From: a virus
DNA: 57,068 nt
Strand: one strand, 5' to 3'
IMG/VR virus record: IMGVR_UViG_3300044796_000031
Coordinates: 1 to 57,068 of that record
Shown here: piece after piece, positions 1-57,068 of the stretch
How positions within the stretch are numbered: the first letter of the stretch is position 1
How the letters are laid out: each line of letters starts with the position of its first letter
Notes under the pieces: model-generated
Databases searched by the model: none
What the model was told of the DNA's origin: nothing
What the model saw: the letters and a program-made list of their open reading frames with translations, nothing else
Position numbers and translations under genes: made by a program

Positions 1-185
1 CAGCGACGTGGGAGAATCCCCTTTCCGGGTCACTGTTAGCGGGGTGGCTTGTCATAGCGCCCATTTGCTCCGCGCTGGCTTATAGGCCGCACATCTATGT
101 CACAGGGGAATCAGAATCAGGCAAATCAACGATAATGGATAAAGTAATAAAGGCCGTCCTTGGTAGGGCTGCGCTCTGTGTAGAT
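1..185. repeat. Terminal redundancy, left copy
   Basis: Bases 1-185 match 56884-57068 with five substitutions, at 8, 29, 41, 53 and 59; bases 60-185 are identical. All five fall on third codon positions of the primase-helicase frame and are synonymous. The overlap shows that the ends join, giving a unit of about 56,883 bp. Mismatches argue against a packaged direct terminal repeat and for two alleles in the sampled population. Confidence 0.95.
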
Positions 186-1151
186 GGCGGCACTACTGAG
201 CCAGGTATTAGGGATATGATGGGGCATGACGGCAGGCCGCTAGTATATGATGAGGCCGAGCCGTCACCTTCTATGCCTGAAGTGATCGGCTTGGCGCGCA
301 AGGCTTCCACTGGGTCGGTGGTTAAGAAATTTGGGCAGCGTCCGTTCAAGGCGCGGTTCGCGGCATGTTTCAGCGCGATTAACCCACCAGTGAATAAAAC
401 GGCGGATGAGAACAGAATCAGCTTCATGCATCTTAAAAAGAACCGCAAGCCAACGGCCATGCAGGATTACGACGATTTGCTGGCACTCATAGACGAAACA
501 ATAACAGCAGATTTCTCCGAGAGGATGGTCGCGCGCACGTTAGAGAATATGGATGCGCTGATAAAAAATATCCGCATCTTTCAGCGCGCCGTGAGAAAAA
601 CAACAGGAGCGGCGCGTGCAGCGCAGCAAATAGGAACCATGCTTGCTGGTCTGTATCTATTAGGCCGCACGGATGTAATCGAGGAAGCGGCGGCGCTTGA
701 GTGGGTCGGAAAATATAGTTGGACAGACCACACAATCGTTGACCAAGACGGCGATCCTATTCGGCTGGTGCAGCATATTACTGGATCCCTGATTCGGTAC
801 GCAAAGAGCGGGTCTGACATTACCATAGGTGAACTTATAAGCATGGCGTCAAAAGAGAGGGACGCATCATCGGATAAATTGCTAAGGAATTACGGAATAG
901 CAGTGCGCGGTCAATGGGTGGACATAGCCAGCAGGTCGGCAAACTTGGCGCGGTTGCTCAAGGATACTGATTGGCACGATAAGTGGTCACGCACACTGGG
1001 GGACGTTGAGGGTTCGGAAAAACGCAGAATATCCTATTTCTCTCCGGGCATAAAGACCAGCGCGATTGCTATACCTCTTACTCTATTTATTGAGCAGGAA
1101 GTCGAGGTGCAGGATTTTTATAGTGGTGGTGAGCAGGAATTGGAATTTTAA
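3..1151 (+). CDS. Toprim/helicase replication protein, C-terminal part
   Basis: This is the continuation of the gene that begins at 55275 and runs off the right end. Joined across the 185-base overlap, the protein is 919 residues. The left part carries the P-loop GESESGKST, then a Walker B-like VYDEAEP, an arginine-containing segment and a sensor-like FAACFSAINPP, as in phage primase-associated or DUF927-like helicases. It probably unwinds DNA at replication forks. The 5' end here is an artefact of where the circle was opened, so the first ATG in frame (135) is not a real start. A GAGGAGG ribosome site for the next gene follows its stop. Confidence 0.85.
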   Translation, partial: ATWENPLSGSLLAGWLVIAPICSALAYRPHIYVTGESESGKSTIMDKVIKAVLGRAALCVDGGTTEPGIRDMMGHDGRPLVYDEAEPSPSMPEVIGLARKASTGSVVKKFGQRPFKARFAACFSAINPPVNKTADENRISFMHLKKNRKPTAMQDYDDLLALIDETITADFSERMVARTLENMDALIKNIRIFQRAVRKTTGAARAAQQIGTMLAGLYLLGRTDVIEEAAALEWVGKYSWTDHTIVDQDGDPIRLVQHITGSLIRYAKSGSDITIGELISMASKERDASSDKLLRNYGIAVRGQWVDIASRSANLARLLKDTDWHDKWSRTLGDVEGSEKRRISYFSPGIKTSAIAIPLTLFIEQEVEVQDFYSGGEQELEF

Positions 1152-1165
1152 CCGAGGAGGATTAT

Positions 1166-1423
1166 ATGGACTATATAAAATTTGAAGATGAAATTATTTT
1201 ATCAAAACAACATCCATTTGTTGCTAATTTTTATGTTCTTGTTGGCGATGATAATAATGGATGGGTAGTGAAATGGAGAGATTTTACCACTACGAGCCAA
1301 GATAGGTTTTTCGACAAAAAAGAAGAAGCGGAAGCATTCGCCTCAGCATTACGCGCAGGATGCCGGATATTGAACAGTTATTACACCAGCTTTTTTGATG
1401 AGTGCGACGGGCATCACTACTAA
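1166..1423 (+). CDS. Hypothetical protein, 85 aa
   Basis: The ATG is preceded by a strong GAGGAGG ribosome site, 14 bases after the helicase stop. The product is a small soluble acidic protein with aromatic residues throughout and no recognised motif. Its stop (TAA, 1421-1423) lies one base before the ATG of the SF2 helicase, suggesting translational coupling. Position between two helicases hints at a replication accessory role, but nothing in the sequence shows it. Confidence 0.75.
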   Translation: MDYIKFEDEIILSKQHPFVANFYVLVGDDNNGWVVKWRDFTTTSQDRFFDKKEEAEAFASALRAGCRILNSYYTSFFDECDGHHY

Positions 1424-1424
1424 T

Positions 1425-2828
1425 ATGATTCTGCGCTCCAAACAGTTAGAACTAAACGGAGCCTGCACGAGTGAAGCCCGCAAGGGCTATAAGTCTATCC
1501 TCATTCAGGCAGCAACAGGATTTGGCAAGTCAGTATGCGCCACAGCCCAGATTCAAACAGCGCTATCCCGTGGTAAAAAATGCGCCTTTGTCGTGCCAAA
1601 GCGCGACCTAGTGCGCCAGATGTCCGCCACATTTTCCGATTTCAATATTCCGCACAGCTTCGTTGCGGCAGGTTATCAGTTCAATCCTTTTAGCTCGGTG
1701 CATATTTGCACGGCTGGATCGCTTGTAAACCGGCTGGATAAAATCAGCCCTGACGTGGTTTTCATCGACGAGACACATGTTGGGGCCGGTCAGCTAGATA
1801 AAATCATCAAGCACTACAAAGCCAAGGGTGCGTGGATAATCGGTTTGTCCGCGACGCCGACAAGATTGGACGGACGTGGGCTTAATTGTTGGTACGATAC
1901 CATGGTGCGCGGCCCCTCGATTCGCTGGCTAATTGACAATAAGTTCCTATCAGATTACCGGCTATTCCAACCATCCATACCAGATTTATCCGGCATAAAA
2001 ACAGTAGGCGGGGATTTTGCAAAAGGCGAGCTTAATAAGCGCATGATGGAAGATCGCGTGCTGATAGGGAATGCAGTCAGTCACTATAAATCGCACGCGC
2101 TGGGGAAAGCCAATGTTACATTCTGCACCAGTATTTTGCATTCAGAGTTAGTATGCGAGGCGTTTAATGCTGGGGGCGTGCCAGCAAAAACTATCGACGG
2201 AACCATGAGCGATGCCGAACGCCGCGCATTGATCCGTTCCTTTGCCATGCGCGAAATCTTAGTGCTGTGCAGCGTTGACCTTCTACATACCGGCTTCGAC
2301 CTAGCCAGCAATGCCGGGATGCCTGTAACCGTAGAGTGCATGAGCGATTTACGTCCGACAAAATCACTAGCGCTTCAGTTGCAAAAATGGGGTCGCGTGC
2401 TGCGTTATAAGGAATCTCCCGCTATTATATTTGACCATGCTGGCAACTGCATGAACGCGGACGGCACGATGAACCATGGATTCCCATGTATGGAGAGAGA
2501 ATGGACTCTTGAGAGCGTCGTCAAATCCAAGAAAGAAATGTCGGAGCGTTCATCGCCCATAAAGCAGTGCGAAAAATGTTTTTTCGTCCATCCACCTGCG
2601 CCACAATGTCCGAATTGCGGCAACGTATATGAGGTGCAATCACGGCTTGTGGATACAATCGACGGTGAATTGGTAGAGCTATCACCCGACCAGATCCGCC
2701 AAAAAGCCCGAACTGAGCAAGGATTGGCTAGGACACTAGATGATTTAATCGCAATAGGAAAATCGCGCGGGTATAAAAACCCAGAATTTTGGGCAGCAAA
2801 AGTTGCCAGCGGGAGGAACATAAAATGA
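1425..2828 (+). CDS. SF2 DEAD/DEAH-box helicase with zinc-binding tail
   Basis: An ATP-dependent superfamily 2 helicase of 467 residues. Visible motifs in order are an N-terminal Q-like region (LRSKQ), motif I ATGFGKS (about residue 30), motif II DETH, motif III SATPTR, a RecA-like second domain with a motif VI-like QKWGRVLR, and a C-terminal Cys4 set CEKC...CPNC typical of a zinc ribbon. Phages use such helicases in replication restart and recombination, which fits the nuclease and RecT genes downstream. An ATG at 1398 would overlap the previous gene by 26 bases. I prefer 1425 because the family starts just before the LR..Q motif. The 3' end overlaps the next gene as ATGA. Confidence 0.9.
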   Translation: MILRSKQLELNGACTSEARKGYKSILIQAATGFGKSVCATAQIQTALSRGKKCAFVVPKRDLVRQMSATFSDFNIPHSFVAAGYQFNPFSSVHICTAGSLVNRLDKISPDVVFIDETHVGAGQLDKIIKHYKAKGAWIIGLSATPTRLDGRGLNCWYDTMVRGPSIRWLIDNKFLSDYRLFQPSIPDLSGIKTVGGDFAKGELNKRMMEDRVLIGNAVSHYKSHALGKANVTFCTSILHSELVCEAFNAGGVPAKTIDGTMSDAERRALIRSFAMREILVLCSVDLLHTGFDLASNAGMPVTVECMSDLRPTKSLALQLQKWGRVLRYKESPAIIFDHAGNCMNADGTMNHGFPCMEREWTLESVVKSKKEMSERSSPIKQCEKCFFVHPPAPQCPNCGNVYEVQSRLVDTIDGELVELSPDQIRQKARTEQGLARTLDDLIAIGKSRGYKNPEFWAAKVASGRNIK

Positions 2829-3025
2829 TCGACCACTACAAAAAAGGCACCGCGATATTTACCACGACAGACGACCCAGATTGCGAGGGCGTCACAGCCG
2901 CACGGGAATATATTATGATGTACGAGTACACCAAGGAAGAAATCAAGCTGGTGCGCCGTGATGGCGTGATTCAGGTGATAACTATTAAAGACATACCGTG
3001 GAGTGATATTCGTGGCAAAAAATGA
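2825..3025 (+). CDS. Hypothetical protein, 66 aa
   Basis: It starts at the ATGA overlap with the helicase stop, with a GGGAGG ribosome site nine bases upstream. The product is a small mixed alpha/beta protein with no recognised domain. It overlaps the VRR-NUC gene by 14 bases, so it is part of the same coupled replication/recombination operon. Confidence 0.8.
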   Translation: MIDHYKKGTAIFTTTDDPDCEGVTAAREYIMMYEYTKEEIKLVRRDGVIQVITIKDIPWSDIRGKK

Positions 3026-3386
3026 AACGGACGTTACCAATAAAATCATGCTGGCACTTAGCCCGATGGGATGCGTCCTGTGGAAAAACGTGCGCGGGAT
3101 GTTCCTAACACTCGACGGAAAACGCAAAGTGCGCGCGGGCATACAGGCACCAGGGAGTAGCGATTTAATAGGATTTAAGCGTATGGAAATCACGCAAGAG
3201 CACGTCGGCAAATTCCTCCCCGTGCTAACGGTGATCGAGGTAAAAACCCTAACCCCAAAAACCTACCCGTCACATGAGCAAAAAGATTTTATCGACTTCG
3301 TGCTAGAAGCGGGCGGATATGCTGGCGTTGCTCGTTGCCCGGAGGACGCTATAAAAATAATTCAGAATTACTTTGACACAAAATAA
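3012..3386 (+). CDS. VRR-NUC domain nuclease
   Basis: The PD-(D/E)xK fold is visible as GSSDLIGF (catalytic Asp), IEVKT (E-x-K) and a following HEQKDF (Gln). This is the layout of single-domain VRR-NUC phage proteins, about 124 residues. These nucleases are thought to cut branched or damaged DNA, and here it sits beside an SF2 helicase. I place the start at GTG 3012 because GGAG (3000-3003) lies eight bases upstream; an in-frame GTG at 3003 has no such site. Confidence 0.85.
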   Translation: MAKNETDVTNKIMLALSPMGCVLWKNVRGMFLTLDGKRKVRAGIQAPGSSDLIGFKRMEITQEHVGKFLPVLTVIEVKTLTPKTYPSHEQKDFIDFVLEAGGYAGVARCPEDAIKIIQNYFDTK

Positions 3387-3419
3387 ATACTTTGGTACAG
3401 ATTGGGTATAGGAGAGATT

Positions 3420-3599
3420 ATGGCTAAAAACCACGATATAGAAACTTACCCAGCGACATTGCGTCATGAGACAGATGCAGCTTGGCTATTAGACGTTGGA
3501 GAATCTGAGCCGGTTTGGTTCCCCAAAAGCCAATGTGAATTTGACGGGGATGAATTGCAATGCCCTGAGTGGCTAGCAATAGAAAAGGGGATAGCATGA
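3420..3599 (+). CDS. Small conserved phage protein, 59 aa
   Basis: The ATG follows an AGGAGAG ribosome site. The acidic product contains a stretch (AWLLDVGESEPVWFPKSQ) that I recall from small proteins found beside phage exonucleases, but no function is known to me. It overlaps the YqaJ gene start as ATGA, so the two are probably made together. Confidence 0.8.
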   Translation: MAKNHDIETYPATLRHETDAAWLLDVGESEPVWFPKSQCEFDGDELQCPEWLAIEKGIA

Positions 3600-4537
3600 C
3601 ACGCGAAATCATCGAAATCACCAGCGAAGACCAATGGCTGCAACTCAGAACCCACGACCTAACGAGCACAGCTATATCAGCCCTTTTCGACTTGTCTCCA
3701 TATTGCACAAAATTTGAAGTATACCATGCGAAGAAGTCCGGCCTTATCTTGCCATTCGATGAGAATGAGCGCGTTAAAAAAGGAAAGCGCATCGAGTCCT
3801 ACGTTGCTCAGGAAGTCGGACTTAAAATGGGTTGGGAAGTTCAACCGCTGAATGTCTACGCCCGCATCCCCGGTGAGCGCATGGGAAGCAGCTTCGACTA
3901 TGAGGCAATCTGCCCAGTGCGCGGAAAAGGCATCCTAGAAATTAAGGGCGTTGATTATTTCCAGCATAAAGCGAAGTGGCTAGACGACGAAGCGCCGGAG
4001 CATATCGAGATACAGTTGCAGCATCAGCTTGAATGTATCGACGAATACGAATGGGGCTGTATTTCCGCCTGCACCAGCATCTACGATACGCACGAGTATA
4101 TCCGTGAGCGCGACCACGATATGGGATTAGCACTGCGCACCGCCGCTAATAAATTCTGGGCAGACGTTGACGCTGGAAACGAACCAGCGATTGATTTCTA
4201 CCGTGATGGGCCTGTGCTTGATTTACTCTACTCGAAAGCGGGTGGTGAACCCATCGACGCTACGAAAGACGAAGAACTGGATGCGCTGATTTCTAAGCAC
4301 GTTCGGCTTGGCCGTGAGATAAAGGCAATGGACGCGGATCGTGATGCCGCCAAAGCGCAGATCCACCGACGGTTAGAGAATGCTGGTGGAGCCTATACCG
4401 CTGGTGGGAAAGTCACCTGCGGATGGACAAAAGATAGCGTCGGTAAGCTCGTCACCGAGGAAATGGTGGGGACGTATATTGGGGCTAAAAAGGGCTATAG
4501 ACAGTGCTTAACGAAGATTATGAATGAGGAGAAGTAA
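3596..4537 (+). CDS. YqaJ-like viral exonuclease
   Basis: A lambda exonuclease/YqaJ-family protein of 313 residues. Seen in order are an N-terminal WLQLRTHDLTST region, a catalytic Asp in GSSFDYE, the E-x-K pair in ILEIKG and a Gln-rich QLQHQLE segment. The enzyme would resect double-stranded ends to give single-stranded tails for the RecT annealing protein encoded 1.7 kb downstream. The ATG at 3596 overlaps the previous stop as ATGA. The C-terminal third is a helical extension after the nuclease core. Confidence 0.9.
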   Translation: MTREIIEITSEDQWLQLRTHDLTSTAISALFDLSPYCTKFEVYHAKKSGLILPFDENERVKKGKRIESYVAQEVGLKMGWEVQPLNVYARIPGERMGSSFDYEAICPVRGKGILEIKGVDYFQHKAKWLDDEAPEHIEIQLQHQLECIDEYEWGCISACTSIYDTHEYIRERDHDMGLALRTAANKFWADVDAGNEPAIDFYRDGPVLDLLYSKAGGEPIDATKDEELDALISKHVRLGREIKAMDADRDAAKAQIHRRLENAGGAYTAGGKVTCGWTKDSVGKLVTEEMVGTYIGAKKGYRQCLTKIMNEEK

Positions 4538-4538
4538 G

Positions 4539-5636
4539 ATGAACGCTACCGCTGAGAATAATAATGTCCTGCCAATGTCGGAACAGGGAATTGTCGCCTA
4601 TAATGAATTCCGTGCGCAGTTGGCGGAACTCAAGGCTGTTAATGATAAAACAATTTTTCAATATTCTGATCCGAAGGGCAATAAGGCGTGTCGCAGCTAT
4701 CTTCACAAACTAAGATTAACTAAAGGCGAAGTTGAGCGGGTGCGCAAACAAGAAAAGGCATCGTCTCTTGAATATGGGCGCAGGGTAGATGCGGGGGCCA
4801 AAGAGATAACCAGCGAAATCGAATCCATGATTGCCGTTCATGAAGTCCCGCTGCTTGAAATTGAGAACAAAGAAAAAGAGAGGGTTGCCGCCATTAAGGC
4901 GAGGATTGACCGCATCAAAGCAATGCAGGAGGCCACGGGTCTAGACTCGAAAGAGACGGCGCATAATTTAGAGCGCCTACGTGCTGTAGTGGTAGATGAC
5001 AGTTTCGCAGAATTTCAAGAGGAGGCTCGTCAAGAGATAGATAAGTCTATCGCCGCTCAGGAAGCGCAGAATATAATCGCGGTTAAGGGTGAGCAGGAAG
5101 CCGCCGAACTCGCCCGTCTTCGCGCCGAGGATGAAGCGCGCAAGCAGGCCGAGCGGGAGGCGCAGATTGCGGCTGAGGCAACGGCACGAGCAGAGGCGGC
5201 AGCGAAAGCCGAAGCTGAGGAGGTGGCTATACGGGTAGCCGCCGAAGCCGAAGTCGCCGCCAGACGCGAGCAGGAAGCGAAAGAGCGGGCCGATAAGGCA
5301 GAGGAAGAAGCTAGGGCAGCGGAGCAGCGGCAGATTATTATGCTGAAGCAGGCCGAACTGGATAAGGCATCTGCGGCTAAAAAGGCGCAGGAGGATAAAG
5401 CCGCCGCTGTAGAAGCTGCTGCAAAGGCAGAGCAAGATAAGCTCACTGCTGCGCAAGATGCTGAACGTAAGGCCACGGAAGCTAGGGAGGCTGATAAAAA
5501 GCACAAGGCGAGAATCAATAGGGAGGCGCTTCAGGCTATTGTTGATGAGGCCCTCACTATAAGCCCAGACGATGCTAAAAAAATCGTCGAACTTATCGCG
5601 CAGGGTAAAATTCCACACGTTAAAATCATTTATTAG
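4539..5636 (+). CDS. Alanine/glutamate-rich coiled-coil protein
   Basis: A protein of 365 residues. Residues from about 180 to 325 form a long, highly charged A/E/K/R-rich coiled coil resembling the TolA central helix, and the ends are compact. A GAGGAGAAG ribosome site precedes the ATG. It lies between the exonuclease and the DnaQ-like gene, a slot that in many recombination cassettes holds an accessory protein, so a scaffold for the exonuclease/RecT pair is possible but unproven. TolA-like annotation would reflect composition only. The antisense strand also stays open across this low-complexity part. Confidence 0.8.
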   Translation: MNATAENNNVLPMSEQGIVAYNEFRAQLAELKAVNDKTIFQYSDPKGNKACRSYLHKLRLTKGEVERVRKQEKASSLEYGRRVDAGAKEITSEIESMIAVHEVPLLEIENKEKERVAAIKARIDRIKAMQEATGLDSKETAHNLERLRAVVVDDSFAEFQEEARQEIDKSIAAQEAQNIIAVKGEQEAAELARLRAEDEARKQAEREAQIAAEATARAEAAAKAEAEEVAIRVAAEAEVAARREQEAKERADKAEEEARAAEQRQIIMLKQAELDKASAAKKAQEDKAAAVEAAAKAEQDKLTAAQDAERKATEAREADKKHKARINREALQAIVDEALTISPDDAKKIVELIAQGKIPHVKIIY

Positions 5637-5644
5637 GAGATAGT

Positions 5645-6250
5645 ATGCCAATTTTAATTTTCGACACAGAAACCACCGGCCTTCCTATTTTCAAGGAATC
5701 AAGCAGTCATCCAGATCAGCCGCACATCGTACAATTGGCTGCTATCTTAGAGGATGACGATGGCAATATCCGGTCAATGCTGAATTGTATTATCAAGCCG
5801 GACGGCAATTGGAAGATGGCCCCTGAAGCATTAGCGGTTCACGGCATTACGCCAGAAGTAGCGGAGCAATACGGACTGCCAGAGAAAACAGCTTACGACC
5901 TATTCTGGGGTATGCTGAATCAAGCCGATACGCTAGTTGCCCATAATCTTTCATTCGATTTTTTTATGCTTCGTATCGCGGCGAAACGCAATGATTTGCA
6001 AGAGCCAAAAGATATTAAGATTAAAAAGTTTTGCACCGTCACAGAAAGCAAGAATATTCTCAAGCTGCCACCAACCGAAAAAATGATGGCCGCCGGGATA
6101 AATGGGTTCAAGTCACCGAATCTAAACGAAGCGTACCAATATTTCTATGGAAAGGAAGTGGTCGGCGCGCATGATGCTATGAACGATGCAAAACATTGCC
6201 GAAAAATCTACCATGCCATTAAAAAATCAACCGCAGCGCAGGCTGCATAA
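5645..6250 (+). CDS. DnaQ-like 3'-5' exonuclease (DEDDh)
   Basis: The three exonuclease motifs are clear: ExoI FDTETTG at the N terminus, ExoII HNLSFDF near residue 100, and ExoIII HDAMNDAK near the C terminus with the His of the DEDDh subtype. At 201 residues it is a stand-alone domain like DNA polymerase III epsilon without polymerase-binding parts. Since no DNA polymerase gene is present, it may edit DNA ends for recombination or act with the host polymerase. An AGGAGATAGT ribosome site precedes the ATG. Confidence 0.9.
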   Translation: MPILIFDTETTGLPIFKESSSHPDQPHIVQLAAILEDDDGNIRSMLNCIIKPDGNWKMAPEALAVHGITPEVAEQYGLPEKTAYDLFWGMLNQADTLVAHNLSFDFFMLRIAAKRNDLQEPKDIKIKKFCTVTESKNILKLPPTEKMMAAGINGFKSPNLNEAYQYFYGKEVVGAHDAMNDAKHCRKIYHAIKKSTAAQAA

Positions 6251-6266
6251 TTAGGAGAGTAATACC

Positions 6267-7157
6267 ATGAACGCCGTAGCAGAAACCAAAGCACTAACTG
6301 TTGCCGACACCGTAAACCGCATGGAGGGCGAATTTAAACGCGCACTTCCGGCCCATATTCCTAGTGATCGGTTCACGCGCATTGCCGTGAGCGCGATTAA
6401 TAGCAATCCCGACCTTCTAAGCCCAGAGATTGATCGCCGTAGCCTCTACGCTGCCGTTATGAAGGCCGCACAGGATGGCCTGGTGATTGATGGGCGTGAG
6501 GCCGCGCTGGTGACGTTTAAAGGCAAGGGCGGTGTTATCGCTCAGTACATGCCAATGGTGGCTGGCGTGCTCAAGAAAATGCGCAACAGTGGTGAGATCA
6601 GCAATATCAGTGCTGGCATCGTTTACCGGAATGAATACGACCAAGGACGCTTTAAATACATTAAGGGTGATACAGAGAGCCTTTCCCATGACCCGATTCT
6701 ATTTGAGGAAAAAGGCGCGATGATCGGCGTGTATGCGGTTGTTACACTCAAGGACGGCGCAAAGGTACGCGAGTTCATGGACATGAAGCAGATTGATAAA
6801 GTGAAGTCAGTTTCTCGCTCCGCTAACTCAGACTTCGGCCCGTGGAAAAAATGGTTCGAGGAAATGGCCATTAAATCCGTCCTGCGCAAAGTCAGCAAGC
6901 TCTGCCCAATGAGTAGTGACCTCGACCAGGTATTTAAGAATGACGACGAAACATCGGATCTGGAAACTCCATCCGCGACCATCGTTAATGCTGATACTGG
7001 CGAAATTACCTCTGCCGCTGATAAACCTAAACGCAAATACACAAAAGCTGCTGAGATCGTGAAAAATGCGGTACAGGAGGAACCTCCAGTGCAGGAAGAA
7101 TACGGCTACACGGATGCGGAATATACCGAATCTGATGAGGACGAACTGCCGCTGTAA
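6267..7157 (+). CDS. recT: RecT-family single-strand annealing protein
   Basis: A 296-residue protein of the RecT/Redbeta group. The N-terminal half has the typical SLYAAVMKAAQDGLVIDGREAA segment split by a beta hairpin, then MPMVAGVLKKMRNSG, then a YAVVTLKDG strand and a WFEEMAIKSVLRK helix. The tail is acidic, as is common in these proteins. RecT coats single-stranded DNA and anneals complementary strands, partnering the YqaJ exonuclease at 3596. An AGGAGAG ribosome site precedes the ATG. This is the last of the recombination block; a structured non-coding stretch follows. Confidence 0.92.
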   Translation: MNAVAETKALTVADTVNRMEGEFKRALPAHIPSDRFTRIAVSAINSNPDLLSPEIDRRSLYAAVMKAAQDGLVIDGREAALVTFKGKGGVIAQYMPMVAGVLKKMRNSGEISNISAGIVYRNEYDQGRFKYIKGDTESLSHDPILFEEKGAMIGVYAVVTLKDGAKVREFMDMKQIDKVKSVSRSANSDFGPWKKWFEEMAIKSVLRKVSKLCPMSSDLDQVFKNDDETSDLETPSATIVNADTGEITSAADKPKRKYTKAAEIVKNAVQEEPPVQEEYGYTDAEYTESDEDELPL

Positions 7158-7164
7158 TAATACC

Positions 7165-7229
7165 GGGGATGGAGAAACCGCAAGGTTAGGCGTGTATGGA
7201 CAGTATCGAGAATACCGGATGCCATCCCC
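7165..7229 (+). ncRNA. Possible structured RNA (three-way junction)
   Basis: The 90-base gap after recT can fold. An outer 8-bp stem pairs GGGGATGG (7165-7172) with CCATCCCC (7222-7229). Inside are AACC-GCAA-GGTT (7176-7187), a hairpin capped by a GNRA-type tetraloop, and GTAT-CGAGA-ATAC (7203-7215). No uridine tract follows, so it is not a simple terminator, and the ribosome site of the next gene lies just downstream. It may be a leader element or a small RNA. Folding was done by eye. Confidence 0.4.
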
Positions 7230-7247
7230 AACAGATTAGGAGACACT

Positions 7248-7397
7248 ATGTCAAACAGAGATAAAAAGCGCGTCGGAACCACGGTAGACATTGATGATGC
7301 CGAGAAGGTCGAGCGATGGCTTGAAGAAGACGGGCTTTCGATGGGTTGGTTTATGCGGAAGGCGTTTTATCTGCTGAAGAAAAAGGAGGGGCTGTGA
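7248..7397 (+). CDS. Ribbon-helix-helix-like protein, 49 aa
   Basis: A short basic N-terminal strand (RVGTTVDI) is followed by two helices (DDAEKVERWLEEDG and SMGWFMRKAFYLLKK), the size and layout of Arc/CopG-type DNA-binding proteins. It would bind DNA as a dimer, perhaps as a middle-gene regulator. A TTAGGAGA ribosome site precedes the ATG. It overlaps the next gene as GTGA. Confidence 0.6.
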   Translation: MSNRDKKRVGTTVDIDDAEKVERWLEEDGLSMGWFMRKAFYLLKKKEGL

Positions 7398-7585
7398 GCA
7401 AAACCCCCGAAGTATCCCGCAACCAACGTGAGCTTATGAAGCGTTCGCGGGAGACTATGGAACGCAAGGAACGTGAGGAGTTCAACGCTACAATTGGCGC
7501 TGCAATTCATTACAAGCCGGGTAAGGTTAGGGGCGATGATACGAAGTGGGATTTTACTGATGATAATGTAAGTGTGAGGGATTAG
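7394..7585 (+). CDS. Hypothetical protein, 63 aa
   Basis: It starts at GTG 7394, overlapping the stop of the RHH gene, with AAGGAGG immediately upstream. The N-terminal half is a charged helix rich in Arg and Glu and the C-terminal half is acidic. No motif is recognised. Tight coupling to the RHH gene could mean a partner, as in two-gene regulatory or antitoxin modules, but no toxin fold is evident. Confidence 0.65.
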   Translation: MSKTPEVSRNQRELMKRSRETMERKEREEFNATIGAAIHYKPGKVRGDDTKWDFTDDNVSVRD

Positions 7586-7588
7586 GTG

Positions 7589-7792
7589 ATGGACTATCGT
7601 ATGCCAGAATTAGGCCAAAATATCCGCAATGCTCGTCTCGCTAAAAACTTCACGCTGGAGAAGTTGGCGAAGAAAGTTGGCACCAGCAAAAGCTATATCT
7701 GTGAGATCGAACATGCCAAAAGCAGCCCTAGCTTTTTGATTGTTTATGACATTGCAGAAGCACTCAATATTTCCTTGAAGAAATTATTTTAG
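7589..7792 (+). CDS. XRE-family helix-turn-helix regulator
   Basis: A compact 67-residue HTH_3 domain: LGQNIRNARLAKNFTLEKLAKKVG, then the recognition helix in SKSYICEIEHAKSSPSF, then a closing helix DIAEALNISLKKLF. There is nothing outside the DNA-binding fold, as in Cro-like proteins. An in-frame GTG at 7586 is an alternative start. A promoter-like sequence follows immediately (7801-7829), so it may control the genes downstream of it. Confidence 0.85.
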   Translation: MDYRMPELGQNIRNARLAKNFTLEKLAKKVGTSKSYICEIEHAKSSPSFLIVYDIAEALNISLKKLF

Positions 7793-7800
7793 AATAGTTG

Positions 7801-7829
7801 TTGCATTTAACGTATTGGTTCGCTATACC
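7801..7829 (+). promoter_or_regulatory. Candidate sigma70 promoter
   Basis: TTGCAT (7801-7806), a 17-base spacer and TATACC (7824-7829) lie in the 62-base gap between the XRE gene and the next ATG, which has an AAGGAGGAAG ribosome site. Read by eye. Confidence 0.45.
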
Positions 7830-7854
7830 TAACTTATCAACCAAGGAGGAAGTC

Positions 7855-8031
7855 ATGAAAATAGAACTCCAACAAAGCAGAATGATTAACCAGGCTGGAT
7901 ACGCTGTTACGATTCCAGCCGGTATTCATGAGATCGACATGAATAAGAACTATTACCGTGCTGGCGAAATAAGTCCCTATGATGCAGCACTTCTTATCCG
8001 TATGAAAGCAGCCAAAGTGGTAGGAGCATAA
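7855..8031 (+). CDS. Hypothetical protein, 58 aa
   Basis: A strong AAGGAGGAAG ribosome site sets the ATG. The small alpha/beta product contains a possible strand pair (AGYAVTIPAGIHEID) and an amphipathic C-terminal helix. No family is recognised. It is the first gene after the candidate promoter at 7801. Confidence 0.7.
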   Translation: MKIELQQSRMINQAGYAVTIPAGIHEIDMNKNYYRAGEISPYDAALLIRMKAAKVVGA

Positions 8032-8032
8032 T

Positions 8033-8212
8033 ATGAGCAAACTAGCACACAGCGACCAAGAAACAATGGACATTATCGAAGCAATCAACCTTTGTGAAGA
8101 TGAGGGAGATGGTGCTTTTGAAATACTGGAGGCCAATGGTTTTGACTGTTCAAGATTGCCTATCGAGTGGGAAAAACGATATGCGCAATGGCTATATTTT
8201 AACGTGAAATAG
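8033..8212 (+). CDS. Hypothetical acidic protein, 59 aa
   Basis: The ATG lies one base after the previous TAA, with TAGGAGC upstream. The product is acidic and mostly helical in appearance, ending in an aromatic-rich segment (WEKRYAQWLYFNVK). No motif is recognised. Confidence 0.65.
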   Translation: MSKLAHSDQETMDIIEAINLCEDEGDGAFEILEANGFDCSRLPIEWEKRYAQWLYFNVK

Positions 8213-8222
8213 GGAGAGCGAA

Positions 8223-8363
8223 ATGACTTATCAATCAGAACGTGCCTATATCACTCGCACTATGCGTTCGTATGAGCGTCCCAAAGACTTCTTCCATAGC
8301 AATAAATGGCTAGGAACCATGATTGTAATGGTAGGATTAGCTATTTTGTTGGGGGTTGCATGA
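8223..8363 (+). CDS. Small membrane protein, 46 aa
   Basis: An AGGGAGAGCG ribosome site precedes the ATG. About 25 polar and basic residues are followed by one hydrophobic segment (LGTMIVMVGLAILLGVA) that reaches the C terminus, giving an N-in tail-anchored topology. One of several micro-membrane proteins in the early region. Function unknown. Confidence 0.65.
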   Translation: MTYQSERAYITRTMRSYERPKDFFHSNKWLGTMIVMVGLAILLGVA

Positions 8364-8446
8364 AATTAACCAGAGAGTCACAAATAGCTGCCGATGAAGC
8401 TGCTCAACAGCTACGTCAATCTGGCCGATCTGGTGGCGCTGAGTAA
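8360..8446 (+). CDS. Micropeptide, 28 aa
   Basis: It starts at an ATGA overlap with the previous gene. The peptide is polar, with Gln, Ala, Arg and Ser dominating. It is kept because of the tight overlap typical of this operon, but it is short enough to be fortuitous. Confidence 0.35.
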   Translation: MKLTRESQIAADEAAQQLRQSGRSGGAE

Positions 8447-8470
8447 ACGATTAAATAACGGAGAACAAAA

Positions 8471-9655
8471 ATGACTAAAGAAAAATCACAAGCCGAACTA
8501 CAAATTGAAGCCCTAGCTGATGTTTTTAATATTGCGGGGGAAGGATTCGAGGAGTTTTATAAAGTCACCAAAGAGAAAGCGTCAGGCGACTCCAGCAAGG
8601 CAGCTTCCTCGGGCTACTCCAGCACGGCAGCTTCCTCGGGCGACTCCAGCAAGGCAGCTTCCTCGGGCTACTCCAGCACGGCAGCTTCCTCGGGCTACTC
8701 CAGCACGGCAGCTTCCTCGGGCGACTACAGCAAGGCAGCTTCCTCGGGCGACTACAGCACGGCAGCTTCCTCGGGCTACTCCAGCACGGCAGCTTCCTCG
8801 GGCGACTCCAGCACGGCAGCTTCCTCGGGCTACTCCAGCACGGCAGCTTCCTCGGGCTACTCCAGCACGGCAGCTTCCTCGGGCTACTCCAGCACGGCAG
8901 CTTCCTCGGGCTACTCCAGCACGGCAGCTTCCTCGGGCTACTCCAGCACGGCAGCTTCCTCGGGCGACTACAGCAAGGCAGCTTCCTCGGGCGACTACAG
9001 CAAGGCAGCTTCCTCGGGCGACTACAGCAAGGCAGCTTCCTCGGGCTACTCCAGCACGGCAGCTTCCTCGGGCGAGCATAGCGCCTGTTCTGCATTGGGC
9101 TATCGCGCCGCTGTTAAGGGCGACAAGGGCAATCTGATTATGGCCTCCGAATATATCAAAAAAGACGGCAAGATTATTCCTGTCGGCGGCAAAGCAGACC
9201 TCGTAGACGGCAAGAAAATCAAGGCCTGGTGTTGGTACATCGTCGAAGATGCTAAATGGGTAGAAGTTGATTTCACGGACGGCATTTTCTCGCGCGTTAT
9301 CTCGACTCGACAAGGCGTTAAAAAAGTAAAAACCGACGAAGGAAAAACGCTATTTATCGTTTCCGATGAAAACGGCAATTCTGCGCATGGTGAGACAATT
9401 GCGGATGCGCGCGAAAGCCTGATTTACAAGAATGTAGCCAAATTTGAAGGCAAGCTTCCGAAATCAGCCACCGGCAAGGAGTGGATAGGTCTGTACCGCG
9501 CGGTCACTGGAGCATGTGCAGCGGGCGTTAAGATGTTCGTTGATGAATCCGGCAAGAGTCTGGATGACACGTATACATCTGCGCAGATATTGAAGCTGGT
9601 AAAAGGTCGCTTTGGTGCAGAGAAATTTGCTGAGAAAATGAAGGAGGCTGTATGA
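8471..9655 (+). CDS. Tandem-repeat (9-residue) protein, 394 aa
   Basis: Residues 1-38 are an acidic helical head. Residues 39-200 are 18 tandem nine-residue units of the form G-[YD]-[SY]-S-[TK]-AASS. The remaining 194 residues form a globular tail (starting GEHSACSALGYRAAVKG) with a lysine-rich alpha/beta part. Regular Gly/Ser/Ala repeats of this kind suggest a stacked beta-solenoid like adhesin heads or ice-binding folds. Proteins with repeats followed by a similar GDKG-containing tail occur in phages without a known role. There is no signal peptide. It overlaps the next gene as ATGA. Expression with early genes argues against a virion fibre. Confidence 0.85.
   Translation: MTKEKSQAELQIEALADVFNIAGEGFEEFYKVTKEKASGDSSKAASSGYSSTAASSGDSSKAASSGYSSTAASSGYSSTAASSGDYSKAASSGDYSTAASSGYSSTAASSGDSSTAASSGYSSTAASSGYSSTAASSGYSSTAASSGYSSTAASSGYSSTAASSGDYSKAASSGDYSKAASSGDYSKAASSGYSSTAASSGEHSACSALGYRAAVKGDKGNLIMASEYIKKDGKIIPVGGKADLVDGKKIKAWCWYIVEDAKWVEVDFTDGIFSRVISTRQGVKKVKTDEGKTLFIVSDENGNSAHGETIADARESLIYKNVAKFEGKLPKSATGKEWIGLYRAVTGACAAGVKMFVDESGKSLDDTYTSAQILKLVKGRFGAEKFAEKMKEAV
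8585..9070 (+). repeat. 18 x 27-bp coding tandem repeat
   Basis: Eighteen head-to-tail 27-bp units (486 bp). By eye, only three bases vary between units: T/G at base 4 (TAC or GAC), C/A at base 8 (TCC or TAC) and C/A at base 14 (ACG or AAG). Each change alters an amino acid, and no synonymous change was seen. Because 27 is a multiple of three and the unit lacks stops in several frames, other frames and the opposite strand are also open here. Confidence 0.95.
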
Positions 9656-10287
9656 CCCATCCAACCCCACAGGAAGAATCCCCCCGCAGCGATGAGCAAA
9701 TAGCGGCACTTTATGTCGAAACGAACGGCTGCTATTTTGGTTTACAGGGTGTTGACCCATGGGACGAGCCGCGCGATGCTCGCAATTACGCAGGGCCACA
9801 TCCGGTAGTAGCTCACCCACCATGTCAATTATGGGGTAATTTTGCTTTTGTGAATTACAAGAGATGGGGGGGCGAGCACAACAGGCCGGGGAATGACGCA
9901 GGCTGTTTTGCTTCCGCTCTTGCAAGTGTGCGGGCGTACGGCGGCATTCTTGAGCATCCGGCATTTAGCCGTGCATGGGAGCATTATCAATTACCGCGTC
10001 CCAAGAGTAGACGATGGTTCAGCGCTGTTGATGGTGAATGGGTGTGCGAAGTTTGGCAATCAGCATACGGGCATAAAGCGCGTAAGCGGACATGGCTGTT
10101 TTATTGTGGGGACAAAGCACCTCAATCGATGAACTGGGGTAGGCCAGAATCAACGCATCAGATAGGTTTCCATGACCAGCGTGGCAAAGACAGAAACAAG
10201 CCAACGATAAGTGGGAAAGCCGCATCTTCCACCCCTACAGCATTTCGTGATTTATTAATCAGTATAGCAAGGAGCGCCAGAGCATGA
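9652..10287 (+). CDS. C5-cytosine-methyltransferase-like protein, 211 aa
   Basis: Motifs recall the cytosine-C5 methyltransferase fold: a HPPCQLWG segment at the place of catalytic motif IV (PC), ILEHPAFS at motif VI, GHKARKRTWLF resembling motif VIII (QxRxR), and a closing TPTAFRDLL. The SAM-binding motif I (F-x-G-x-G) is not seen, and the protein is short for the family. Similar phage proteins exist, to my knowledge without proven activity. It might be a DNA-modification or DNA-binding relic, or use a partner. The start overlaps the previous gene as ATGA. Confidence 0.6.
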   Translation: MTHPTPQEESPRSDEQIAALYVETNGCYFGLQGVDPWDEPRDARNYAGPHPVVAHPPCQLWGNFAFVNYKRWGGEHNRPGNDAGCFASALASVRAYGGILEHPAFSRAWEHYQLPRPKSRRWFSAVDGEWVCEVWQSAYGHKARKRTWLFYCGDKAPQSMNWGRPESTHQIGFHDQRGKDRNKPTISGKAASSTPTAFRDLLISIARSARA

Positions 10288-10910
10288 CAAAACCACCAAG
10301 CAGCAGCGATGAGCAAATGATAGAGGCTTTTGAATGTCAGTACGGCTATGATGCCCACGAAAGAGAGACTAATTATTATCGCTGCGGATTAGCTATCTTT
10401 CGTAATGGCGTAGCTTATGCACAAGCCGCCCTTCAATCACCCCCGCAGCCGGTGGAAGACAATGCTGGCAAGACATTAAGTAGACAGCAGATATACGACA
10501 AGTTTTCATTTTTGGAAGGTCTTGTTAATGAGCGCACTTATCGAGAGATTGCTGAGGCCGCAATAAAAATTCAGGCACAAGCCATTGCATCTATGCAGCC
10601 GGTGGATAGCAGCGATGTGGTCGAGAAAATAGCCGAAGCCATTGGCAATGAAATGCGTAAAAAATATGGGTTGGGCGAAATTCCATTTTCCAGAATGAAA
10701 GATACGCAGTCTTCATTGCTACGTTATGCAAAAGCAGCCATCGCCGCCATGCAGCCTTGCGCGGGGATGGGGGAGGATGAGGCGGTGGAGATTATGATTA
10801 GGGCGTATAAAGCCAGCCCATTTTCAGGCTCGCCTCACTACTCATTATCAGGAACGATGCGTCACACCTACCGCGCCCTCCTCGCCGCCATGAACGGGAG
10901 TGGGAAGTGA
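10284..10910 (+). CDS. Hypothetical protein with repeated AMQP motif, 208 aa
   Basis: A helical protein built of loosely similar blocks ending in ASMQPV, AAMQPC and AAMNG at roughly residues 106, 159 and 203. It looks like a fusion or duplication of the small early-gene modules common in phages. It starts at an ATGA overlap and its stop overlaps the next GTG. No function can be assigned. Confidence 0.7.
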   Translation: MTKPPSSSDEQMIEAFECQYGYDAHERETNYYRCGLAIFRNGVAYAQAALQSPPQPVEDNAGKTLSRQQIYDKFSFLEGLVNERTYREIAEAAIKIQAQAIASMQPVDSSDVVEKIAEAIGNEMRKKYGLGEIPFSRMKDTQSSLLRYAKAAIAAMQPCAGMGEDEAVEIMIRAYKASPFSGSPHYSLSGTMRHTYRALLAAMNGSGK

Positions 10911-10978
10911 TAGAGATATGGCCATACTTACTACTAACCGCCGTGCTGTTTATCGGCCCACTGTTTGGGGAGGCATAA
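10907..10978 (+). CDS. Membrane micropeptide, 23 aa
   Basis: The GTG overlaps the previous stop (GTGA), and its TAA overlaps the next ATG (TAATG). The peptide is one transmembrane helix (IWPYLLLTAVLFIGPLF) with an acidic residue at each end. The double overlap supports it as real. Role unknown. Confidence 0.5.
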   Translation: MIEIWPYLLLTAVLFIGPLFGEA

Positions 10979-11148
10979 TGTCACGGAATGAAATAGAAAA
11001 ACAAAATCATCGCCTTAGGGAAGGCCTTCAAATAGCTATTAATGAGCTAAGCTATGTCTACCACAAAAGCCATGGAGCACGTCGAGCAAGGATAGGGGAA
11101 ACGATCAAACTTATTGAAAATAAGGCATATTATGGGGTGGAGACATGA
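10978..11148 (+). CDS. Hypothetical basic protein, 56 aa
   Basis: The ATG overlaps the previous TAA, with GGGGAGG upstream. The product is a charged helical protein (RNEIEKQNHRLREG...) resembling a short coiled coil. It overlaps the next gene as ATGA. Confidence 0.65.
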   Translation: MSRNEIEKQNHRLREGLQIAINELSYVYHKSHGARRARIGETIKLIENKAYYGVET

Positions 11149-11309
11149 CAGAGATCGTTGGGTTGAAAAAAGAATTTGCAAAACCTCCGTTTCGCATTTT
11201 CGGACTGACGTTTTGTAAGCACATTTGGAAGGAATATTGGGTGACGTTATCAGAAGATGTTCAGTGCTCTGCACAGCGTTGCGCTAGATGCCTGAAAGAT
11301 AAAAAATAG
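11145..11309 (+). CDS. Hypothetical Cys-containing protein, 54 aa
   Basis: It starts at an ATGA overlap. The C-terminal CSAQRCARC cluster plus an upstream Cys/His pair (FCKH) could bind one zinc ion. The middle is aromatic-rich. No family is recognised. Confidence 0.6.
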   Translation: MTEIVGLKKEFAKPPFRIFGLTFCKHIWKEYWVTLSEDVQCSAQRCARCLKDKK

Positions 11310-11317
11310 GAAATGAT

Positions 11318-11431
11318 ATGGAAAAGATCATAAAAAATGCCGCCGAATATAGCAGCGTGCACATACCTAAAAATGTGGTGAATAGTTTCACCAAATGGCA
11401 ACCACTACCGGAGGCTCCCCATGAACCATAG
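11318..11431 (+). CDS. Hypothetical micropeptide, 37 aa
   Basis: The ATG follows AGGAAATGAT, a modest ribosome site. The product is a polar peptide without motif. The end overlaps the next gene by 11 bases. Support comes only from position and ribosome site. Confidence 0.4.
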   Translation: MEKIIKNAAEYSSVHIPKNVVNSFTKWQPLPEAPHEP

Positions 11432-11792
11432 AACTCAACAACTACAGGCCTTAGTCAGCGCAGTCCTACAGCTTCGCAATAGCCAATCCCTGACAGCCAC
11501 GGAGTATTCCACTTCCTGGCGTATTTGGGAGGCGCAGGCAAATGCAGCGCTAGCAATGCCACCGCATGATTGGCATTCAATGGATACCGCTCCCAAGAAC
11601 GGCAGGGAAGTTCTTCTTTTCCTCGATGTGGGGCCGCATCATTACCAGCACCGTGTAGTCGGCTCATGGAGCGATGAGCAAGCGTGCTTCATAGACTGGT
11701 GCAATGAGCCTATCGAACTGAATATGAGTAATCAAATCACCGGTTGGACGGAATTGCCAGCACCGCCCACATTTGAAGGAGCAGCGAAATGA
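11421..11792 (+). CDS. DUF551-like phage protein, 123 aa
   Basis: The C-terminal half contains WHSMDTAPKNGREVLLF ... GSWSD ... TGWTELPAPP, the layout of DUF551-type proteins frequent in phages (a W-x-P-x-D-x-x-P strand and a closing W-x-x-LP). The N-terminal half is a helix. CCGGAGG upstream serves as ribosome site. DUF551 proteins have no known function. Confidence 0.75.
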   Translation: MNHRTQQLQALVSAVLQLRNSQSLTATEYSTSWRIWEAQANAALAMPPHDWHSMDTAPKNGREVLLFLDVGPHHYQHRVVGSWSDEQACFIDWCNEPIELNMSNQITGWTELPAPPTFEGAAK

Positions 11793-12118
11793 CCAGCCAG
11801 AATGATGAGAGCCGGGTGGCGTTTGAACATTGGGCGACGCATCCCGAGTGTGGTGGTTTCATGCTTTCCATAGAGCCGCTGGACGAAATGTTCCAAGAGA
11901 AAACTGGGTCTACAACAGATCAATACTACAAAGACCGTGCAACGCAAATAGCGTGGAATGCATGGCAAGCCAGCGAATCCCGCACCAAGGCGAAATACGC
12001 GGAGTTGGCGGAGGCGGTATCAAACCTCAATCCTATTGCCGATATAGAATGGCATGGAAAATGGCGAGTGAAGGCGGTGATCGAAGCCCTTTCTCGCATC
12101 CAGAAAGGCGGGGCGTAA
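11789..12118 (+). CDS. Hypothetical phage protein, 109 aa
   Basis: It starts at an ATGA overlap. It contains AFEHW near the N terminus and TQIAWNAWQAS in the middle, the recurring F-E-W ... A-W-x-A-W-x-A pattern of a family of small early phage proteins. Function unknown. It ends in a TAATG overlap with the next gene. Confidence 0.75.
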   Translation: MTSQNDESRVAFEHWATHPECGGFMLSIEPLDEMFQEKTGSTTDQYYKDRATQIAWNAWQASESRTKAKYAELAEAVSNLNPIADIEWHGKWRVKAVIEALSRIQKGGA

Positions 12119-12318
12119 TGGCTAGACAATCAGATGAGAAGAAACAAGTTGCATTGCAGTTGGAACTATCACGCCTACGTAAAGACAATGCCCGATTGAT
12201 ACCAATGCTTGAGGCTTTGCGAGATATTCGTAATGAGGCGCAAAAATCTGATGCCAATAAGACGAATCTGCGCAATGGCTGGCTTATTCAGCGAACTACA
12301 GAAGGACTCCAATCATGA
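12118..12318 (+). CDS. Coiled-coil protein, 66 aa
   Basis: The ATG overlaps the previous stop (TAATG). The sequence is one long charged helix with heptad-like leucines (LQLELSRLRKDNARLIPMLE). No function known. Confidence 0.65.
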   Translation: MARQSDEKKQVALQLELSRLRKDNARLIPMLEALRDIRNEAQKSDANKTNLRNGWLIQRTTEGLQS

Positions 12319-12524
12319 GCACCCCCACCGAAGAAAACCAAATCTATAATACACGCTATAGAATACGTTTCGGCGGTCTATCCATATATGGTAAGTATTG
12401 GATCCTTGAGCGCAGATTTCTGTGGTTATTTTGGCGCTTCGTGACGCTCGACCATAGTCTTGAAAATTTAAAATTAACGGCTACTAAAATTATCAGAGTG
12501 GAGATGGAAAATGGAAACCGATAA
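12315..12524 (+). CDS. Hypothetical aromatic/basic protein, 69 aa
   Basis: It starts at an ATGA overlap. It has many Arg, Tyr, Phe and Trp residues, including YWILERRFLWLFWRF, which could be a membrane-associating amphipathic segment. No family recognised. Confidence 0.65.
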   Translation: MSTPTEENQIYNTRYRIRFGGLSIYGKYWILERRFLWLFWRFVTLDHSLENLKLTATKIIRVEMENGNR

Positions 12525-12603
12525 TATACCCCCGACACAGCGCATTTACGAGTCATCGTCCGCGCCACCTCCCCATGGCGTCATCGCTAAGACGGGAGGG
12601 TAG
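12511..12603 (+). CDS. Possible micropeptide, 30 aa
   Basis: The ATG at 12511 follows GTGGAGATGG and overlaps the previous gene by 14 bases. The product is a Pro/Ser-rich peptide. Kept at low confidence because otherwise 83 bases would be empty in a tightly packed operon. Confidence 0.3.
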   Translation: METDNIPPTQRIYESSSAPPPHGVIAKTGG

Positions 12604-12607
12604 GGAG

Positions 12608-12994
12608 ATGAGTAATATTTTTGACAAAATTCTAACGTCAGTGCCAGTCAATAAGCAAGCCGCTGCTGGCGGTATTAACCAAATGGCTGAAGAAAATGAG
12701 CTGGTCCAACTTCAACGAAAGGCTCATGATTTTCAGGTGGCAATTAAGTCTGCGAAAAATAGCCGTATTAGCAAAGATGATATTTACCAAATGGGCATAG
12801 AATTAAACGCAACAAACACGCGGATTTCAGAAATAAAAGGTATACGAAAGCACAGGTCGAAAGCCTCCATACCATTCTTTTTTGTTCGCGCGTGTGAAGA
12901 AGAAATGTCTGGCCCTGAGTTTCGCAGATTTATGAAATTAGCGAATCAAAAATTGGACGCGGAGATGGAAACAGAGAAAGGAAACCAATCATGA
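12608..12994 (+). CDS. Hypothetical helical protein, 128 aa
   Basis: The ATG follows TAGGGAG. The protein is predominantly charged and helical, with a central ELVQLQRKAHDFQVAIKSAKNS segment that may form a coiled coil. No domain recognised. It overlaps the next gene as ATGA. Confidence 0.7.
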   Translation: MSNIFDKILTSVPVNKQAAAGGINQMAEENELVQLQRKAHDFQVAIKSAKNSRISKDDIYQMGIELNATNTRISEIKGIRKHRSKASIPFFFVRACEEEMSGPEFRRFMKLANQKLDAEMETEKGNQS

Positions 12995-13521
12995 GCCAGA
13001 TTTCGGAACGGGATAATTGGAACGATGAAATCAATAAAATATGGTCACAAATTCAAATGCTCGTAAAGGCCGACATGCGATACAAAAGCAATCGGCTTCT
13101 ATTATGCAATGAAATATACGATATGCTGCAAGCAGCCAAAGCATCCGCTGGACCGACACATTCAAGAAACAATGGATTTACTATACAAAACGAATCTTCA
13201 ACCGCGAAAGTAATTATTGAATCCCCATCGTCATCTTCTGTCAAAACCAATGATAATGGAGATATAGAAGAACTCTTAGATGGGCCGCTTGTAGTGCGGA
13301 TAGTAGATGAAGCATCCGCTGGGGCTGTGGAATCTCGACAATATGAAACTATCGTGAGATTGAAGGAAGCGCTTGGTAAAATAGGACGTATGCGGTGCTA
13401 TCCTGACCATAAAATCAATACGACTACGCTGGTGTTTGCCGCACAGATAGCCCGTGAGGCACTAAACCCCATCGCTTGCCCACTTCCCGCCTCACCACGC
13501 GATAACGATGGAGAGATGTGA
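12991..13521 (+). CDS. Hypothetical protein, 176 aa
   Basis: A helical N terminus (residues 1-50), a Ser-rich linker (about 50-85) and a C-terminal part with IVRLKEALGKIGRMRCYPDHK and IAREALN helices similar to other early phage ORFs. Function unknown. Its stop overlaps the next ATG (TGATG). Confidence 0.7.
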   Translation: MSQISERDNWNDEINKIWSQIQMLVKADMRYKSNRLLLCNEIYDMLQAAKASAGPTHSRNNGFTIQNESSTAKVIIESPSSSSVKTNDNGDIEELLDGPLVVRIVDEASAGAVESRQYETIVRLKEALGKIGRMRCYPDHKINTTTLVFAAQIAREALNPIACPLPASPRDNDGEM

Positions 13522-13688
13522 TGAATAAGGATTGGATGATTATTTCATGGCGTCATAACGATCATATGGACGGTGCGTATGGTCAGTTGATGGAAGAGTT
13601 TAACGGTACCTATGAAGAAGTAACGGATCGAGCACGAAGATATGTTCCGGATTATTCACCAGTTGGAGTTGTAGGAGTTATATCATGA
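13521..13688 (+). CDS. Hypothetical protein, 55 aa
   Basis: It starts in a TGATG overlap. It is a small aromatic, acidic protein, and the next gene begins at an ATGA overlap. Coupling on both sides supports it as a real gene of unknown function. Confidence 0.6.
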   Translation: MNKDWMIISWRHNDHMDGAYGQLMEEFNGTYEEVTDRARRYVPDYSPVGVVGVIS

Positions 13689-13927
13689 CCAATCTATCCG
13701 CCGTCTTGGCTAAGATGAATGAACTGCTTGACTGTGAGGAGGAAAATCTACGCAGTTGCCCACTAGATCTTCCATACGCATTCCGCGAGGCGATGGGGTT
13801 GCTGGAGAAGGTGAGCGAGTATCACCAGTGCTCGGAAGTTCGGGAACTTCTACAATCACACGGCATAGGAGAACGTGTCCAACCAGACATCACCTTCATA
13901 CCAGATCAATCAACAGCGGAGTATTAA
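13685..13927 (+). CDS. Hypothetical protein, 80 aa
   Basis: It starts at an ATGA overlap with GTAGGAG upstream. It looks alpha-helical and acidic, with three Cys (DCEEENLRSC, HQC). No known family. Confidence 0.7.
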   Translation: MTNLSAVLAKMNELLDCEEENLRSCPLDLPYAFREAMGLLEKVSEYHQCSEVRELLQSHGIGERVQPDITFIPDQSTAEY

Positions 13928-13928
13928 T

Positions 13929-14069
13929 ATGAAAACTTACGCCGAAGTCCTAGAAGCACTCAAGAAACGCACCACGAAAATCCGCCCCTATGCCTATCGT
14001 GATCTAACGCAACAGGATCGCAAACGGGAGGATCGACGGAAGCCACTTATGGTTCAGGAAGATGCCTAA
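13929..14069 (+). CDS. Hypothetical basic protein, 46 aa
   Basis: The ATG lies one base after the previous stop. The product is Lys/Arg-rich (LKKRTTKIRP ... DRKREDRRKP), suggesting nucleic-acid contact, but no motif is clear. The 3' end overlaps the next gene by eight bases. Confidence 0.55.
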   Translation: MKTYAEVLEALKKRTTKIRPYAYRDLTQQDRKREDRRKPLMVQEDA

Positions 14070-14157
14070 AATCCCCCTCACAACCATTCTCGTTGGCGTT
14101 GGCATAGCCTATGTGGTTGGGGTTATAACGATAGTTGTTATGGATACAAAACGATGA
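14062..14157 (+). CDS. Membrane micropeptide, 31 aa
   Basis: One transmembrane helix (TTILVGVGIAYVVGVITIVVM) follows a short N terminus and ends in a basic DTKR tail. CAGGAAG lies upstream. It overlaps both neighbours, the downstream one as ATGA. Role unknown. Confidence 0.5.
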   Translation: MPKIPLTTILVGVGIAYVVGVITIVVMDTKR

Positions 14158-14333
14158 ACGCATTAGAAGCCAGAAGACTCCGCGCCACTGCATTACTCAC
14201 CATGCAAGCGGCTATGCGCGCTCCCGGTAACAGTCTAGACATTCAGGAACGGCGAAAGCAAGCTACGAAGGCTTATGCAAAGGCTAATGCGGAGTATGAG
14301 CGGCTTAGGAATCTGGAGATGGACACCATATGA
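14154..14333 (+). CDS. Hypothetical helical protein, 59 aa
   Basis: It starts at an ATGA overlap. It is Ala/Arg/Glu-rich and helical throughout, ending in an ATGA overlap with the next gene. No motif. Confidence 0.6.
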   Translation: MNALEARRLRATALLTMQAAMRAPGNSLDIQERRKQATKAYAKANAEYERLRNLEMDTI

Positions 14334-14521
14334 ACCTCGGCACAGCATACCTCCAATGTAGTATTTGCCACACGCCAACATTAACTACTTGGGATAACGC
14401 AAGTAACGCTAGCATATCAACGGCTGTTCAATCCGTCCCATCATGCAAGTGTGGCGCTGGTATGATTAATATGCTATACATTGGTGAGACATCCCGCGAG
14501 ATATACGTGCCAAAGGGTTAG
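14330..14521 (+). CDS. Possible zinc-binding protein, 63 aa
   Basis: Two Cys pairs, CSIC near residue 10 and CKCG near residue 40, resemble a small zinc ribbon. It starts at an ATGA overlap, with TGGAGATGG upstream. Function unknown. Confidence 0.65.
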   Translation: MNLGTAYLQCSICHTPTLTTWDNASNASISTAVQSVPSCKCGAGMINMLYIGETSREIYVPKG

Positions 14522-14523
14522 TT

Positions 14524-14685
14524 ATGCAGCTAGTTGTATGCCAGAGCGATTCAGAAATCCTAGATTACCAAATCAATGAACAGCATGTACGCTTTGATTG
14601 CGGTAAATGCGGTCTTAGAAAATTCATGAAGATACGAGAGATTGAAGAACACGCTGCAAAATGTGATCGGTGCAAGAGAAATTAG
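14524..14685 (+). CDS. Possible zinc-ribbon protein, 53 aa
   Basis: CGKCG near residue 33 and CDRC near the C terminus form a Cys4 zinc-ribbon-like pair. This is the last gene of the plus-strand unit. Its TAG (14683-14685) overlaps the stop codon of the opposing Rz1-like gene, so no room exists for a terminator between the two units. Confidence 0.6.
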   Translation: MQLVVCQSDSEILDYQINEQHVRFDCGKCGLRKFMKIREIEEHAAKCDRCKRN

Positions 14686-14912
14686 CCTCTATCCTGCCAC
14701 ATTGCAACAATGCCGTTATGCCTGATTGCGCACTGGTAATACTCATTCTGTATGTAAGTTATATAAGAATCAGGACTAGAACCAGTAATAGGATCATCTA
14801 ACACTCCGCATTTAGTTAGTGAATCCGAGGGCGGTTGCGCCTGCACGATTTGTGGCGATAATTGATCGCATCCTTGCAGCAGTAAAATTGCACTTAGTAT
14901 CAAGAGGCGCAT
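14682..14912 (-). CDS. Rz1-like outer-membrane lipoprotein spanin
   Basis: A 76-residue protein with an N-terminal signal ending in the lipobox LLLQGC, so it is probably cleaved by signal peptidase II and lipid-anchored. The mature part contains QPPSD and two more Cys. It overlaps the 3' end of the upstream Rz-like gene by 101 bases in another frame, the classic Rz/Rz1 arrangement. With Rz it would bridge inner and outer membranes and fuse them at lysis. Confidence 0.75.
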   Translation of the reverse strand: MRLLILSAILLLQGCDQLSPQIVQAQPPSDSLTKCGVLDDPITGSSPDSYITYIQNEYYQCAIRHNGIVAMWQDRG

Positions 14913-15156
14913 AGGTAATACCTTTCGTTTGCTCGTGATAAATATTCAGCGCAGTTTCAATCTTTTTTCCGGCTTGATCTGCTGCGTCCTGGCTTTTTTG
15001 CTTTGCTGCGTCCAGTTGGTTTTGCAATTCCAGTTTTCCGGCTTGACACTCTAGGTTTTGCCAATGACTTCCGCACCAGAATGACGTTACTATAGCTAGT
15101 CCCATCACTATCCACCTTAGCATCGCAAGGTTTGTCGTCAACCACGCTAGAATCAT
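14812..15156 (-). CDS. Rz-like inner-membrane spanin
   Basis: A 114-residue protein. An N-terminal transmembrane segment (LRWIVMGLAIVTSFW, about residues 13-30) is followed by a periplasmic coiled coil (KLELQNQLDAAKQKSQDAADQ), as in i-spanins. An AGGGGAACC ribosome site precedes the ATG. It overlaps the holin gene by 200 bases and the Rz1-like gene by 101, so 301 of its 345 bases are double-coding. Confidence 0.72.
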   Translation of the reverse strand: MILAWLTTNLAMLRWIVMGLAIVTSFWCGSHWQNLECQAGKLELQNQLDAAKQKSQDAADQAGKKIETALNIYHEQTKGITYAPLDTKCNFTAARMRSIIATNRAGATALGFTN

Positions 15157-15358
15157 CTGGGTTCCCCTGTCTGGTTAATCTTCCACCGATTCCTAATGCT
15201 AAAAGTCCCATTGTAAGACCTTCTGCAACTCCATGTGGTGTTTTATCGCGCAATTCTTCTGGGATATACAACCATGCTCCCTGAACTGAAGCAGCAAGCA
15301 CCATGCAATTAATTGAAATCCATCGCCATGATTGACGCCAATCTTCAACAAGTCTCAT
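14957..15358 (-). CDS. Holin-like membrane protein
   Basis: A 133-residue protein with two hydrophobic helices (WISINCMVLAASVQGAWLY and GVAEGLTMGLLALGIGG) separated by a short polar loop, then a long, strongly basic tail ending KKPGRSRSSRKKD. Size, helices and charged tail fit a holin that opens the inner membrane to release the endolysin at 15708. The ATG at 15358 overlaps the previous stop as ATGA; an upstream ATG at 15376 is less likely. The basic tail is encoded in the region shared with Rz. Confidence 0.7.
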   Translation of the reverse strand: MRLVEDWRQSWRWISINCMVLAASVQGAWLYIPEELRDKTPHGVAEGLTMGLLALGIGGRLTRQGNPDDSSVVDDKPCDAKVDSDGTSYSNVILVRKSLAKPRVSSRKTGIAKPTGRSKAKKPGRSRSSRKKD

Positions 15359-15699
15359 AATTTCGTTGCTACCCATGCAATTACATTTTTAACAAATGCT
15401 TCTGCATCACCGAACAATGCTACCGCTTCGTCTTCCAGATGGGATAGCACATGGGGAGAGAATACAGGGCCAGCACTTGGTTCTAAAGCGACGGGCGCGG
15501 CTTCGACAGTCACAGGCGCAATCGCATCGACTGGGGCCGCTACGGGCTGGGGGAATTCAACGGCAGCACCAGCATCGTTGAGATTGACCGATTCGCCAGC
15601 GGATGCAACTGATCCGGCGCTTTCGTTTGGGACTTCTGCCGGTGGTGTTGCCTCAGTGGCAACCTGTTCATCTACAGATGGGATGGTTTCATCGGTCAT
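15355..15699 (-). CDS. Ala/Pro/Val-rich protein of lysis region, 114 aa
   Basis: Residues 1-75 are low-complexity and acidic (Pro, Ala, Val, Glu). Residues 78-114 form a compact helical part (HVLSHLEDEAVALFGDAEAF). AGGAGATTTT precedes the ATG. It is coupled to the holin-like gene by an ATGA overlap. A lysis-timing or structural role is possible; nothing confirms either. Confidence 0.6.
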   Translation of the reverse strand: MTDETIPSVDEQVATEATPPAEVPNESAGSVASAGESVNLNDAGAAVEFPQPVAAPVDAIAPVTVEAAPVALEPSAGPVFSPHVLSHLEDEAVALFGDAEAFVKNVIAWVATKL

Positions 15700-15707
15700 A
15701 AAATCTC

Positions 15708-16085
15708 CTATGCTATTTCAAAATGGTCATAATCGGGTTTAGCAGTCTTGTAATCACCACCCCATATTAACCCAATTTTCTTCCCAAGTATACCCGCAAG
15801 TGAATATCTCTCGTCTTTCCCATCCTGTACCATACGATTATTTTCGTCCAATACAGCGAAATCGAAGGCTTTGCTGGCTGGACTACCATTTATGGTGAAA
15901 CAGTGCTTACAGGTCAATCCCGTGGATTTAGTGACGCCTTCTGCGTGTAGTTGGTCTTCCCTAGCTGGGTCACGCCATGTCTCGGTAACAATCACATGCA
16001 ATAAACTAGCTTCACATTCTGCCAAAAACTGTTTGCATAATGGCTCCAATGAGGGATGAAGGTCATCTAAATTACGGTCTGGCAT
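15708..16085 (-). CDS. Endolysin, M15-family peptidase
   Basis: A 125-residue single-domain enzyme resembling L-alanyl-D-glutamate/D-Ala-D-Ala peptidases of the M15 family. It shows a TETWRDPAREDQL segment, SKAFDFAV (the usual Asp zinc ligand), and the closing WGGDY...DYDHFE with Asp and His. The usual S-x-H-x-x-G-x-A-x-D spacing is altered: the nearest His is in CKHC, well upstream of the Asp. It probably cuts the peptidoglycan stem peptide after the holin opens the membrane. AAGGATG lies upstream of the ATG. Confidence 0.8.
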   Translation of the reverse strand: MPDRNLDDLHPSLEPLCKQFLAECEASLLHVIVTETWRDPAREDQLHAEGVTKSTGLTCKHCFTINGSPASKAFDFAVLDENNRMVQDGKDERYSLAGILGKKIGLIWGGDYKTAKPDYDHFEIA

Positions 16086-16368
16086 AAATCATCCTTGTTT
16101 GCATTTGTGTTTGCACTTGGGCCTGAGAAGAAGATGGAGAGATTATTTTCAATAATTGAGGATAGTTCATAAAACACATTAATGCAGATAAAAAACCCGC
16201 CGCTAACATTTGATTACGGTTTAATTTATCCAGTTTATTATTCACCGTTACAAAGGTTTCACGAATAAGGGCAAAGTGTTGCTCATCAGCTTGAGCATGT
16301 GCAACAAGCAGCGCTTCAGTACTTATGGCTTTATCGCGGGTATTATCTGTTGATCGATGATGTTCCAT
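16072..16368 (-). CDS. Small coiled-coil membrane protein, 98 aa
   Basis: A charged helix (residues 1-50, including ALIRETFVTVNNKLDKLN) is followed by one transmembrane segment (QMLAAGFLSALMCFMNY) and a Ser/Gln-rich tail. AGGAGC upstream supports ATG 16368. The position beside the endolysin suggests a lysis accessory such as a second holin or antiholin, but only topology supports this. Confidence 0.6.
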   Translation of the reverse strand: MEHHRSTDNTRDKAISTEALLVAHAQADEQHFALIRETFVTVNNKLDKLNRNQMLAAGFLSALMCFMNYPQLLKIISPSSSQAQVQTQMQTRMIYARP

Positions 16369-16376
16369 AATGGCTC

Positions 16377-17579
16377 CTATGGTTGCGTCTGAATTGAAAG
16401 GCTGAACGTAATTGCTCCGCTTGCAGTGCATTGCAAGAAGCCATTATTCATGGTCATCTCAGTCCCAGTTAGAACAATTTGATATTGCCCTAAGCCTATC
16501 TCAGTCACAGCATTAGAAGTTGAAGCAGCCGCGCCGCCATCTTTTGATATAACGGATGCCACGGTTAAGCCAGTTTTGGGAGCACCCGTGGTTGCGTTTT
16601 GCATCAAGAACTCGAATGTGGCAGTTGATCCTTTTTTACGGTTGGATGTGATGCCAACAGTTGTCGCAGCGTTTGCCGCAGTGGTGACGGATGCCTTCAT
16701 GGCGGAAGTCAAATCGCCAGAAGTAGCTGCATTTGTCAAATTAGTTACAGTGGTGATAGTTCCAGCAGTGATATTAGTCGTATTGGCTACCGTACCCGTT
16801 GGAAATGTAGCCGCGAGGAAGCCAGTGGGTTGAGTATAGGTCGCCATACGGCTGCTAACAGTAGTATCAAGATTCGATGCGGTTAGACCAGTAACAGACC
16901 CCACGCTTCCTGTAACATTACCAGTAAAAGTTGTAGTTAAACTGGTGGTAATTGTGGTTGCTGCGTTAGTTCCTGCAATGAATAATCCATTGGCTGTCCC
17001 GGGTGCTACCCCGCTTGTATAGAGCGATTTACCAATGCTGCTTGAAACAGTGAAATCTCCCGAAGTTGCATCTTGCCAAACACCCGTAGCAATTGCGGCA
17101 GCAGTAAGTTGATTCGTTACCGTAGTGACGGTTGGAATGGTAACACCACTTTGTGTTGCCTGCAAAAGTAATTTACCAGCACTAACGCTTATTTGGTCAG
17201 TTCCAGTACCGCTTGTAAGTAGGCTTGCATTAGTGGTAACTGCTGTATTGGGCAATGCAGATAGACCAAGATGTACTGCATCCGTTGGATCGAAAGCAAC
17301 CACATAAGCCGCTATCGTATCTGAAGGATCGCCACTCGCTGCCGTGGCATGAAGTGCTATGGGACCATTTGTGTTTGAATCAGTTGCATTACCAGCGACC
17401 TTATACCATCCATTAGCAATCTCTGTCACGGCACCAGATGGAGAAGCAAAAGAGCCGCCATTTTTAGATATGGTCACAGTGGGACTAGCCCCAGTTAATG
17501 CTGTGATATGATCGGATGACTGCACCATAAGAAATAATAATGGCGCACCAGAACTTCCGTTTTTAATGAATATTGTCAT
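16377..17579 (-). CDS. Tail fibre-like protein with duplicated terminal domains
   Basis: A 400-residue Thr/Ala/Ser-rich protein. Residues 1-95 and about 310-400 look like two copies of one beta domain. Both have a ...FLM... strand, then SKNGGSFASPSGAVTEIANG in the first and SKDGGAAASTSNAVTEIGLG in the second, then a closing strand. The middle is low-complexity (VTGSVGSVTGLTASNLD), typical of fibre shafts. It is likely a virion surface or receptor-binding part. A GGGG ribosome site precedes the ATG. Confidence 0.7.
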   Translation of the reverse strand: MTIFIKNGSSGAPLLFLMVQSSDHITALTGASPTVTISKNGGSFASPSGAVTEIANGWYKVAGNATDSNTNGPIALHATAASGDPSDTIAAYVVAFDPTDAVHLGLSALPNTAVTTNASLLTSGTGTDQISVSAGKLLLQATQSGVTIPTVTTVTNQLTAAAIATGVWQDATSGDFTVSSSIGKSLYTSGVAPGTANGLFIAGTNAATTITTSLTTTFTGNVTGSVGSVTGLTASNLDTTVSSRMATYTQPTGFLAATFPTGTVANTTNITAGTITTVTNLTNAATSGDLTSAMKASVTTAANAATTVGITSNRKKGSTATFEFLMQNATTGAPKTGLTVASVISKDGGAAASTSNAVTEIGLGQYQIVLTGTEMTMNNGFLQCTASGAITFSLSIQTQP

Positions 17580-17580
17580 A

Positions 17581-19461
17581 TTAACCCCACATTACTTGTC
17601 TGGAACCAGCGCGTGTTCCTAATTGTGATAACGTGCGCCGAAAAACTATAGTGACAGACACTGGAAGATAGGTAATCGCAATTATACCGGGCGCGCCCGC
17701 GCCTGCCGTACCTTGAGCAATAGCGCCGCCACCTGAGCCACCACCCCCACCACCGTAACTGCCACCCGCACCAGCATTCCCGGAAGTTCCGGATGTTGCA
17801 CCTGATGCGCCCCCTGAGCCACCACCGCCTGCACCAGCACCGTGGGACGAATCAAAGCAATTATCGCCTGTACCAACGCCACCCTTACCTGTTGAACCAG
17901 AAGCACCACTACTGCCTCCCGATCCCCCTCCACCACCACCATCTCCGGCAGTACCGTTGCCGCCATCGGCAGTTACTGTATTAGTCGTCGTTCCTGCTGT
18001 TCCTGAGCCGCCACCAGTCGTTGCATTACCACTGAATGTGCCTGCGCCACCTGCGCCATGTGTGGCAGTCCCAGCCGCACCGTTCGCTGCCGCGTTGTTA
18101 GGGCCGCCGCCACCTCCGCCACCGCCAGCAGTGTTTCCACCTTTACCGCCATTTGATGCCGCGCCAAGCAATCCACCCGCACCGCCACCCGCACCGCCAC
18201 CACCTGTCGATGTTCCTGTTGCTCCACCAGTTCCACCCGCTTTCTTGGTTGTTCCTGTAGAATTTGCGACCAAGCCACCTTTACCAGTCGTTGTTCCGCT
18301 CGCGTTCGTACCAAAATCAGCGATACAAGAAGCTGCGAAAGTACTTTTGGTAGAAGAGCCGCCAGCACCTATAGCCACCGTAACCGGACTGCTAGGGCTT
18401 TGGTTAAATACGATGGCATACGCACCACCGCCCCCACCAACTCCGCCTGTTGTCGTTGAACCAGCGGCCCCGTTACCACCTTCGCCTATAGCCTCGATTG
18501 TATTGTTTGCCGTATTAAAATCGCCTGGCACTGGCCAAGACGTTGTGCCTGTCAGAAGAAAAACTCTAGTCACAGTGACTGGAGTATAGGTGATAATGAT
18601 AAGACTCTGGCCACCAAATCCTTGCGAACCACCAGTTCCTGTTGCTTCACCGCCCGCGCCACCACCGCCACCGCCGTAAATAGCACTGTTACTACCGCCC
18701 TGGCTAACAAGAGTTGTGGCATGGCCGCCCCCCCCCGCGCCACCACCGGCTCCAAAAGAAGAACTCCAAGCAGTATCTACACCACCAACACCGCCGGTTC
18801 CGGCGTTACCTACAGTCCCTGCACCACCTCCGCCACCTCCGCCACCAGAAGTGCCAACGCCTCCCACCGAACCGGTAGCTCCAACCGCCCCTGATGCCCC
18901 AGCGCCAGAACCGCCCGTTCCCGCGCCGCCCGCACCGCCATTACCGCTTGCATCCGGGTTTAATCCTACTCCTGACGTTCCACCATTAGACCCCCCGCCA
19001 CCACCGCCGCCAAGATGTGTGGCGTCTGAAGTCCCGCCATTTTGACCGGCTCCAGTAGGCCCAGCAGAACCACCACCACCACCACCACCGGCAGCTAACG
19101 CTGAATTTCCACCAGCACCCCCGGCATATTTTGTAGTCCCCACACAGTTCGCTACTAGACCACCTGCGCCGCCTGTCGTACCACTCGCGTTAACCCCGTG
19201 ATCGGCCACCAAAGTTGAGCTGTTTTTGAACTGCGTGACAGTAGTATTAGTGCCAATCTGGATGGTTTCGCTAGTGCCACCCGCATCACTAAAATTTGCA
19301 ATGGCGGAGTAGGCACCACCCCCGCCACCACCACCACCTGTAACGGTAACACCCGCGCCGCCATCACCGCCATGACCAAGCGCCTCAATCGTATTGGCCG
19401 CTGTATTCCAATCGACAGGAAGCCTAAATGTCGTACCGCTGAGAATAAATACTTGCGTCAC
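17581..19461 (-). CDS. Glycine-rich adhesin-like tail protein
   Basis: A 626-residue protein that is extremely Gly-rich, with poly-Gly runs separated by Ser/Ala/Thr. It contains two tandem copies of the same domain. The first starts VFILSGTTF and the second VFLLTGTTS near residue 300; each continues N-T-I-E-A-[LI]-G and GGGGGAY. Such domains (Gly_rich type) occur at tips of phage fibres, and poly-Gly helices form the receptor-binding bundle in T4-like gp38. It probably binds the host surface. The start is GTG 19461. The opposite strand shows a long proline-rich open frame that is only a shadow. Confidence 0.75.
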   Translation of the reverse strand: MTQVFILSGTTFRLPVDWNTAANTIEALGHGGDGGAGVTVTGGGGGGGGAYSAIANFSDAGGTSETIQIGTNTTVTQFKNSSTLVADHGVNASGTTGGAGGLVANCVGTTKYAGGAGGNSALAAGGGGGGGSAGPTGAGQNGGTSDATHLGGGGGGGSNGGTSGVGLNPDASGNGGAGGAGTGGSGAGASGAVGATGSVGGVGTSGGGGGGGGAGTVGNAGTGGVGGVDTAWSSSFGAGGGAGGGGHATTLVSQGGSNSAIYGGGGGGAGGEATGTGGSQGFGGQSLIIITYTPVTVTRVFLLTGTTSWPVPGDFNTANNTIEAIGEGGNGAAGSTTTGGVGGGGGAYAIVFNQSPSSPVTVAIGAGGSSTKSTFAASCIADFGTNASGTTTGKGGLVANSTGTTKKAGGTGGATGTSTGGGGAGGGAGGLLGAASNGGKGGNTAGGGGGGGGPNNAAANGAAGTATHGAGGAGTFSGNATTGGGSGTAGTTTNTVTADGGNGTAGDGGGGGGSGGSSGASGSTGKGGVGTGDNCFDSSHGAGAGGGGSGGASGATSGTSGNAGAGGSYGGGGGGSGGGAIAQGTAGAGAPGIIAITYLPVSVTIVFRRTLSQLGTRAGSRQVMWG

Positions 19462-19464
19462 CGC

Positions 19465-19695
19465 TTATTCCCGCTCTTGAGGTTTAATCGTTGCCATCGC
19501 CTGCGCTACCATCGTGTGAATATGGATATGCAAATCTTCGTGCGTCATTTTATTGTAGACGTCTGGATGAATCGGAATGTGTGCATGGCCTTCTGGATGC
19601 CATGCTGGATCGCTAAGATTCTCAGCGTCGATAACAACCATGCGCGGCTGTTCGCTTTCGACATGGTAGACAACTGTTACGTTATTTTTTGCCAT
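19465..19695 (-). CDS. Histidine-rich small protein, 76 aa
   Basis: A compact protein with many His residues (HPEGHAHIPIHPD, HEDLHIHIHTM), which could bind metal. AGGATAACT precedes the ATG. It lies between two fibre genes and may be a small tail component or fibre chaperone. No family recognised. Confidence 0.65.
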   Translation of the reverse strand: MAKNNVTVVYHVESEQPRMVVIDAENLSDPAWHPEGHAHIPIHPDVYNKMTHEDLHIHIHTMVAQAMATIKPQERE

Positions 19696-19699
19696 ATAG

Positions 19700-20704
19700 T
19701 TATCCTATTATACTAAAAGATGATTGTGAAATACCACCAGAAGCAGACAAAACTCCACCAGATAATGTTAATCCAGTGCTAACCGTAACATCACTAAAAA
19801 CTCCAGAATTATTATATCCAGCTAAGGTGTTATTAGAACTTGTTGCCATTGATATAGTCCCAGTAGTTGTAATTGGACCACCAGTAAGCCCTGTCCCTGT
19901 ATTTACCTGAGTTACAGTCCCTGACCCAGGGCCAGTGTTAGAAATAACACCGCCAGAAAGTGTTAATCCACTACCAACTGTTACCGTAGAAGCAGCGCCA
20001 GAGTTATTATACCCCAACAACTCATTTGCAGCCCCATTAGCCATTTTAGCTTGAGTAACGGCATTATTTGCTATGGTTGTCACAAAACTGTTGGCAGATG
20101 AAGTAACATCTCCACTTAATGCCGCTGTACCTAAATTTGCACCAGAGAAAGCTAAAGTTGGGCCAATCTCAATATCAGTTGGCGTTGTGATAGATACCGA
20201 TGGATTGCCCATTAAAGTCAAAGCAGGGTGTGTCGCATCAGAAAGTGTGATCGTTCCGTTCGATGTAATAGGCGATCCAGAAGCGCTCAGAAAGAAACTA
20301 TCGGCGGCTAGACCAACGCTAGTCACAGTTCCACCTGAAGCAGAAGATGAAATTATATATGGACTTAATGATGTCCCGCTACCAGATAAAGCGATATTGG
20401 ATCCAGCCGATATTTTACCGCTGATAGTCGTGACAGTCGCAGCATTGCCAGAAATGTCGATTTCAGCAGTTCCCGCACTGATATTTGCAGCCGTTAAATT
20501 TGTAAGTCCCGCACCATTCGCTGCGATTGTCCCGCCAGTGATATTAATATTATTATTAACCTGGAAAGCCATATTACCAAGGCTAGAAAGTGTCGTCAGT
20601 ATCCCATTAATATCATTAGATGCGGCTAGAAAGTTCGCACGAATGGGCGCAGATGCTAAATCAGAATCAGTACCAGGTATGGCTGTGTTGATAGTGCTTG
20701 GCAT
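19700..20704 (-). CDS. Tail fibre protein
   Basis: A 334-residue protein beginning MPSTINTAIPG, with a helical N-terminal part then Thr/Ser/Gly-rich beta repeats such as LSGDVTSSANS, TIANNAVTQAKMANGA and GGPITTTGTIS. The same motif series appears in the 760-residue fibre at 34397, so the two are paralogous in their distal parts. An upstream in-frame ATG at 20719 is possible. I chose 20704, just after the previous stop. Likely a host-recognition fibre. Confidence 0.78.
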   Translation of the reverse strand: MPSTINTAIPGTDSDLASAPIRANFLAASNDINGILTTLSSLGNMAFQVNNNINITGGTIAANGAGLTNLTAANISAGTAEIDISGNAATVTTISGKISAGSNIALSGSGTSLSPYIISSSASGGTVTSVGLAADSFFLSASGSPITSNGTITLSDATHPALTLMGNPSVSITTPTDIEIGPTLAFSGANLGTAALSGDVTSSANSFVTTIANNAVTQAKMANGAANELLGYNNSGAASTVTVGSGLTLSGGVISNTGPGSGTVTQVNTGTGLTGGPITTTGTISMATSSNNTLAGYNNSGVFSDVTVSTGLTLSGGVLSASGGISQSSFSIIG

Positions 20705-20705
20705 A

Positions 20706-21005
20706 CTAGACAGTCTCATCCCATGTTAAAGGAGGCTGAGTAGAGTCCCATATTAAACCCGGCGTATCCCAACGTAACGGCTGAGGAGGAGCACTAAGCG
20801 CAATGCTCGTATCGGGGCGTGGTTTGCGCAGCGCTATAGCATCTGGAGCAATAGGTTTTTCGCGCCATGGATCCTTAGGATCTTCGCAATCATCACAAAC
20901 GCGCAGTCCCGGTGAGTTCTTATCTGCATGAAGCTCGGTGATTTTGTACTTAAAATTACAGCGGTCACAAACTGCTATAGCTACTCTATCTGAGAAGGTT
21001 CCCAT
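20706..21005 (-). CDS. Zinc-ribbon-like protein, 99 aa (copy 2)
   Basis: CDRC near residue 13 and CDDC near residue 37 form a Cys4 knuckle, followed by DPKDPW and a Pro-rich tail (QPLRWDTPGLIWD). It is clearly homologous to the next upstream gene (21005-21229), sharing CDRC...C-x-x-C...DPKDPW...PDAI. It lies among connector/tail genes and is probably a minor virion or assembly protein. Confidence 0.7.
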   Translation of the reverse strand: MGTFSDRVAIAVCDRCNFKYKITELHADKNSPGLRVCDDCEDPKDPWREKPIAPDAIALRKPRPDTSIALSAPPQPLRWDTPGLIWDSTQPPLTWDETV

Positions 21006-21229
21006 TATTCATCTCCCGCTACTAGAGGAGTATCGGGGCGGGGGTATTTAAGAGTGATAGCATCCGGCTTAGGAGGGCTGAGTTTCCACGGGTCTTTAGG
21101 ATCGGCGCAAGACTCACACACGAAAAGACCGCGTATGTTACCATCATCACGTAGGTCAATATAATTATACTTGAAGCAGCAGCGGTCACAGATTGCTATG
21201 GAGGCGCGCCCATCGGAAAATCCAGCCAT
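21005..21229 (-). CDS. Zinc-ribbon-like protein, 74 aa (copy 1)
   Basis: CDRC and CESC pairs with DPKDPW and PKPDAITLKYPRPDT make it a tandem paralogue of the following gene. The ATG at 21229 overlaps the stop of the connector-like gene. Function unknown. It may coordinate zinc in an assembled structure. Confidence 0.7.
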   Translation of the reverse strand: MAGFSDGRASIAICDRCCFKYNYIDLRDDGNIRGLFVCESCADPKDPWKLSPPKPDAITLKYPRPDTPLVAGDE

Positions 21230-22320
21230 CACCGATACCCATTATTTCCGCTGCCACCATAACCACCGCCCGTATATCCCGATATTTGGTATCCGAGGAA
21301 GAAGTCTGAATGGTCCCGCTCATTTGTCCACATTAGTTGTCTAGCTTCTGTAGCCTTTGCCTCAAGAATTGGTGCGCGAGATAAGTCAGCACCAGGAAGA
21401 ATATATATAATTCTGGCTGCTAGGCTATACAATACTGTGTCTAATGCTCTTGGCGGCATCTCAATCGTATTGGAAAAATTACCCACATTTTGCAATACTC
21501 TGCGTCTCCAAACCACAAGAGAATTGAATGAATATTGACTCGCTGGCCAAATCCAAGCCTGCGGAATAATCTGACGATCAAACCAATATTGCAGAGGACG
21601 ACCAATCTGGTTTTTATATGGTAAATTCTGATAATCGTCTTTGTTTAAGCGCGAGATGATGATCTCGTTGCATGACGTGCCAAATACAAGCTCAGTCACA
21701 TTCAGCGTGCCACCCGATGTCTCACGCACGCGATAATATTGCGCAGCTTGTGGAGCACTAACATCCTGCCAATACCACTGGCCCACCGTGAAGGTGCTAA
21801 CGCCTGCTGCCGGTACAGATTCAACCCATGTAGTACCGTCTAGGGAATATTCATAGACTGGGTTTAAATCGCCTGTAGCATTGGCTAAAAGGCCAACGGT
21901 AACGATGGTCGTCATCGTCAGGAAGTTGTACGAGATATTGCCGTCTGGAGCAGTTTGAACGCAGGCAGTAGTCAGACTTTGATCGAACGCATTAGCTGCC
22001 GTACCGCCTGCGCTAGATGCAGGAAGGCCACCTGATGGAAGGTTATTGAACCGATAAAGCACATTCTCAAGATCAATCGTATCTTGGCTGAATTGGAGTA
22101 AATTTTGATTGAGATTTAGGCCGTAGATTTGCTTGTCAATGGTCCAGAGAAGCGTTCCTTCCTGAATCATGCTGTTTAACATCATTTGGAGTTCGTTTTT
22201 TATATCCGATACTTCTTCGGCACTTAATCTGCCGGGTAATTGACCACAGCGGCGCACAGACATTTCGATTAAGTCCATAACCGGGTAAGAAACGGGCGCT
22301 ACTGAATTTGATGTGGTCAT
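21229..22320 (-). CDS. Head-tail connector (P22 gp4-like) with inserted beta domain
   Basis: A 363-residue protein. The N-terminal 75 residues (LIEMSVRRCGQLPGRLSAEEVSDIKNEL-type helices and LLWTIDKQIY) and the C-terminal 150 residues resemble the helical core of P22 gp4-like packaged-DNA stabilisers. Between them, about residues 110-210, lies a beta domain with YSLDGTTWVE...YYRVRETSGGTLNV, like a discoidin/F5-8 module. It would join portal to tail while possibly exposing a carbohydrate-binding face. ATG 22320 is chosen; a GTG at 22356 is in frame. Confidence 0.65.
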   Translation of the reverse strand: MTTSNSVAPVSYPVMDLIEMSVRRCGQLPGRLSAEEVSDIKNELQMMLNSMIQEGTLLWTIDKQIYGLNLNQNLLQFSQDTIDLENVLYRFNNLPSGGLPASSAGGTAANAFDQSLTTACVQTAPDGNISYNFLTMTTIVTVGLLANATGDLNPVYEYSLDGTTWVESVPAAGVSTFTVGQWYWQDVSAPQAAQYYRVRETSGGTLNVTELVFGTSCNEIIISRLNKDDYQNLPYKNQIGRPLQYWFDRQIIPQAWIWPASQYSFNSLVVWRRRVLQNVGNFSNTIEMPPRALDTVLYSLAARIIYILPGADLSRAPILEAKATEARQLMWTNERDHSDFFLGYQISGYTGGGYGGSGNNGYR

Positions 22321-22426
22321 TGGAATAGCCCGCTGGATGAAAAACAACGAGCGCACGCAGATCCGCGCTTCCTATCGGCAATAGTGGCATAAAATACTTG
22401 AAAGAGCAAGATAGTTGTCAAGTTCC

Positions 22427-22438
22427 ACCACATGTGGT
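22427..22438. promoter_or_regulatory. 12-bp palindrome, possible operator
   Basis: ACCACATGTGGT is a perfect inverted repeat about 120 bases upstream of the isolated plus-strand gene and flanked by two copies of AGTGGCATAAAA. It could be a dimeric regulator site. Confidence 0.35.
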
Positions 22439-22527
22439 ATGCATGGGTTTGGGTGCAGTGGCATAAAACGCCTAAAGTGTCCCACAGAGAGTAGGGGATT
22501 TGGGAGCCGTGAAAACGACATTTACCC

Positions 22528-22533
22528 TATACT
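22528..22533 (+). promoter_or_regulatory. Candidate -10 box
   Basis: TATACT lies 26 bases before the ATG of the plus-strand gene at 22559. No good -35 hexamer sits at the usual distance, so an activator may be needed. Confidence 0.35.
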
Positions 22534-22558
22534 GTACCCAATAAATATGGAGAGTAGT

Positions 22559-22771
22559 ATGGCTAAACTTACCACCAAATCTAGAAACAAACTACCAAAG
22601 AGTGAATTTGGTCTTCCTAAAGAAGGCAAATATCCCATGCCCGACGCTAGTCACGCTGCCAACGCTAAAGCTCGCGCTACTCAGATGGTAGAGAAGGGTA
22701 AACTATCTGAATCAGCCAAGGCGAAAATTGATGCTAAAGCAAATAAAGTCCTCGGTAAAAAAGGCAAGTAA
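22559..22771 (+). CDS. Moron-like DUF6582-type small protein, 70 aa
   Basis: A lysine/alanine-rich basic protein (MAKLTTKSRNKLPKSEFGLP...ASHAANAKARATQM...), a pattern common in small phage and bacterial proteins that I associate with DUF6582. It is the only plus-strand gene within 36 kb of minus-strand late genes, with its own TATACT box, AGAG ribosome site and hairpin terminator candidate. This is the layout of a moron. It may act in the host rather than in the virion. Confidence 0.75.
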   Translation: MAKLTTKSRNKLPKSEFGLPKEGKYPMPDASHAANAKARATQMVEKGKLSESAKAKIDAKANKVLGKKGK

Positions 22772-22777
22772 AGGACG

Positions 22778-22804
22778 CCCCAAGTAATTAAAAACTGCTT
22801 GGGG
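22778..22804. terminator. Candidate bidirectional terminator hairpin
   Basis: CCCCAAG (22778-22784) pairs with CTTGGGG (22798-22804), extendable by a G-U and an A-U pair, with an A/T-rich loop. It lies between the stops of two converging genes. Short T-runs occur about 15-20 bases beyond the stem on each side, but no tract follows it directly. Confidence 0.45.
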
Positions 22805-22810
22805 ATGATC

Positions 22811-25800
22811 CTAGTTCTGCTTTTTCTGTAGATATTCACCAAGTTCCTTACGCGCCACAATCTTGGCCCCTGCAGGTTTTACACCCAATGCGCGCTCCAT
22901 CACCGATAAATGACTACCGGGCTTAGATTCTGCTATATTAGTAATAGAAAATGGCTCAAATCCTTTAGCCACATAAGCAGCTTGCGCCACGCCGGGCGTA
23001 CTTTCTACCCACGATTTAGATTTTGGATCGTAGATAGGCTTATTCTTCCAATCCGTATTCATCCATGCATCGAATAAATTCTTAGGCAACGACGCTACTT
23101 TATTGGACGCCTCCTCGGCAATTCCAGAAAGCGGCCCCTTGCTAGGAATAGGGCGCAAATTCTCAACTTCTTTTGCATGGCCAGGTAATACGCCCCGCTC
23201 AGGAACATTCCGGCCAAGCGTATGGTAAGTCCCACCTGTACGATAGTTAATCAAATCCTTTAAATCTTGCTCACTAGGCGTCTTGCAAGTTTTTAGGTAC
23301 GTCATTGTTGAGTTCGTGGCCGCGTATAAAGCCGCCGCGCTTGCTAGATAAAGCGGGCGGTCTAGATTATCTGGATTGAACTTCTTGCCGGTAGCGGCGT
23401 CATGAAGCATACGGTACATATCTAGTGGTGGACCACCAACCTGACGAATCAGGCCCAAATCCCAGCCGGGAGCACGGAAAGCTAGGCCAGTGACTTGTTT
23501 CGACATCTTGTTCCAAAAGATATTTTCCATATTCAATTCACCGAAGCGATCATCAATGAGATTGCCGATGCGGCTTTGCTGGACCTGAATTTGCTCTTTT
23601 GATGCCAATGGATTCTGGCGTAGCCAATCACCCATCAAATCCATAAATGAACTCATTTTGATAGCTGGAATATAATGGTCGAATAGCGGTGCGGATACGT
23701 CACTAACTACGCGACCCATGACTTCTGCACCTGATTTCAGCAAGCCAAGTCCATAACCTTCTTTAGCTTGCTTCTTGAGCTTATCTAGAAGTTCGGGTAA
23801 TTCTCCACGTTGTGCGGCCTTATAAAATCCTCGATGCGCCATTCTAGATAATGGATCTTGTCCGAGGTGGAGATTCGCCTTAGCAAAATGATCTGCCATA
23901 GCTTCCATATCTACACCATGGTCTTTGAGTGCTTTATATTGTTCGATACCTTTTAGACCAATTTTATAATGTGAACCGCCCATAAAAGCGGGTTTTGCGA
24001 ATTTCTTGGCTGCGTCAACAACGCCCTTCCAATCACCAGCTTTTGCATTTTTTAGTATACGCGCAAAATCTTGGTTTAGAGACTGAATCGTAATTGTGCC
24101 TGCGTGATAGGTAGACAAGCCCAATTCCATCATCGTATTGGCGTTAATAGCGCCTCTGGCTAGTTCATATACCGACTTAGCCTTAGTATCTTCAAAACCT
24201 TTCGAGTAGAAACGATTGTAGATCGTCGCCACATCGGACGGAGCATATAGCTGGAGGGTTCGCGCAGGAATGAGTTTGCCGCTTGCAGGATCGACCTTGG
24301 CGTTCTCAATCCGTTCGGCATTGTGACCAACCAACGGCTCATAACCGTCAGGCTGTATTCCCTTTGCATAATAACCACCGCCCAAGTCCTGGGTGATAGA
24401 CCGCAAAGCATCTACGGAAGCAATATAGTTGTTCATTGATCCAACGTAACGAGAAACTGCACGCACAGGGTTAGGCTCTTTGAGTTTAAGGCCAGCAGCA
24501 AGCCCTTCTTCAATTGTTGGAATCATACGCTTCTTCAGACTGCGCAATGAGCCTTGTTGGGCAATAAAATCGCTTGTAAACTTAGCCGCCGCTGCTTCGT
24601 CGTCCCACATATGGGTGAAATAATCCTGCACGAACCGCATCTGACGATTTTCCGGCATTGACTGAAGTTTTGCCTTCGTGCGGTCATAAACCTTGCGTAT
24701 TCCGTCTGCCATGCCTTGGAGTGACGGATCTTTTAACTTTGCACCTTGGCTACGACCCTCAACGTATTTGTAGAAATCACGTTGTCCAGTATCATCAAGT
24801 TTAGATGACTGCTTGGCAAACTTTGTCAGTTCGGTTTCATCAATGGCTTTCCTGCGTGATGCTTCACCATATGCCCTACGAATAGCGCCCGCTGTTTTCT
24901 TCGCGCCTTCACCAGCCATCGTCGGAGCGATAATATCCCGTATATCCTTATGAACGCTTACTGGAGCCGCACCACCTTCATCACTCAGTACGCGCTGCAT
25001 CAGACTATCTTCACCCAGAGCATCGTTGATTAGCTTTTTAATCTGCGTGAGGGTTTTTCCCTTAGTTTCGATATTCATCGTATGGGCGACATGCTCGACA
25101 TAGGCCGGATCATTTGCTTGTTGCTCTGCCGACTTCTCGCGCTTGTTTAGGATTTTATCAGCATCAACATCACGGAAATGCTCGCGTCCACCATTAGTAT
25201 CATTAATGAGATCATGAAAATCAGGAACCGACATACCTTCTTTGATATAGCCGTGTTGCTCTGCCAGCTCGCGCATAGTATCGACGGGTTTTCCATTTTG
25301 GCTGATTAGATCTTTGTGGCCTTGAGACAGAAGGTCGCCAGCATCATGAATATCTGGGCGGATTTTTCCGTTGTTGCGGATGAAGGTGTAGAGCGACGTT
25401 GGTTTTCCAATTTCGGATGGTTTGACGGTTTGGTTGGTTAGGGGTTTTTGCTCTTGTTTAGAAAGAGAATCCTTCCAAATTTTAAGCAATTTTAATGGCT
25501 CATTGGTAACTGATACCGCGTGAGGGAATTTAGTACCTCCAGTGCTATCTCCATACATCTTACTAAGAGATAAATAATCCTTATCAGAAAGATCGCTTAT
25601 AAATTTTCTGACTTTATTAATTTGCTTAACAATGGGATGCTTTCCGGCTTCTGGAAGTTGTTCAAAACTTCTGCGCGCGGGTAGTTTTGGCTCAACCAAC
25701 TCAACCTTATGTTCGGTCATTGCGGGTTCGGTTTTCGGCTTCACATCCAGCAAATCAGTCTGCCGTTGCGCTCCAGTATCAAACAAGCCCTCATCAGGTG

Positions 25801-27886
25801 CTTGCTGTGCTTTCTTGGCCTGAAGTGGTTGCTCCATCTTGCGTTCAGCTAATGCTTTCTCAGTAATCTTCTCAGCGCCGGGAATGACCGTTTGCTGTCC
25901 TTGTGGTGCTTGCTCTATTTTCGCTTCAACTGCTGGCTTCTTCGTATTCTCGTTCTTTAGCCAATCCTTGAATCCATCAACATTTGTTGCCGTAACATTG
26001 CCGATTCGTTGCTCACCGCGACCATCAGAAAATGCATTTTTATAGGCATCCACGGCTTGCTCTTGCGTATCATAACCAAGCATCGCCTTGTGCTCATCGA
26101 ATTTTCCCGTATGCGCGTGGTTTTGATCTATGATAAATACTTTTTCGCTCTCTGGATTTGACCCTACATAAGCATCTACATGTTCCCCATCGGCACCTTC
26201 AGTTCCTTTGATGTAGCCGTAATGGTCGGGCATTTGGACTTCCCATGGCTTGCCACTTGCATCTACTCCGCTTCGAGTAGATCCACGTGGATTCTCTATG
26301 GAAATATCTAGCCCATGAATATTTACATGGCCTTTTTTATAGTTCCCAGCCTCTATTTGTGCGGGCGATGGGCTAGGATTAACATCTGATGCGGCCTTAT
26401 CAACCTCACTAGGCTCATACTGATCTACCGGCGCACCCTCAGTAACATGCGCAGGTGGTTCTTCAAGTGGTGACGATTTTACACCATTTAGCTCATCCGC
26501 ATGGGCTTGCGCTTCTTCCTGACGGTCGAACCCGCCGATTTCTTTTCCGCCAGGTTTACTGACGATATAGCTATCCGTATCGAAGTCATATTGCGGCACA
26601 TAGCTATCCAGATCAGTGGAAGCCGATTCATCGGGGCTATCCATCTTAATCGAATTTATATCAACGGGAGCCACTTCTGGTGCTTCTGTTGTAGATTCAA
26701 TGGGTATGTCTGGTCGCATAGTGGGTGCCGGTTCGGCAATGGCGGGAACTTCTGCAGGCTTAATACCCTCAATTTCAGGCTTGCCGTGCGGCATTCCACC
26801 CACACCAGCAATTGATAACCCAGCATTCAGTAAATCAAGATTGCCTTGCCCCACCCCGCCTGCACCGGCAGTTTTTTCTGCACCCTCGAATGCATCGGAT
26901 GCTGGTGCTAACCACCCAAACGCTGCGGAACTATATGGGCCTACTGGAGACTGCTGTATCTGTTCCGCTAAAATGCGCTTTTGGTCATCTGCTGTAAGCG
27001 GCTTGCCGCTAGCCTTCAATTGGTCTGCGATAGGATAGGACGACGTGAATCCTTGTTTCTGTAATACCGCACGATCTTCATCGGAAACAAACGGCGCAAT
27101 CAAACGACCGGCAAGACCTTTACCGCCCTCGATAGATGCCTTGGCAATCGATTCTGGAACACCTAAAACTTTCTCACCAGCAGATTCCAATGGGTTTGGA
27201 TTGTTCACTATACCTTGAATAGCTTGGTTCCCAAGATAATTTGCAGCATTACTATAATCAAAACTCTTAGCTAAATTATAAGCATCATTGATAAAGCCAC
27301 CAGTAGGGGTAGCTAAAGCACCTAATGCGATTTTATCAGAAGTCGTTGGATCAAGTTTGATAGAATCCATATCTACTGGAGTATAGCCTTCTGGCGTATC
27401 CATTTTGATGTTATTTATATCTACTGGAACAAAACCAGCAGGAGTTCCAGTATCAGCATATGCCTCAGAAACAGGATTCAATCTGTCAAGAACGTCCCCG
27501 ACATACGATGAAACACTTTTACCATTACCGTCACTATGATCTTTTTTCCATGGCGTGGGGCTATCTAGCGGCGCAATATTGCCGTGGCCAGAGAAATATC
27601 CAACAGCAATACGCGCAGGATCACCATTAGCCTTTTTTGCTAAGTCATCAATAATCCGCTTATGGACAGCGCGGTTATCGTCAGGATTATTGATGTCCTC
27701 ACCCGGTAGTGCATATTGCGCAAACGTCTCTGGGATAATCTGACCGGGACCAACTGCATTATCCGTGCTAGTTTCGACATCTGAATTATCACCAGATTCC
27801 TGCCCTAAAATAGCACGAGAAATAGCCCCATTATCATTAGGCATATCAAGTTTTATAGAATCAATATCAATGGGTACTAGAGCCAT
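22811..27886 (-). CDS. Large polyvalent ejection protein with lytic transglycosylase and pyrophosphatase-like domains
   Basis: A protein of 1691 residues, probably an internal virion protein ejected with the DNA. Residues about 20-105 resemble a lytic transglycosylase (ISRAILGQES with Glu30, then AVGPGQIIPETF), which would locally open peptidoglycan. A short motif [VT]P-[IV]-D-[IM]-x-x-I-K-[LM]-D occurs four times (residues 4-14, 153-163, 169-179, 406-416). Residues about 509-645 match the InPase domain of polyvalent proteins (KKGHVNIHGLDISIENPRG, GADGEHVDAYVG, TGKFDEHKAMLG). The rest is long and mainly helical. GGAGCAATAA precedes the ATG. Polyvalent proteins are thought to counter host functions on entry. 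Confidence 0.82.
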   Translation of the reverse strand: MALVPIDIDSIKLDMPNDNGAISRAILGQESGDNSDVETSTDNAVGPGQIIPETFAQYALPGEDINNPDDNRAVHKRIIDDLAKKANGDPARIAVGYFSGHGNIAPLDSPTPWKKDHSDGNGKSVSSYVGDVLDRLNPVSEAYADTGTPAGFVPVDINNIKMDTPEGYTPVDMDSIKLDPTTSDKIALGALATPTGGFINDAYNLAKSFDYSNAANYLGNQAIQGIVNNPNPLESAGEKVLGVPESIAKASIEGGKGLAGRLIAPFVSDEDRAVLQKQGFTSSYPIADQLKASGKPLTADDQKRILAEQIQQSPVGPYSSAAFGWLAPASDAFEGAEKTAGAGGVGQGNLDLLNAGLSIAGVGGMPHGKPEIEGIKPAEVPAIAEPAPTMRPDIPIESTTEAPEVAPVDINSIKMDSPDESASTDLDSYVPQYDFDTDSYIVSKPGGKEIGGFDRQEEAQAHADELNGVKSSPLEEPPAHVTEGAPVDQYEPSEVDKAASDVNPSPSPAQIEAGNYKKGHVNIHGLDISIENPRGSTRSGVDASGKPWEVQMPDHYGYIKGTEGADGEHVDAYVGSNPESEKVFIIDQNHAHTGKFDEHKAMLGYDTQEQAVDAYKNAFSDGRGEQRIGNVTATNVDGFKDWLKNENTKKPAVEAKIEQAPQGQQTVIPGAEKITEKALAERKMEQPLQAKKAQQAPDEGLFDTGAQRQTDLLDVKPKTEPAMTEHKVELVEPKLPARRSFEQLPEAGKHPIVKQINKVRKFISDLSDKDYLSLSKMYGDSTGGTKFPHAVSVTNEPLKLLKIWKDSLSKQEQKPLTNQTVKPSEIGKPTSLYTFIRNNGKIRPDIHDAGDLLSQGHKDLISQNGKPVDTMRELAEQHGYIKEGMSVPDFHDLINDTNGGREHFRDVDADKILNKREKSAEQQANDPAYVEHVAHTMNIETKGKTLTQIKKLINDALGEDSLMQRVLSDEGGAAPVSVHKDIRDIIAPTMAGEGAKKTAGAIRRAYGEASRRKAIDETELTKFAKQSSKLDDTGQRDFYKYVEGRSQGAKLKDPSLQGMADGIRKVYDRTKAKLQSMPENRQMRFVQDYFTHMWDDEAAAAKFTSDFIAQQGSLRSLKKRMIPTIEEGLAAGLKLKEPNPVRAVSRYVGSMNNYIASVDALRSITQDLGGGYYAKGIQPDGYEPLVGHNAERIENAKVDPASGKLIPARTLQLYAPSDVATIYNRFYSKGFEDTKAKSVYELARGAINANTMMELGLSTYHAGTITIQSLNQDFARILKNAKAGDWKGVVDAAKKFAKPAFMGGSHYKIGLKGIEQYKALKDHGVDMEAMADHFAKANLHLGQDPLSRMAHRGFYKAAQRGELPELLDKLKKQAKEGYGLGLLKSGAEVMGRVVSDVSAPLFDHYIPAIKMSSFMDLMGDWLRQNPLASKEQIQVQQSRIGNLIDDRFGELNMENIFWNKMSKQVTGLAFRAPGWDLGLIRQVGGPPLDMYRMLHDAATGKKFNPDNLDRPLYLASAAALYAATNSTMTYLKTCKTPSEQDLKDLINYRTGGTYHTLGRNVPERGVLPGHAKEVENLRPIPSKGPLSGIAEEASNKVASLPKNLFDAWMNTDWKNKPIYDPKSKSWVESTPGVAQAAYVAKGFEPFSITNIAESKPGSHLSVMERALGVKPAGAKIVARKELGEYLQKKQN

Positions 27887-30112
27887 TTATTGCTCCATTA
27901 CATGGCTACCATCAGGAAGTGCGTAAACTTTTTTCCCACCAGAAGTGCCAACCATTTTTGCACCATCAGGAATACCTTTTGATGCAGCCTTCCCTTTACC
28001 ACCGAAATAAGCAACATAATCATCAATAGTTGGCGTCTCTATTCCCGGCAATGCAGTCCCATCTTTCATCGCTTTTTGCGCTAACTGCTTCACACGGATA
28101 GCATCACGCGCAGTTTCATTGCTACTCGACTTAACTGCGTTATAAGCGTCATTCCATGTCGCATTAGGATTCGCTGCTTGGTACTGCTGAATAAGGCGCT
28201 CAGTAACGCCACTATGTCCAGCACCAGATTTCAATGCTGCAATGCGGTCTTTTTGATATTGTCCGGTTTGATCTGCGCCTTGCTGAGATATTGCTAGTTT
28301 TTTAGCATCCTGTGATGCCTCGTATTGTGCAGCCGCTTGTTTAGCCATAATCTCTTGTTGCTTCTGACGAACATCCTGTAAATTACCCAAGCCTTGTCCA
28401 AATGCAGCCGCTGTAGATCCGCCCAGCGATGGGGTAAGCATCCCACGCGCCAAAGCAAGCAATTGCTGCTGCTGCATATCTGATTGTGTAACCCCACGAT
28501 ATTGCTGTCCCGCTGGAGCCACTGCATTATGCTGAGAATCTGGCGTATCAGTATCTTCGTCATCATCCGAAGCTAAGGGATTAATACCAGATTGAGTAGT
28601 TGACTGTGCTGCCTGTTGTGCCGCAGCAATTTGAGGAACTGGAGAAAGAGGATTTTGTGGCATAGGTTCTTGGCCAGTATAGGTAGAACTATCGCCATTA
28701 AGCATCGAGTTCCAGTCACCGCTTTGTACTGAATCGTCCTCGTCATCATCCATATTCAATGGATTCGTTGGATCAATATCATCCTCGTCATCATCCATAT
28801 TCAATGGATTCGTTGGATCAATATCATCTTCGTCATCATCTCCAGCAGTTACAACACCGCCAGCAGCGTAACCCTTGATTAAGCCACCCTCTTTTTTATT
28901 CGTAAGCCCAGATGCAGCCGCCGCCAATGATCCGCCAATGCCAGAAAGAGGCGACACCGAGTAAGCAGGAGTTGTCTGCGAACCCGATGTCGTTGCAGTT
29001 GGGGCAGGAAGACCACGAATAATTTGGTTAAGATACTCAGTCTGCTGTGCAGGGTAATTGACCTGATTCTGGAAGTTTTGCATTGCAGTGTTGAGGTTCG
29101 ACTGGTCAAGCTGCTGCTGTTGCTGCCCAGCGCCCTGTAACGCAGTATTTTGTGCTAAATTGACGCCAGCATTCTGCGCGCCAAGATTGCCAAGCGTCGT
29201 CCCTGCCGATAGCTGTTGCGCACCCTGAGTCGCCGTAAGATTGCCAAGTGCAGTGCCAGCATTCTGCAGATTCGATGCTTGCTGATTCGTTGCCGTACCA
29301 GCCGCTTGTGCCTGATTGAGAAGATTGCCAATTTGCTGATTCTGTAGATTTCCAGATGTAGTTGCGCCAGTAAGCGATTGGCTCCCAAGACCAGCAAGCA
29401 AGTTAGCCTGATTCGCAGCCTGTGAGCCAGCGGTATTATATCCAGATTCTAGTGCATTTGCGACATTTGAACTTAATCCAGTCTGGAAATTACCAGCAGC
29501 TTGCCCCAATACTTGAGCATTACGCCCTGAACCGTATTGACCAGAACCAATGAACTTATCATTGACGCCCGGCATGATATTTTGGTTCCAGTTTTGATTC
29601 GCCTCGTTCTGGATGCCATTAACCACATCGTTAGTATATGGCGACATATAGGATTGGATACCTTGTGGAGTACCGGCCTGCGCAGCAGCATTTTGATAGC
29701 CCGCAGCTTGATTAAGCCATGGTTGAGCCGCAGCAGCCGAATTGTAGCCAGCAGCAGAACCAAGATACGGTGAAATAGCTTCCAATGGGTTATAGCCAGT
29801 CGAGGAGTTAATGTCGCCCGCACCTGCACCATATATATTACCAGCCGTAGCAGCCCCAGCATTAGCACTATCCATAGCAGCCGATTGACTAGCTTGGTTT
29901 GTTCCGCCAGCTCCCTCAATATTGGAAAACGCTTGAAGTTGGTCTGGCGTAAATCCGGCAACTTGTGGGCCTTGGAATTGTTGGTATGGCTGTGCTGCAA
30001 TAGTCTGTGCTTGACCTAGTAAATCCGTGACATAGCCCTGCTCCCATGCAGGAATATCCTGAACGGTAGTAGTTGTGCTAGGTTGTGCTGGTGCCGATCC
30101 GCCGCCTGACAT
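27887..30112 (-). CDS. Internal virion/ejection protein, 741 aa
   Basis: A Gln/Ala/Asn-rich protein with long low-complexity helical stretches (QAQAAGTATNQQASNLQNAGTA-type), a KEGGLIKGYAAGGVV segment near residue 420, then a tandem acidic repeat with DDDEDDIDPTNPLNM and a helical C terminus ending PDGSHVMEQ. It lies between two other probable ejection proteins and shares the KGYA-x-GG motif with the next upstream gene. This resembles the ejection trios of short-tailed phages. It does not look enzymatic. Confidence 0.72.
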   Translation of the reverse strand: MSGGGSAPAQPSTTTTVQDIPAWEQGYVTDLLGQAQTIAAQPYQQFQGPQVAGFTPDQLQAFSNIEGAGGTNQASQSAAMDSANAGAATAGNIYGAGAGDINSSTGYNPLEAISPYLGSAAGYNSAAAAQPWLNQAAGYQNAAAQAGTPQGIQSYMSPYTNDVVNGIQNEANQNWNQNIMPGVNDKFIGSGQYGSGRNAQVLGQAAGNFQTGLSSNVANALESGYNTAGSQAANQANLLAGLGSQSLTGATTSGNLQNQQIGNLLNQAQAAGTATNQQASNLQNAGTALGNLTATQGAQQLSAGTTLGNLGAQNAGVNLAQNTALQGAGQQQQQLDQSNLNTAMQNFQNQVNYPAQQTEYLNQIIRGLPAPTATTSGSQTTPAYSVSPLSGIGGSLAAAASGLTNKKEGGLIKGYAAGGVVTAGDDDEDDIDPTNPLNMDDDEDDIDPTNPLNMDDDEDDSVQSGDWNSMLNGDSSTYTGQEPMPQNPLSPVPQIAAAQQAAQSTTQSGINPLASDDDEDTDTPDSQHNAVAPAGQQYRGVTQSDMQQQQLLALARGMLTPSLGGSTAAAFGQGLGNLQDVRQKQQEIMAKQAAAQYEASQDAKKLAISQQGADQTGQYQKDRIAALKSGAGHSGVTERLIQQYQAANPNATWNDAYNAVKSSSNETARDAIRVKQLAQKAMKDGTALPGIETPTIDDYVAYFGGKGKAASKGIPDGAKMVGTSGGKKVYALPDGSHVMEQ
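28741..28830 (-). repeat. 2 x 45-bp coding tandem repeat (acidic)
   Basis: Two adjacent 45-bp units encode DDDEDDIDPTNPLNM, and a third unit begins (DDDEDDS). The copies differ by one synonymous base in a Glu codon, suggesting recent duplication. Confidence 0.85.
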
Positions 30113-30113
30113 T

Positions 30114-31472
30114 TTATGCCCCTTTGACGTAGTTTAATGGGTTCTTCTTCGATTTCTTAGGGAATCCGCTACCGGATTTTTGCTTACGGACATTGCCCAT
30201 CATTTCAGTTAATTTCTTTGCCCCAGCATCGGATGATCCATCGCCTAAATGCCCAACGACATCAGCGGGAACAACAAATTCACCGGAAGAAAGCCGCGCC
30301 GGAACTGCATCATCTTGACCGCCGCTATCGCCGCCAACTTTTCCATGGCCTGTGAATACTGGGGAGTGTTTCTTAAGGTGTTGCCCAATTTGCACGCCGA
30401 CAGCATGGGCGGCTTTGAGTACGAGAGGATTAGCTTGTGGGGGAGCATTCCCCATTGCTTGAGGTGGCATAGCACCCAATGGATTCTGTGGTGGCATACC
30501 ACCTTGCGCATAGCCCTTAACCATCCCACCCTTAGCCAATAACTGAGGTTGCGCATTATACATAACGGGTTGTGGCGTTTGACCGTATTTATACCAATCA
30601 CCGGCATAAGGAGTCGCGGTATTTTGCATCGAATACTGTGGTAATTGAGCATTGAAATTTGGATTGGTTGCCATGACATCGGCTGCGTTTTGACCAATAT
30701 TCACTTTTTTGTGAGGCAATAGCGATTGCGCTCCAGAAAGAATAGACCCGCCAGCAAGGACTAGATTGAGGGGGTTTTTCTCAGCTTGTCTGCCGAGAAA
30801 GCTTGCTATTTGTGAACCGTAGGATGGGTTCGCAGCAGAACCAGCAGCAGAGCCTCCCCCTGATAGAATAGATGCAGTACCCGCATTACCAGCATCAGCC
30901 GCAGCATTGCCTATATCAGCAGCAGCACCACTGCCCAAATCAGCGCCGATACTGTCCGCCCCCGAATATAGTGGGAAAGCGGGCGCACCGTAACCATCTC
31001 CCATCATGCCCATAGCATTGGTAATCGACGCCCCAGGAGTATCAGTTACCGATGGCCCTAATTGGGACGAAAGTGAGGGCATTCCGTTACCAAGTGCGGC
31101 ATCAAATCCGCTTTGTCCAGTATTGCCTATCTGTAGAGACGGAACGCCGCCAGTTCCTTCGGAGCCAATGCCACCAAGATCACCACCAATACTGCCAAGA
31201 CTAGCACCAGCACCTTCCGCACCATCAACAGCACCAGAATCAAGCAAACCACCCCATGTACCATCGCCAGCAAGGCCGCCTCCGATACCGCTCGCAACGC
31301 CACCCATAAGCGCATCCATCAAAGGATTCTTGCTACCAGTTAATGCACCACCAAGGCCAGCACCAGCCGCACCAGCAAGCGCAGGGATCGCCAATGACAA
31401 ACCACCAGTCTCAGGGGCGAGAGCCGCACCTAAAACTGAACCGAGTGTTCCACCTATTCCGCCACCACTCAT
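30114..31472 (-). CDS. Glycine-rich internal virion protein, 452 aa
   Basis: The N terminus begins MSGGGIGGTLGSVLG and has Gly/Ala-rich hydrophobic helices (LAIPALAGAAGAGLGGALTG, MGGVASGIGGGLAG) that could insert into a membrane. The C terminus contains GGMVKGYAQGGM and a conserved-looking DDAVPARLSSGEFVVPADVVGHLGDG followed by a basic tail. This layout is common in ejection proteins of short-tailed phages that may form a channel across the host envelope. It overlaps the GNAT-like gene as ATGA. Confidence 0.72.
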   Translation of the reverse strand: MSGGGIGGTLGSVLGAALAPETGGLSLAIPALAGAAGAGLGGALTGSKNPLMDALMGGVASGIGGGLAGDGTWGGLLDSGAVDGAEGAGASLGSIGGDLGGIGSEGTGGVPSLQIGNTGQSGFDAALGNGMPSLSSQLGPSVTDTPGASITNAMGMMGDGYGAPAFPLYSGADSIGADLGSGAAADIGNAAADAGNAGTASILSGGGSAAGSAANPSYGSQIASFLGRQAEKNPLNLVLAGGSILSGAQSLLPHKKVNIGQNAADVMATNPNFNAQLPQYSMQNTATPYAGDWYKYGQTPQPVMYNAQPQLLAKGGMVKGYAQGGMPPQNPLGAMPPQAMGNAPPQANPLVLKAAHAVGVQIGQHLKKHSPVFTGHGKVGGDSGGQDDAVPARLSSGEFVVPADVVGHLGDGSSDAGAKKLTEMMGNVRKQKSGSGFPKKSKKNPLNYVKGA

Positions 31473-31873
31473 ACGGATGCCCTCACTTCTCTAATTTCAC
31501 AATGTTTATGCCTAAAATATTTTGCCCGCTGGACGCCAAGGTCTTTCGTGACCATACGCAGCATTTTGTACCCATCCGAGAATGGATGTGCGACGAAATC
31601 AACTACCCAGAAATTTTCACCACTTTTCCAATCAGACGCGAGAATGCCAGTCGTCGCCATGTGTGTTTCAGCCTCATCATTTAAGAACGCAACAGTGACG
31701 AACCCGCACATGACTTCGTTGCGGTAAAACGTGATAAGTTGCTTGAGATAAAGGGGAATTTTAATACGTTTCCTGATGGTGTCTTCTGTAGCATTGATGC
31801 CTAATTCAGAAGCAAAAAACAAATCCCGGCACTGCTCAGATTCCTCTATAGTGCCTATTTGCCAACGATACAT
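31469..31873 (-). CDS. GNAT-fold-like protein of the ejection cluster, 134 aa
   Basis: An alternating alpha/beta pattern (CGFVTVAFLNDEAETHMATTGI, then NFWVVDFVAHP, then GYKMLRMVTKDLG) resembles GNAT acetyltransferases, several of which are encoded beside virion genes of podoviruses. The acetyl-CoA loop (Q/R-x-x-G-x-G/A) is not clear, so it may be a non-catalytic structural version. It is coupled to the downstream ejection gene by ATGA. Confidence 0.5.
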   Translation of the reverse strand: MYRWQIGTIEESEQCRDLFFASELGINATEDTIRKRIKIPLYLKQLITFYRNEVMCGFVTVAFLNDEAETHMATTGILASDWKSGENFWVVDFVAHPFSDGYKMLRMVTKDLGVQRAKYFRHKHCEIREVRASV

Positions 31874-31981
31874 GCGAAAAGCCCGCGCTTTCTGTTACGA
31901 AAACCCGGTGCCATTCACGATTTAAACGCGAAACTGGGGGATGCCTATATTTATGGCATAGATTCCTTATAGAATCAAGCG

Positions 31982-32518
31982 TTAACTAAAGGCAATACCG
32001 CTGAACCCATACCACGAAGCGCCGCTCCATGTCAGGTTAAATATGTCAACTTTACCGGCGGCAGTAGAAAATGACGGCGCAATACCACCTGCCCATAAAA
32101 TCCCCGAAAGGCTATAAGTATGACCGCTGCCATCCTGAGTAACGATGAGTGTATAACTACCCGGATGCGTCGGGGCTGTCTGTGTAATCGCTACTGCCCC
32201 ACTAATAGTGATACTTTGAAGATTCCCATTATCCATATTAAGAGCAAAAGATACGCCAGAATTGCCATTAGCATGAACCGCTGATTCAATAGCGCCTCCA
32301 CTAACATATTGCCCCGCGCTATAAGTTTGTTTTGCAGAGAACGTATTGGCAGCATTCAGCAGAGGAACAGTTGCGCCGGATGTTCCTATGGCCTTTTCTG
32401 CCGCTGTGCCGGGAGTGACAAGTACATCCGTTGTTCCACTGCGCACAGCAAGTAGTGTATCGGTGGCAGCCACTAGTGCGCCACCAGAGGCTATCGCGCT
32501 AAATTTGACATTGCTCAT
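31982..32518 (-). CDS. Fibre/spike-like structural protein, 178 aa
   Basis: Begins MSNVKFSAIASGGALVAATDTLLAVRSG, the start typical of small phage fibre or spike proteins, followed by Thr/Ser/Gly-rich beta sequence and a C-terminal beta domain (SYTLIVTQDGSGHTYSL, WSGASWYGFSGIAFS). Likely exposed on the virion. A 108-base gap follows it downstream with only weak hairpins. Confidence 0.68.
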   Translation of the reverse strand: MSNVKFSAIASGGALVAATDTLLAVRSGTTDVLVTPGTAAEKAIGTSGATVPLLNAANTFSAKQTYSAGQYVSGGAIESAVHANGNSGVSFALNMDNGNLQSITISGAVAITQTAPTHPGSYTLIVTQDGSGHTYSLSGILWAGGIAPSFSTAAGKVDIFNLTWSGASWYGFSGIAFS

Positions 32519-32521
32519 ATT

Positions 32522-32839
32522 CTACTCCACCACATAATTATTCAGACCATCTTCTGTTACATATACATTAAAACCACTCTCAGTAACATAACTATCACCA
32601 AGCCCAATCTGTATATTGTTCCCCGTAATATTGATTGTGACGCCGGGACCAGCTTCAAGATTTGCGGCACCCATAATACCGTTAATAGAAGTCAAACTAG
32701 CTGGTATTTGCGCTGCTATCGTAAGCGATCCGAATGCGGGTGTGATAGTTATATTATTCCCAGCGACAAGCGCAATATCACCATCAGGCAGATTAAGTAC
32801 GGCACCATATACATGGAATGTGTTTGTGTTGCTTACCAT
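32522..32839 (-). CDS. Small fibre-like protein, 105 aa
   Basis: Beta-rich sequence (GNNITITPAFGSLTIAAQI, GVTINITGNNIQIGLG) ending in a repeated YVTE-[SD]-G-x-N-[VN]-Y-V motif. Such pieces form shafts or caps of short fibres. It sits between the tail-hub gene and another fibre-like gene. Confidence 0.65.
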   Translation of the reverse strand: MVSNTNTFHVYGAVLNLPDGDIALVAGNNITITPAFGSLTIAAQIPASLTSINGIMGAANLEAGPGVTINITGNNIQIGLGDSYVTESGFNVYVTEDGLNNYVVE

Positions 32840-32840
32840 A

Positions 32841-34394
32841 TCAAGGCGTTTTGTCCCCTGGCCTAAAGCTAAACATTGGCTGTCCGGTCACAAAATATCC
32901 ATCTTGAATATTGCTTGTGATTCTCCATCGTACATATCTAGCTTGGCATTGCAGCGCATAAAAATTATTTGTAGGTTTTTGAATAATGATCTCCGTATCA
33001 AGTACAGTATCATCATCCATAGAAAATTGACGGCCTATAGTCTGAATAGTAAGATTTGGCCCCATCAAAAAATCAGGTTCAAAGAAAACTAATTCAGTCC
33101 ATGAATTATCCTGTGGTTGTATAACAATACCTGAACCAATGCCACCACCGATCATAGATATATCTGGTGACTCAATAAAAGACTCAATAGCATTCACATT
33201 GGTTCCTTGAATCTCATTTACTCCAAATTCATGTTGCCAGAGTTGGTAATCATTATCTGGAAATACTGTCGCACCAAACATAATAGGATACTGCCATGAT
33301 TGGGCAAAATATGCAGCAGAACGCCCATCACTAGGAAGCGGGGTATCATACCATGTATTCTCACGCACGTTATAGATCACTGCATGATTGCATTCTGTCG
33401 CCGTACCAAGTGGGAAGCACCACCAAATCTCACCCCAGCGCGGGACTTTGAAGCCAAAAACTTTCTGACGTTGTACAAAGTTCAAATTTGAATAGAAGAA
33501 ATCTAGGTTCATCTCATTCGGCAATTCACGAAGCACGCCGTTGAATGTCAACCACCGATCAATACCGGGCCAGTAATATACTCCATCCATCTCCACAATG
33601 GCACTTGATGAAAGAATGCTGCTTTGATCGCTTAAAATCTGAAAATTCCAAACTTGGTCGCCGCCAACAAACGACATTTGTAGAACGCTGTCGATAGACC
33701 ATAATAGTGCTGATGGAGATGCGCCGCCACCACGGATGGACATCCCTTTGACTATTTTCTCCGAAGTAGGATTCGCCTGATTCGCAACAGGGAATAAGGC
33801 TGGATTATTAATGTCCGACCATGCCACAAGACCATTACTTCCATAGGCAATCACATACGGATGAATAGCTGCTATGCCCCCAGATACCTGAAATGGGTTC
33901 ATGGAATCATCTAAAGCTGCAATAAGAGGTATTGCTGAGGTAATATCCCCATAATAAACCGTAGACGGAATATCATTGCTTATATCTGTTAGATTTTGTC
34001 CGGCATGTGCAATTAAATCGGTTTCACCACCACCATTTGAATTGAAGAATGAATCCATTTGCCATACATTATTGGGACTGGCAACAAAACCCGCTGGAGT
34101 TATATCAGTTACACCGCTACCAAATCCAGCAGTTGTAAACTGACCAACAACTAATTGGTCCGACGAGCCAGAAAAAATATCTAGGTATCCAGTGCCATTT
34201 AGATTTACAAATAATCCGCGTGAAGGACCGGGATAGGCTTCAGTCATTGAACGATAACCGGGTATGGAGCGTGGAAGACCTTGGTAGAATCTAGTCCATT
34301 TCCCATCTTGCCAATTATTACCTTGAGTTTGCGTGCCATCCTTTTTAATGCCGGGATCTGCGCGCAATGGATATAATTTGTATGATTCTGACAC
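32841..34394 (-). CDS. P22 gp10-like tail hub / DNA stabilisation protein
   Basis: A 517-residue beta-propeller-like protein beginning YKLYPLRADPGIKKDG. It includes WTRFYQGLPRSIPGYR near residue 35 and later AWSDINNPALFP, WSIDSVLQMSFVGG and VYNVRENTWYDTPLP-like segments, typical of gp10-family packaged-DNA stabilisation proteins that plug the short tail. It follows the adaptor and fibre genes in transcription order. It likely closes the portal channel after packaging. Confidence 0.78.
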   Translation of the reverse strand: MSESYKLYPLRADPGIKKDGTQTQGNNWQDGKWTRFYQGLPRSIPGYRSMTEAYPGPSRGLFVNLNGTGYLDIFSGSSDQLVVGQFTTAGFGSGVTDITPAGFVASPNNVWQMDSFFNSNGGGETDLIAHAGQNLTDISNDIPSTVYYGDITSAIPLIAALDDSMNPFQVSGGIAAIHPYVIAYGSNGLVAWSDINNPALFPVANQANPTSEKIVKGMSIRGGGASPSALLWSIDSVLQMSFVGGDQVWNFQILSDQSSILSSSAIVEMDGVYYWPGIDRWLTFNGVLRELPNEMNLDFFYSNLNFVQRQKVFGFKVPRWGEIWWCFPLGTATECNHAVIYNVRENTWYDTPLPSDGRSAAYFAQSWQYPIMFGATVFPDNDYQLWQHEFGVNEIQGTNVNAIESFIESPDISMIGGGIGSGIVIQPQDNSWTELVFFEPDFLMGPNLTIQTIGRQFSMDDDTVLDTEIIIQKPTNNFYALQCQARYVRWRITSNIQDGYFVTGQPMFSFRPGDKTP

Positions 34395-34396
34395 AA

Positions 34397-36679
34397 TTAC
34401 GCCGTCCTTATGAACATGCCAACACTAGCGTCACCAAGAGTATTTAATGTAATTCCACTCACATTGCGCCATGTGCCGGAAGGCGAACTGGTTGTAAGAT
34501 TAAATGTCCCCGAGCTGCTAAATGAAGCAATTTTAAGATTACTCCCAGCCGTAGTTGAGCCGTTTGTTAAATTACTCGTTACATTATACGAGAAGAATCC
34601 ATACGCCCCAATCCCTAGCGAATTGTTGGTATCAACAGATAGCGTTCCAGTAGTGGTAATCGTTCCGCCCGTAAGTCCGCCGCTAGTAGCAACTGATGTT
34701 ACCGTACCGCCGCTAGTAGAAGCATTCAGGGTTGTGCCAGTCATAGATAGGCCAGTTCCAAGCGTCAATTCGGCATACGCGGAACCAGAACCCGAAGCAC
34801 CAGAGCCAAGCAATTTACTGCTCGCAGCGGCATTTGCTATTTTTGCCAAAGTCACCGCACTATTAGCTATTGTCGTAGTATTCCCAGAACTAGTTACATC
34901 ACCAGAGAGATTCGCATTAGTTGTAACTGTAGCCGCATTGCCAGTACAGGAGCCGGAAGAACCAGTTACGTTACCAACAACATTCCCCGTGAGTGGTCCC
35001 GCAAATCCAGTAGACGTGAGTAAGCCTGTCGATGGATTAAAACTAATCTTCGTTGAACTAACCTTCTGTGGAAGATTCCCAGTATTGGCTGTTACCCACG
35101 TTAGGTACATCGTGGCGTTGGTTGTCGTGTCGTCAGTGATGGCTGTATTGGTGGCGGTTGTCGCCGTTGTTGCAGTTGTTGCGGTCGTTGCAGTTGTTGC
35201 GGTCGTTGCGGTCGCCGCATTACCGCCTATACTCAAACCCGCAGCGGTCCCGGTAAGGCCTGTACCAGCCCCCGTAAAGGTAGTTGCATCAGCAGTCGTA
35301 AATGTTGCCGCCGCCGCGCTAGACCCACCAATTACCGTTCCATCAATTGTTCCACTAAGAATAACTGCTGCCGCCATGCCAACTGCACCAGATCCTTTTG
35401 GGCTAAGAATGATACCGATGTTTGTATCTGCGCCCTGTGCAGATAAGATCGGCGCATTACCTGTGGCAGTGGCCTCCAATTCAAGATAATTCACCGCGCT
35501 CACATCTGAAATGAAGTTTGCGACTTCCTTACCGTTTGCAGTGATCGCCAATTGGTTGCTTGTCGGGCTATATATCCCGGTCGTTAAGCTACCGATGAAG
35601 CTAAAATTTGGTGCCGTTGCTGAACCTGCTGAGATTGAAATTGCGCCACCAAAAGTTGAGGTAAACGCATTAACAATATCAGTGCCGTCACAGTATAAGA
35701 GTATGTGTGATCCTTGGTCAATTGATATACCACTTCCTGCTGCCGTCTTTAAAGTTAATGTAAATGCACCAGAAGTATCGTTGAAAGCATAATAAATTTG
35801 AGGTGTTGCTGGTACAATTACATTAATATTGCCAGTTAGAATTCCTGTGAATTGTTGTATAATATTTTGAGCTTGTATCGATGTCTCTGTAATATCTGCA
35901 TTACCAGCAACATTTAAATTCAGAATAGTAACAGCAAAATTTGTTTGTGTACCCTTACCAACCGTATACCATGCAGAGCCAGATGAGATGACGAATGCAG
36001 ATTGCGTCTGAGTGAAAATAGAAGTCGATGCGCCATCAATAGTATCACCGCCAACCGTAGCAATCGTCGCACTTCCGGTGCCGTTGTTCGCAAATGGAAA
36101 GAAGAACCCATCACCGACTGCCGCTGCGGAAGGCAATGTTACCGCTCCACTGCCACCAGTCCACACTTGCAAGATAGCACGCTGCGCTGAAGTCAATGTA
36201 GTGCTTGCGCTAATCGCCGTGGCATTCAAATTTACGTTTAAAAAACCCGCAGTTGCCAGCAAACCAGCGCCCGCAAGCGCGGCAGCCGATGCCGAACCAG
36301 TACCAACACCAAACTGCACTGTCTGCCAGCCACCAGCTTGTGTCGTATTGTCATTCAGCATTAGATAATAAGTCTGACCAGCCGCAATCGTTGCAATCGC
36401 GCCACCGTCAAAATCAACCACATTAAACGTATATGTTCCCGCATTGAATATAATCACATCCTGGCCAACACTCGTAAGTGTGGCATCCGGCATCAAAACA
36501 TTAAGCGAAGTGTTTGCAGTTGCAGTTAGATTCATGAACCGCGCGCAAATATCCGTCTGACCAGCAGAAAACGCAGGCCAATAGAGTGTGAGGGGTACTG
36601 AAAATGAGTACGCGGCATAAGAAACATCTGCCGGGCTAACTGCTGAAGCGCCGAATGTATTGGTAAAAACTGTAGACAT
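34397..36679 (-). CDS. Large tail fibre protein, 760 aa
   Basis: The N-terminal 130 residues form a beta domain (GQTDICARFMNLTATANTS, GQTYYLMLNDNTTQ). The rest is Ala/Thr/Gly-rich with shaft-like repeats, a run of ATT units, and a distal series (NLSGDVTSSGNTTTIAN, AVTLAKIANAAA, GGTVTSVATSGGLTGG) shared with the fibre at 19700. Probably a trimeric host-recognition fibre attached near the tail hub. An open frame of about 360 codons on the other strand is a composition shadow. Confidence 0.78.
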   Translation of the reverse strand: MSTVFTNTFGASAVSPADVSYAAYSFSVPLTLYWPAFSAGQTDICARFMNLTATANTSLNVLMPDATLTSVGQDVIIFNAGTYTFNVVDFDGGAIATIAAGQTYYLMLNDNTTQAGGWQTVQFGVGTGSASAAALAGAGLLATAGFLNVNLNATAISASTTLTSAQRAILQVWTGGSGAVTLPSAAAVGDGFFFPFANNGTGSATIATVGGDTIDGASTSIFTQTQSAFVISSGSAWYTVGKGTQTNFAVTILNLNVAGNADITETSIQAQNIIQQFTGILTGNINVIVPATPQIYYAFNDTSGAFTLTLKTAAGSGISIDQGSHILLYCDGTDIVNAFTSTFGGAISISAGSATAPNFSFIGSLTTGIYSPTSNQLAITANGKEVANFISDVSAVNYLELEATATGNAPILSAQGADTNIGIILSPKGSGAVGMAAAVILSGTIDGTVIGGSSAAAATFTTADATTFTGAGTGLTGTAAGLSIGGNAATATTATTATTATTATTATTATNTAITDDTTTNATMYLTWVTANTGNLPQKVSSTKISFNPSTGLLTSTGFAGPLTGNVVGNVTGSSGSCTGNAATVTTNANLSGDVTSSGNTTTIANSAVTLAKIANAAASSKLLGSGASGSGSAYAELTLGTGLSMTGTTLNASTSGGTVTSVATSGGLTGGTITTTGTLSVDTNNSLGIGAYGFFSYNVTSNLTNGSTTAGSNLKIASFSSSGTFNLTTSSPSGTWRNVSGITLNTLGDASVGMFIRTA
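35152..35219 (-). repeat. Short tandem repeat encoding Ala-Thr-Thr
   Basis: About seven 9-base units encode ATT in the fibre shaft. Codon third positions vary more here than in the early repeat genes. Likely prone to length change. Confidence 0.75.
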
Positions 36680-36690
36680 AATCTATCCTA

Positions 36691-37359
36691 TCATGGGCCG
36701 GGAGGGGCTTGCTGTGGTTCACCGACGACTGCGGCGGTATCGTATTTGCCTTCCAATTCCTGCATAATTAGTGCTTGCTTCGCAGCATTATAGTACCCCT
36801 GCCATACCTGAATACGCTCATCGACCTTCACAAACGGCACAGCTTCAAGCAGTGACGCATACAAAAGCAAATCAGGCGCATTAACCGTAAGCCAGTTAGT
36901 CTGTGTAGTTTCATCCAACATCGTCAATGTCCCATAATACGGAATTTTAAATGGATACGCGGCATCTGGCGTAGGTTGAATCAGCCAGTGATTGTAATCC
37001 GCATCGCCATAGAACTTTGGAACGCCCGTCTCAGAAGGATCTGGGAAAACCGTGCGGATGTAGTCATAGTCACGCTCAAAGACTGGCGTGTGAGTGTTAT
37101 TATTGGTTCCAGTTCCGACATAGAACGCAATCGTCTTGCGCCAATCCGAAGGTTTTGCCATCAGGCCATCGGTGAGGGTTGATCCGTTGAACGTACCAGT
37201 TACCTCAGAACGGAAGCCTAGAAGTTTAAGTTCACGAGGGATGCGCTGCTGCGCGAGCATAATGAACTGGGGGACCTGATTGATAATTAGGTCATCATAC
37301 CGCTGAAGATAATTCTCTAGGTCTAAAACCAGACTTGAGTAGGTCATTGCTACTGGCAT
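36691..37359 (-). CDS. Phage adaptor (head-tail) protein, 222 aa
   Basis: The start matches the adaptor family: YSSLVLDLENYLQRYDD, then IMLAQQRIPRELKLLGF, a WRKTIAFYVG strand and a PTPDAAYPFKIPYYGTL segment. These proteins ring the portal and connect it to the tail. AGGAGGATAT precedes the ATG, one of the best ribosome sites in the window. Confidence 0.82.
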   Translation of the reverse strand: MPVAMTYSSLVLDLENYLQRYDDLIINQVPQFIMLAQQRIPRELKLLGFRSEVTGTFNGSTLTDGLMAKPSDWRKTIAFYVGTGTNNNTHTPVFERDYDYIRTVFPDPSETGVPKFYGDADYNHWLIQPTPDAAYPFKIPYYGTLTMLDETTQTNWLTVNAPDLLLYASLLEAVPFVKVDERIQVWQGYYNAAKQALIMQELEGKYDTAAVVGEPQQAPPGP

Positions 37360-37367
37360 ATATCCTC

Positions 37368-37910
37368 CTACTGTTGCAGTCGGATTGCCATGATTTGAGC
37401 CTCTACAGCATCAAGTGACCCAGCCGTGGGAGCAGTATCCATTCCACCAAAGATAGCGATAGCGTCGTTCGTATTAGCCGTTGTGTAGAACCCACACATC
37501 CATGAATAATCACCCATCGTGAATGTCGTAGTCGTTAGAATCTGAGTAAGTGCGGCAACCGAACCGCCAGTTAAATCAGCGGGCGTATTGTTCGTGCGCC
37601 GAAGTTTCAGCGTTACAGTACGATTCGCGGCCAGTGTAGCAGCATTATAATCCAGTCGCACGCGCGCGAAGATCATATAGACCCCAGCAGCATTCAAAGT
37701 AAGCGCTGGAGACGTTGTGCCGAATGTAAGCGCAGCCTGTGTATTAGTAAGCGAGTATGCCGTACCAGATGCAAATACCGATAACTGATGCGCCGTGACA
37801 AACCCAGTACCACCAGTGCCGCCATTGGCAACTGGCAGAACTCCGATAGCAGTGCTAACATTGGGTGAACCAACGACGCCATTTACATTGTTTGGGCTTG
37901 GAGCGGTCAT
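37368..37910 (-). CDS. Fibre/decoration-like protein with C1q-like beta fold, 180 aa
   Basis: The N terminus has VLPVANGGTGGTG, the linker typical of fibre tips. The rest (AGVYMIFARVRLDYN, NRTVTLKLRRTNN, YSWMCGFYTTANTNDAIAIF) looks like a jelly-roll of the C1q/TNF kind. It probably forms trimers on the virion. GGGATAAC lies upstream of the ATG. Confidence 0.65.
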   Translation of the reverse strand: MTAPSPNNVNGVVGSPNVSTAIGVLPVANGGTGGTGFVTAHQLSVFASGTAYSLTNTQAALTFGTTSPALTLNAAGVYMIFARVRLDYNAATLAANRTVTLKLRRTNNTPADLTGGSVAALTQILTTTTFTMGDYSWMCGFYTTANTNDAIAIFGGMDTAPTAGSLDAVEAQIMAIRLQQ

Positions 37911-37911
37911 G

Positions 37912-38250
37912 TTATCCCATTACCCCAGCTTGAATGACGGTCAGCGTAACAACACCAGATGTCCAAGCCGTATTATCCAACCGAACTGCGCGAACTGGAG
38001 TGGTGATGGTATCAACGCCATTCGCGGTCAAATTTACCAGCGTAGGATGGTCGAACCAAACGGCATCCGTATTGTAGTTCGTCGCATATGTAGCATACGG
38101 ATCATCACAGCTATATTGAACTTTAGATGTAGCGGATGCCGTACCAAATTCAACAGCAAGTGTGATCTGGAATGGCGTCAGATAAATATCGAGGATTGCT
38201 GGAGCACTTGGACCAGTCGAACCGGGGGCTGAAAGAACAATAGGACGCAC
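37912..38250 (-). CDS. Minor structural protein, 112 aa
   Basis: An all-beta sequence beginning with GTG (MRPIVLSAPG...) with GGAG upstream. QYSCDDPYATY and VRAVRLDNTAWTSGVVTLTVIQAG are recognisable as a conserved small phage protein of unknown role encoded between capsid and adaptor genes. Confidence 0.68.
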   Translation of the reverse strand: MRPIVLSAPGSTGPSAPAILDIYLTPFQITLAVEFGTASATSKVQYSCDDPYATYATNYNTDAVWFDHPTLVNLTANGVDTITTPVRAVRLDNTAWTSGVVTLTVIQAGVMG

Positions 38251-38276
38251 TAGACTCTCCTGTTACTAAGAGGAGC

Positions 38277-38498
38277 CTATGCCCCTCTCGGTTTCTTCTT
38301 AGACATCATCATAGCGATAAGACGCCGATCCTGCTTCTCATCATCATGAACCTTGCCACCTTTTTTCATCATAGGCTTATGGCCATGCTTGCCTTCCGAA
38401 GACATTTCCTTATGACCATGAATCATGCCACCACGTTTTTTGCCAACGCCTGGACCTTCCATATCTGGTTCACCGTCTGTTTTTGGTTGCCGAGTCAT
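38277..38498 (-). CDS. Small Lys/His-rich protein, 73 aa
   Basis: Low-complexity basic peptide with GGMIHGHKEM, GKHGHKPMMKKGGK and RLIAMMMSKKKPRG. It starts at an ATGA overlap. It may bind DNA inside the head or be an assembly factor. Confidence 0.62.
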   Translation of the reverse strand: MTRQPKTDGEPDMEGPGVGKKRGGMIHGHKEMSSEGKHGHKPMMKKGGKVHDDEKQDRRLIAMMMSKKKPRGA

Positions 38499-38725
38499 TC
38501 AAACGTCTCCATCTTTTTCCAACCAGCGTACCCTTCACATGGCGCACCAGTAGATTGCATCATTTTTGAATCAACAGACTTGGCGTACTTTGGATCCCCA
38601 CGCATTGCACCCTTACGGCTTTCGTCTACCTGATCCGCAGGAAATGAATCACCCTTAGCTGCCATAGAAGCGCCGCCGATGACCTCATCAGCCGCACCGC
38701 TAAATGGAACCCCAAACTTTGCCAT
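38495..38725 (-). CDS. Small structural-region protein, 76 aa
   Basis: A polar, Gly/Ala/Lys-rich protein with DESRKGAMRGDPKYAKSVDSKMM, resembling small proteins found beside capsid genes in related phages. It is coupled to the next gene. Function unknown. Confidence 0.65.
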   Translation of the reverse strand: MAKFGVPFSGAADEVIGGASMAAKGDSFPADQVDESRKGAMRGDPKYAKSVDSKMMQSTGAPCEGYAGWKKMETFE

Positions 38726-38736
38726 TTTCTAACCTA

Positions 38737-39672
38737 TTACGTTGCAGCTACAGCAAGACCAGAAGTAGCCCCAGTTGGTACTGCACCGTCCACATAGATA
38801 GGGCCAGTCGTCGCGTAAACTGTAGCGCCGACGCTCGTGCAGTTTTTCAGAAGTACAGAGCCACCAGCAGATGCGTTGACGGTCGCAGCAACTGAAATCG
38901 TAGTAGCACCAGAGTTGATAGCATTAAAGAACGTGCAGTCTTGGAATAGAACATACCGATCAATGCCACCTGAACCAACAGTAAAATGAAGGTTCCCAGC
39001 AAGCGACGAATCCATTTGGAAAGTGCAGCCATAAAATTTATTGCGCGGCGTGCCAGACAGAAATTCAAGCGAAGCATTAGCATTGGTAGCGCGTACAACC
39101 GTATCAAGACCAATCGTACAGCCATCAAATACGTTTTCGCCGGAACCAGCAACAGTCAGCGAGCGCATACCAGCCTGAGCCGCACCCGTAGCATTACCAC
39201 CACCAAGGAACTGCACGTTTTTGTAATAGTTACGCCCACCAGCTTCAGCCCAGCAAATCTGGGTAACAGCATCGACATAACCATAAAACGTACCGATGTT
39301 GGCGATAATGCAGCCCTGAGCCGTTACGTTCACCATTGGAGTGAATACGGTAGTCCCAGTGGACGAAATGCGTGCACGGTCATTCCCAGATGGAGCAGTC
39401 AGGCCAATCAGGTGGACCTTATCCTTAGCCCATGCGATAGTAGACGCCGTATGGATCGTACCAGTGACAAATACAACATCGTTGTTATTAGCCGTTGCCA
39501 GCGCCTGAGCGCGTGCAAGAGTTGCCAATGGGGCATCCGCAGCCCCCGAGTTGCCATCGGCACCAGTTGCCTCATTGACGAAGTAGTAATTCCCGGTAAA
39601 GGGAAGCAAGCCACCCGTACCAATAGTTGGGACGCCTGCAACTTCAAGACCACTAAAATTTGTAATTCCCAC
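38737..39672 (-). CDS. Beta-helix virion protein, 311 aa
   Basis: After a GTG start with TTAGGAGATT upstream, the sequence shows GNYYFVNEATGADGNSG...APLATLARAQALA, the entry motif of pectate-lyase-like right-handed beta-helices. Repeated strands with Asn/Gly turns follow (NVFDGCTIGLDT, NKFYGCTFQMDS, VLFQDCTFFNA, VLLKNCTSVGA). It directly follows the capsid gene, so it may be a capsid spike or decoration protein. No catalytic residues were identified. Confidence 0.7.
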   Translation of the reverse strand: MGITNFSGLEVAGVPTIGTGGLLPFTGNYYFVNEATGADGNSGAADAPLATLARAQALATANNNDVVFVTGTIHTASTIAWAKDKVHLIGLTAPSGNDRARISSTGTTVFTPMVNVTAQGCIIANIGTFYGYVDAVTQICWAEAGGRNYYKNVQFLGGGNATGAAQAGMRSLTVAGSGENVFDGCTIGLDTVVRATNANASLEFLSGTPRNKFYGCTFQMDSSLAGNLHFTVGSGGIDRYVLFQDCTFFNAINSGATTISVAATVNASAGGSVLLKNCTSVGATVYATTGPIYVDGAVPTGATSGLAVAAT

Positions 39673-39705
39673 TGGAATCTCCTAAAAATGTATATTGTTT
39701 AGTGA

Positions 39706-40626
39706 CTATGCGCCTGCGTTGCCCCAGAGCGAGCGAGGATCCGTGTTACCAACATCGTAACGCTCAATTGCCTTGTAGCGCCACGAATCAGTCTCAAAAT
39801 CACCCTCCATGGTTTTCTTAAGAGCCGAACGCATAACTACTTGCAGGCCATCTGGAACCGTCGAAGTGTCGTTATGGATGAACCAAGCGGTGTTAGAGGT
39901 AAGACGCGTCATAACCGAAACGCCGTTGCTCAGATAACCACGCGATTTAATTGCGTTGAGATCGTTGTTTGCAGTGCCGCTACGCAGAACCGATTTAACA
40001 ATGACTTCACCCTGGAACTCGTTAGCTGGCGAAACAACCAGCGATTCTGGATCCAAGTGAATTTTCTTACCGTTGTTGTCTACGCCGTTCGCACGGATCG
40101 AAATCAGACCCTGTTCAACCGAAGTCTGCGACATCGCTGAGGCGGTGAGAAGGTTAGAGAACGTACCAATTGCAATCGGGTGTGCAGCGTTAATAAGCGC
40201 CACGCCATCGCCACCAGCAAGCGTAAACGCCGTGTTGAGGACGTTAGCAGCAAGAAGCTCTTTGGTTTCAATTAAAGACTGAGCAAGGTGACGCGAGTAA
40301 ATAGAGCCAATGCGAATGTGATCCGCATCTTCGATAAGCGTCGAAGTAAGAGCAAATGCCAAACCATAACGCTTGTAGATGTACTCTTTCTGGAAAAGTT
40401 GCCCACCCGCTTGATAGGTGACTGGCATACCTTCTGGAAGCTCAGGAGCGGCACCAAAGCCGAACAACACTGGTTCTTCATGGCGATCACGAGCAATACC
40501 AGTTTTTACTTTGAAGATTTGCAGATACTCGTCTTTCCGCTGGTCGTAAACACCATCGAATACTTCGTTCAGAATCGGCTCTACTTCGGAGCGGAAATCT
40601 GTATTGCGCATTATGTTTACAGCCAC
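39706..40626 (-). CDS. Major capsid protein (Mu gpT-like, HK97 fold)
   Basis: A 306-residue protein starting at GTG 40626 with AAGGAGAATA upstream. The N-terminal arm (FRSEVEPILNEVFDGVYDQ), the YIYKRYGLAFALTSTLIEDADH segment and an AAHPI loop match Mu-like major head proteins. It would form the capsid shell, assembled with the scaffold at 42196 and perhaps aided by the GroES-like protein at 43174. Confidence 0.87.
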   Translation of the reverse strand: MAVNIMRNTDFRSEVEPILNEVFDGVYDQRKDEYLQIFKVKTGIARDRHEEPVLFGFGAAPELPEGMPVTYQAGGQLFQKEYIYKRYGLAFALTSTLIEDADHIRIGSIYSRHLAQSLIETKELLAANVLNTAFTLAGGDGVALINAAHPIAIGTFSNLLTASAMSQTSVEQGLISIRANGVDNNGKKIHLDPESLVVSPANEFQGEVIVKSVLRSGTANNDLNAIKSRGYLSNGVSVMTRLTSNTAWFIHNDTSTVPDGLQVVMRSALKKTMEGDFETDSWRYKAIERYDVGNTDPRSLWGNAGA

Positions 40627-40652
40627 GGCTATTCTCCTTTAGATTCAGTTAA

Positions 40653-41225
40653 TTATACTGCAACTTTATTTGCAACATATTCGTGTTGAGCAATCGAAAC
40701 TTGGATAATTGGGAAAGCATCACCCCATACGTTACCCACTTGTGTACCGATACCAATAATCCGGAGCTGATTCTGACCAGAGGCTGTTACCCCAGCAGCG
40801 GCAGCGGTGCACGCACTCAGACCAGTCGTGGTTGAGCCAGCCGTGGCGTTCGAGAAGTCAACCTGACCGCCCGTGCTCAAAGCAAGCGTTGCATCGCATT
40901 GGATATTGAATACCATGTTGGGATCATCCCATACCCACGCAAAAAATGGCGAGGAGTTAGTGGTCGTCACAGTGCCTGAAGTCCACATGTCTGAGGAATG
41001 TGGAACGCCCTGAGCATCAATCCATGTGACACCAGCGAAAATACCGATAATGTCCACATCACCCGCAGCCGCGATTTGAAGCGTACCATCACTGATAACT
41101 TTAACCGGCGAATATTTGAGAATGTTCGCAGCATAACCCGAAGCAATGCTATACGGGCGGGCAGCAAGATTGCCGTTGTTGCTATAAGCGGGTACGCAGC
41201 CGAAGGGATTTGAAGTCGCAACCAT
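40653..41225 (-). CDS. Head-associated/decoration protein, 190 aa
   Basis: A beta-rich protein (SPVKVISDGTLQIAAAGDVDIIGIFAG, GQVDFSNATAGSTTTGLSACT) immediately upstream of the capsid gene. It is the size and kind of a capsid cement or decoration protein. AGGAGTAAAG precedes the ATG. Confidence 0.7.
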   Translation of the reverse strand: MVATSNPFGCVPAYSNNGNLAARPYSIASGYAANILKYSPVKVISDGTLQIAAAGDVDIIGIFAGVTWIDAQGVPHSSDMWTSGTVTTTNSSPFFAWVWDDPNMVFNIQCDATLALSTGGQVDFSNATAGSTTTGLSACTAAAAGVTASGQNQLRIIGIGTQVGNVWGDAFPIIQVSIAQHEYVANKVAV

Positions 41226-41249
41226 AGTCTTTACTCCTAAAATTAATTA

Positions 41250-41825
41250 TTACCGCACACCAGCAAGCGTTGGTGCATTTAGTTTCGTCATTGCATAACC
41301 GTCAGCTACACCATTACTAAATTCCCCGCCGCTATAGGCAACAGAACGACCACGGCCATCTTGCCCAATATGAACGGAGTCTTTAAGATTCTTGATGGAT
41401 TCACTTGGAAGGTCATAATGTTTGTACATCATGTCATCTTCCCAATCTTCTTGGGAGATCTTCATCGCTACCATTTCATTGACCATGATGCGGTCTTCCG
41501 TCAATTCACCTGATTTCTGGGAGTTCAAACAGAAGTCGGGGAGTTCCGCGCGGGTGATAAAGCTATAACCAAGGCGCTGGCGGTTCTCTACGGTATCTTT
41601 ACCGTTGGTCGTCGTTGCCCAGAATCCATGGAAGCCAGGGATATGTGGGATAGGAGGAAGAAGGGTATTTACATCTACCAACATCGCGCGGCGTTCAGCA
41701 CGGCGCACAGAATCGGTATTCTCACGGTTTTGGGTAACACTACGGTCAATAGCGGGGCGACCACGACGCGCTTGACCATTGTCAGCACGCTTTGCGATAC
41801 GCTCGTCTGAATCGACACCTGTCAT
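41250..41825 (-). CDS. Hypothetical head-region protein, 191 aa
   Basis: A charged, Arg-rich N terminus (RIAKRADNGQARRGRP) is followed by PPIPHIPGFHGFW and a mixed part with YKHYDLPSESIKNLKDSV. Similar proteins precede capsid genes in related phages, possibly minor head or scaffold-like factors. The ATG at 41825 is favoured because GGAG lies six bases upstream; ATG 41831 has none at the right distance. Confidence 0.65.
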   Translation of the reverse strand: MTGVDSDERIAKRADNGQARRGRPAIDRSVTQNRENTDSVRRAERRAMLVDVNTLLPPIPHIPGFHGFWATTTNGKDTVENRQRLGYSFITRAELPDFCLNSQKSGELTEDRIMVNEMVAMKISQEDWEDDMMYKHYDLPSESIKNLKDSVHIGQDGRGRSVAYSGGEFSNGVADGYAMTKLNAPTLAGVR

Positions 41826-41977
41826 AAACATCTCCGAGTTGTTGGAAAAAATTGATTCCAGCTCAGAGGCTGACGTTCGGCTTTAAGCAGACTACCCTAG
41901 TTAGTCCTAGCCAGCTCCCTATATTGGGCAGCTTTTGATTAGTTAGCCATAAAATGCGGATAGAGTCAAGCGGTATT
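41826..41977 (-). promoter_or_regulatory. Intergenic control region before the capsid genes
   Basis: The 152-base gap holds TTGACT (41964-41969, minus strand) as a possible -35, but no good -10. It also has two inverted repeats: GACTA/TAGTC (41890-41906) and AGCTCCC/GGG(C)AGCT (41913-41933). A processing site or weak terminator/promoter pair raising capsid expression is plausible. Confidence 0.35.
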
Positions 41978-42196
41978 TTAGTCAACCAGTAACGCGCGCT
42001 TCGCATAATCAAGCCAAAAGTATGTCCGATAGCAATCACCAATACTAGATGCTAGATAAAATTCACCATCATGAGTGCGCCCAAGAACGGTCACTTCGGC
42101 TAGATTTTGTGCTGACTGTGCATTGAGAATATCTTTAACCGGCAAATCCAATCTGGTCGTCCCATCAGGAACACCAAGTTCTAAAATATCAGCCAC
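41978..42196 (-). CDS. Hypothetical head-region protein, 72 aa
   Basis: Starts at GTG 42196 overlapping the scaffold stop (TAGTG). A small beta-rich protein (RLDLPVKDIL, EVTVLGRTHDGEFYLASSI) with no known family. It is the last gene before the intergenic region. Confidence 0.62.
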   Translation of the reverse strand: MADILELGVPDGTTRLDLPVKDILNAQSAQNLAEVTVLGRTHDGEFYLASSIGDCYRTYFWLDYAKRALLVD

Positions 42197-43164
42197 TATT
42201 GCGCCTCCCGCAAGATACGCTCACGATCTTTTAATATGCGTGCCATTTTTTCCTTATCATCATAGATGCCATTGGCTTTTAGCATATTTATATAACTCGT
42301 CGGCAGTGTAATCGTCTTCTTCCCCTTCAAATCACTACGCTTCGATCCGCCATTAACCGGAGGAGTCGCTCGCTTCTTAGGTTGGACGACGACTTCATCC
42401 TCGTCGTCTTCATCATCCCGCGTTTGTACTTTCTCAGGAATATACTTCGCAAGACGGTCATCGAGTTCATCCCAAAAATCATCACTCGTAGCATCATAGC
42501 CTTCTTTAATTAGCGCGCCACTAATCGCCTTAGCGACTTCGCTATCGGTATCCCCACCATTCGCCTTATACCAAGCATTGCTCTCAGCCCACGCCTTGGC
42601 TTTATTCACAATGCGCTGGTCTGGGCGCTCTTGCTGAACTGGCTGTTGTACTGGAACACGTTCAACTTGCTGCTTCAATGTTCCAAGCTGTTCTAGTTTT
42701 CGCTGTGCGTCATACATTGCTCGCATGGCAAGTGTAGCTTTCTCACCATCGCCTTCGCTAAATGACTCAGCATGTGCTTTCTCTGCCTGAGAAAAAGCGT
42801 TTGCAGTATCATTGATCGCCTTATCCACTTCCGCTTTATTAATCCCATGCAAGCGACCATCAACATCTGCCAGCCGCGCTTCCATCGCATCAATCCGCTG
42901 CTGTTGCGCACTGATGATCGAATCCTTCTCGCTAAACTTATCGTTGAGTTTTTTCTTACGCAAATGACGCTTTTCCCGATTAGATAATTTTTCACGCTCT
43001 GCCTTAGCTTCCCTTGTCTCGCCACGCTGCTTTCCTATCGACGCATCATCTTCCGATTCTTCCTGAATATCAAATTCAGGTTCTTCGTCTTTCTCGACGC
43101 CCATTTCCTTACCAACGGCAGCAGCCTTATCGGCAATCACATCGTCTTCATGCTCAACGGTCAT
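42196..43164 (-). CDS. Scaffolding protein
   Basis: A 322-residue, highly charged, mainly helical protein: an acidic N terminus, a strongly basic patch (NREKRHLRKKKLNDKF), a coiled coil around residues 75-165 and a basic C terminus with SYINMLKANGIYDDKEKM. Composition and position between portal and capsid genes fit a capsid scaffold, whose C-terminal basic helix usually binds the coat protein. AGGGAGAATTT precedes the ATG. Confidence 0.72.
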   Translation of the reverse strand: MTVEHEDDVIADKAAAVGKEMGVEKDEEPEFDIQEESEDDASIGKQRGETREAKAEREKLSNREKRHLRKKKLNDKFSEKDSIISAQQQRIDAMEARLADVDGRLHGINKAEVDKAINDTANAFSQAEKAHAESFSEGDGEKATLAMRAMYDAQRKLEQLGTLKQQVERVPVQQPVQQERPDQRIVNKAKAWAESNAWYKANGGDTDSEVAKAISGALIKEGYDATSDDFWDELDDRLAKYIPEKVQTRDDEDDEDEVVVQPKKRATPPVNGGSKRSDLKGKKTITLPTSYINMLKANGIYDDKEKMARILKDRERILREAQ

Positions 43165-43173
43165 AAATTCTCC

Positions 43174-43608
43174 CTAAATATACGCTTTAACTTCCAACGG
43201 ATTCCCAGTTTTCTTCGCCAGCAAATCAATGTCATTCACCAGCATGAACAAAACTACCTTGTCGTCCGTAACCTGAACTTCCCATTTATCCTGATTGTAT
43301 TTAGGGATTCGGACGTAATCGCCCTCAGTACACCACGCGCCTTCAGGCCACATTTGCACAGTATCGCGGTTATGGAAAGCCAGCGGACCAACCTTAATCA
43401 CCTTGGCGATCTGCGTATTCCACTTCTCAGTTTCCTGAGTGTCGTTGACAAAAATAATGCCACCCTTTGATTTAGATTTAGCACTACGCAATTGAACAAT
43501 AATGCGAGAGCCGAAAGGTTCAAAGCCGGGATCAACATTAGGAAAGGCATCAGCTATTTCTTCTTCGGTATAAGACGTATCGGAAACAATTTTTAAAGCG
43601 CTAGTCAT
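43174..43608 (-). CDS. GroES-like co-chaperonin
   Basis: A 144-residue protein whose core matches the Cpn10 fold: FEPFGSRIIVQLRS, KSKGGIIFVND (mobile-loop region), IAKVIKVGPLAF, EGDYVRIPKY and a closing VNDIDLLAK. It has extra residues at both ends. Phage GroES analogues (T4 gp31 and others) adapt the host GroEL to fold the capsid protein; its place just upstream of scaffold and capsid genes fits this. It starts at an ATGA overlap. Confidence 0.7.
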   Translation of the reverse strand: MTSALKIVSDTSYTEEEIADAFPNVDPGFEPFGSRIIVQLRSAKSKSKGGIIFVNDTQETEKWNTQIAKVIKVGPLAFHNRDTVQMWPEGAWCTEGDYVRIPKYNQDKWEVQVTDDKVVLFMLVNDIDLLAKKTGNPLEVKAYI

Positions 43609-43928
43609 GCTGCCCCCGCTTTTGCTTGGTATTGATTCTCAGCGAGAACAAATCCGAACAATGCCCATAGTTTTTGGAAAGCATTATCGTAAGCAATACG
43701 TTCGCCAATTTCTTGATTGTAGTTAGCAGGATTTACGCAAGCGCTTTCGTCACGCACTGAATATCCGTTATCTAATTTGATGCCGCAAAGAGTTACGGTT
43801 CCAAACTGTTTGGTGAACTCAGTTAGTTTAATGCGTGACTCAATATATTCTTTGGTCACACGCGGAGCAGGACTTGCCTGCAATTTTTCTGATAACATAG
43901 CGTCATCAATTAAGAATCTAGTCGTCAT
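43605..43928 (-). CDS. Gp49-like phage protein, 107 aa
   Basis: The pattern PRVTKEYIESRI...GTVTLCGIKLDNGYSVRDESACVNPANYNQEIGERIAYDNA is that of the Phage_gp49_66 family. Function unknown; these proteins are often encoded among phage structural or early genes. ATG 43928 lies inside the upstream gene's end. Confidence 0.78.
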   Translation of the reverse strand: MTTRFLIDDAMLSEKLQASPAPRVTKEYIESRIKLTEFTKQFGTVTLCGIKLDNGYSVRDESACVNPANYNQEIGERIAYDNAFQKLWALFGFVLAENQYQAKAGAA

Positions 43929-44100
43929 CACGTTCCTTCTTTCTAGCATCCTCGACTACGCCTAACGCATCGTTAAGCCCCATCCAGATACCCAACAGTT
44001 TTGTGAACTCGTTAAAGTCTTGCGGAGGCTTGGTAAATACAGCCTCCTGCAAGCCCTTCTGCCGTTCACGTAAGGCAGTTAGCAATTCTTCGGCACGCAC
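43918..44100 (-). CDS. Small helical protein, 60 aa
   Basis: A GTG start directly follows the stop of the next upstream gene. Helical, charged sequence (AEELLTALRERQKGLQEAV ... VVEDARKKERDDD). No known family. Confidence 0.62.
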   Translation of the reverse strand: MRAEELLTALRERQKGLQEAVFTKPPQDFNEFTKLLGIWMGLNDALGVVEDARKKERDDD

Positions 44101-44256
44101 CTACTTCTTCTTTCCGTCTTTTTTCATCGGCTTCATTTTAGCCATCTCAGCCATTTTAACTTCGCCACCTTTTTTCATGCCGGTGACTTTTTCGCCCATA
44201 GCAATTCGCTTGTGCATATTAACTTCTTTTGAAGTCGTCTGAGTATCTTTAGACAT
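44101..44256 (-). CDS. Small Lys/Met-rich protein, 51 aa
   Basis: A basic low-complexity protein (MSKDTQTTSKEVNMHKRIAMG...GMKKGGEVKMAEMAKMKPMKK). Overlaps the upstream gene by eight bases. Its KKGG-containing basic style resembles the protein at 38277. Confidence 0.6.
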   Translation of the reverse strand: MSKDTQTTSKEVNMHKRIAMGEKVTGMKKGGEVKMAEMAKMKPMKKDGKKK

Positions 44257-44434
44257 CCGCGTTCTCCTCTACTTCCGTAAAATCATTCAACTCTTTAACT
44301 TCTGGTTCTTCCGGTGCTTCTGGTTCTACTTCAACAACAGGAGCATCCGTAGATACCGGAACCACACCCGCCAAATACGCATCACGTCGAACGCGTGCCT
44401 CAGCATTAGCTTTCTCTTCCAAATCTTCACTCAT
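44249..44434 (-). CDS. Small acidic protein, 61 aa
   Basis: Very Glu/Val/Pro-rich (PVVEVEPEAPEEPEVKELNDF). ATG 44434 overlaps the portal stop, with GGAGAGC upstream. Followed at once by a basic protein, so the two might pair by charge. Confidence 0.62.
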   Translation of the reverse strand: MSEDLEEKANAEARVRRDAYLAGVVPVSTDAPVVEVEPEAPEEPEVKELNDFTEVEENADV

Positions 44435-46937
44435 TAGGCTCTCCTTCAGTTGGTTGAATAAAATGCTTCGATATATGGTCATACGCCATCTGTAGCGATT
44501 TCATATTGCGATCCGCATGGGCATCATGAACCGTCTTCGCTAAATCCGTCCGTGAACTAATCTCCGCTTTCTGTATCTCGGTCTGATGTTCAATTCCCAT
44601 CTTCTGAAGTGCCAACTGATAATCCATCTGTGCTGACTGTGCCTTCTCCTGCGCCACCATCATCTTTGTATGCGCATCATTCGCTGCCTTCTGCTGGTCA
44701 AGTGACAGACGCCCCTGTGCAATCTGCTGTTGTCCCTGAACCTGCTGCGCCGCAATAGCTGCCATTGGATCTTGTGGCTGCTGAGGCTGTGAAGCCTGTA
44801 ACTGTTGCATACCCTTAGCCACCAGTGCGGGAATCTTCCCAAATGCAATATCTGCTGCCTTATCCACCACCGCACACTGTTTCGCTAATTCAACCGCAGC
44901 ATTCGGATCCGCATCAAAATTAACCTGATCCCCACCTGCTGCCTTCTTCATCATCTCGCCGTACCAAACCAGCAAATGATCCTGCAAATGATTTAGCGCT
45001 GCAACCATGAACTTACCCGCTACAATAGGTGATTGTCCAAACAGCGGATTCTGCGCAAAGTCCAGCAACACCTGAATATGCGCCTCGTGGTTCTGCCCCT
45101 CGAACGCCTTTACAGGCTTGCCAAGCACCATATTCACGTTCTCATCAACCGGATTAAGCGGCACAGCCTCCTGCGCAGGTGGCAAAAACTCTTCATAGTC
45201 AGGAATCTTCGCCATCTCAAACGCGCGTGCAAGCAACTTAGGTATGCTTATTTCCTGCGCAATCTGCGGATAGCCGCCAGCCAAGAACCCCATCACCGTC
45301 TGGATGACGAACTGAATCTGCGCAAATCGCTGCGTCTCACTGAAAATATTAGGATCGCTCACAGGATGCACATCCATGTGGCCTTCAAAATCCTGCGGCG
45401 TTACATAATCCTCTGGATCTGACCCAAACTGCACCTTATCCGGCATATGGTCACGATAGAGCCGATGCAATATCTCTAAGCAGCGCCGCTGGCTATCGTG
45501 CAGCCTTGCATGAATGGAACTAAATACCTTCGCGCCCTGTTCTATCAACGCCAACGCCGTACCCACTGGCATGTTATTACCAGCTTCCGCTATCGACTCC
45601 TCAGCCGTACCAACTACCGAACGTGCTGCTTGATCCAGATACCCCAGCAATTCAAACAAAACAGGTGATGGAGGATTAAACGGTGTCGCCATAAACACCT
45701 TGCGAATATCGTCCGTACCCATAGCATCGACTTCAGTAATCTGCGTCGGCGCAACCGATAACGAAGCCCCACCAGGATTCCCCTTCAGCTTAATACCGCC
45801 CGCCATGTTATTAATCAGCGCCGTGTCCAACAACGCCCGCAGCGATCCAGTCAACGCATCCGGCAAGCCGCCCATGCACTGCAACAACGAAAGCCCAAAC
45901 ACCCCGCGCCACGGAATAAAGGTCCAATCGACCAGATAATCTAACTCCGAAGCCGTCTCGTCACTCTCATCCCAATTCCGATAAATAGCTAAAACCTTAC
46001 GGCTATCCTCATCAATCGTGATTAAATACGGGCAAGCCCTATCCTTCGGTGCAAGTCTATCAAACTCCATCTCCTCGTAAACGCAACCCTCGTTAATAAT
46101 GCGCTCACCAGTCTCAGAAATGTAATCGTTCTTCTTGCCCTCAATGCGTGCAGTCTGCCGCGCGCTATACGTCTCTTCCTCAGTGCCAACATAACCACGG
46201 CCAAGCGAGTGATCGACATACTCACCCGAATCAATCTTGCGCCCAAAATCAAAGTCCGACATCCGCATACGGTGAAACTTGCGCTGCAAATCAAAAAAAT
46301 TACGTGCTTCATACGGCAGCACAATATCGTCAATCGGTACAAATTCAGCGTTAGGACGCGCACGCGCATCATCCCAATAAATCTTCATGTACTGCGAACC
46401 GCCCACAGGTAACTGCGTAAGCAAACGCTCCAACTCAGGACGATATGACTTGATTACCTCAGTAAGCTGCCAGTTCATAAACTCGGTCTTACGCTTCGCC
46501 TTATCCATCTTTTCTTTATTCGGCTTGCCCTCAACCTTGGCGCGGACAGGCCCATTCGGTGGGAATAACTCTTTGATGGAAGATGCCGAGAAGTCGATAA
46601 ATGATTGTGTCAGAATAGGATGCGTCACACGACTTGCACCCTCAAATCCCGCGCCTCCAGGAGCCGGGCTTCCTAAGCCTGCCTTCTGCAAACCAGCAGC
46701 CTGCATCTTATCTCTTTCAGTTCTAGCCTCAGCGTCCTGTTCAATCAGGTCAAGATACTTAGTCGCCAGTTCATCTATATACGATGGGGGGAATGTCTCG
46801 GCCAAATTCTGGAACCATTCAGTGTCTTTTGCTGGCTCGTTCTCGTCTAGAACTAGCGTTGTGGTTCCATCGCCATTATCCTGCTCTGAGGAGAAGTCAT
46901 TATCCTCAAATTCAACTTCCTGTGTCGGTTCGTCCAA
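44427..46937 (-). CDS. Portal protein (P22-like)
   Basis: An 836-residue portal. ASRVTHPILTQSFIDFSASSIKELFPPNGP, an FVPIDDIVLPYEARNF segment and a central core with PFNPPSPVLFELLGYLDQAARS match the large portals of short-tailed phages. The C-terminal 200 residues are Gln-rich and coiled (QQPQDPMAAIAAQQVQGQQQ), like the P22 barrel. It forms the dodecameric DNA channel. The start is TTG 46937 with GAGAGG upstream, an unusual codon. A promoter candidate lies at 47016-47044. Confidence 0.87.
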   Translation of the reverse strand: MDEPTQEVEFEDNDFSSEQDNGDGTTTLVLDENEPAKDTEWFQNLAETFPPSYIDELATKYLDLIEQDAEARTERDKMQAAGLQKAGLGSPAPGGAGFEGASRVTHPILTQSFIDFSASSIKELFPPNGPVRAKVEGKPNKEKMDKAKRKTEFMNWQLTEVIKSYRPELERLLTQLPVGGSQYMKIYWDDARARPNAEFVPIDDIVLPYEARNFFDLQRKFHRMRMSDFDFGRKIDSGEYVDHSLGRGYVGTEEETYSARQTARIEGKKNDYISETGERIINEGCVYEEMEFDRLAPKDRACPYLITIDEDSRKVLAIYRNWDESDETASELDYLVDWTFIPWRGVFGLSLLQCMGGLPDALTGSLRALLDTALINNMAGGIKLKGNPGGASLSVAPTQITEVDAMGTDDIRKVFMATPFNPPSPVLFELLGYLDQAARSVVGTAEESIAEAGNNMPVGTALALIEQGAKVFSSIHARLHDSQRRCLEILHRLYRDHMPDKVQFGSDPEDYVTPQDFEGHMDVHPVSDPNIFSETQRFAQIQFVIQTVMGFLAGGYPQIAQEISIPKLLARAFEMAKIPDYEEFLPPAQEAVPLNPVDENVNMVLGKPVKAFEGQNHEAHIQVLLDFAQNPLFGQSPIVAGKFMVAALNHLQDHLLVWYGEMMKKAAGGDQVNFDADPNAAVELAKQCAVVDKAADIAFGKIPALVAKGMQQLQASQPQQPQDPMAAIAAQQVQGQQQIAQGRLSLDQQKAANDAHTKMMVAQEKAQSAQMDYQLALQKMGIEHQTEIQKAEISSRTDLAKTVHDAHADRNMKSLQMAYDHISKHFIQPTEGEPNE

Positions 46938-47015
46938 TTCCGTCAGCCTCTCGCTATCGCGTTAAGACCACCGTTCGGACACTCGAAAGCGTCATCTCTT
47001 GGTGTATGTAAGTAT

Positions 47016-47044
47016 GCTATACGCTATATGTGGTAGAACGTCAA
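47016..47044 (-). promoter_or_regulatory. Candidate sigma70 promoter for portal operon
   Basis: On the minus strand TTGACG (47039-47044), a 17-base spacer and TATAGC (47016-47021) stand about 80 bases before the portal start, in the only sizeable gap between the terminase-side and portal-side genes. Confidence 0.5.
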
Positions 47045-47048
47045 GCGA

Positions 47049-47279
47049 CTATGCGGATTTCTTCTTGCGGCCCGGTTTCGCTTTCGCATCGGGCGTAGGC
47101 ACCATAAGCTGTGGCTCAAGTGTAGCTCCCGCTTCAGCTACACTCGCCTGACCCAACCAATACTGACAATCCTGCTTCGCGCCAGCAATCGCCTGCAACT
47201 CCGCAATACCCTGATCTTGAATCTTCTTCTCCATCGCCGTCAATTCCTCGATGCGCCGTTCGATCTGCTGCTTGTTCAT
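47049..47279 (-). CDS. Small coiled-coil protein, 76 aa
   Basis: A helical N terminus (QQIERRIEELTAMEKKIQDQGI) and a basic tail (PGRKKKSA). It lies between the HNH gene and the portal promoter. Similar small proteins near terminase genes have no known role. Confidence 0.65.
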   Translation of the reverse strand: MNKQQIERRIEELTAMEKKIQDQGIAELQAIAGAKQDCQYWLGQASVAEAGATLEPQLMVPTPDAKAKPGRKKKSA

Positions 47280-47282
47280 GGC

Positions 47283-47936
47283 CTAATCCCTATTCGATGG
47301 TGTTGATAATGCTTCTTCTAAATTCCAGCCCCAATATATGCGTCCTCTGACTAAACGAGAATTTACACCACGCTCTCTGCATACGTCAACTAAATATCTT
47401 TTCTCCCCATTGTAATTAACGAATACGGCGCGGCGCTTATTCTTTGATTGATTCTCTAATGTCTCCCATTTGCAATTGGACGGTTCATAATTACCATTAG
47501 TGTCTATGCGCTCTATGCTATGATCGGTAGTCGGCTTTCTTCCCATATCAGACAGAAAAGTCTCATATGAATAACGCCACTCGTCGCAAACTATAATACC
47601 GCGCCCGCCATAGTCTTTGTAATCCTTATGCGGCACATAGTAACAACGATTCCGCATATTGAGCCAGCAACGATATTCTGCATTATTTCTGCTATCTCCA
47701 TGAGTAGTCATGCGTGCTCTAGTTTTCTCTGAACGGTCGCACCCACAACTTGTCGTATGATTCCTTCGCAAGTTATCCATAATACAAACCACTTGTTTTC
47801 CGCAGTCACATTGGCACAGCCAGCGTATTTGACTTTTTCTCCTCTCAACAAAGGAGATAAGAACTAGGTGATTATATCTATCGCCAGATTTTAGATTGTA
47901 TGGTTTATTTGATTTAGCTATGATGGCATCAGCCAT
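47283..47936 (-). CDS. Free-standing HNH-type homing endonuclease
   Basis: A 217-residue protein. Its N terminus has a zinc-binding CQCDCGK...SCGC set. The centre has THGDSRNNAEYRCWLNMRNRCY...YGGRGIIVCDEW. The nuclease signature is SIERIDTNGNYEPSNCKWET, as in many phage HNH endonucleases. The C terminus is a small DNA-binding-like helix region. It is located directly after the intein-containing TerL gene and has its own promoter candidate, suggesting an inserted selfish gene. Confidence 0.82.
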   Translation of the reverse strand: MADAIIAKSNKPYNLKSGDRYNHLVLISFVERRKSQIRWLCQCDCGKQVVCIMDNLRRNHTTSCGCDRSEKTRARMTTHGDSRNNAEYRCWLNMRNRCYYVPHKDYKDYGGRGIIVCDEWRYSYETFLSDMGRKPTTDHSIERIDTNGNYEPSNCKWETLENQSKNKRRAVFVNYNGEKRYLVDVCRERGVNSRLVRGRIYWGWNLEEALSTPSNRD

Positions 47937-47964
47937 AACGACTCCATTCGTTGTTGGTTAGAAG

Positions 47965-47991
47965 CCTCGCGGTGGTGGTACACTCGCGGGG
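47965..47991. other. GC-rich inverted repeat between TerL and HNH genes
   Basis: CCTCGCG (47965-47971) and CGCGGGG (47985-47991) pair fully on the plus strand with one G-U. On the minus strand, the sense strand here, one C-A mismatch results. It may be a weak terminator or an insertion scar of the HNH gene. Confidence 0.35.
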
Positions 47992-47998
47992 TTTCGTA

Positions 47999-48027
47999 TT
48001 TATTGCACAGATTCAGCCAGTTGTCAA
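47999..48027 (-). promoter_or_regulatory. Candidate sigma70 promoter for HNH gene
   Basis: On the minus strand TTGACA (48022-48027) overlaps the TerL stop, followed by a 17-base spacer and AATAAA (47999-48004). The -35 sits in a CAGTTG-T-CAACTG palindrome. Confidence 0.4.
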
Positions 48028-50630
48028 CTGTACGACCCTACGTCTGTATTGTAATAATAGGATGGTGTGCGCTCTGGAACAATCTTGCCCCGCAGATAAC
48101 CCGTCTTATCTAAATACATAAGCGCCATAACGATTGCGTCCACCCCATCATCGTGAGCGCAATTGGGGAACGAGGTCAATTGCCCGTATGCCTTACTGAG
48201 CCACGACATCACCATCCCCTTGCGCTTGGGGTTGCGTGATTCTGGAAGCCATAAGTAACCGTCTCTGACTAGGTGCGAGACTAGATTAGCGCGAGCGCTC
48301 TTATCAAGCGAACCGGGATTAAACCCATAAACCGCAATACCAGCCCGCTTTAAATCAGGAATGAGTGCCGACCCGCTCGCCTTGTCCTCGACTATACACG
48401 CATCAACCAACTTATCATTCGCTCCGTATTTATTCGTATACTGGTCAATTACCGTATCGCGTAATTCTGGATAGGCCACCTTTTCCATATAGCAATCGAG
48501 TACCATAATTGAATACTTGGATGACCCCTCCACCGCCTTAAACAGCCCCAGCATCATGAGGCATGAATCATCCGCCGTTTGCTTTACGCTAAATGCCCCA
48601 TCAATCGAAAGAAACACCGCGTCGAATGCTGGCAGTTCTTTATCGTGTGGCCATAGACGGAACCAATCGGGCTGAAAGATAACGCTATCCGATGCCATAG
48701 GGTTTTGCAGCATTTGGGATGACAGAATCGCGGGTGACATTTCCTGCACCTTTTTTTCCCATTCGTCCTGCGAAAAGTAAACCGGATTCCCCTCCGCTGT
48801 GCCGTCATCCGTAGCGGGATATATTCTAGGCTTCACCACTCCGCGCTCGATGTAAACCTGATATGCGTCCCCGACCTTGTACCGCGTCCCGATCATGCGC
48901 ATGTGTCCGCCGCGCTTGCCAAGGTTGTGTGACATATCCAAAGCGTCGAGTGTCTTTTGCATTTGCTCGGCTGTACTGACGGATTCCATCGTAGTTACAT
49001 CATCGTAAATTCGTATATCGAAATGGCGACCAGTTGGTGCGCCGTCAACAAGCCCGTGCGCCTCTACGGTAGCCTCCGGCGGGTTGCCCTTTCGTATTAC
49101 AGTGATCCCCTGATCTTCGGACCATTTGGGCGAATCTTCCACGTTGTAAAATAGAATGTCATGAAAACAGCCGCGCAATTCCACGTTTGTTTCAAATTCC
49201 CGCTTGATAACGCGCAGGAACGATTTAGCCATAGGCTTAGTGTGCGAGAAAATGCCGATGGTGATTTCTGGATTGTTGATGATGTCGAAAATGGTTAGGG
49301 CAACAGTAATCACCAGCGAGTTGTGAGTTGTGACCATTGAGCGACCAGTCAAATATAGCCCGTCCTCTCGGTCTACTTGTATGCAGCGCATTGGCTCACT
49401 TAGTACGGGTTCACATGCTACAATATAGCGGCGCGGGTTACGGCGTTCTCCATCTTTGCATCGTTCCAACTTCCTAGACAATCTAAACGGCGGCAATGAC
49501 TTGTATCCCTGAAACGACACATGATAAGAAACATGCGGCTTACCATTGTATGGCGTTCTATTGATGTATAGCGACGGCTTAAGGCCAAGCGTATCACATA
49601 ACTCGATGAACTGATAAGCCAGCGGCTCTAACACTGTGCAGAATGATGCCGTCCCTCTTGTGTTGCACGTCCCGTCGGTATCCATTAGCCCCTGTAGTAA
49701 TGCAAGCCGCTGCGCTTCGGATGCGCGGAGATACACTGACGGGATATGTTTGTTTTTTGCTAAACCTAATGCGCGAATTGCATTCATAAAATCGGATGAG
49801 GTTCGCTTGCCTTGAATGCCGTCGCCTAAACGCAATCGGACGCAATGCTTGCGCTCCTTGCGCGTTACTGCAATACCTTCGGCGCGCAATAGTCCACCCA
49901 TCTCGTCGGCATCATTAAGCCCAGATGTAATTTGCGGCCCGTTAGAATCGCCATCACCAACCCATGCCCCTAGCAAGTATGGACTTACCGGCAATGCCAC
50001 ATCCGGCAACTGCAACGGTGCATTAACGCGCACGGCAAGCCTATTATCCGCCCCATGATTATGCGTTGAGATTTCTCGCGTATTCACAACAACTGATTCG
50101 CGGTATTTGCGACCATTTTTTGTTCCGCTGATTCGCTTGCGCGTTCTGCGCTCGACTTCCCATAAATGGTTGCCGCTGCATTTTATCGCGGTTCCGTCAT
50201 CAAATGTAATGCGGTAGCAATCGGTGCCGTGATATATGGGGCTCAGTGCCACAACGCGGCAAACCGTCCCGTCCGGCGAGAAAATGGAATCGCCTTCTTT
50301 TAAATCGCCATGCCGCACCCAGCCAGTCGGCGTCGGCGTCGGCTCATCAAGCGACTGTGCCTTACCATGCTCCCGCGCCCACAGATCCAAGCACCCGTTA
50401 GGCTCTGCCTGTACTTCCCGGCAGCGCTCGAAAAACCAATCCGTATCGGCAAAGGTGCGCCCCAGCCCATACACCAGCAGCGCGAATAGATCACTCTTGT
50501 AAAGTAGCGTCTTGTAGTAAATCTCCTCTTTGACGCTCAATGTTTTGAACGAGCGTATTAAATCCCTCAAGACTTCCCGTGATGAGGCCAACTGCACCGG
50601 AGTGCTTGTGCTCGATTGCTGTTTTGTCAC
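48024..50630 (-). CDS. terL: Terminase large subunit with intein
   Basis: The packaging motor. Exteins make about 521 residues. The N-terminal ATPase has CREVQAEPNGCLDLWAREHGK, interrupted in the P-loop by a 347-residue intein, resuming with SLVITVALTIF. A Walker B-like IRIYDDV follows. The C-terminal RNase H-type nuclease has Asp/Glu residues in SIDGAF, IVEDKASG and HDDGVDA. The start is uncertain because no ATG is available: GTG 50630 has a GGGG ribosome site, while the frame is open to TTG 50678. Either overlaps TerS by over 100 bases. Confidence 0.88.
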   Translation of the reverse strand: MTKQQSSTSTPVQLASSREVLRDLIRSFKTLSVKEEIYYKTLLYKSDLFALLVYGLGRTFADTDWFFERCREVQAEPNGCLDLWAREHGKAQSLDEPTPTPTGWVRHGDLKEGDSIFSPDGTVCRVVALSPIYHGTDCYRITFDDGTAIKCSGNHLWEVERRTRKRISGTKNGRKYRESVVVNTREISTHNHGADNRLAVRVNAPLQLPDVALPVSPYLLGAWVGDGDSNGPQITSGLNDADEMGGLLRAEGIAVTRKERKHCVRLRLGDGIQGKRTSSDFMNAIRALGLAKNKHIPSVYLRASEAQRLALLQGLMDTDGTCNTRGTASFCTVLEPLAYQFIELCDTLGLKPSLYINRTPYNGKPHVSYHVSFQGYKSLPPFRLSRKLERCKDGERRNPRRYIVACEPVLSEPMRCIQVDREDGLYLTGRSMVTTHNSLVITVALTIFDIINNPEITIGIFSHTKPMAKSFLRVIKREFETNVELRGCFHDILFYNVEDSPKWSEDQGITVIRKGNPPEATVEAHGLVDGAPTGRHFDIRIYDDVTTMESVSTAEQMQKTLDALDMSHNLGKRGGHMRMIGTRYKVGDAYQVYIERGVVKPRIYPATDDGTAEGNPVYFSQDEWEKKVQEMSPAILSSQMLQNPMASDSVIFQPDWFRLWPHDKELPAFDAVFLSIDGAFSVKQTADDSCLMMLGLFKAVEGSSKYSIMVLDCYMEKVAYPELRDTVIDQYTNKYGANDKLVDACIVEDKASGSALIPDLKRAGIAVYGFNPGSLDKSARANLVSHLVRDGYLWLPESRNPKRKGMVMSWLSKAYGQLTSFPNCAHDDGVDAIVMALMYLDKTGYLRGKIVPERTPSYYYNTDVGSYS
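49320..50360 (-). mobile_element. Intein with LAGLIDADG homing endonuclease in TerL
   Basis: A 347-residue in-frame insertion. Block A reads AQSLDEPTPTPTGWVRHGD. Block B is GTAIKCSGNHLW. The two LAGLIDADG-type motifs are YLLGAWVGDGD and LLQGLMDTDGT. Block F/G is GLYLTGRSMVTTHN, followed by Ser as the +1 residue. Removing residues from Ala to Asn gives REHGK-SLVITVAL, restoring a P-loop GKS; so the first residue is probably Ala. A Ser1 start would leave AQ inside the P-loop. Confidence 0.9.
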
Positions 50631-50946
50631 CAAATACCCCGCGATTCTCTTTACCAGCTTGCCATTTTTCCGCGTCAATCACCACACGCGCCACATCCGG
50701 TGCAATTTCACCGCTTAACGTGCGTTTAGTTATGTCGTCCATTCTATCGACTCTCGCAAATGCCCTAAATTCACGAGCGCGCGCGTATTTCTCGAAGAAA
50801 TCAGGGAATTCTCGCAACCAATTATAAACCGTTGCATAATGCGGCATATCTGGTTCGTCTGGTAAATTATTTATATTTGAGCCTGCTGCGACGTGCGCAC
50901 AAATTCTGTCTGCCAATTCTGGCGTATATCCTGAAGGTCTGCCCAT
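50491..50946 (-). CDS. terS: Terminase small subunit
   Basis: A 151-residue DNA-recognition subunit: MGRPSGYTPELADRICAHVAAGS is an N-terminal helix-turn-helix of the phage TerS type. ATVYNWLREFPDFFEKYARAREF and a C-terminal EHKHSGAVGLITG are also family hallmarks. In-frame starts exist at 50973 (ATG) and 50988 (GTG, with GGAA upstream). I chose 50946 because the family begins with GRPS-x-Y. It is the first gene of the late unit. Confidence 0.85.
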   Translation of the reverse strand: MGRPSGYTPELADRICAHVAAGSNINNLPDEPDMPHYATVYNWLREFPDFFEKYARAREFRAFARVDRMDDITKRTLSGEIAPDVARVVIDAEKWQAGKENRGVFGDKTAIEHKHSGAVGLITGSLEGFNTLVQNIERQRGDLLQDATLQE

Positions 50947-51190
50947 AGCTACAGGATAAGCATTTACACCCATCCTGTCAATAGGCACGCATTTCCATTC
51001 TTTTGCCCGTACAGCGCGAAGACGGAACTAGGCGGGGGATGGTGTTGGAAATGGGAGCGCGAAGGTCTGGTGAGAGGTTTGAAAAACAGAAAAGCACGGG
51101 CGTGATAAGTATAGAACCACAAAACCGCAGCGCAGCAAGGTAAGCCGCACGCAACAACTAACATAAAAACCATTTGCTGCTATAAATATC

Positions 51191-51219
51191 GTTATAATTC
51201 ATAAGGGTAGCAATTTGAA
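51191..51219 (-). promoter_or_regulatory. Candidate late promoter toward terminase
   Basis: On the minus strand TTCAAA (51214-51219), a 17-base spacer and TATAAC (51191-51196) point toward TerS. The element lies between the first two iteron copies, so iteron binding could control it. Confidence 0.4.
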
Positions 51220-51268
51220 AAAATTTGCTGCCATCGATCTACCTTTTTGCTGCCATTTTTGCTGCCAT

Positions 51269-51335
51269 CTAAGTCTCTATATTATATACCTTTTTTAATT
51301 AAATATTTAAATAAATAGGTAATAATAATAATAGA
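51269..51335. other. A+T-rich core, possible unwinding element
   Basis: A stretch of nearly pure A and T (TATATTATATACC, TTTTTTAATTAAATATTTAAATAAATAGG, then repeated ATA) lies between the two iteron doublets, where a DNA-unwinding element of an origin would be expected. Confidence 0.55.
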
Positions 51336-51473
51336 CACGCTCATATGCGCGCGCCTGTGTACGCATACACACCTGCAACCCCCCGTCTATTTTTTCGATT
51401 GCTGCCATTTTTGCTGCCATGCTGGAAGTTATTGCTTTTATTCAAGAAAGTGCTGAAAACTGGTGAAATATGG

Positions 51474-51497
51474 ATGGCAGCAGGCATTTGCTGCCAT
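51474..51497. other. Perfect 9-bp hairpin made of two iterons
   Basis: ATGGCAGCA (51474-51482), a GGCATT loop and TGCTGCCAT (51489-51497) form a perfect stem from one inverted and one direct iteron copy. No T-tract follows on either strand, so it is unlikely to be an intrinsic terminator. Confidence 0.6.
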
Positions 51498-51591
51498 GCC
51501 GAAAAACCCCTAAGAATGTCGAATATGTTATAACGGTAGTCGCAAATCGTTAGTAAACACTTTTCTAATTTTATAAATATGTTTACATAAA

Positions 51592-51620
51592 TTGACATGA
51601 TTTCAGAAAGATGTTACAAG
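51592..51620 (+). promoter_or_regulatory. Candidate sigma70 promoter for early regulators
   Basis: TTGACA (51592-51597), a 17-base spacer and TACAAG (51615-51620) preceded by TGT (extended -10). It is flanked by the inverted pair GTTAGTAAAC (51549-51558) and GTTACTAAC (51627-51635), and by GTAAAC/GTTTAC (51553-51558, 51581-51586), which could be operators for the HTH protein encoded next. Confidence 0.5.
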
Positions 51621-51655
51621 CATTTGGTTACTAACAATTTATACATGAGGGTAAA

Positions 51656-51916
51656 ATGGACACTTTAAGTTTCAGAAAAAAGCATAATTTGACCGCCGGA
51701 GCGTTGGCGCAGCGTCTGGGTGTGGATCGGCAAACCGTCTACAATTGGGAGAGTGGGAACAGAAAAGCGGCTGGATATTTGGGCCTAGCGTTGGAAGCAT
51801 TAGAAGCGAAATTGGTGAAATTATCGCCGCAAAAAACAGAGGCTAAAAAGAGCGCGGCAGCTATTGAAGCCGAAGCAATAGCTAGATATAGGGCATCAAT
51901 TAATGATATAATTTAA
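51656..51916 (+). CDS. Helix-turn-helix regulator, 86 aa
   Basis: The HTH is visible as LSFRKKHNLTAGALAQRLGVDRQTVYNWESGNRKAAGYLGLAL, an XRE-like DNA-binding domain. It is followed by an Ala/Lys-rich helix (EAKKSAAAIEAEAIARYR). GAGGGT lies upstream of the ATG. As first gene of the plus unit, next to the iteron region, it may be the Cro/CI-type switch protein or the iteron-binding initiator. Confidence 0.82.
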   Translation: MDTLSFRKKHNLTAGALAQRLGVDRQTVYNWESGNRKAAGYLGLALEALEAKLVKLSPQKTEAKKSAAAIEAEAIARYRASINDII

Positions 51917-51966
51917 TGGGTTAGCTAAATAATGAACCGAAATGAATTATTTTAGTTTATTTTAGT

Positions 51967-51995
51967 TGACTGTGTTCGTTCGTTTTGCTAGATTC
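51967..51995 (+). promoter_or_regulatory. Candidate sigma70 promoter
   Basis: TTGACT (51967-51972), a 17-base spacer and TAGATT (51990-51995), in the 134-base gap before the gene at 52051. One of the best matches to sigma70 in the window. Confidence 0.55.
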
Positions 51996-52050
51996 TGATT
52001 CAGGCAAGGGAAATAGCCCGCGCCGGGAACAGAAACCACAGGGGACAAAA

Positions 52051-52215
52051 ATGGAAAAACTAATCGCAGCTTACCTGGCTAATCCGAATGACGCTAACGC
52101 AGAGAAGGTGCGCGCACATGGCACACGTAAACCAATGAGCGTTTGTTTGTTGTCGCCCGTTGAGCACTCGGCCTATCGTGATGCGCTTGGCCAATTAACC
52201 GCTATGGCAGCGTAG
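52051..52215 (+). CDS. Hypothetical protein, 54 aa
   Basis: AGGGGA precedes the ATG. A small helical protein (MEKLIAAYLANPNDANAEKVRAHG) with a polar C terminus (SPVEHSAYRDALGQL). First gene after the promoter candidate at 51967. No known family. Confidence 0.68.
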   Translation: MEKLIAAYLANPNDANAEKVRAHGTRKPMSVCLLSPVEHSAYRDALGQLTAMAA

Positions 52216-52229
52216 GGGGTCGGCACCAC

Positions 52230-52385
52230 ATGAAAAACGCACTCACCACACTAATCGAGGTTGCCCTTGTCGGGATAATATCGGCCATGGGAACACTAGC
52301 CTTCGCGTGCATATTTTCTACCGATGCGCGGGAAGTGTTCGGGAAGATTATGCTTTCGGTAATTACACTGCACAACATGTTTTAG
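52230..52385 (+). CDS. Small membrane protein, 51 aa
   Basis: A hydrophobic N-terminal half (LTTLIEVALVGIISAMGTLAFACIF) forms one transmembrane helix, then a short soluble part. AGGGGGTCGG lies upstream. Possibly acts at the host membrane early in infection, such as in exclusion; no direct evidence. Confidence 0.6.
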   Translation: MKNALTTLIEVALVGIISAMGTLAFACIFSTDAREVFGKIMLSVITLHNMF

Positions 52386-52394
52386 GGGGAATTT

Positions 52395-52745
52395 ATGACG
52401 CAGATACACACGCAGGGGCCTTGGTCGATGTACGAAGGATATGACGCAACTTTTATACGCACCACGGAGCGCAAAAAGGGTGAGATTACGCCGCGCTCAG
52501 TTGCGGAGGCAACACACCATGGAGATCACTACGAGCAAAACGGCGAGCGCACCGCGTATCGTCAGGCTACCGCAGAAGATCGCGCCAACGCCCGCCTAAT
52601 CGCCGCCGCGCCTGAGTTGCTGGAGCGGTTAGAATTGCTGCTTAACTTGGCGAAATTCGATTGCATGGACGACAAGTCGAACGAGTGGCGCAACGAGATG
52701 CTATACACTCGCGCAGCAATCGCCAAAGCACGCGGGGAGGCATAG
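52395..52745 (+). CDS. Hypothetical phage protein, 116 aa
   Basis: Contains TQGPWSMYEGYD near the N terminus and the recurring early-phage motif EDRANARLIAAAPELLERLE in the middle. Proteins with the A-N-A-R-L-I-A-A-A-P-E-L-L motif are widespread in phages with no assigned role. GGGGGA precedes the ATG. Confidence 0.75.
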   Translation: MTQIHTQGPWSMYEGYDATFIRTTERKKGEITPRSVAEATHHGDHYEQNGERTAYRQATAEDRANARLIAAAPELLERLELLLNLAKFDCMDDKSNEWRNEMLYTRAAIAKARGEA

Positions 52746-52747
52746 CC

Positions 52748-53119
52748 ATGAACCAGCTAGATTTCCTAAACGACCCGCGCACGATTCAGCAGGTTGACCC
52801 GACGCCGTTAGAGGTGGCGATTAATAGGCAACCCATGCGCCGTTTTATAGTGGAAACTGAATTCCACGGCGGCATATGGGAAAACGTATGGGCAGAGGAC
52901 GGCAAGCCCGACACGTTCGCCACACTCAATGATGCGGTGCAGGAGATCCGCGACCATATAATCGACTCGATTAGCGCGGTAGAAGCTGGGGACATGAAGG
53001 ACAGCCCAGACCCTAGTAATTTTCGTATCGTAGAGGAATCGCAACGGGAAATAGGCCAAGAGGTTATGGCGGTTTATTATTTTACGGGACGCCCTTGGAT
53101 GTACGAGGCGGCCTTATGA
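52748..53119 (+). CDS. Hypothetical protein, 123 aa
   Basis: A mixed alpha/beta protein (RRFIVETEFHGGIWENVWAED ... AVQEIRDHIIDSI) starting two bases after the previous stop. GGGGAGG lies upstream. No domain identified. Coupled to the next gene by ATGA. Confidence 0.7.
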   Translation: MNQLDFLNDPRTIQQVDPTPLEVAINRQPMRRFIVETEFHGGIWENVWAEDGKPDTFATLNDAVQEIRDHIIDSISAVEAGDMKDSPDPSNFRIVEESQREIGQEVMAVYYFTGRPWMYEAAL

Positions 53120-53271
53120 ACACCTACCGCATATGCATAAGCTGCCCCCGTGGCGACAAATGGCTCACCTTGCGGGCGATCAGCGAAACCGCAGCTAGGG
53201 CAATCCTATATGTAAACGGGCGCAAAGGGCAGTATTTAAAACAGATTATTTTATGGAGGGAAGGGATATGA
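53116..53271 (+). CDS. Hypothetical protein, 51 aa
   Basis: Starts at an ATGA overlap and ends in another. Small basic protein with a CISCPRG segment. Function unknown. Confidence 0.6.
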   Translation: MNTYRICISCPRGDKWLTLRAISETAARAILYVNGRKGQYLKQIILWREGI

Positions 53272-53405
53272 AAACGCTTTTAATAATCTACGCCATGGCC
53301 GGGCTGGCATTGATGCAGTGGGCCATGACACAAGCAGGCGATGCCCGTGATGCGTGGCGCTTGCAGGACGAAAACAATTTACGGCTGATTCTGGCCGTAA
53401 AATAA
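53268..53405 (+). CDS. Small membrane or secreted protein, 45 aa
   Basis: TGGAGGGAAGG precedes the ATG at an ATGA overlap. A hydrophobic N-terminal segment (LLIIYAMAGLALMQWAM) is followed by a charged helix (DARDAWRLQDENNLRLIL). Topology fits a membrane-anchored periplasmic peptide. Confidence 0.58.
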   Translation: MKTLLIIYAMAGLALMQWAMTQAGDARDAWRLQDENNLRLILAVK

Positions 53406-53426
53406 GAGGGCGAAGGTAGCATAATC

Positions 53427-53738
53427 ATGAAAACCAAAACTTTTGAAGTCAGAGACAGAGCAACATTTATACCGGTATTTGCTATTAAAATGCAGCCGGA
53501 AAATGAAGGCCAGCGTTACCTATTGCGCCGCGCCGGTTACTCATGCCAGCCGGACGACCCTATCGTTATGGTGGGTTTTCTGGGTAAAGGGGGATGCAAC
53601 TATGATTCTTACAGTTGGGGTGGTTCACGCACCATGACCGTTGCCCACCAGTATATTGAAAAGAATTTTGACGATCTAAGCAATGGTGACGTGATCGACG
53701 TTGAATATGTGTTGGGGGAAGCGGTGAAGGAGGCGTGA
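53427..53738 (+). CDS. Hypothetical protein, 103 aa
   Basis: An alpha/beta protein with RRAGYSCQPDDPIVMVGFLGKGGCNYD and AHQYIEKNFDDLSNGDVIDVEYVLGE, a pattern I have seen in phage and bacterial proteins of unknown function. A GCGAAGG ribosome site is weak but present. Confidence 0.72.
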   Translation: MKTKTFEVRDRATFIPVFAIKMQPENEGQRYLLRRAGYSCQPDDPIVMVGFLGKGGCNYDSYSWGGSRTMTVAHQYIEKNFDDLSNGDVIDVEYVLGEAVKEA

Positions 53739-53883
53739 TGTTAATTCGTGGCGGCTATTCCCCTCCACCAACCTAACCGAAGTGGAGTTTGTTGCGGAAA
53801 TGAAGCGCAGAGAGCAAATGCTAGTGCCTCCATTTCTTCGTTTGTTCAAATGGCTGGCGAAAAGCGTTTGCCGGGCGAATTAA
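53738..53883 (+). pseudogene. Possible frameshifted small gene
   Basis: An ATG at 53738 overlaps the previous stop but reads only 12 codons (MLIRGGYSPPPT). In the neighbouring frame an open stretch continues as NLTEVEFVAEMKRREQ and ends FKWLAKSVCRAN at 53883. Joined, they would make about 49 residues. Either a frameshift broke the gene, or only the ORF from ATG 53800 (27 residues) is used. Confidence 0.3.
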
Positions 53884-53893
53884 ACTAAATTAC

Positions 53894-53899
53894 TATAAT
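53894..53899 (+). promoter_or_regulatory. Candidate -10 box
   Basis: A perfect TATAAT lies 27 bases before the ATG of the Ala-rich repeat gene in an A+T-rich gap. The only TTG-type -35 (TTGCCG, 53868-53873) is 20 bases away, which is too far for a strong promoter. Confidence 0.4.
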
Positions 53900-53926
53900 T
53901 TAACTTAAACCAAAGGAGATTCTAAA

Positions 53927-54775
53927 ATGTATGAGCAAAAAATAGATTACGAAGCGATACCCGATGCGGCACTAGCTGAGACAGTGCTTACGGAATTGCA
54001 ATTTCACCATGACCACGACCAGATCGTGCAGGGCAGGTATTGGGAAGGCGGCAAGGGTTGCGCGGTGGGGTGTTTACTGAAATCAAGCAACCACGAGGAA
54101 TACGAGCCGAAATTTGGCATTCCTTTAATGCTTGCGCGCTTGGAGGATCGGTTATTCGAGGGACTAAAGAACGGCGAGGCGAAGGCATGGCCCATGCAGT
54201 TTATGTCCACGGCTATGCAGATACGTGAAACGCGCCCGGAGAGATTGGAAGCGTTAAAGCCTGTCGGTTGGCAATTCTTGTATTGGCTGTTGACTGAGGA
54301 ACTACCTAAAAGCGTTGTCGGTGAAGGTAAGGTTTTCGACGATGTACGCAAGGCAATTGCACAGTGTGCCGATATTCTGTTGCCACTAACAAAAGGCGAT
54401 AAAGTAGATAAAGATGCTGCGGATGCTGCGTATGCTGCGTATGCTGCGTATGCTGCTGCGCGTGCTGCGTATGCTGCGGATGCTGCGTATGCTGCGTATG
54501 CTGCGGATGCTGCGTATGCTGCGGATGCTGCGGATGCTGCGTATGCTGCTGCGCGTGCTGCGGATGCTGCGCGTGCTGCTGCGCGTGCTGCGTATGCTGC
54601 GGATGCTGCGTATGCTGCTGCGCGTGCTGCGGATGCTGCGTATGCTGCTGCGCGTGCTGCTGCGCGTGCTGCGTATGCTGCGGATGCTGCGGATGCTGCG
54701 TATGCTGCTGCGGATGCTGCTGCTTGCTATAAGAGAATGTCTGACAAACTAATCGAACTAATGGAGGCCGCATGA
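53927..54775 (+). CDS. Alanine-rich repeat protein, 282 aa
   Basis: Residues 1-162 are a folded domain (GRYWEGGKGCAVGCLLKSSNHEEYE, LARLEDRLFEGLKNGEA, RPERLEALKPVGWQFLYWLLTEELP). From about 163 to 266 the sequence consists only of Ala spaced by Tyr, Asp or Arg in AAY, AAD and AAAR units, then ends in a short helix (RMSDKLIELMEAA). Such Ala-rich repeats would form one long helix. The N-terminal domain with this tail recurs in phages and bacteria without known function. CAAAGGAGA precedes the ATG. It overlaps the next gene as ATGA. Confidence 0.85.
   Translation: MYEQKIDYEAIPDAALAETVLTELQFHHDHDQIVQGRYWEGGKGCAVGCLLKSSNHEEYEPKFGIPLMLARLEDRLFEGLKNGEAKAWPMQFMSTAMQIRETRPERLEALKPVGWQFLYWLLTEELPKSVVGEGKVFDDVRKAIAQCADILLPLTKGDKVDKDAADAAYAAYAAYAAARAAYAADAAYAAYAADAAYAADAADAAYAAARAADAARAAARAAYAADAAYAAARAADAAYAAARAAARAAYAADAADAAYAAADAAACYKRMSDKLIELMEAA
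54413..54726 (+). repeat. Coding repeat of (GCT)GCTGCG plus TAT/GAT/CGT
   Basis: About 34 units of 9 or 12 bases. The Ala codons keep the same order (GCT GCG, or GCT GCT GCG) and are followed by TAT, GAT or CGT. All three spacer codons end in T. CGT follows the longer 12-base unit in all but one case. Shadow open frames appear in other frames and on the other strand. Confidence 0.92.
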
Positions 54776-54918
54776 AACCAACCATAAGCTGCCAACTAGA
54801 CCAAGAAACCGACCGCACCGTTAAATTGTTTTGCCAAGAAAACGGGCGCATCAGTGAAGCCGCGTTTTTACGACAGGCTATTGCGGAGAAGCTGGCGCGG
54901 TGGAAGGCTGGGAAGTAA
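54772..54918 (+). CDS. Ribbon-helix-helix-like protein, 48 aa
   Basis: A strand (PTISCQLD) then two helices (QETDRTVKLFCQENG and SEAAFLRQAIAEKLARW), the CopG/RHH layout. Probably a small DNA-binding regulator. It starts at an ATGA overlap with the Ala-rich gene. Confidence 0.65.
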   Translation: MKPTISCQLDQETDRTVKLFCQENGRISEAAFLRQAIAEKLARWKAGK

Positions 54919-55074
54919 TAGAAGGGGGGAGGCGGCGCGGCTGTTTCCCCTCCCATTCATATCCGTATTGTATTTTTACAACTTGACGCGGGCGCGCAAA
55001 AGGCTTTTTATAAAGGGAGCGTAAAGATAGGCGAACGGTTGCTTTTGACCGTACATAAATAGGGAGCGTGGCGC

Positions 55075-55278
55075 GTGTCACCGGCAAATATAACACCTCA
55101 GCAATTCAAGGACTTGGCAACCGAACTATTCGGAAACGAATGGATCGAGCAGTTATGTCTGCGTTTGGATGTGCAGCGGCGAACGCCGCTTAGATGGGCA
55201 AGCGGGGAACGCCCAATCCCTGCCGCAGTTGAGGAGCTTTTGCTATTCCTGCGTAATGGCCGGAGGAACGCGCTATGA
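55075..55278 (+). CDS. HTH-like regulator, 67 aa
   Basis: GTG start with GGGAGCG upstream. The sequence TPQQFKDLATELFGNEWIEQLCLRLDVQRRTPLRWASGERPIPAAVEELLLFLR resembles a minimal helix-turn-helix of the Cro or transposase-associated kind. It is coupled by ATGA to the primase-helicase gene and may regulate or assist replication. Confidence 0.7.
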   Translation: MSPANITPQQFKDLATELFGNEWIEQLCLRLDVQRRTPLRWASGERPIPAAVEELLLFLRNGRRNAL

Positions 55279-57068
55279 AGGCCGCATTATCACTTGTCAG
55301 CCCGATAGACCACATCGGCGCATTTATAGACCACATGGCAGGGAACGGCTGCGAGCCAGCAAGCGGCGCGGATATAATAGCAGACGACAAGCGCCACCTG
55401 ATAGGGCTAGCCGGGGATAAGAAGTCCGAGCGTGCGTTATATTACCGGCTGGATATTCGGGAAGGGTACAGCTTGGGCTGGTACAAGAATTGCAAAACCG
55501 GCGAGACTTACAACTATAAGAACGGGAAAGAGCCGAAGCGCAGCGCCGAGGAAATTGCGGCGATCAAAATGGCGCGGGAGAAAGAAAAGCGGCAGCGAGA
55601 GGCCGCAGAGGAAAAGACACATAAGCGCCTAGCTGCTAGACTTAAACGTGCTTTTAATAACCTACCGGCAGCCCGCGCGCATCCTTACCTGACAGAGAAG
55701 GGCGTCGAGGCGCATGGGATAAAATACCGTGCGAAGGGGAAAGAATTAATTATACCAATTTATGGTATTAAGGGCGAACTGTTCAGCGTGCAGCGCATTA
55801 GCGCGACGTGGAAGGGTTATTTTTCAGGTGGTAAGATTTCGGGGTGCTATTTCCCAATGGCAACCAAGGGGGGGGATTTCAGCACGATCCTGATAGCTGA
55901 AGGCTTTGCCACGGCGGCGAGTGTGCGGGAAGCTACAGACTTGCCGGTGGTGGTTGCTTTTGATGCTGGAAATTTAAAGCCGGTGGCGCTGGCGATGCGG
56001 AAAAAATATCCCGATGCGCGCATTGTGTTTGCGGCGGATAATGACCAGTGGAAATTCAACCCGAAAAAACGCCCAACGGGTTTAAAGTCCGACGACATAA
56101 CGGGTGACTCGCCGGAATGGGAAAGGCTGCGCGCGGAGGGATTCACCTATAACACAGGTATTGATAAGGCGCAGCAGGCAGCGGCGGCGATAGGCGGCGG
56201 AATAGTGTTGGCCCCGCCGTTTACTGGAAGTGAGGCGCACAAAAAAAACGATTGGAATGATTACGCGGCGCTATTCGGCAATGACGCCGTGCGGGTGGCA
56301 TTTGATGCGGCGCTGGCCATTAAGAAACCAGCGGCAGAACCTGAGCCAGAAGAATATGAGCCAGAGCCACCCGTGGGCGGTGATGATACTCTAATGGTCA
56401 GCCCGAAGATTACGGGCGACATGGGGATGAAATTCAAGGTGCTGGGGTATAATGAGGGGAAATACTATTATTACCCGTTCGCGCTGCGTCAGATTGTATC
56501 ACTCACGGCGTCCAGCCACTCTATCCAGAATCTAATGCAGCTTGATAGTCTGGACGCATGGGAATCACGGTGGCGCGACGAGGACGGCAAGTTAAAGGCC
56601 AAGCACCAAGTAATCGCTCTTTATGCGTCCGCCTCCCTCATGGGGATTGCAGAAAAGCGCGGCGTATTCATGGAAGAAGATAGGGTGCGCGGTGGCGGTG
56701 CGTGGTTGGATGAGGGGCGCGTGATATTACACTGCGGCGATGCGCTGTATGTGGATGGGGATTATAAAAAGTTCGATGAATTGGTGACAGAATTTACCTA
56801 TGTAGCAGCACCAAGACTATTACGTCCGGCGAAGGCAGCGTTAACTAATGCAGAAGCACATCGTTTGCGGGTAATCTGCGAGTCAGCGACATGGGAGAAT
56901 CCCCTTTCCGGCTCACTGTTAGCTGGGTGGCTTGTAATAGCCCCCATTTGCTCCGCGCTGGCTTATAGGCCGCACATCTATGTCACAGGGGAATCAGAAT
57001 CAGGCAAATCAACGATAATGGATAAAGTAATAAAGGCCGTCCTTGGTAGGGCTGCGCTCTGTGTAGAT
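55275..57068 (+). CDS. Toprim/helicase replication protein, N-terminal part
   Basis: Open through the right end; the rest lies at 3-1151. Residues 1-130 are an N-terminal part rich in Lys and aromatic residues without a visible CHC2 zinc finger. Residues about 200-265 form a Toprim-like domain (ILIAEGFATAASV, VVAFDAGNL, IVFAADND). An acidic linker near 350-370 follows. The helicase part starts near residue 390, with P-loop GESESGKST at about 572-580. It resembles phage and plasmid primase-helicases of the DUF927/TraC-Toprim type and would prime and unwind DNA. It starts at an ATGA overlap with the HTH gene. Confidence 0.87.
   Translation, partial: MKAALSLVSPIDHIGAFIDHMAGNGCEPASGADIIADDKRHLIGLAGDKKSERALYYRLDIREGYSLGWYKNCKTGETYNYKNGKEPKRSAEEIAAIKMAREKEKRQREAAEEKTHKRLAARLKRAFNNLPAARAHPYLTEKGVEAHGIKYRAKGKELIIPIYGIKGELFSVQRISATWKGYFSGGKISGCYFPMATKGGDFSTILIAEGFATAASVREATDLPVVVAFDAGNLKPVALAMRKKYPDARIVFAADNDQWKFNPKKRPTGLKSDDITGDSPEWERLRAEGFTYNTGIDKAQQAAAAIGGGIVLAPPFTGSEAHKKNDWNDYAALFGNDAVRVAFDAALAIKKPAAEPEPEEYEPEPPVGGDDTLMVSPKITGDMGMKFKVLGYNEGKYYYYPFALRQIVSLTASSHSIQNLMQLDSLDAWESRWRDEDGKLKAKHQVIALYASASLMGIAEKRGVFMEEDRVRGGGAWLDEGRVILHCGDALYVDGDYKKFDELVTEFTYVAAPRLLRPAKAALTNAEAHRLRVICESATWENPLSGSLLAGWLVIAPICSALAYRPHIYVTGESESGKSTIMDKVIKAVLGRAALCVD
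56884..57068. repeat. Terminal redundancy, right copy
   Basis: Same sequence as 1-185 except for five synonymous third-position changes in its first 59 bases. It closes the circle of the genome. Confidence 0.95.

What the first reader, a model, noticed from the sequence alone, without database searches (positions are those of the whole stretch)
51174..51497. Iteron array with A+T-rich core between the two transcription units
Six exact and two near-exact copies of TTGCTGCCAT, arranged as two spaced doublets around a nearly pure A/T tract, with two copies forming a perfect 9-bp hairpin. Seen directly. The layout matches iteron-type origins in principle, and no other origin candidate was seen. 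Alternatively it is an operator array for the HTH protein at 51656.
Basis: partly seen in the sequence, partly recalled or inferred. Interest (0 to 1): 0.75.

Follow-up and report, generated by a model that had tools for sequence, protein, structure and literature searches.

The report
Phage replication origin with short repeats
A virus of bacteria carries a cluster of ten-letter DNA repeats around the most easily opened stretch of its genome, very likely the place where copying of its DNA begins, and comparison with many relatives suggests that the tail end of the virus's own helicase-primase reads those repeats.

Summary
In detail: six exact and two one-mismatch copies of TTGCTGCCAT lie at 51174-51497, with no exact copy elsewhere in the 57 kb. 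The stretch between them contains the least stable 60 bp of the genome (51274-51333). Best reading: an iteron-type replication origin bound by the phage's own Toprim-primase/AAA+ helicase (55275-57068 joined to 1-1151). The evidence is comparative. In 77 usable viral loci encoding this helicase-primase family, a phage-specific 10-bp repeat array just downstream of the gene beats everywhere else in the locus in 55 (about 4 expected by chance). In 52 of 52 strong arrays analysed, two repeat sets flank a less stable core of about 85 bp. The repeat changes together with the last ~60 residues of the helicase-primase (partial r 0.61-0.71; 0 of 2000 permutations), but not with the sliding clamp encoded next door. 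AlphaFold2 puts the co-varying residues on a terminal beta-hairpin; the helicase's best structural match is SCCmec Cch, a SaPI Rep relative. The layout matches SaPI/PICI origins. Relatives argue against an HTH operator or packaging site. Binding and origin activity are untested, the array lies 3.8 kb upstream of its initiator gene, and the closest relative (L153) shows no clear array.

The parts
51174..51183 (+). outer left repeat, TTGCTGCTAT (1 mismatch)
51225..51234 (+). repeat TTGCTGCCAT, left set
51247..51268 (+). left doublet, two repeats 12 bp apart (51247, 51259), preceded by ACCTTTTT at 51241
51274..51333 (.). putative DNA-unwinding element: least stable 60 bp of the genome; holds TATATACCTTTTTT (ACCTTTTT at 51288)
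51320..51334 (+). trinucleotide run TAATAATAATAATAG; same arrangement after a TATATA element as in L141, L142, L145, L052
51342..51373 (.). alternating purine-pyrimidine tract CATATGCGCGCGCCTGTGTACGCATACACACC; a similar tract is in L142
51399..51420 (+). right doublet, two repeats 12 bp apart (51399, 51411)
51474..51497 (.). outer right inverted pair of repeats (9-bp arms, 6-nt loop)
55275..57068 (+). N-terminal part of the Toprim helicase-primase, the proposed initiator (gene continues across the record's ends)
6..1151 (+). C-terminal part of the helicase-primase: AAA+ helicase and terminal domain
1017..1076 (+). codons of the predicted beta-hairpin EKRRISYFSPGIKTSAIAIP, aligned with the residues that co-vary with the repeat in relatives

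Best explanation
51174-51497 is the phage's replication origin. Inferred mechanism: the C-terminal domain of the phage's helicase-primase binds the TTGCTGCCAT repeats on both sides of the core. Binding assembles AAA+ helicase rings on the two repeat sets, the A/T-rich core (51274-51333) melts, and the rings load onto the strands while the Toprim part primes synthesis, probably in both directions. Shown here by sequence: the array, its position, the unstable core, the shared layout in relatives, and co-variation of repeat and protein C-terminus in relatives. Inferred: binding, melting, loading, direction, and that the family rule holds for this phage.
For: (1) Repeats confined to one place, 0 of 200 shuffles as good. 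(2) They flank the least stable 60 bp of 57 kb. (3) 80 viral loci with the helicase-primase family: in 77 usable loci the array 3' of the gene beats the rest of the locus in 55, chance about 5% (18 of 31 clusters). (4) 52 of 52 strong arrays have two repeat sets around a less stable core, median 85 bp; ACCTTTTT is in 24 of 52 arrays against 15 copies in 772 kb elsewhere; the window has two of its five copies inside the array. (5) Nearer relatives (L141, L142, L145, JY13) share the core TATATA...T-run...(AAT/GAT)n AG; on the motif used it occurs once per sequence, at the array. (6) Repeat sequence co-varies with the last 60 aa of the helicase-primase, partial r 0.61-0.71, 0 of 2000 permutations; the adjacent clamp gene does not (partial -0.10). 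The top column of the whole alignment is one residue there, which falls on a predicted beta-hairpin. (7) The helicase model's best match is SCCmec Cch, Z 14.0, 297 residues; SaPI5 and D5 helicases also match. (8) Precedent: SaPI/PICI origins, and C-terminal origin recognition by SaPI Rep and Cch2 (PMC6092414, PMC7581432).
Against: The closest relative by helicase-primase (L153, 55% identity) has no significant array in the syntenic gap (180 of 200 shuffles as good). JY13 and L142 arrays are not significant on their own, and PY223 and MQ-4 show none near the gene. The array is about 3.8 kb upstream of its proposed initiator gene, whereas most relatives have it directly downstream. Co-variation was measured in the S-H1-like clade, not in the window's own. 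The core motif is also found in a phage group (L209-L211 and others) where this helicase-primase was not detected. GC skew is confounded with gene orientation. The terminal domain alone gives only weak structure matches (SaPIbov1 Rep Z 4.9, Cch Z 3.5).
Confidence: 0.82

Rival explanations
1. Operator array for the HTH_3 protein encoded at 51656, regulating the early promoter and perhaps the divergent terminase side.
For: The HTH gene starts 158 bp from the last repeat and is a cro/cI-like regulator; the outer pair at 51474-51497 is a dyad, as HTH dimers prefer.
Against: Seven of eight copies are direct repeats in one orientation around a 130-bp spacer, unusual for a dimeric repressor. Relatives with the same origin layout lack a detectable homologue of this HTH. 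Contigs with HTH relatives lack the repeat. The array type tracks the helicase-primase in many phages. Dual use of the outer dyad is not excluded.
Confidence: 0.06
2. Packaging initiation site (pac or cosB-like) bound by the small terminase encoded next door at 50491-50988.
For: Array lies directly upstream of an Sf6-like TerS gene, and repeats plus flexible DNA are known at such sites (own knowledge).
Against: Terminase relatives (TerL 70-72% identical, L012-L014) have a different DNA-replication gene set and no such repeat. In L141 the TerS gene is about 2 kb from the array and core; in the S-H1-like clade the array is at the helicase-primase gene.
Confidence: 0.04
3. Origin, but the repeats are read by another protein, such as the small HTH-like protein at 55075 or host DnaA.
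For: 55075 encodes a small protein of phrog_3626 directly upstream of the helicase-primase; the trinucleotide run resembles bacterial DnaA-trios (PMC8287927).
Against: No DnaA box within two mismatches at 51150-51560. In the S-H1-like clade repeat sequence tracks the helicase-primase C-terminus itself.
Confidence: 0.07

Closest known systems
SaPI / PICI replication origins (Rep or Pri-Rep plus ori)
   Same: Two sets of short iterons flanking an A/T-rich melting region; initiator is an AAA+ helicase (or primase-helicase) that recognises the origin through its C-terminal domain (PMC6092414, PMC7581432). Helicase fold best matched by Cch, a SaPIbov1 Rep relative.
   Different: Found in tailed-phage genomes; primase part is Toprim here rather than archaeo-eukaryotic type; in the window the array is 3.8 kb upstream of the gene; the core has a T-run and trinucleotide run; the iterons are decamers in mostly one orientation.
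Satellite phage P4 alpha protein and its ori/crr repeats
   Same: Toprim primase, helicase and C-terminal winged-helix domain in one protein that binds origin repeats (as described in PMC4234260).
   Different: Sequence relationship to alpha was not tested here; P4 needs two cis elements (own knowledge), while only one array was found here.
SCCmec Cch / Cch2 helicases and their putative origin
   Same: Self-loading helicase whose C-terminal domain binds direct repeats next to its gene (PMC7581432); Cch is the top structural match.
   Different: Only three 5-nt repeats at the Cch2 site; mobile island, not a phage.
Bacterial chromosome BUS element (DnaA boxes, GC tract, DnaA-trios)
   Same: Relatives show CCCC followed by trinucleotides (CTA, TTA) on one strand, resembling a GC tract followed by trios (PMC8287927).
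   Different: No DnaA box at the site; L142 lacks the central adenine typical of trios; a likeness only.

Membership tests
SaPI/PICI-type origin | two iteron sets flanking an A/T-rich region | tested here: met
   same in 52 of 52 strong family arrays
SaPI/PICI-type origin | origin immediately 3' of the initiator gene | tested here: not met
   window array is about 3.8 kb upstream of the gene; met in most S-H1-like relatives
SaPI/PICI-type origin | initiator is an AAA+ helicase of the Rep/Cch fold with a C-terminal DNA-binding domain | tested here: met
   AlphaFold2 model pLDDT 87; Cch best match in Foldseek (E 2e-7) and VIA-align (Z 14.0, rmsd 6.7, 297 residues); terminal domain alone only weakly matched
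SaPI/PICI-type origin | initiator binds the iterons and supports autonomous replication | not testable with these tools
   indirect support from co-variation
P4 alpha-type replicon | Toprim primase fused to helicase and terminal DNA-binding domain | tested here: met
   Toprim_3 above cut-off; model; DNA binding of the terminal domain itself is inferred
P4 alpha-type replicon | sequence homology to alpha and presence of both ori and crr | not tested
   no alpha sequence was compared; one array only was found in the window
iteron plasmid origin (RepA/RepE type) | DnaA boxes beside the iterons | tested here: not met
   no TTATCCACA within two mismatches at 51150-51560
iteron plasmid origin (RepA/RepE type) | Rep_3-like initiator in the genome | tested here: inconclusive
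   none among the proteins scanned; not all proteins were scanned
terminase pac/cos site | site conserved with its terminase | tested here: not met
   TerL relatives at 70-72% identity lack the repeat
HTH repressor operator array | array accompanies the regulator in relatives | tested here: not met
   HTH relatives L007-L009 lack the repeat; origin-layout relatives lack the HTH; the HTH relatives are distant

The most novel reading that the evidence does not exclude
A large, undescribed family of tailed phages uses SaPI-like origins, in which a beta-hairpin at the C-terminus of a helicase-primase reads a phage-specific decamer by a readable code (Arg with GTAAC, Trp with GTTAG, Tyr with GT[A/C]AG repeats), around a common unwinding core with a trinucleotide run that may be engaged as single strand by the AAA+ ring, in analogy to DnaA-trios.
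Probability: 0.45. Interest if true: 0.75.

Novelty: new variant of a known kind. Interest (0 to 1): 0.6.

Why it matters
[quoted passage not shown] Here the same arrangement appears in many viral contigs with a related class of helicase. That makes the origin predictable from sequence in these phages, links phage and satellite replication, and offers a natural set of matched protein-repeat pairs from which the origin-recognition code of a self-loading helicase could be worked out.

Tried and rejected
DNA-level comparison with phages: no match. TerS query in viral contigs: no relatives. C-terminal helicase-primase query alone: none; a first alignment was too diverse to search. Exact search for spaced TTGCTGCCAT pairs in viral contigs gave 32 loci, mostly regular pairs at 11 or multiples of 15 bp, not followed up and not taken as evidence of shared origins. 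HTH relative L009, a contig of similar length, turned out to be a different phage. GC skew judged uninformative because strand switches coincide with skew switches. Sequence profile search of PDB did not reach the helicase; fold comparison did. Foldseek with the terminal domain alone gave no significant match; absence there is not taken as evidence. A reverse search with the core motif found helicase-primase contigs (L145, L214, L219), but also a phage group without a detected helicase-primase and one likely chance hit (L212). DnaA as initiator disfavoured for lack of boxes.

Full report
Observation. The repeat array is as described: six exact and two one-mismatch copies of TTGCTGCCAT between 51174 and 51497, none exact elsewhere in the record. 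Against dinucleotide shuffles it is far beyond chance. The layout is: degenerate copy 51174; copy 51225; doublet 51247/51259; a 130-bp spacer; doublet 51399/51411; inverted pair 51474/51488. The 60 bp at 51274-51333, in the first half of the spacer, are the least stable 60 bp of the whole genome by nearest-neighbour energy.

Context. The record is a virus record of 57,068 bases whose ends overlap by 185 bp with five mismatches. Leftward genes from 50,988 down to about 14.8 kb include TerS (Sf6-like) and TerL. Rightward genes run from the HTH gene at 51,656 through a Toprim helicase-primase (55,275 across the ends to 1,151), a ResIII/DEAD helicase, a YqaJ exonuclease and RecT. The array sits in the divergent gap. 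Cumulative GC skew has its minimum at 51,008 and maximum at 13.8-17.4 kb, but gene orientation switches at the same places, so skew cannot discriminate.

Which gene does the array belong to? Relatives by TerL (L012-L014, 70-72% identity) carry other replication genes and no such repeat. Relatives by the HTH protein lack it too. Phages with the same helicase-primase family gave a different picture: in an unbiased scan, clusters of a different short repeat lay next to the helicase-primase gene in phi1422, S-H1, KLER1-1 and Acjo_20. The gaps in phi1422, KLER1-1 and Acjo_20 exceed all shuffles, those in PY223 and MQ-4 do not.

Large sample. A profile search gave 80 viral loci with S-H1-like helicase-primases. 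Of 77 loci with enough downstream sequence (S-H1 included), the best repeat cluster within about 600 nt after the gene beat every other place in the locus in 55 (6 ties), with about 5% expected by chance. After clustering at 85% DNA identity it was 18 of 31. In all 52 strong arrays examined (50 viral loci, S-H1 and phi1422) the repeats form two sets around a core, median 85 bp, that is less stable than its flanks. The element ACCTTTTT occurs in 24 of them, against 15 copies in 772 kb of other sequence from the same loci. The window has two of its five ACCTTTTT copies inside its array, one directly before the left repeat doublet.

Window-like clade. A second search found the nearest helicase-primases: L153 (55% identity), L141, L142, L143, JY13 (L052), L144, L145. 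Several share the order of early genes, and the repeats with the core lie in the gap upstream of the helicase-primase. Their cores line up by eye: a TATATA stretch, a T-run, four or five trinucleotides (AAT or GAT), then AG and usually GGG. A motif of TATATA followed by at least four A/T-rich trinucleotides occurs once in each of the window, JY13, L141, L142 and L145, each time at the array. The repeat sequences differ. Gaps in the window, L141, L149, L144 and L214 exceed all shuffles (for L214 the top 8-mer was GCCCAAAA, not the expected GTAATGAC); those in JY13, L142 and above all L153 do not. This weak point in the closest relative is the main gap in the argument.

Who reads the repeats? 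In the S-H1-like clade, distances between repeat sets were compared with protein distances along the helicase-primase. Only the last 60 alignment columns stand out (r 0.72, partial r 0.61 given whole-protein distance; none of 2000 permutations reached it). The sliding-clamp gene on the other side of the array serves as a linkage control and shows nothing (partial r -0.10; for the helicase-primase end in this subset, partial 0.71). The single most informative alignment column, out of 887, lies there: Arg accompanies GTAAC-type repeats in 8 of 8, Trp accompanies GTTAG-type in 9 of 10, Tyr accompanies GTAAG or GTCAG in 4 of 5. These sequences are dereplicated at 95% but still related, so the code is suggestive. 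In the window the aligned residue is Tyr and the repeat read on the other strand is ATGGCAGCAA; a single case proves nothing.

Structure. AlphaFold2 on 32 aligned sequences gave a confident model of the C-terminal part (pLDDT 87): an AAA+ core, a helical lid and a terminal alpha/beta domain ending in a beta-hairpin EKRRISYFSPGIKTSAIAIP, which is where the co-varying residues map. The best match of the whole model is SCCmec Cch (Foldseek E 2e-7; VIA-align Z 14.0, rmsd 6.7, 297 residues); PriRep1/SaPI5 and D5-type helicases and MCM also match. The terminal domain alone (pLDDT 90) has only weak matches, among them SaPIbov1 Rep (Z 4.9) and Cch (Z 3.5).

Comparison with the known. PICI origins always show two iteron sets flanking an A/T-rich region (PMC6092414). 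SaPI Rep and Cch2 recognise their origins by the C-terminal domain (PMC7581432), and P4 alpha combines a Toprim primase, a helicase and a winged helix that binds origin repeats (PMC4234260). The window works like these. It is not filed as a SaPI/PICI origin, because the array is not next to the initiator gene and binding was not tested. Literature searches in the open-access library found no description of this origin class in tailed phages; that library is incomplete.

Verdict. Iteron origin of a helicase-primase replicon, confidence 0.82. Shown: array, unstable core, family-wide layout, and co-variation in relatives. Inferred: binding, melting and helicase loading in this phage.

Noticed in passing
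48024-50678: TerL is interrupted by an intein-like insert with a LAGLIDADG domain, apparently at the Walker A lysine-serine junction (WAREHGKA...TTHNSLVITV against WAREHGKSTVITI in L012); relative L014 has an insert at a different TerL position.
   Followed up: partly
1-185 and 56884-57068: The two ends of the record overlap by 185 bp with 5 mismatches, within the helicase-primase gene; either assembly error or two strains joined.
   Followed up: partly
53927-54775: Protein with a long run of AAYAADAAY-type repeats (DNA repeat CTGCGTATGC, 14 copies); no Pfam match.
   Followed up: no
8471-9655: 394-aa protein encoded by a strongly repetitive stretch (15 copies of a 10-mer at 8666-9053); matches phrog_4433, function unknown.
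   Followed up: no
L209, L210, L211, L213, L215-L218, L220: A group of phages with the same core (TATATA...AATAATAATAATAGGGG) flanked by GTTCTGA/GGAAC repeats, in which the helicase-primase family was not detected; one of them encodes a family-A-like DNA polymerase. Their initiator is unknown.
   Followed up: partly
L142:4113-4200 and window 51342-51373: Alternating CG/CA tracts (ATATGCGCGCGCC) beside the unwinding core in both phages; role unknown.
   Followed up: no
L061-L140: A DNA polymerase III beta-clamp-like gene lies just beyond the origin array in most S-H1-like phages (20 of 23 dereplicated loci).
   Followed up: partly
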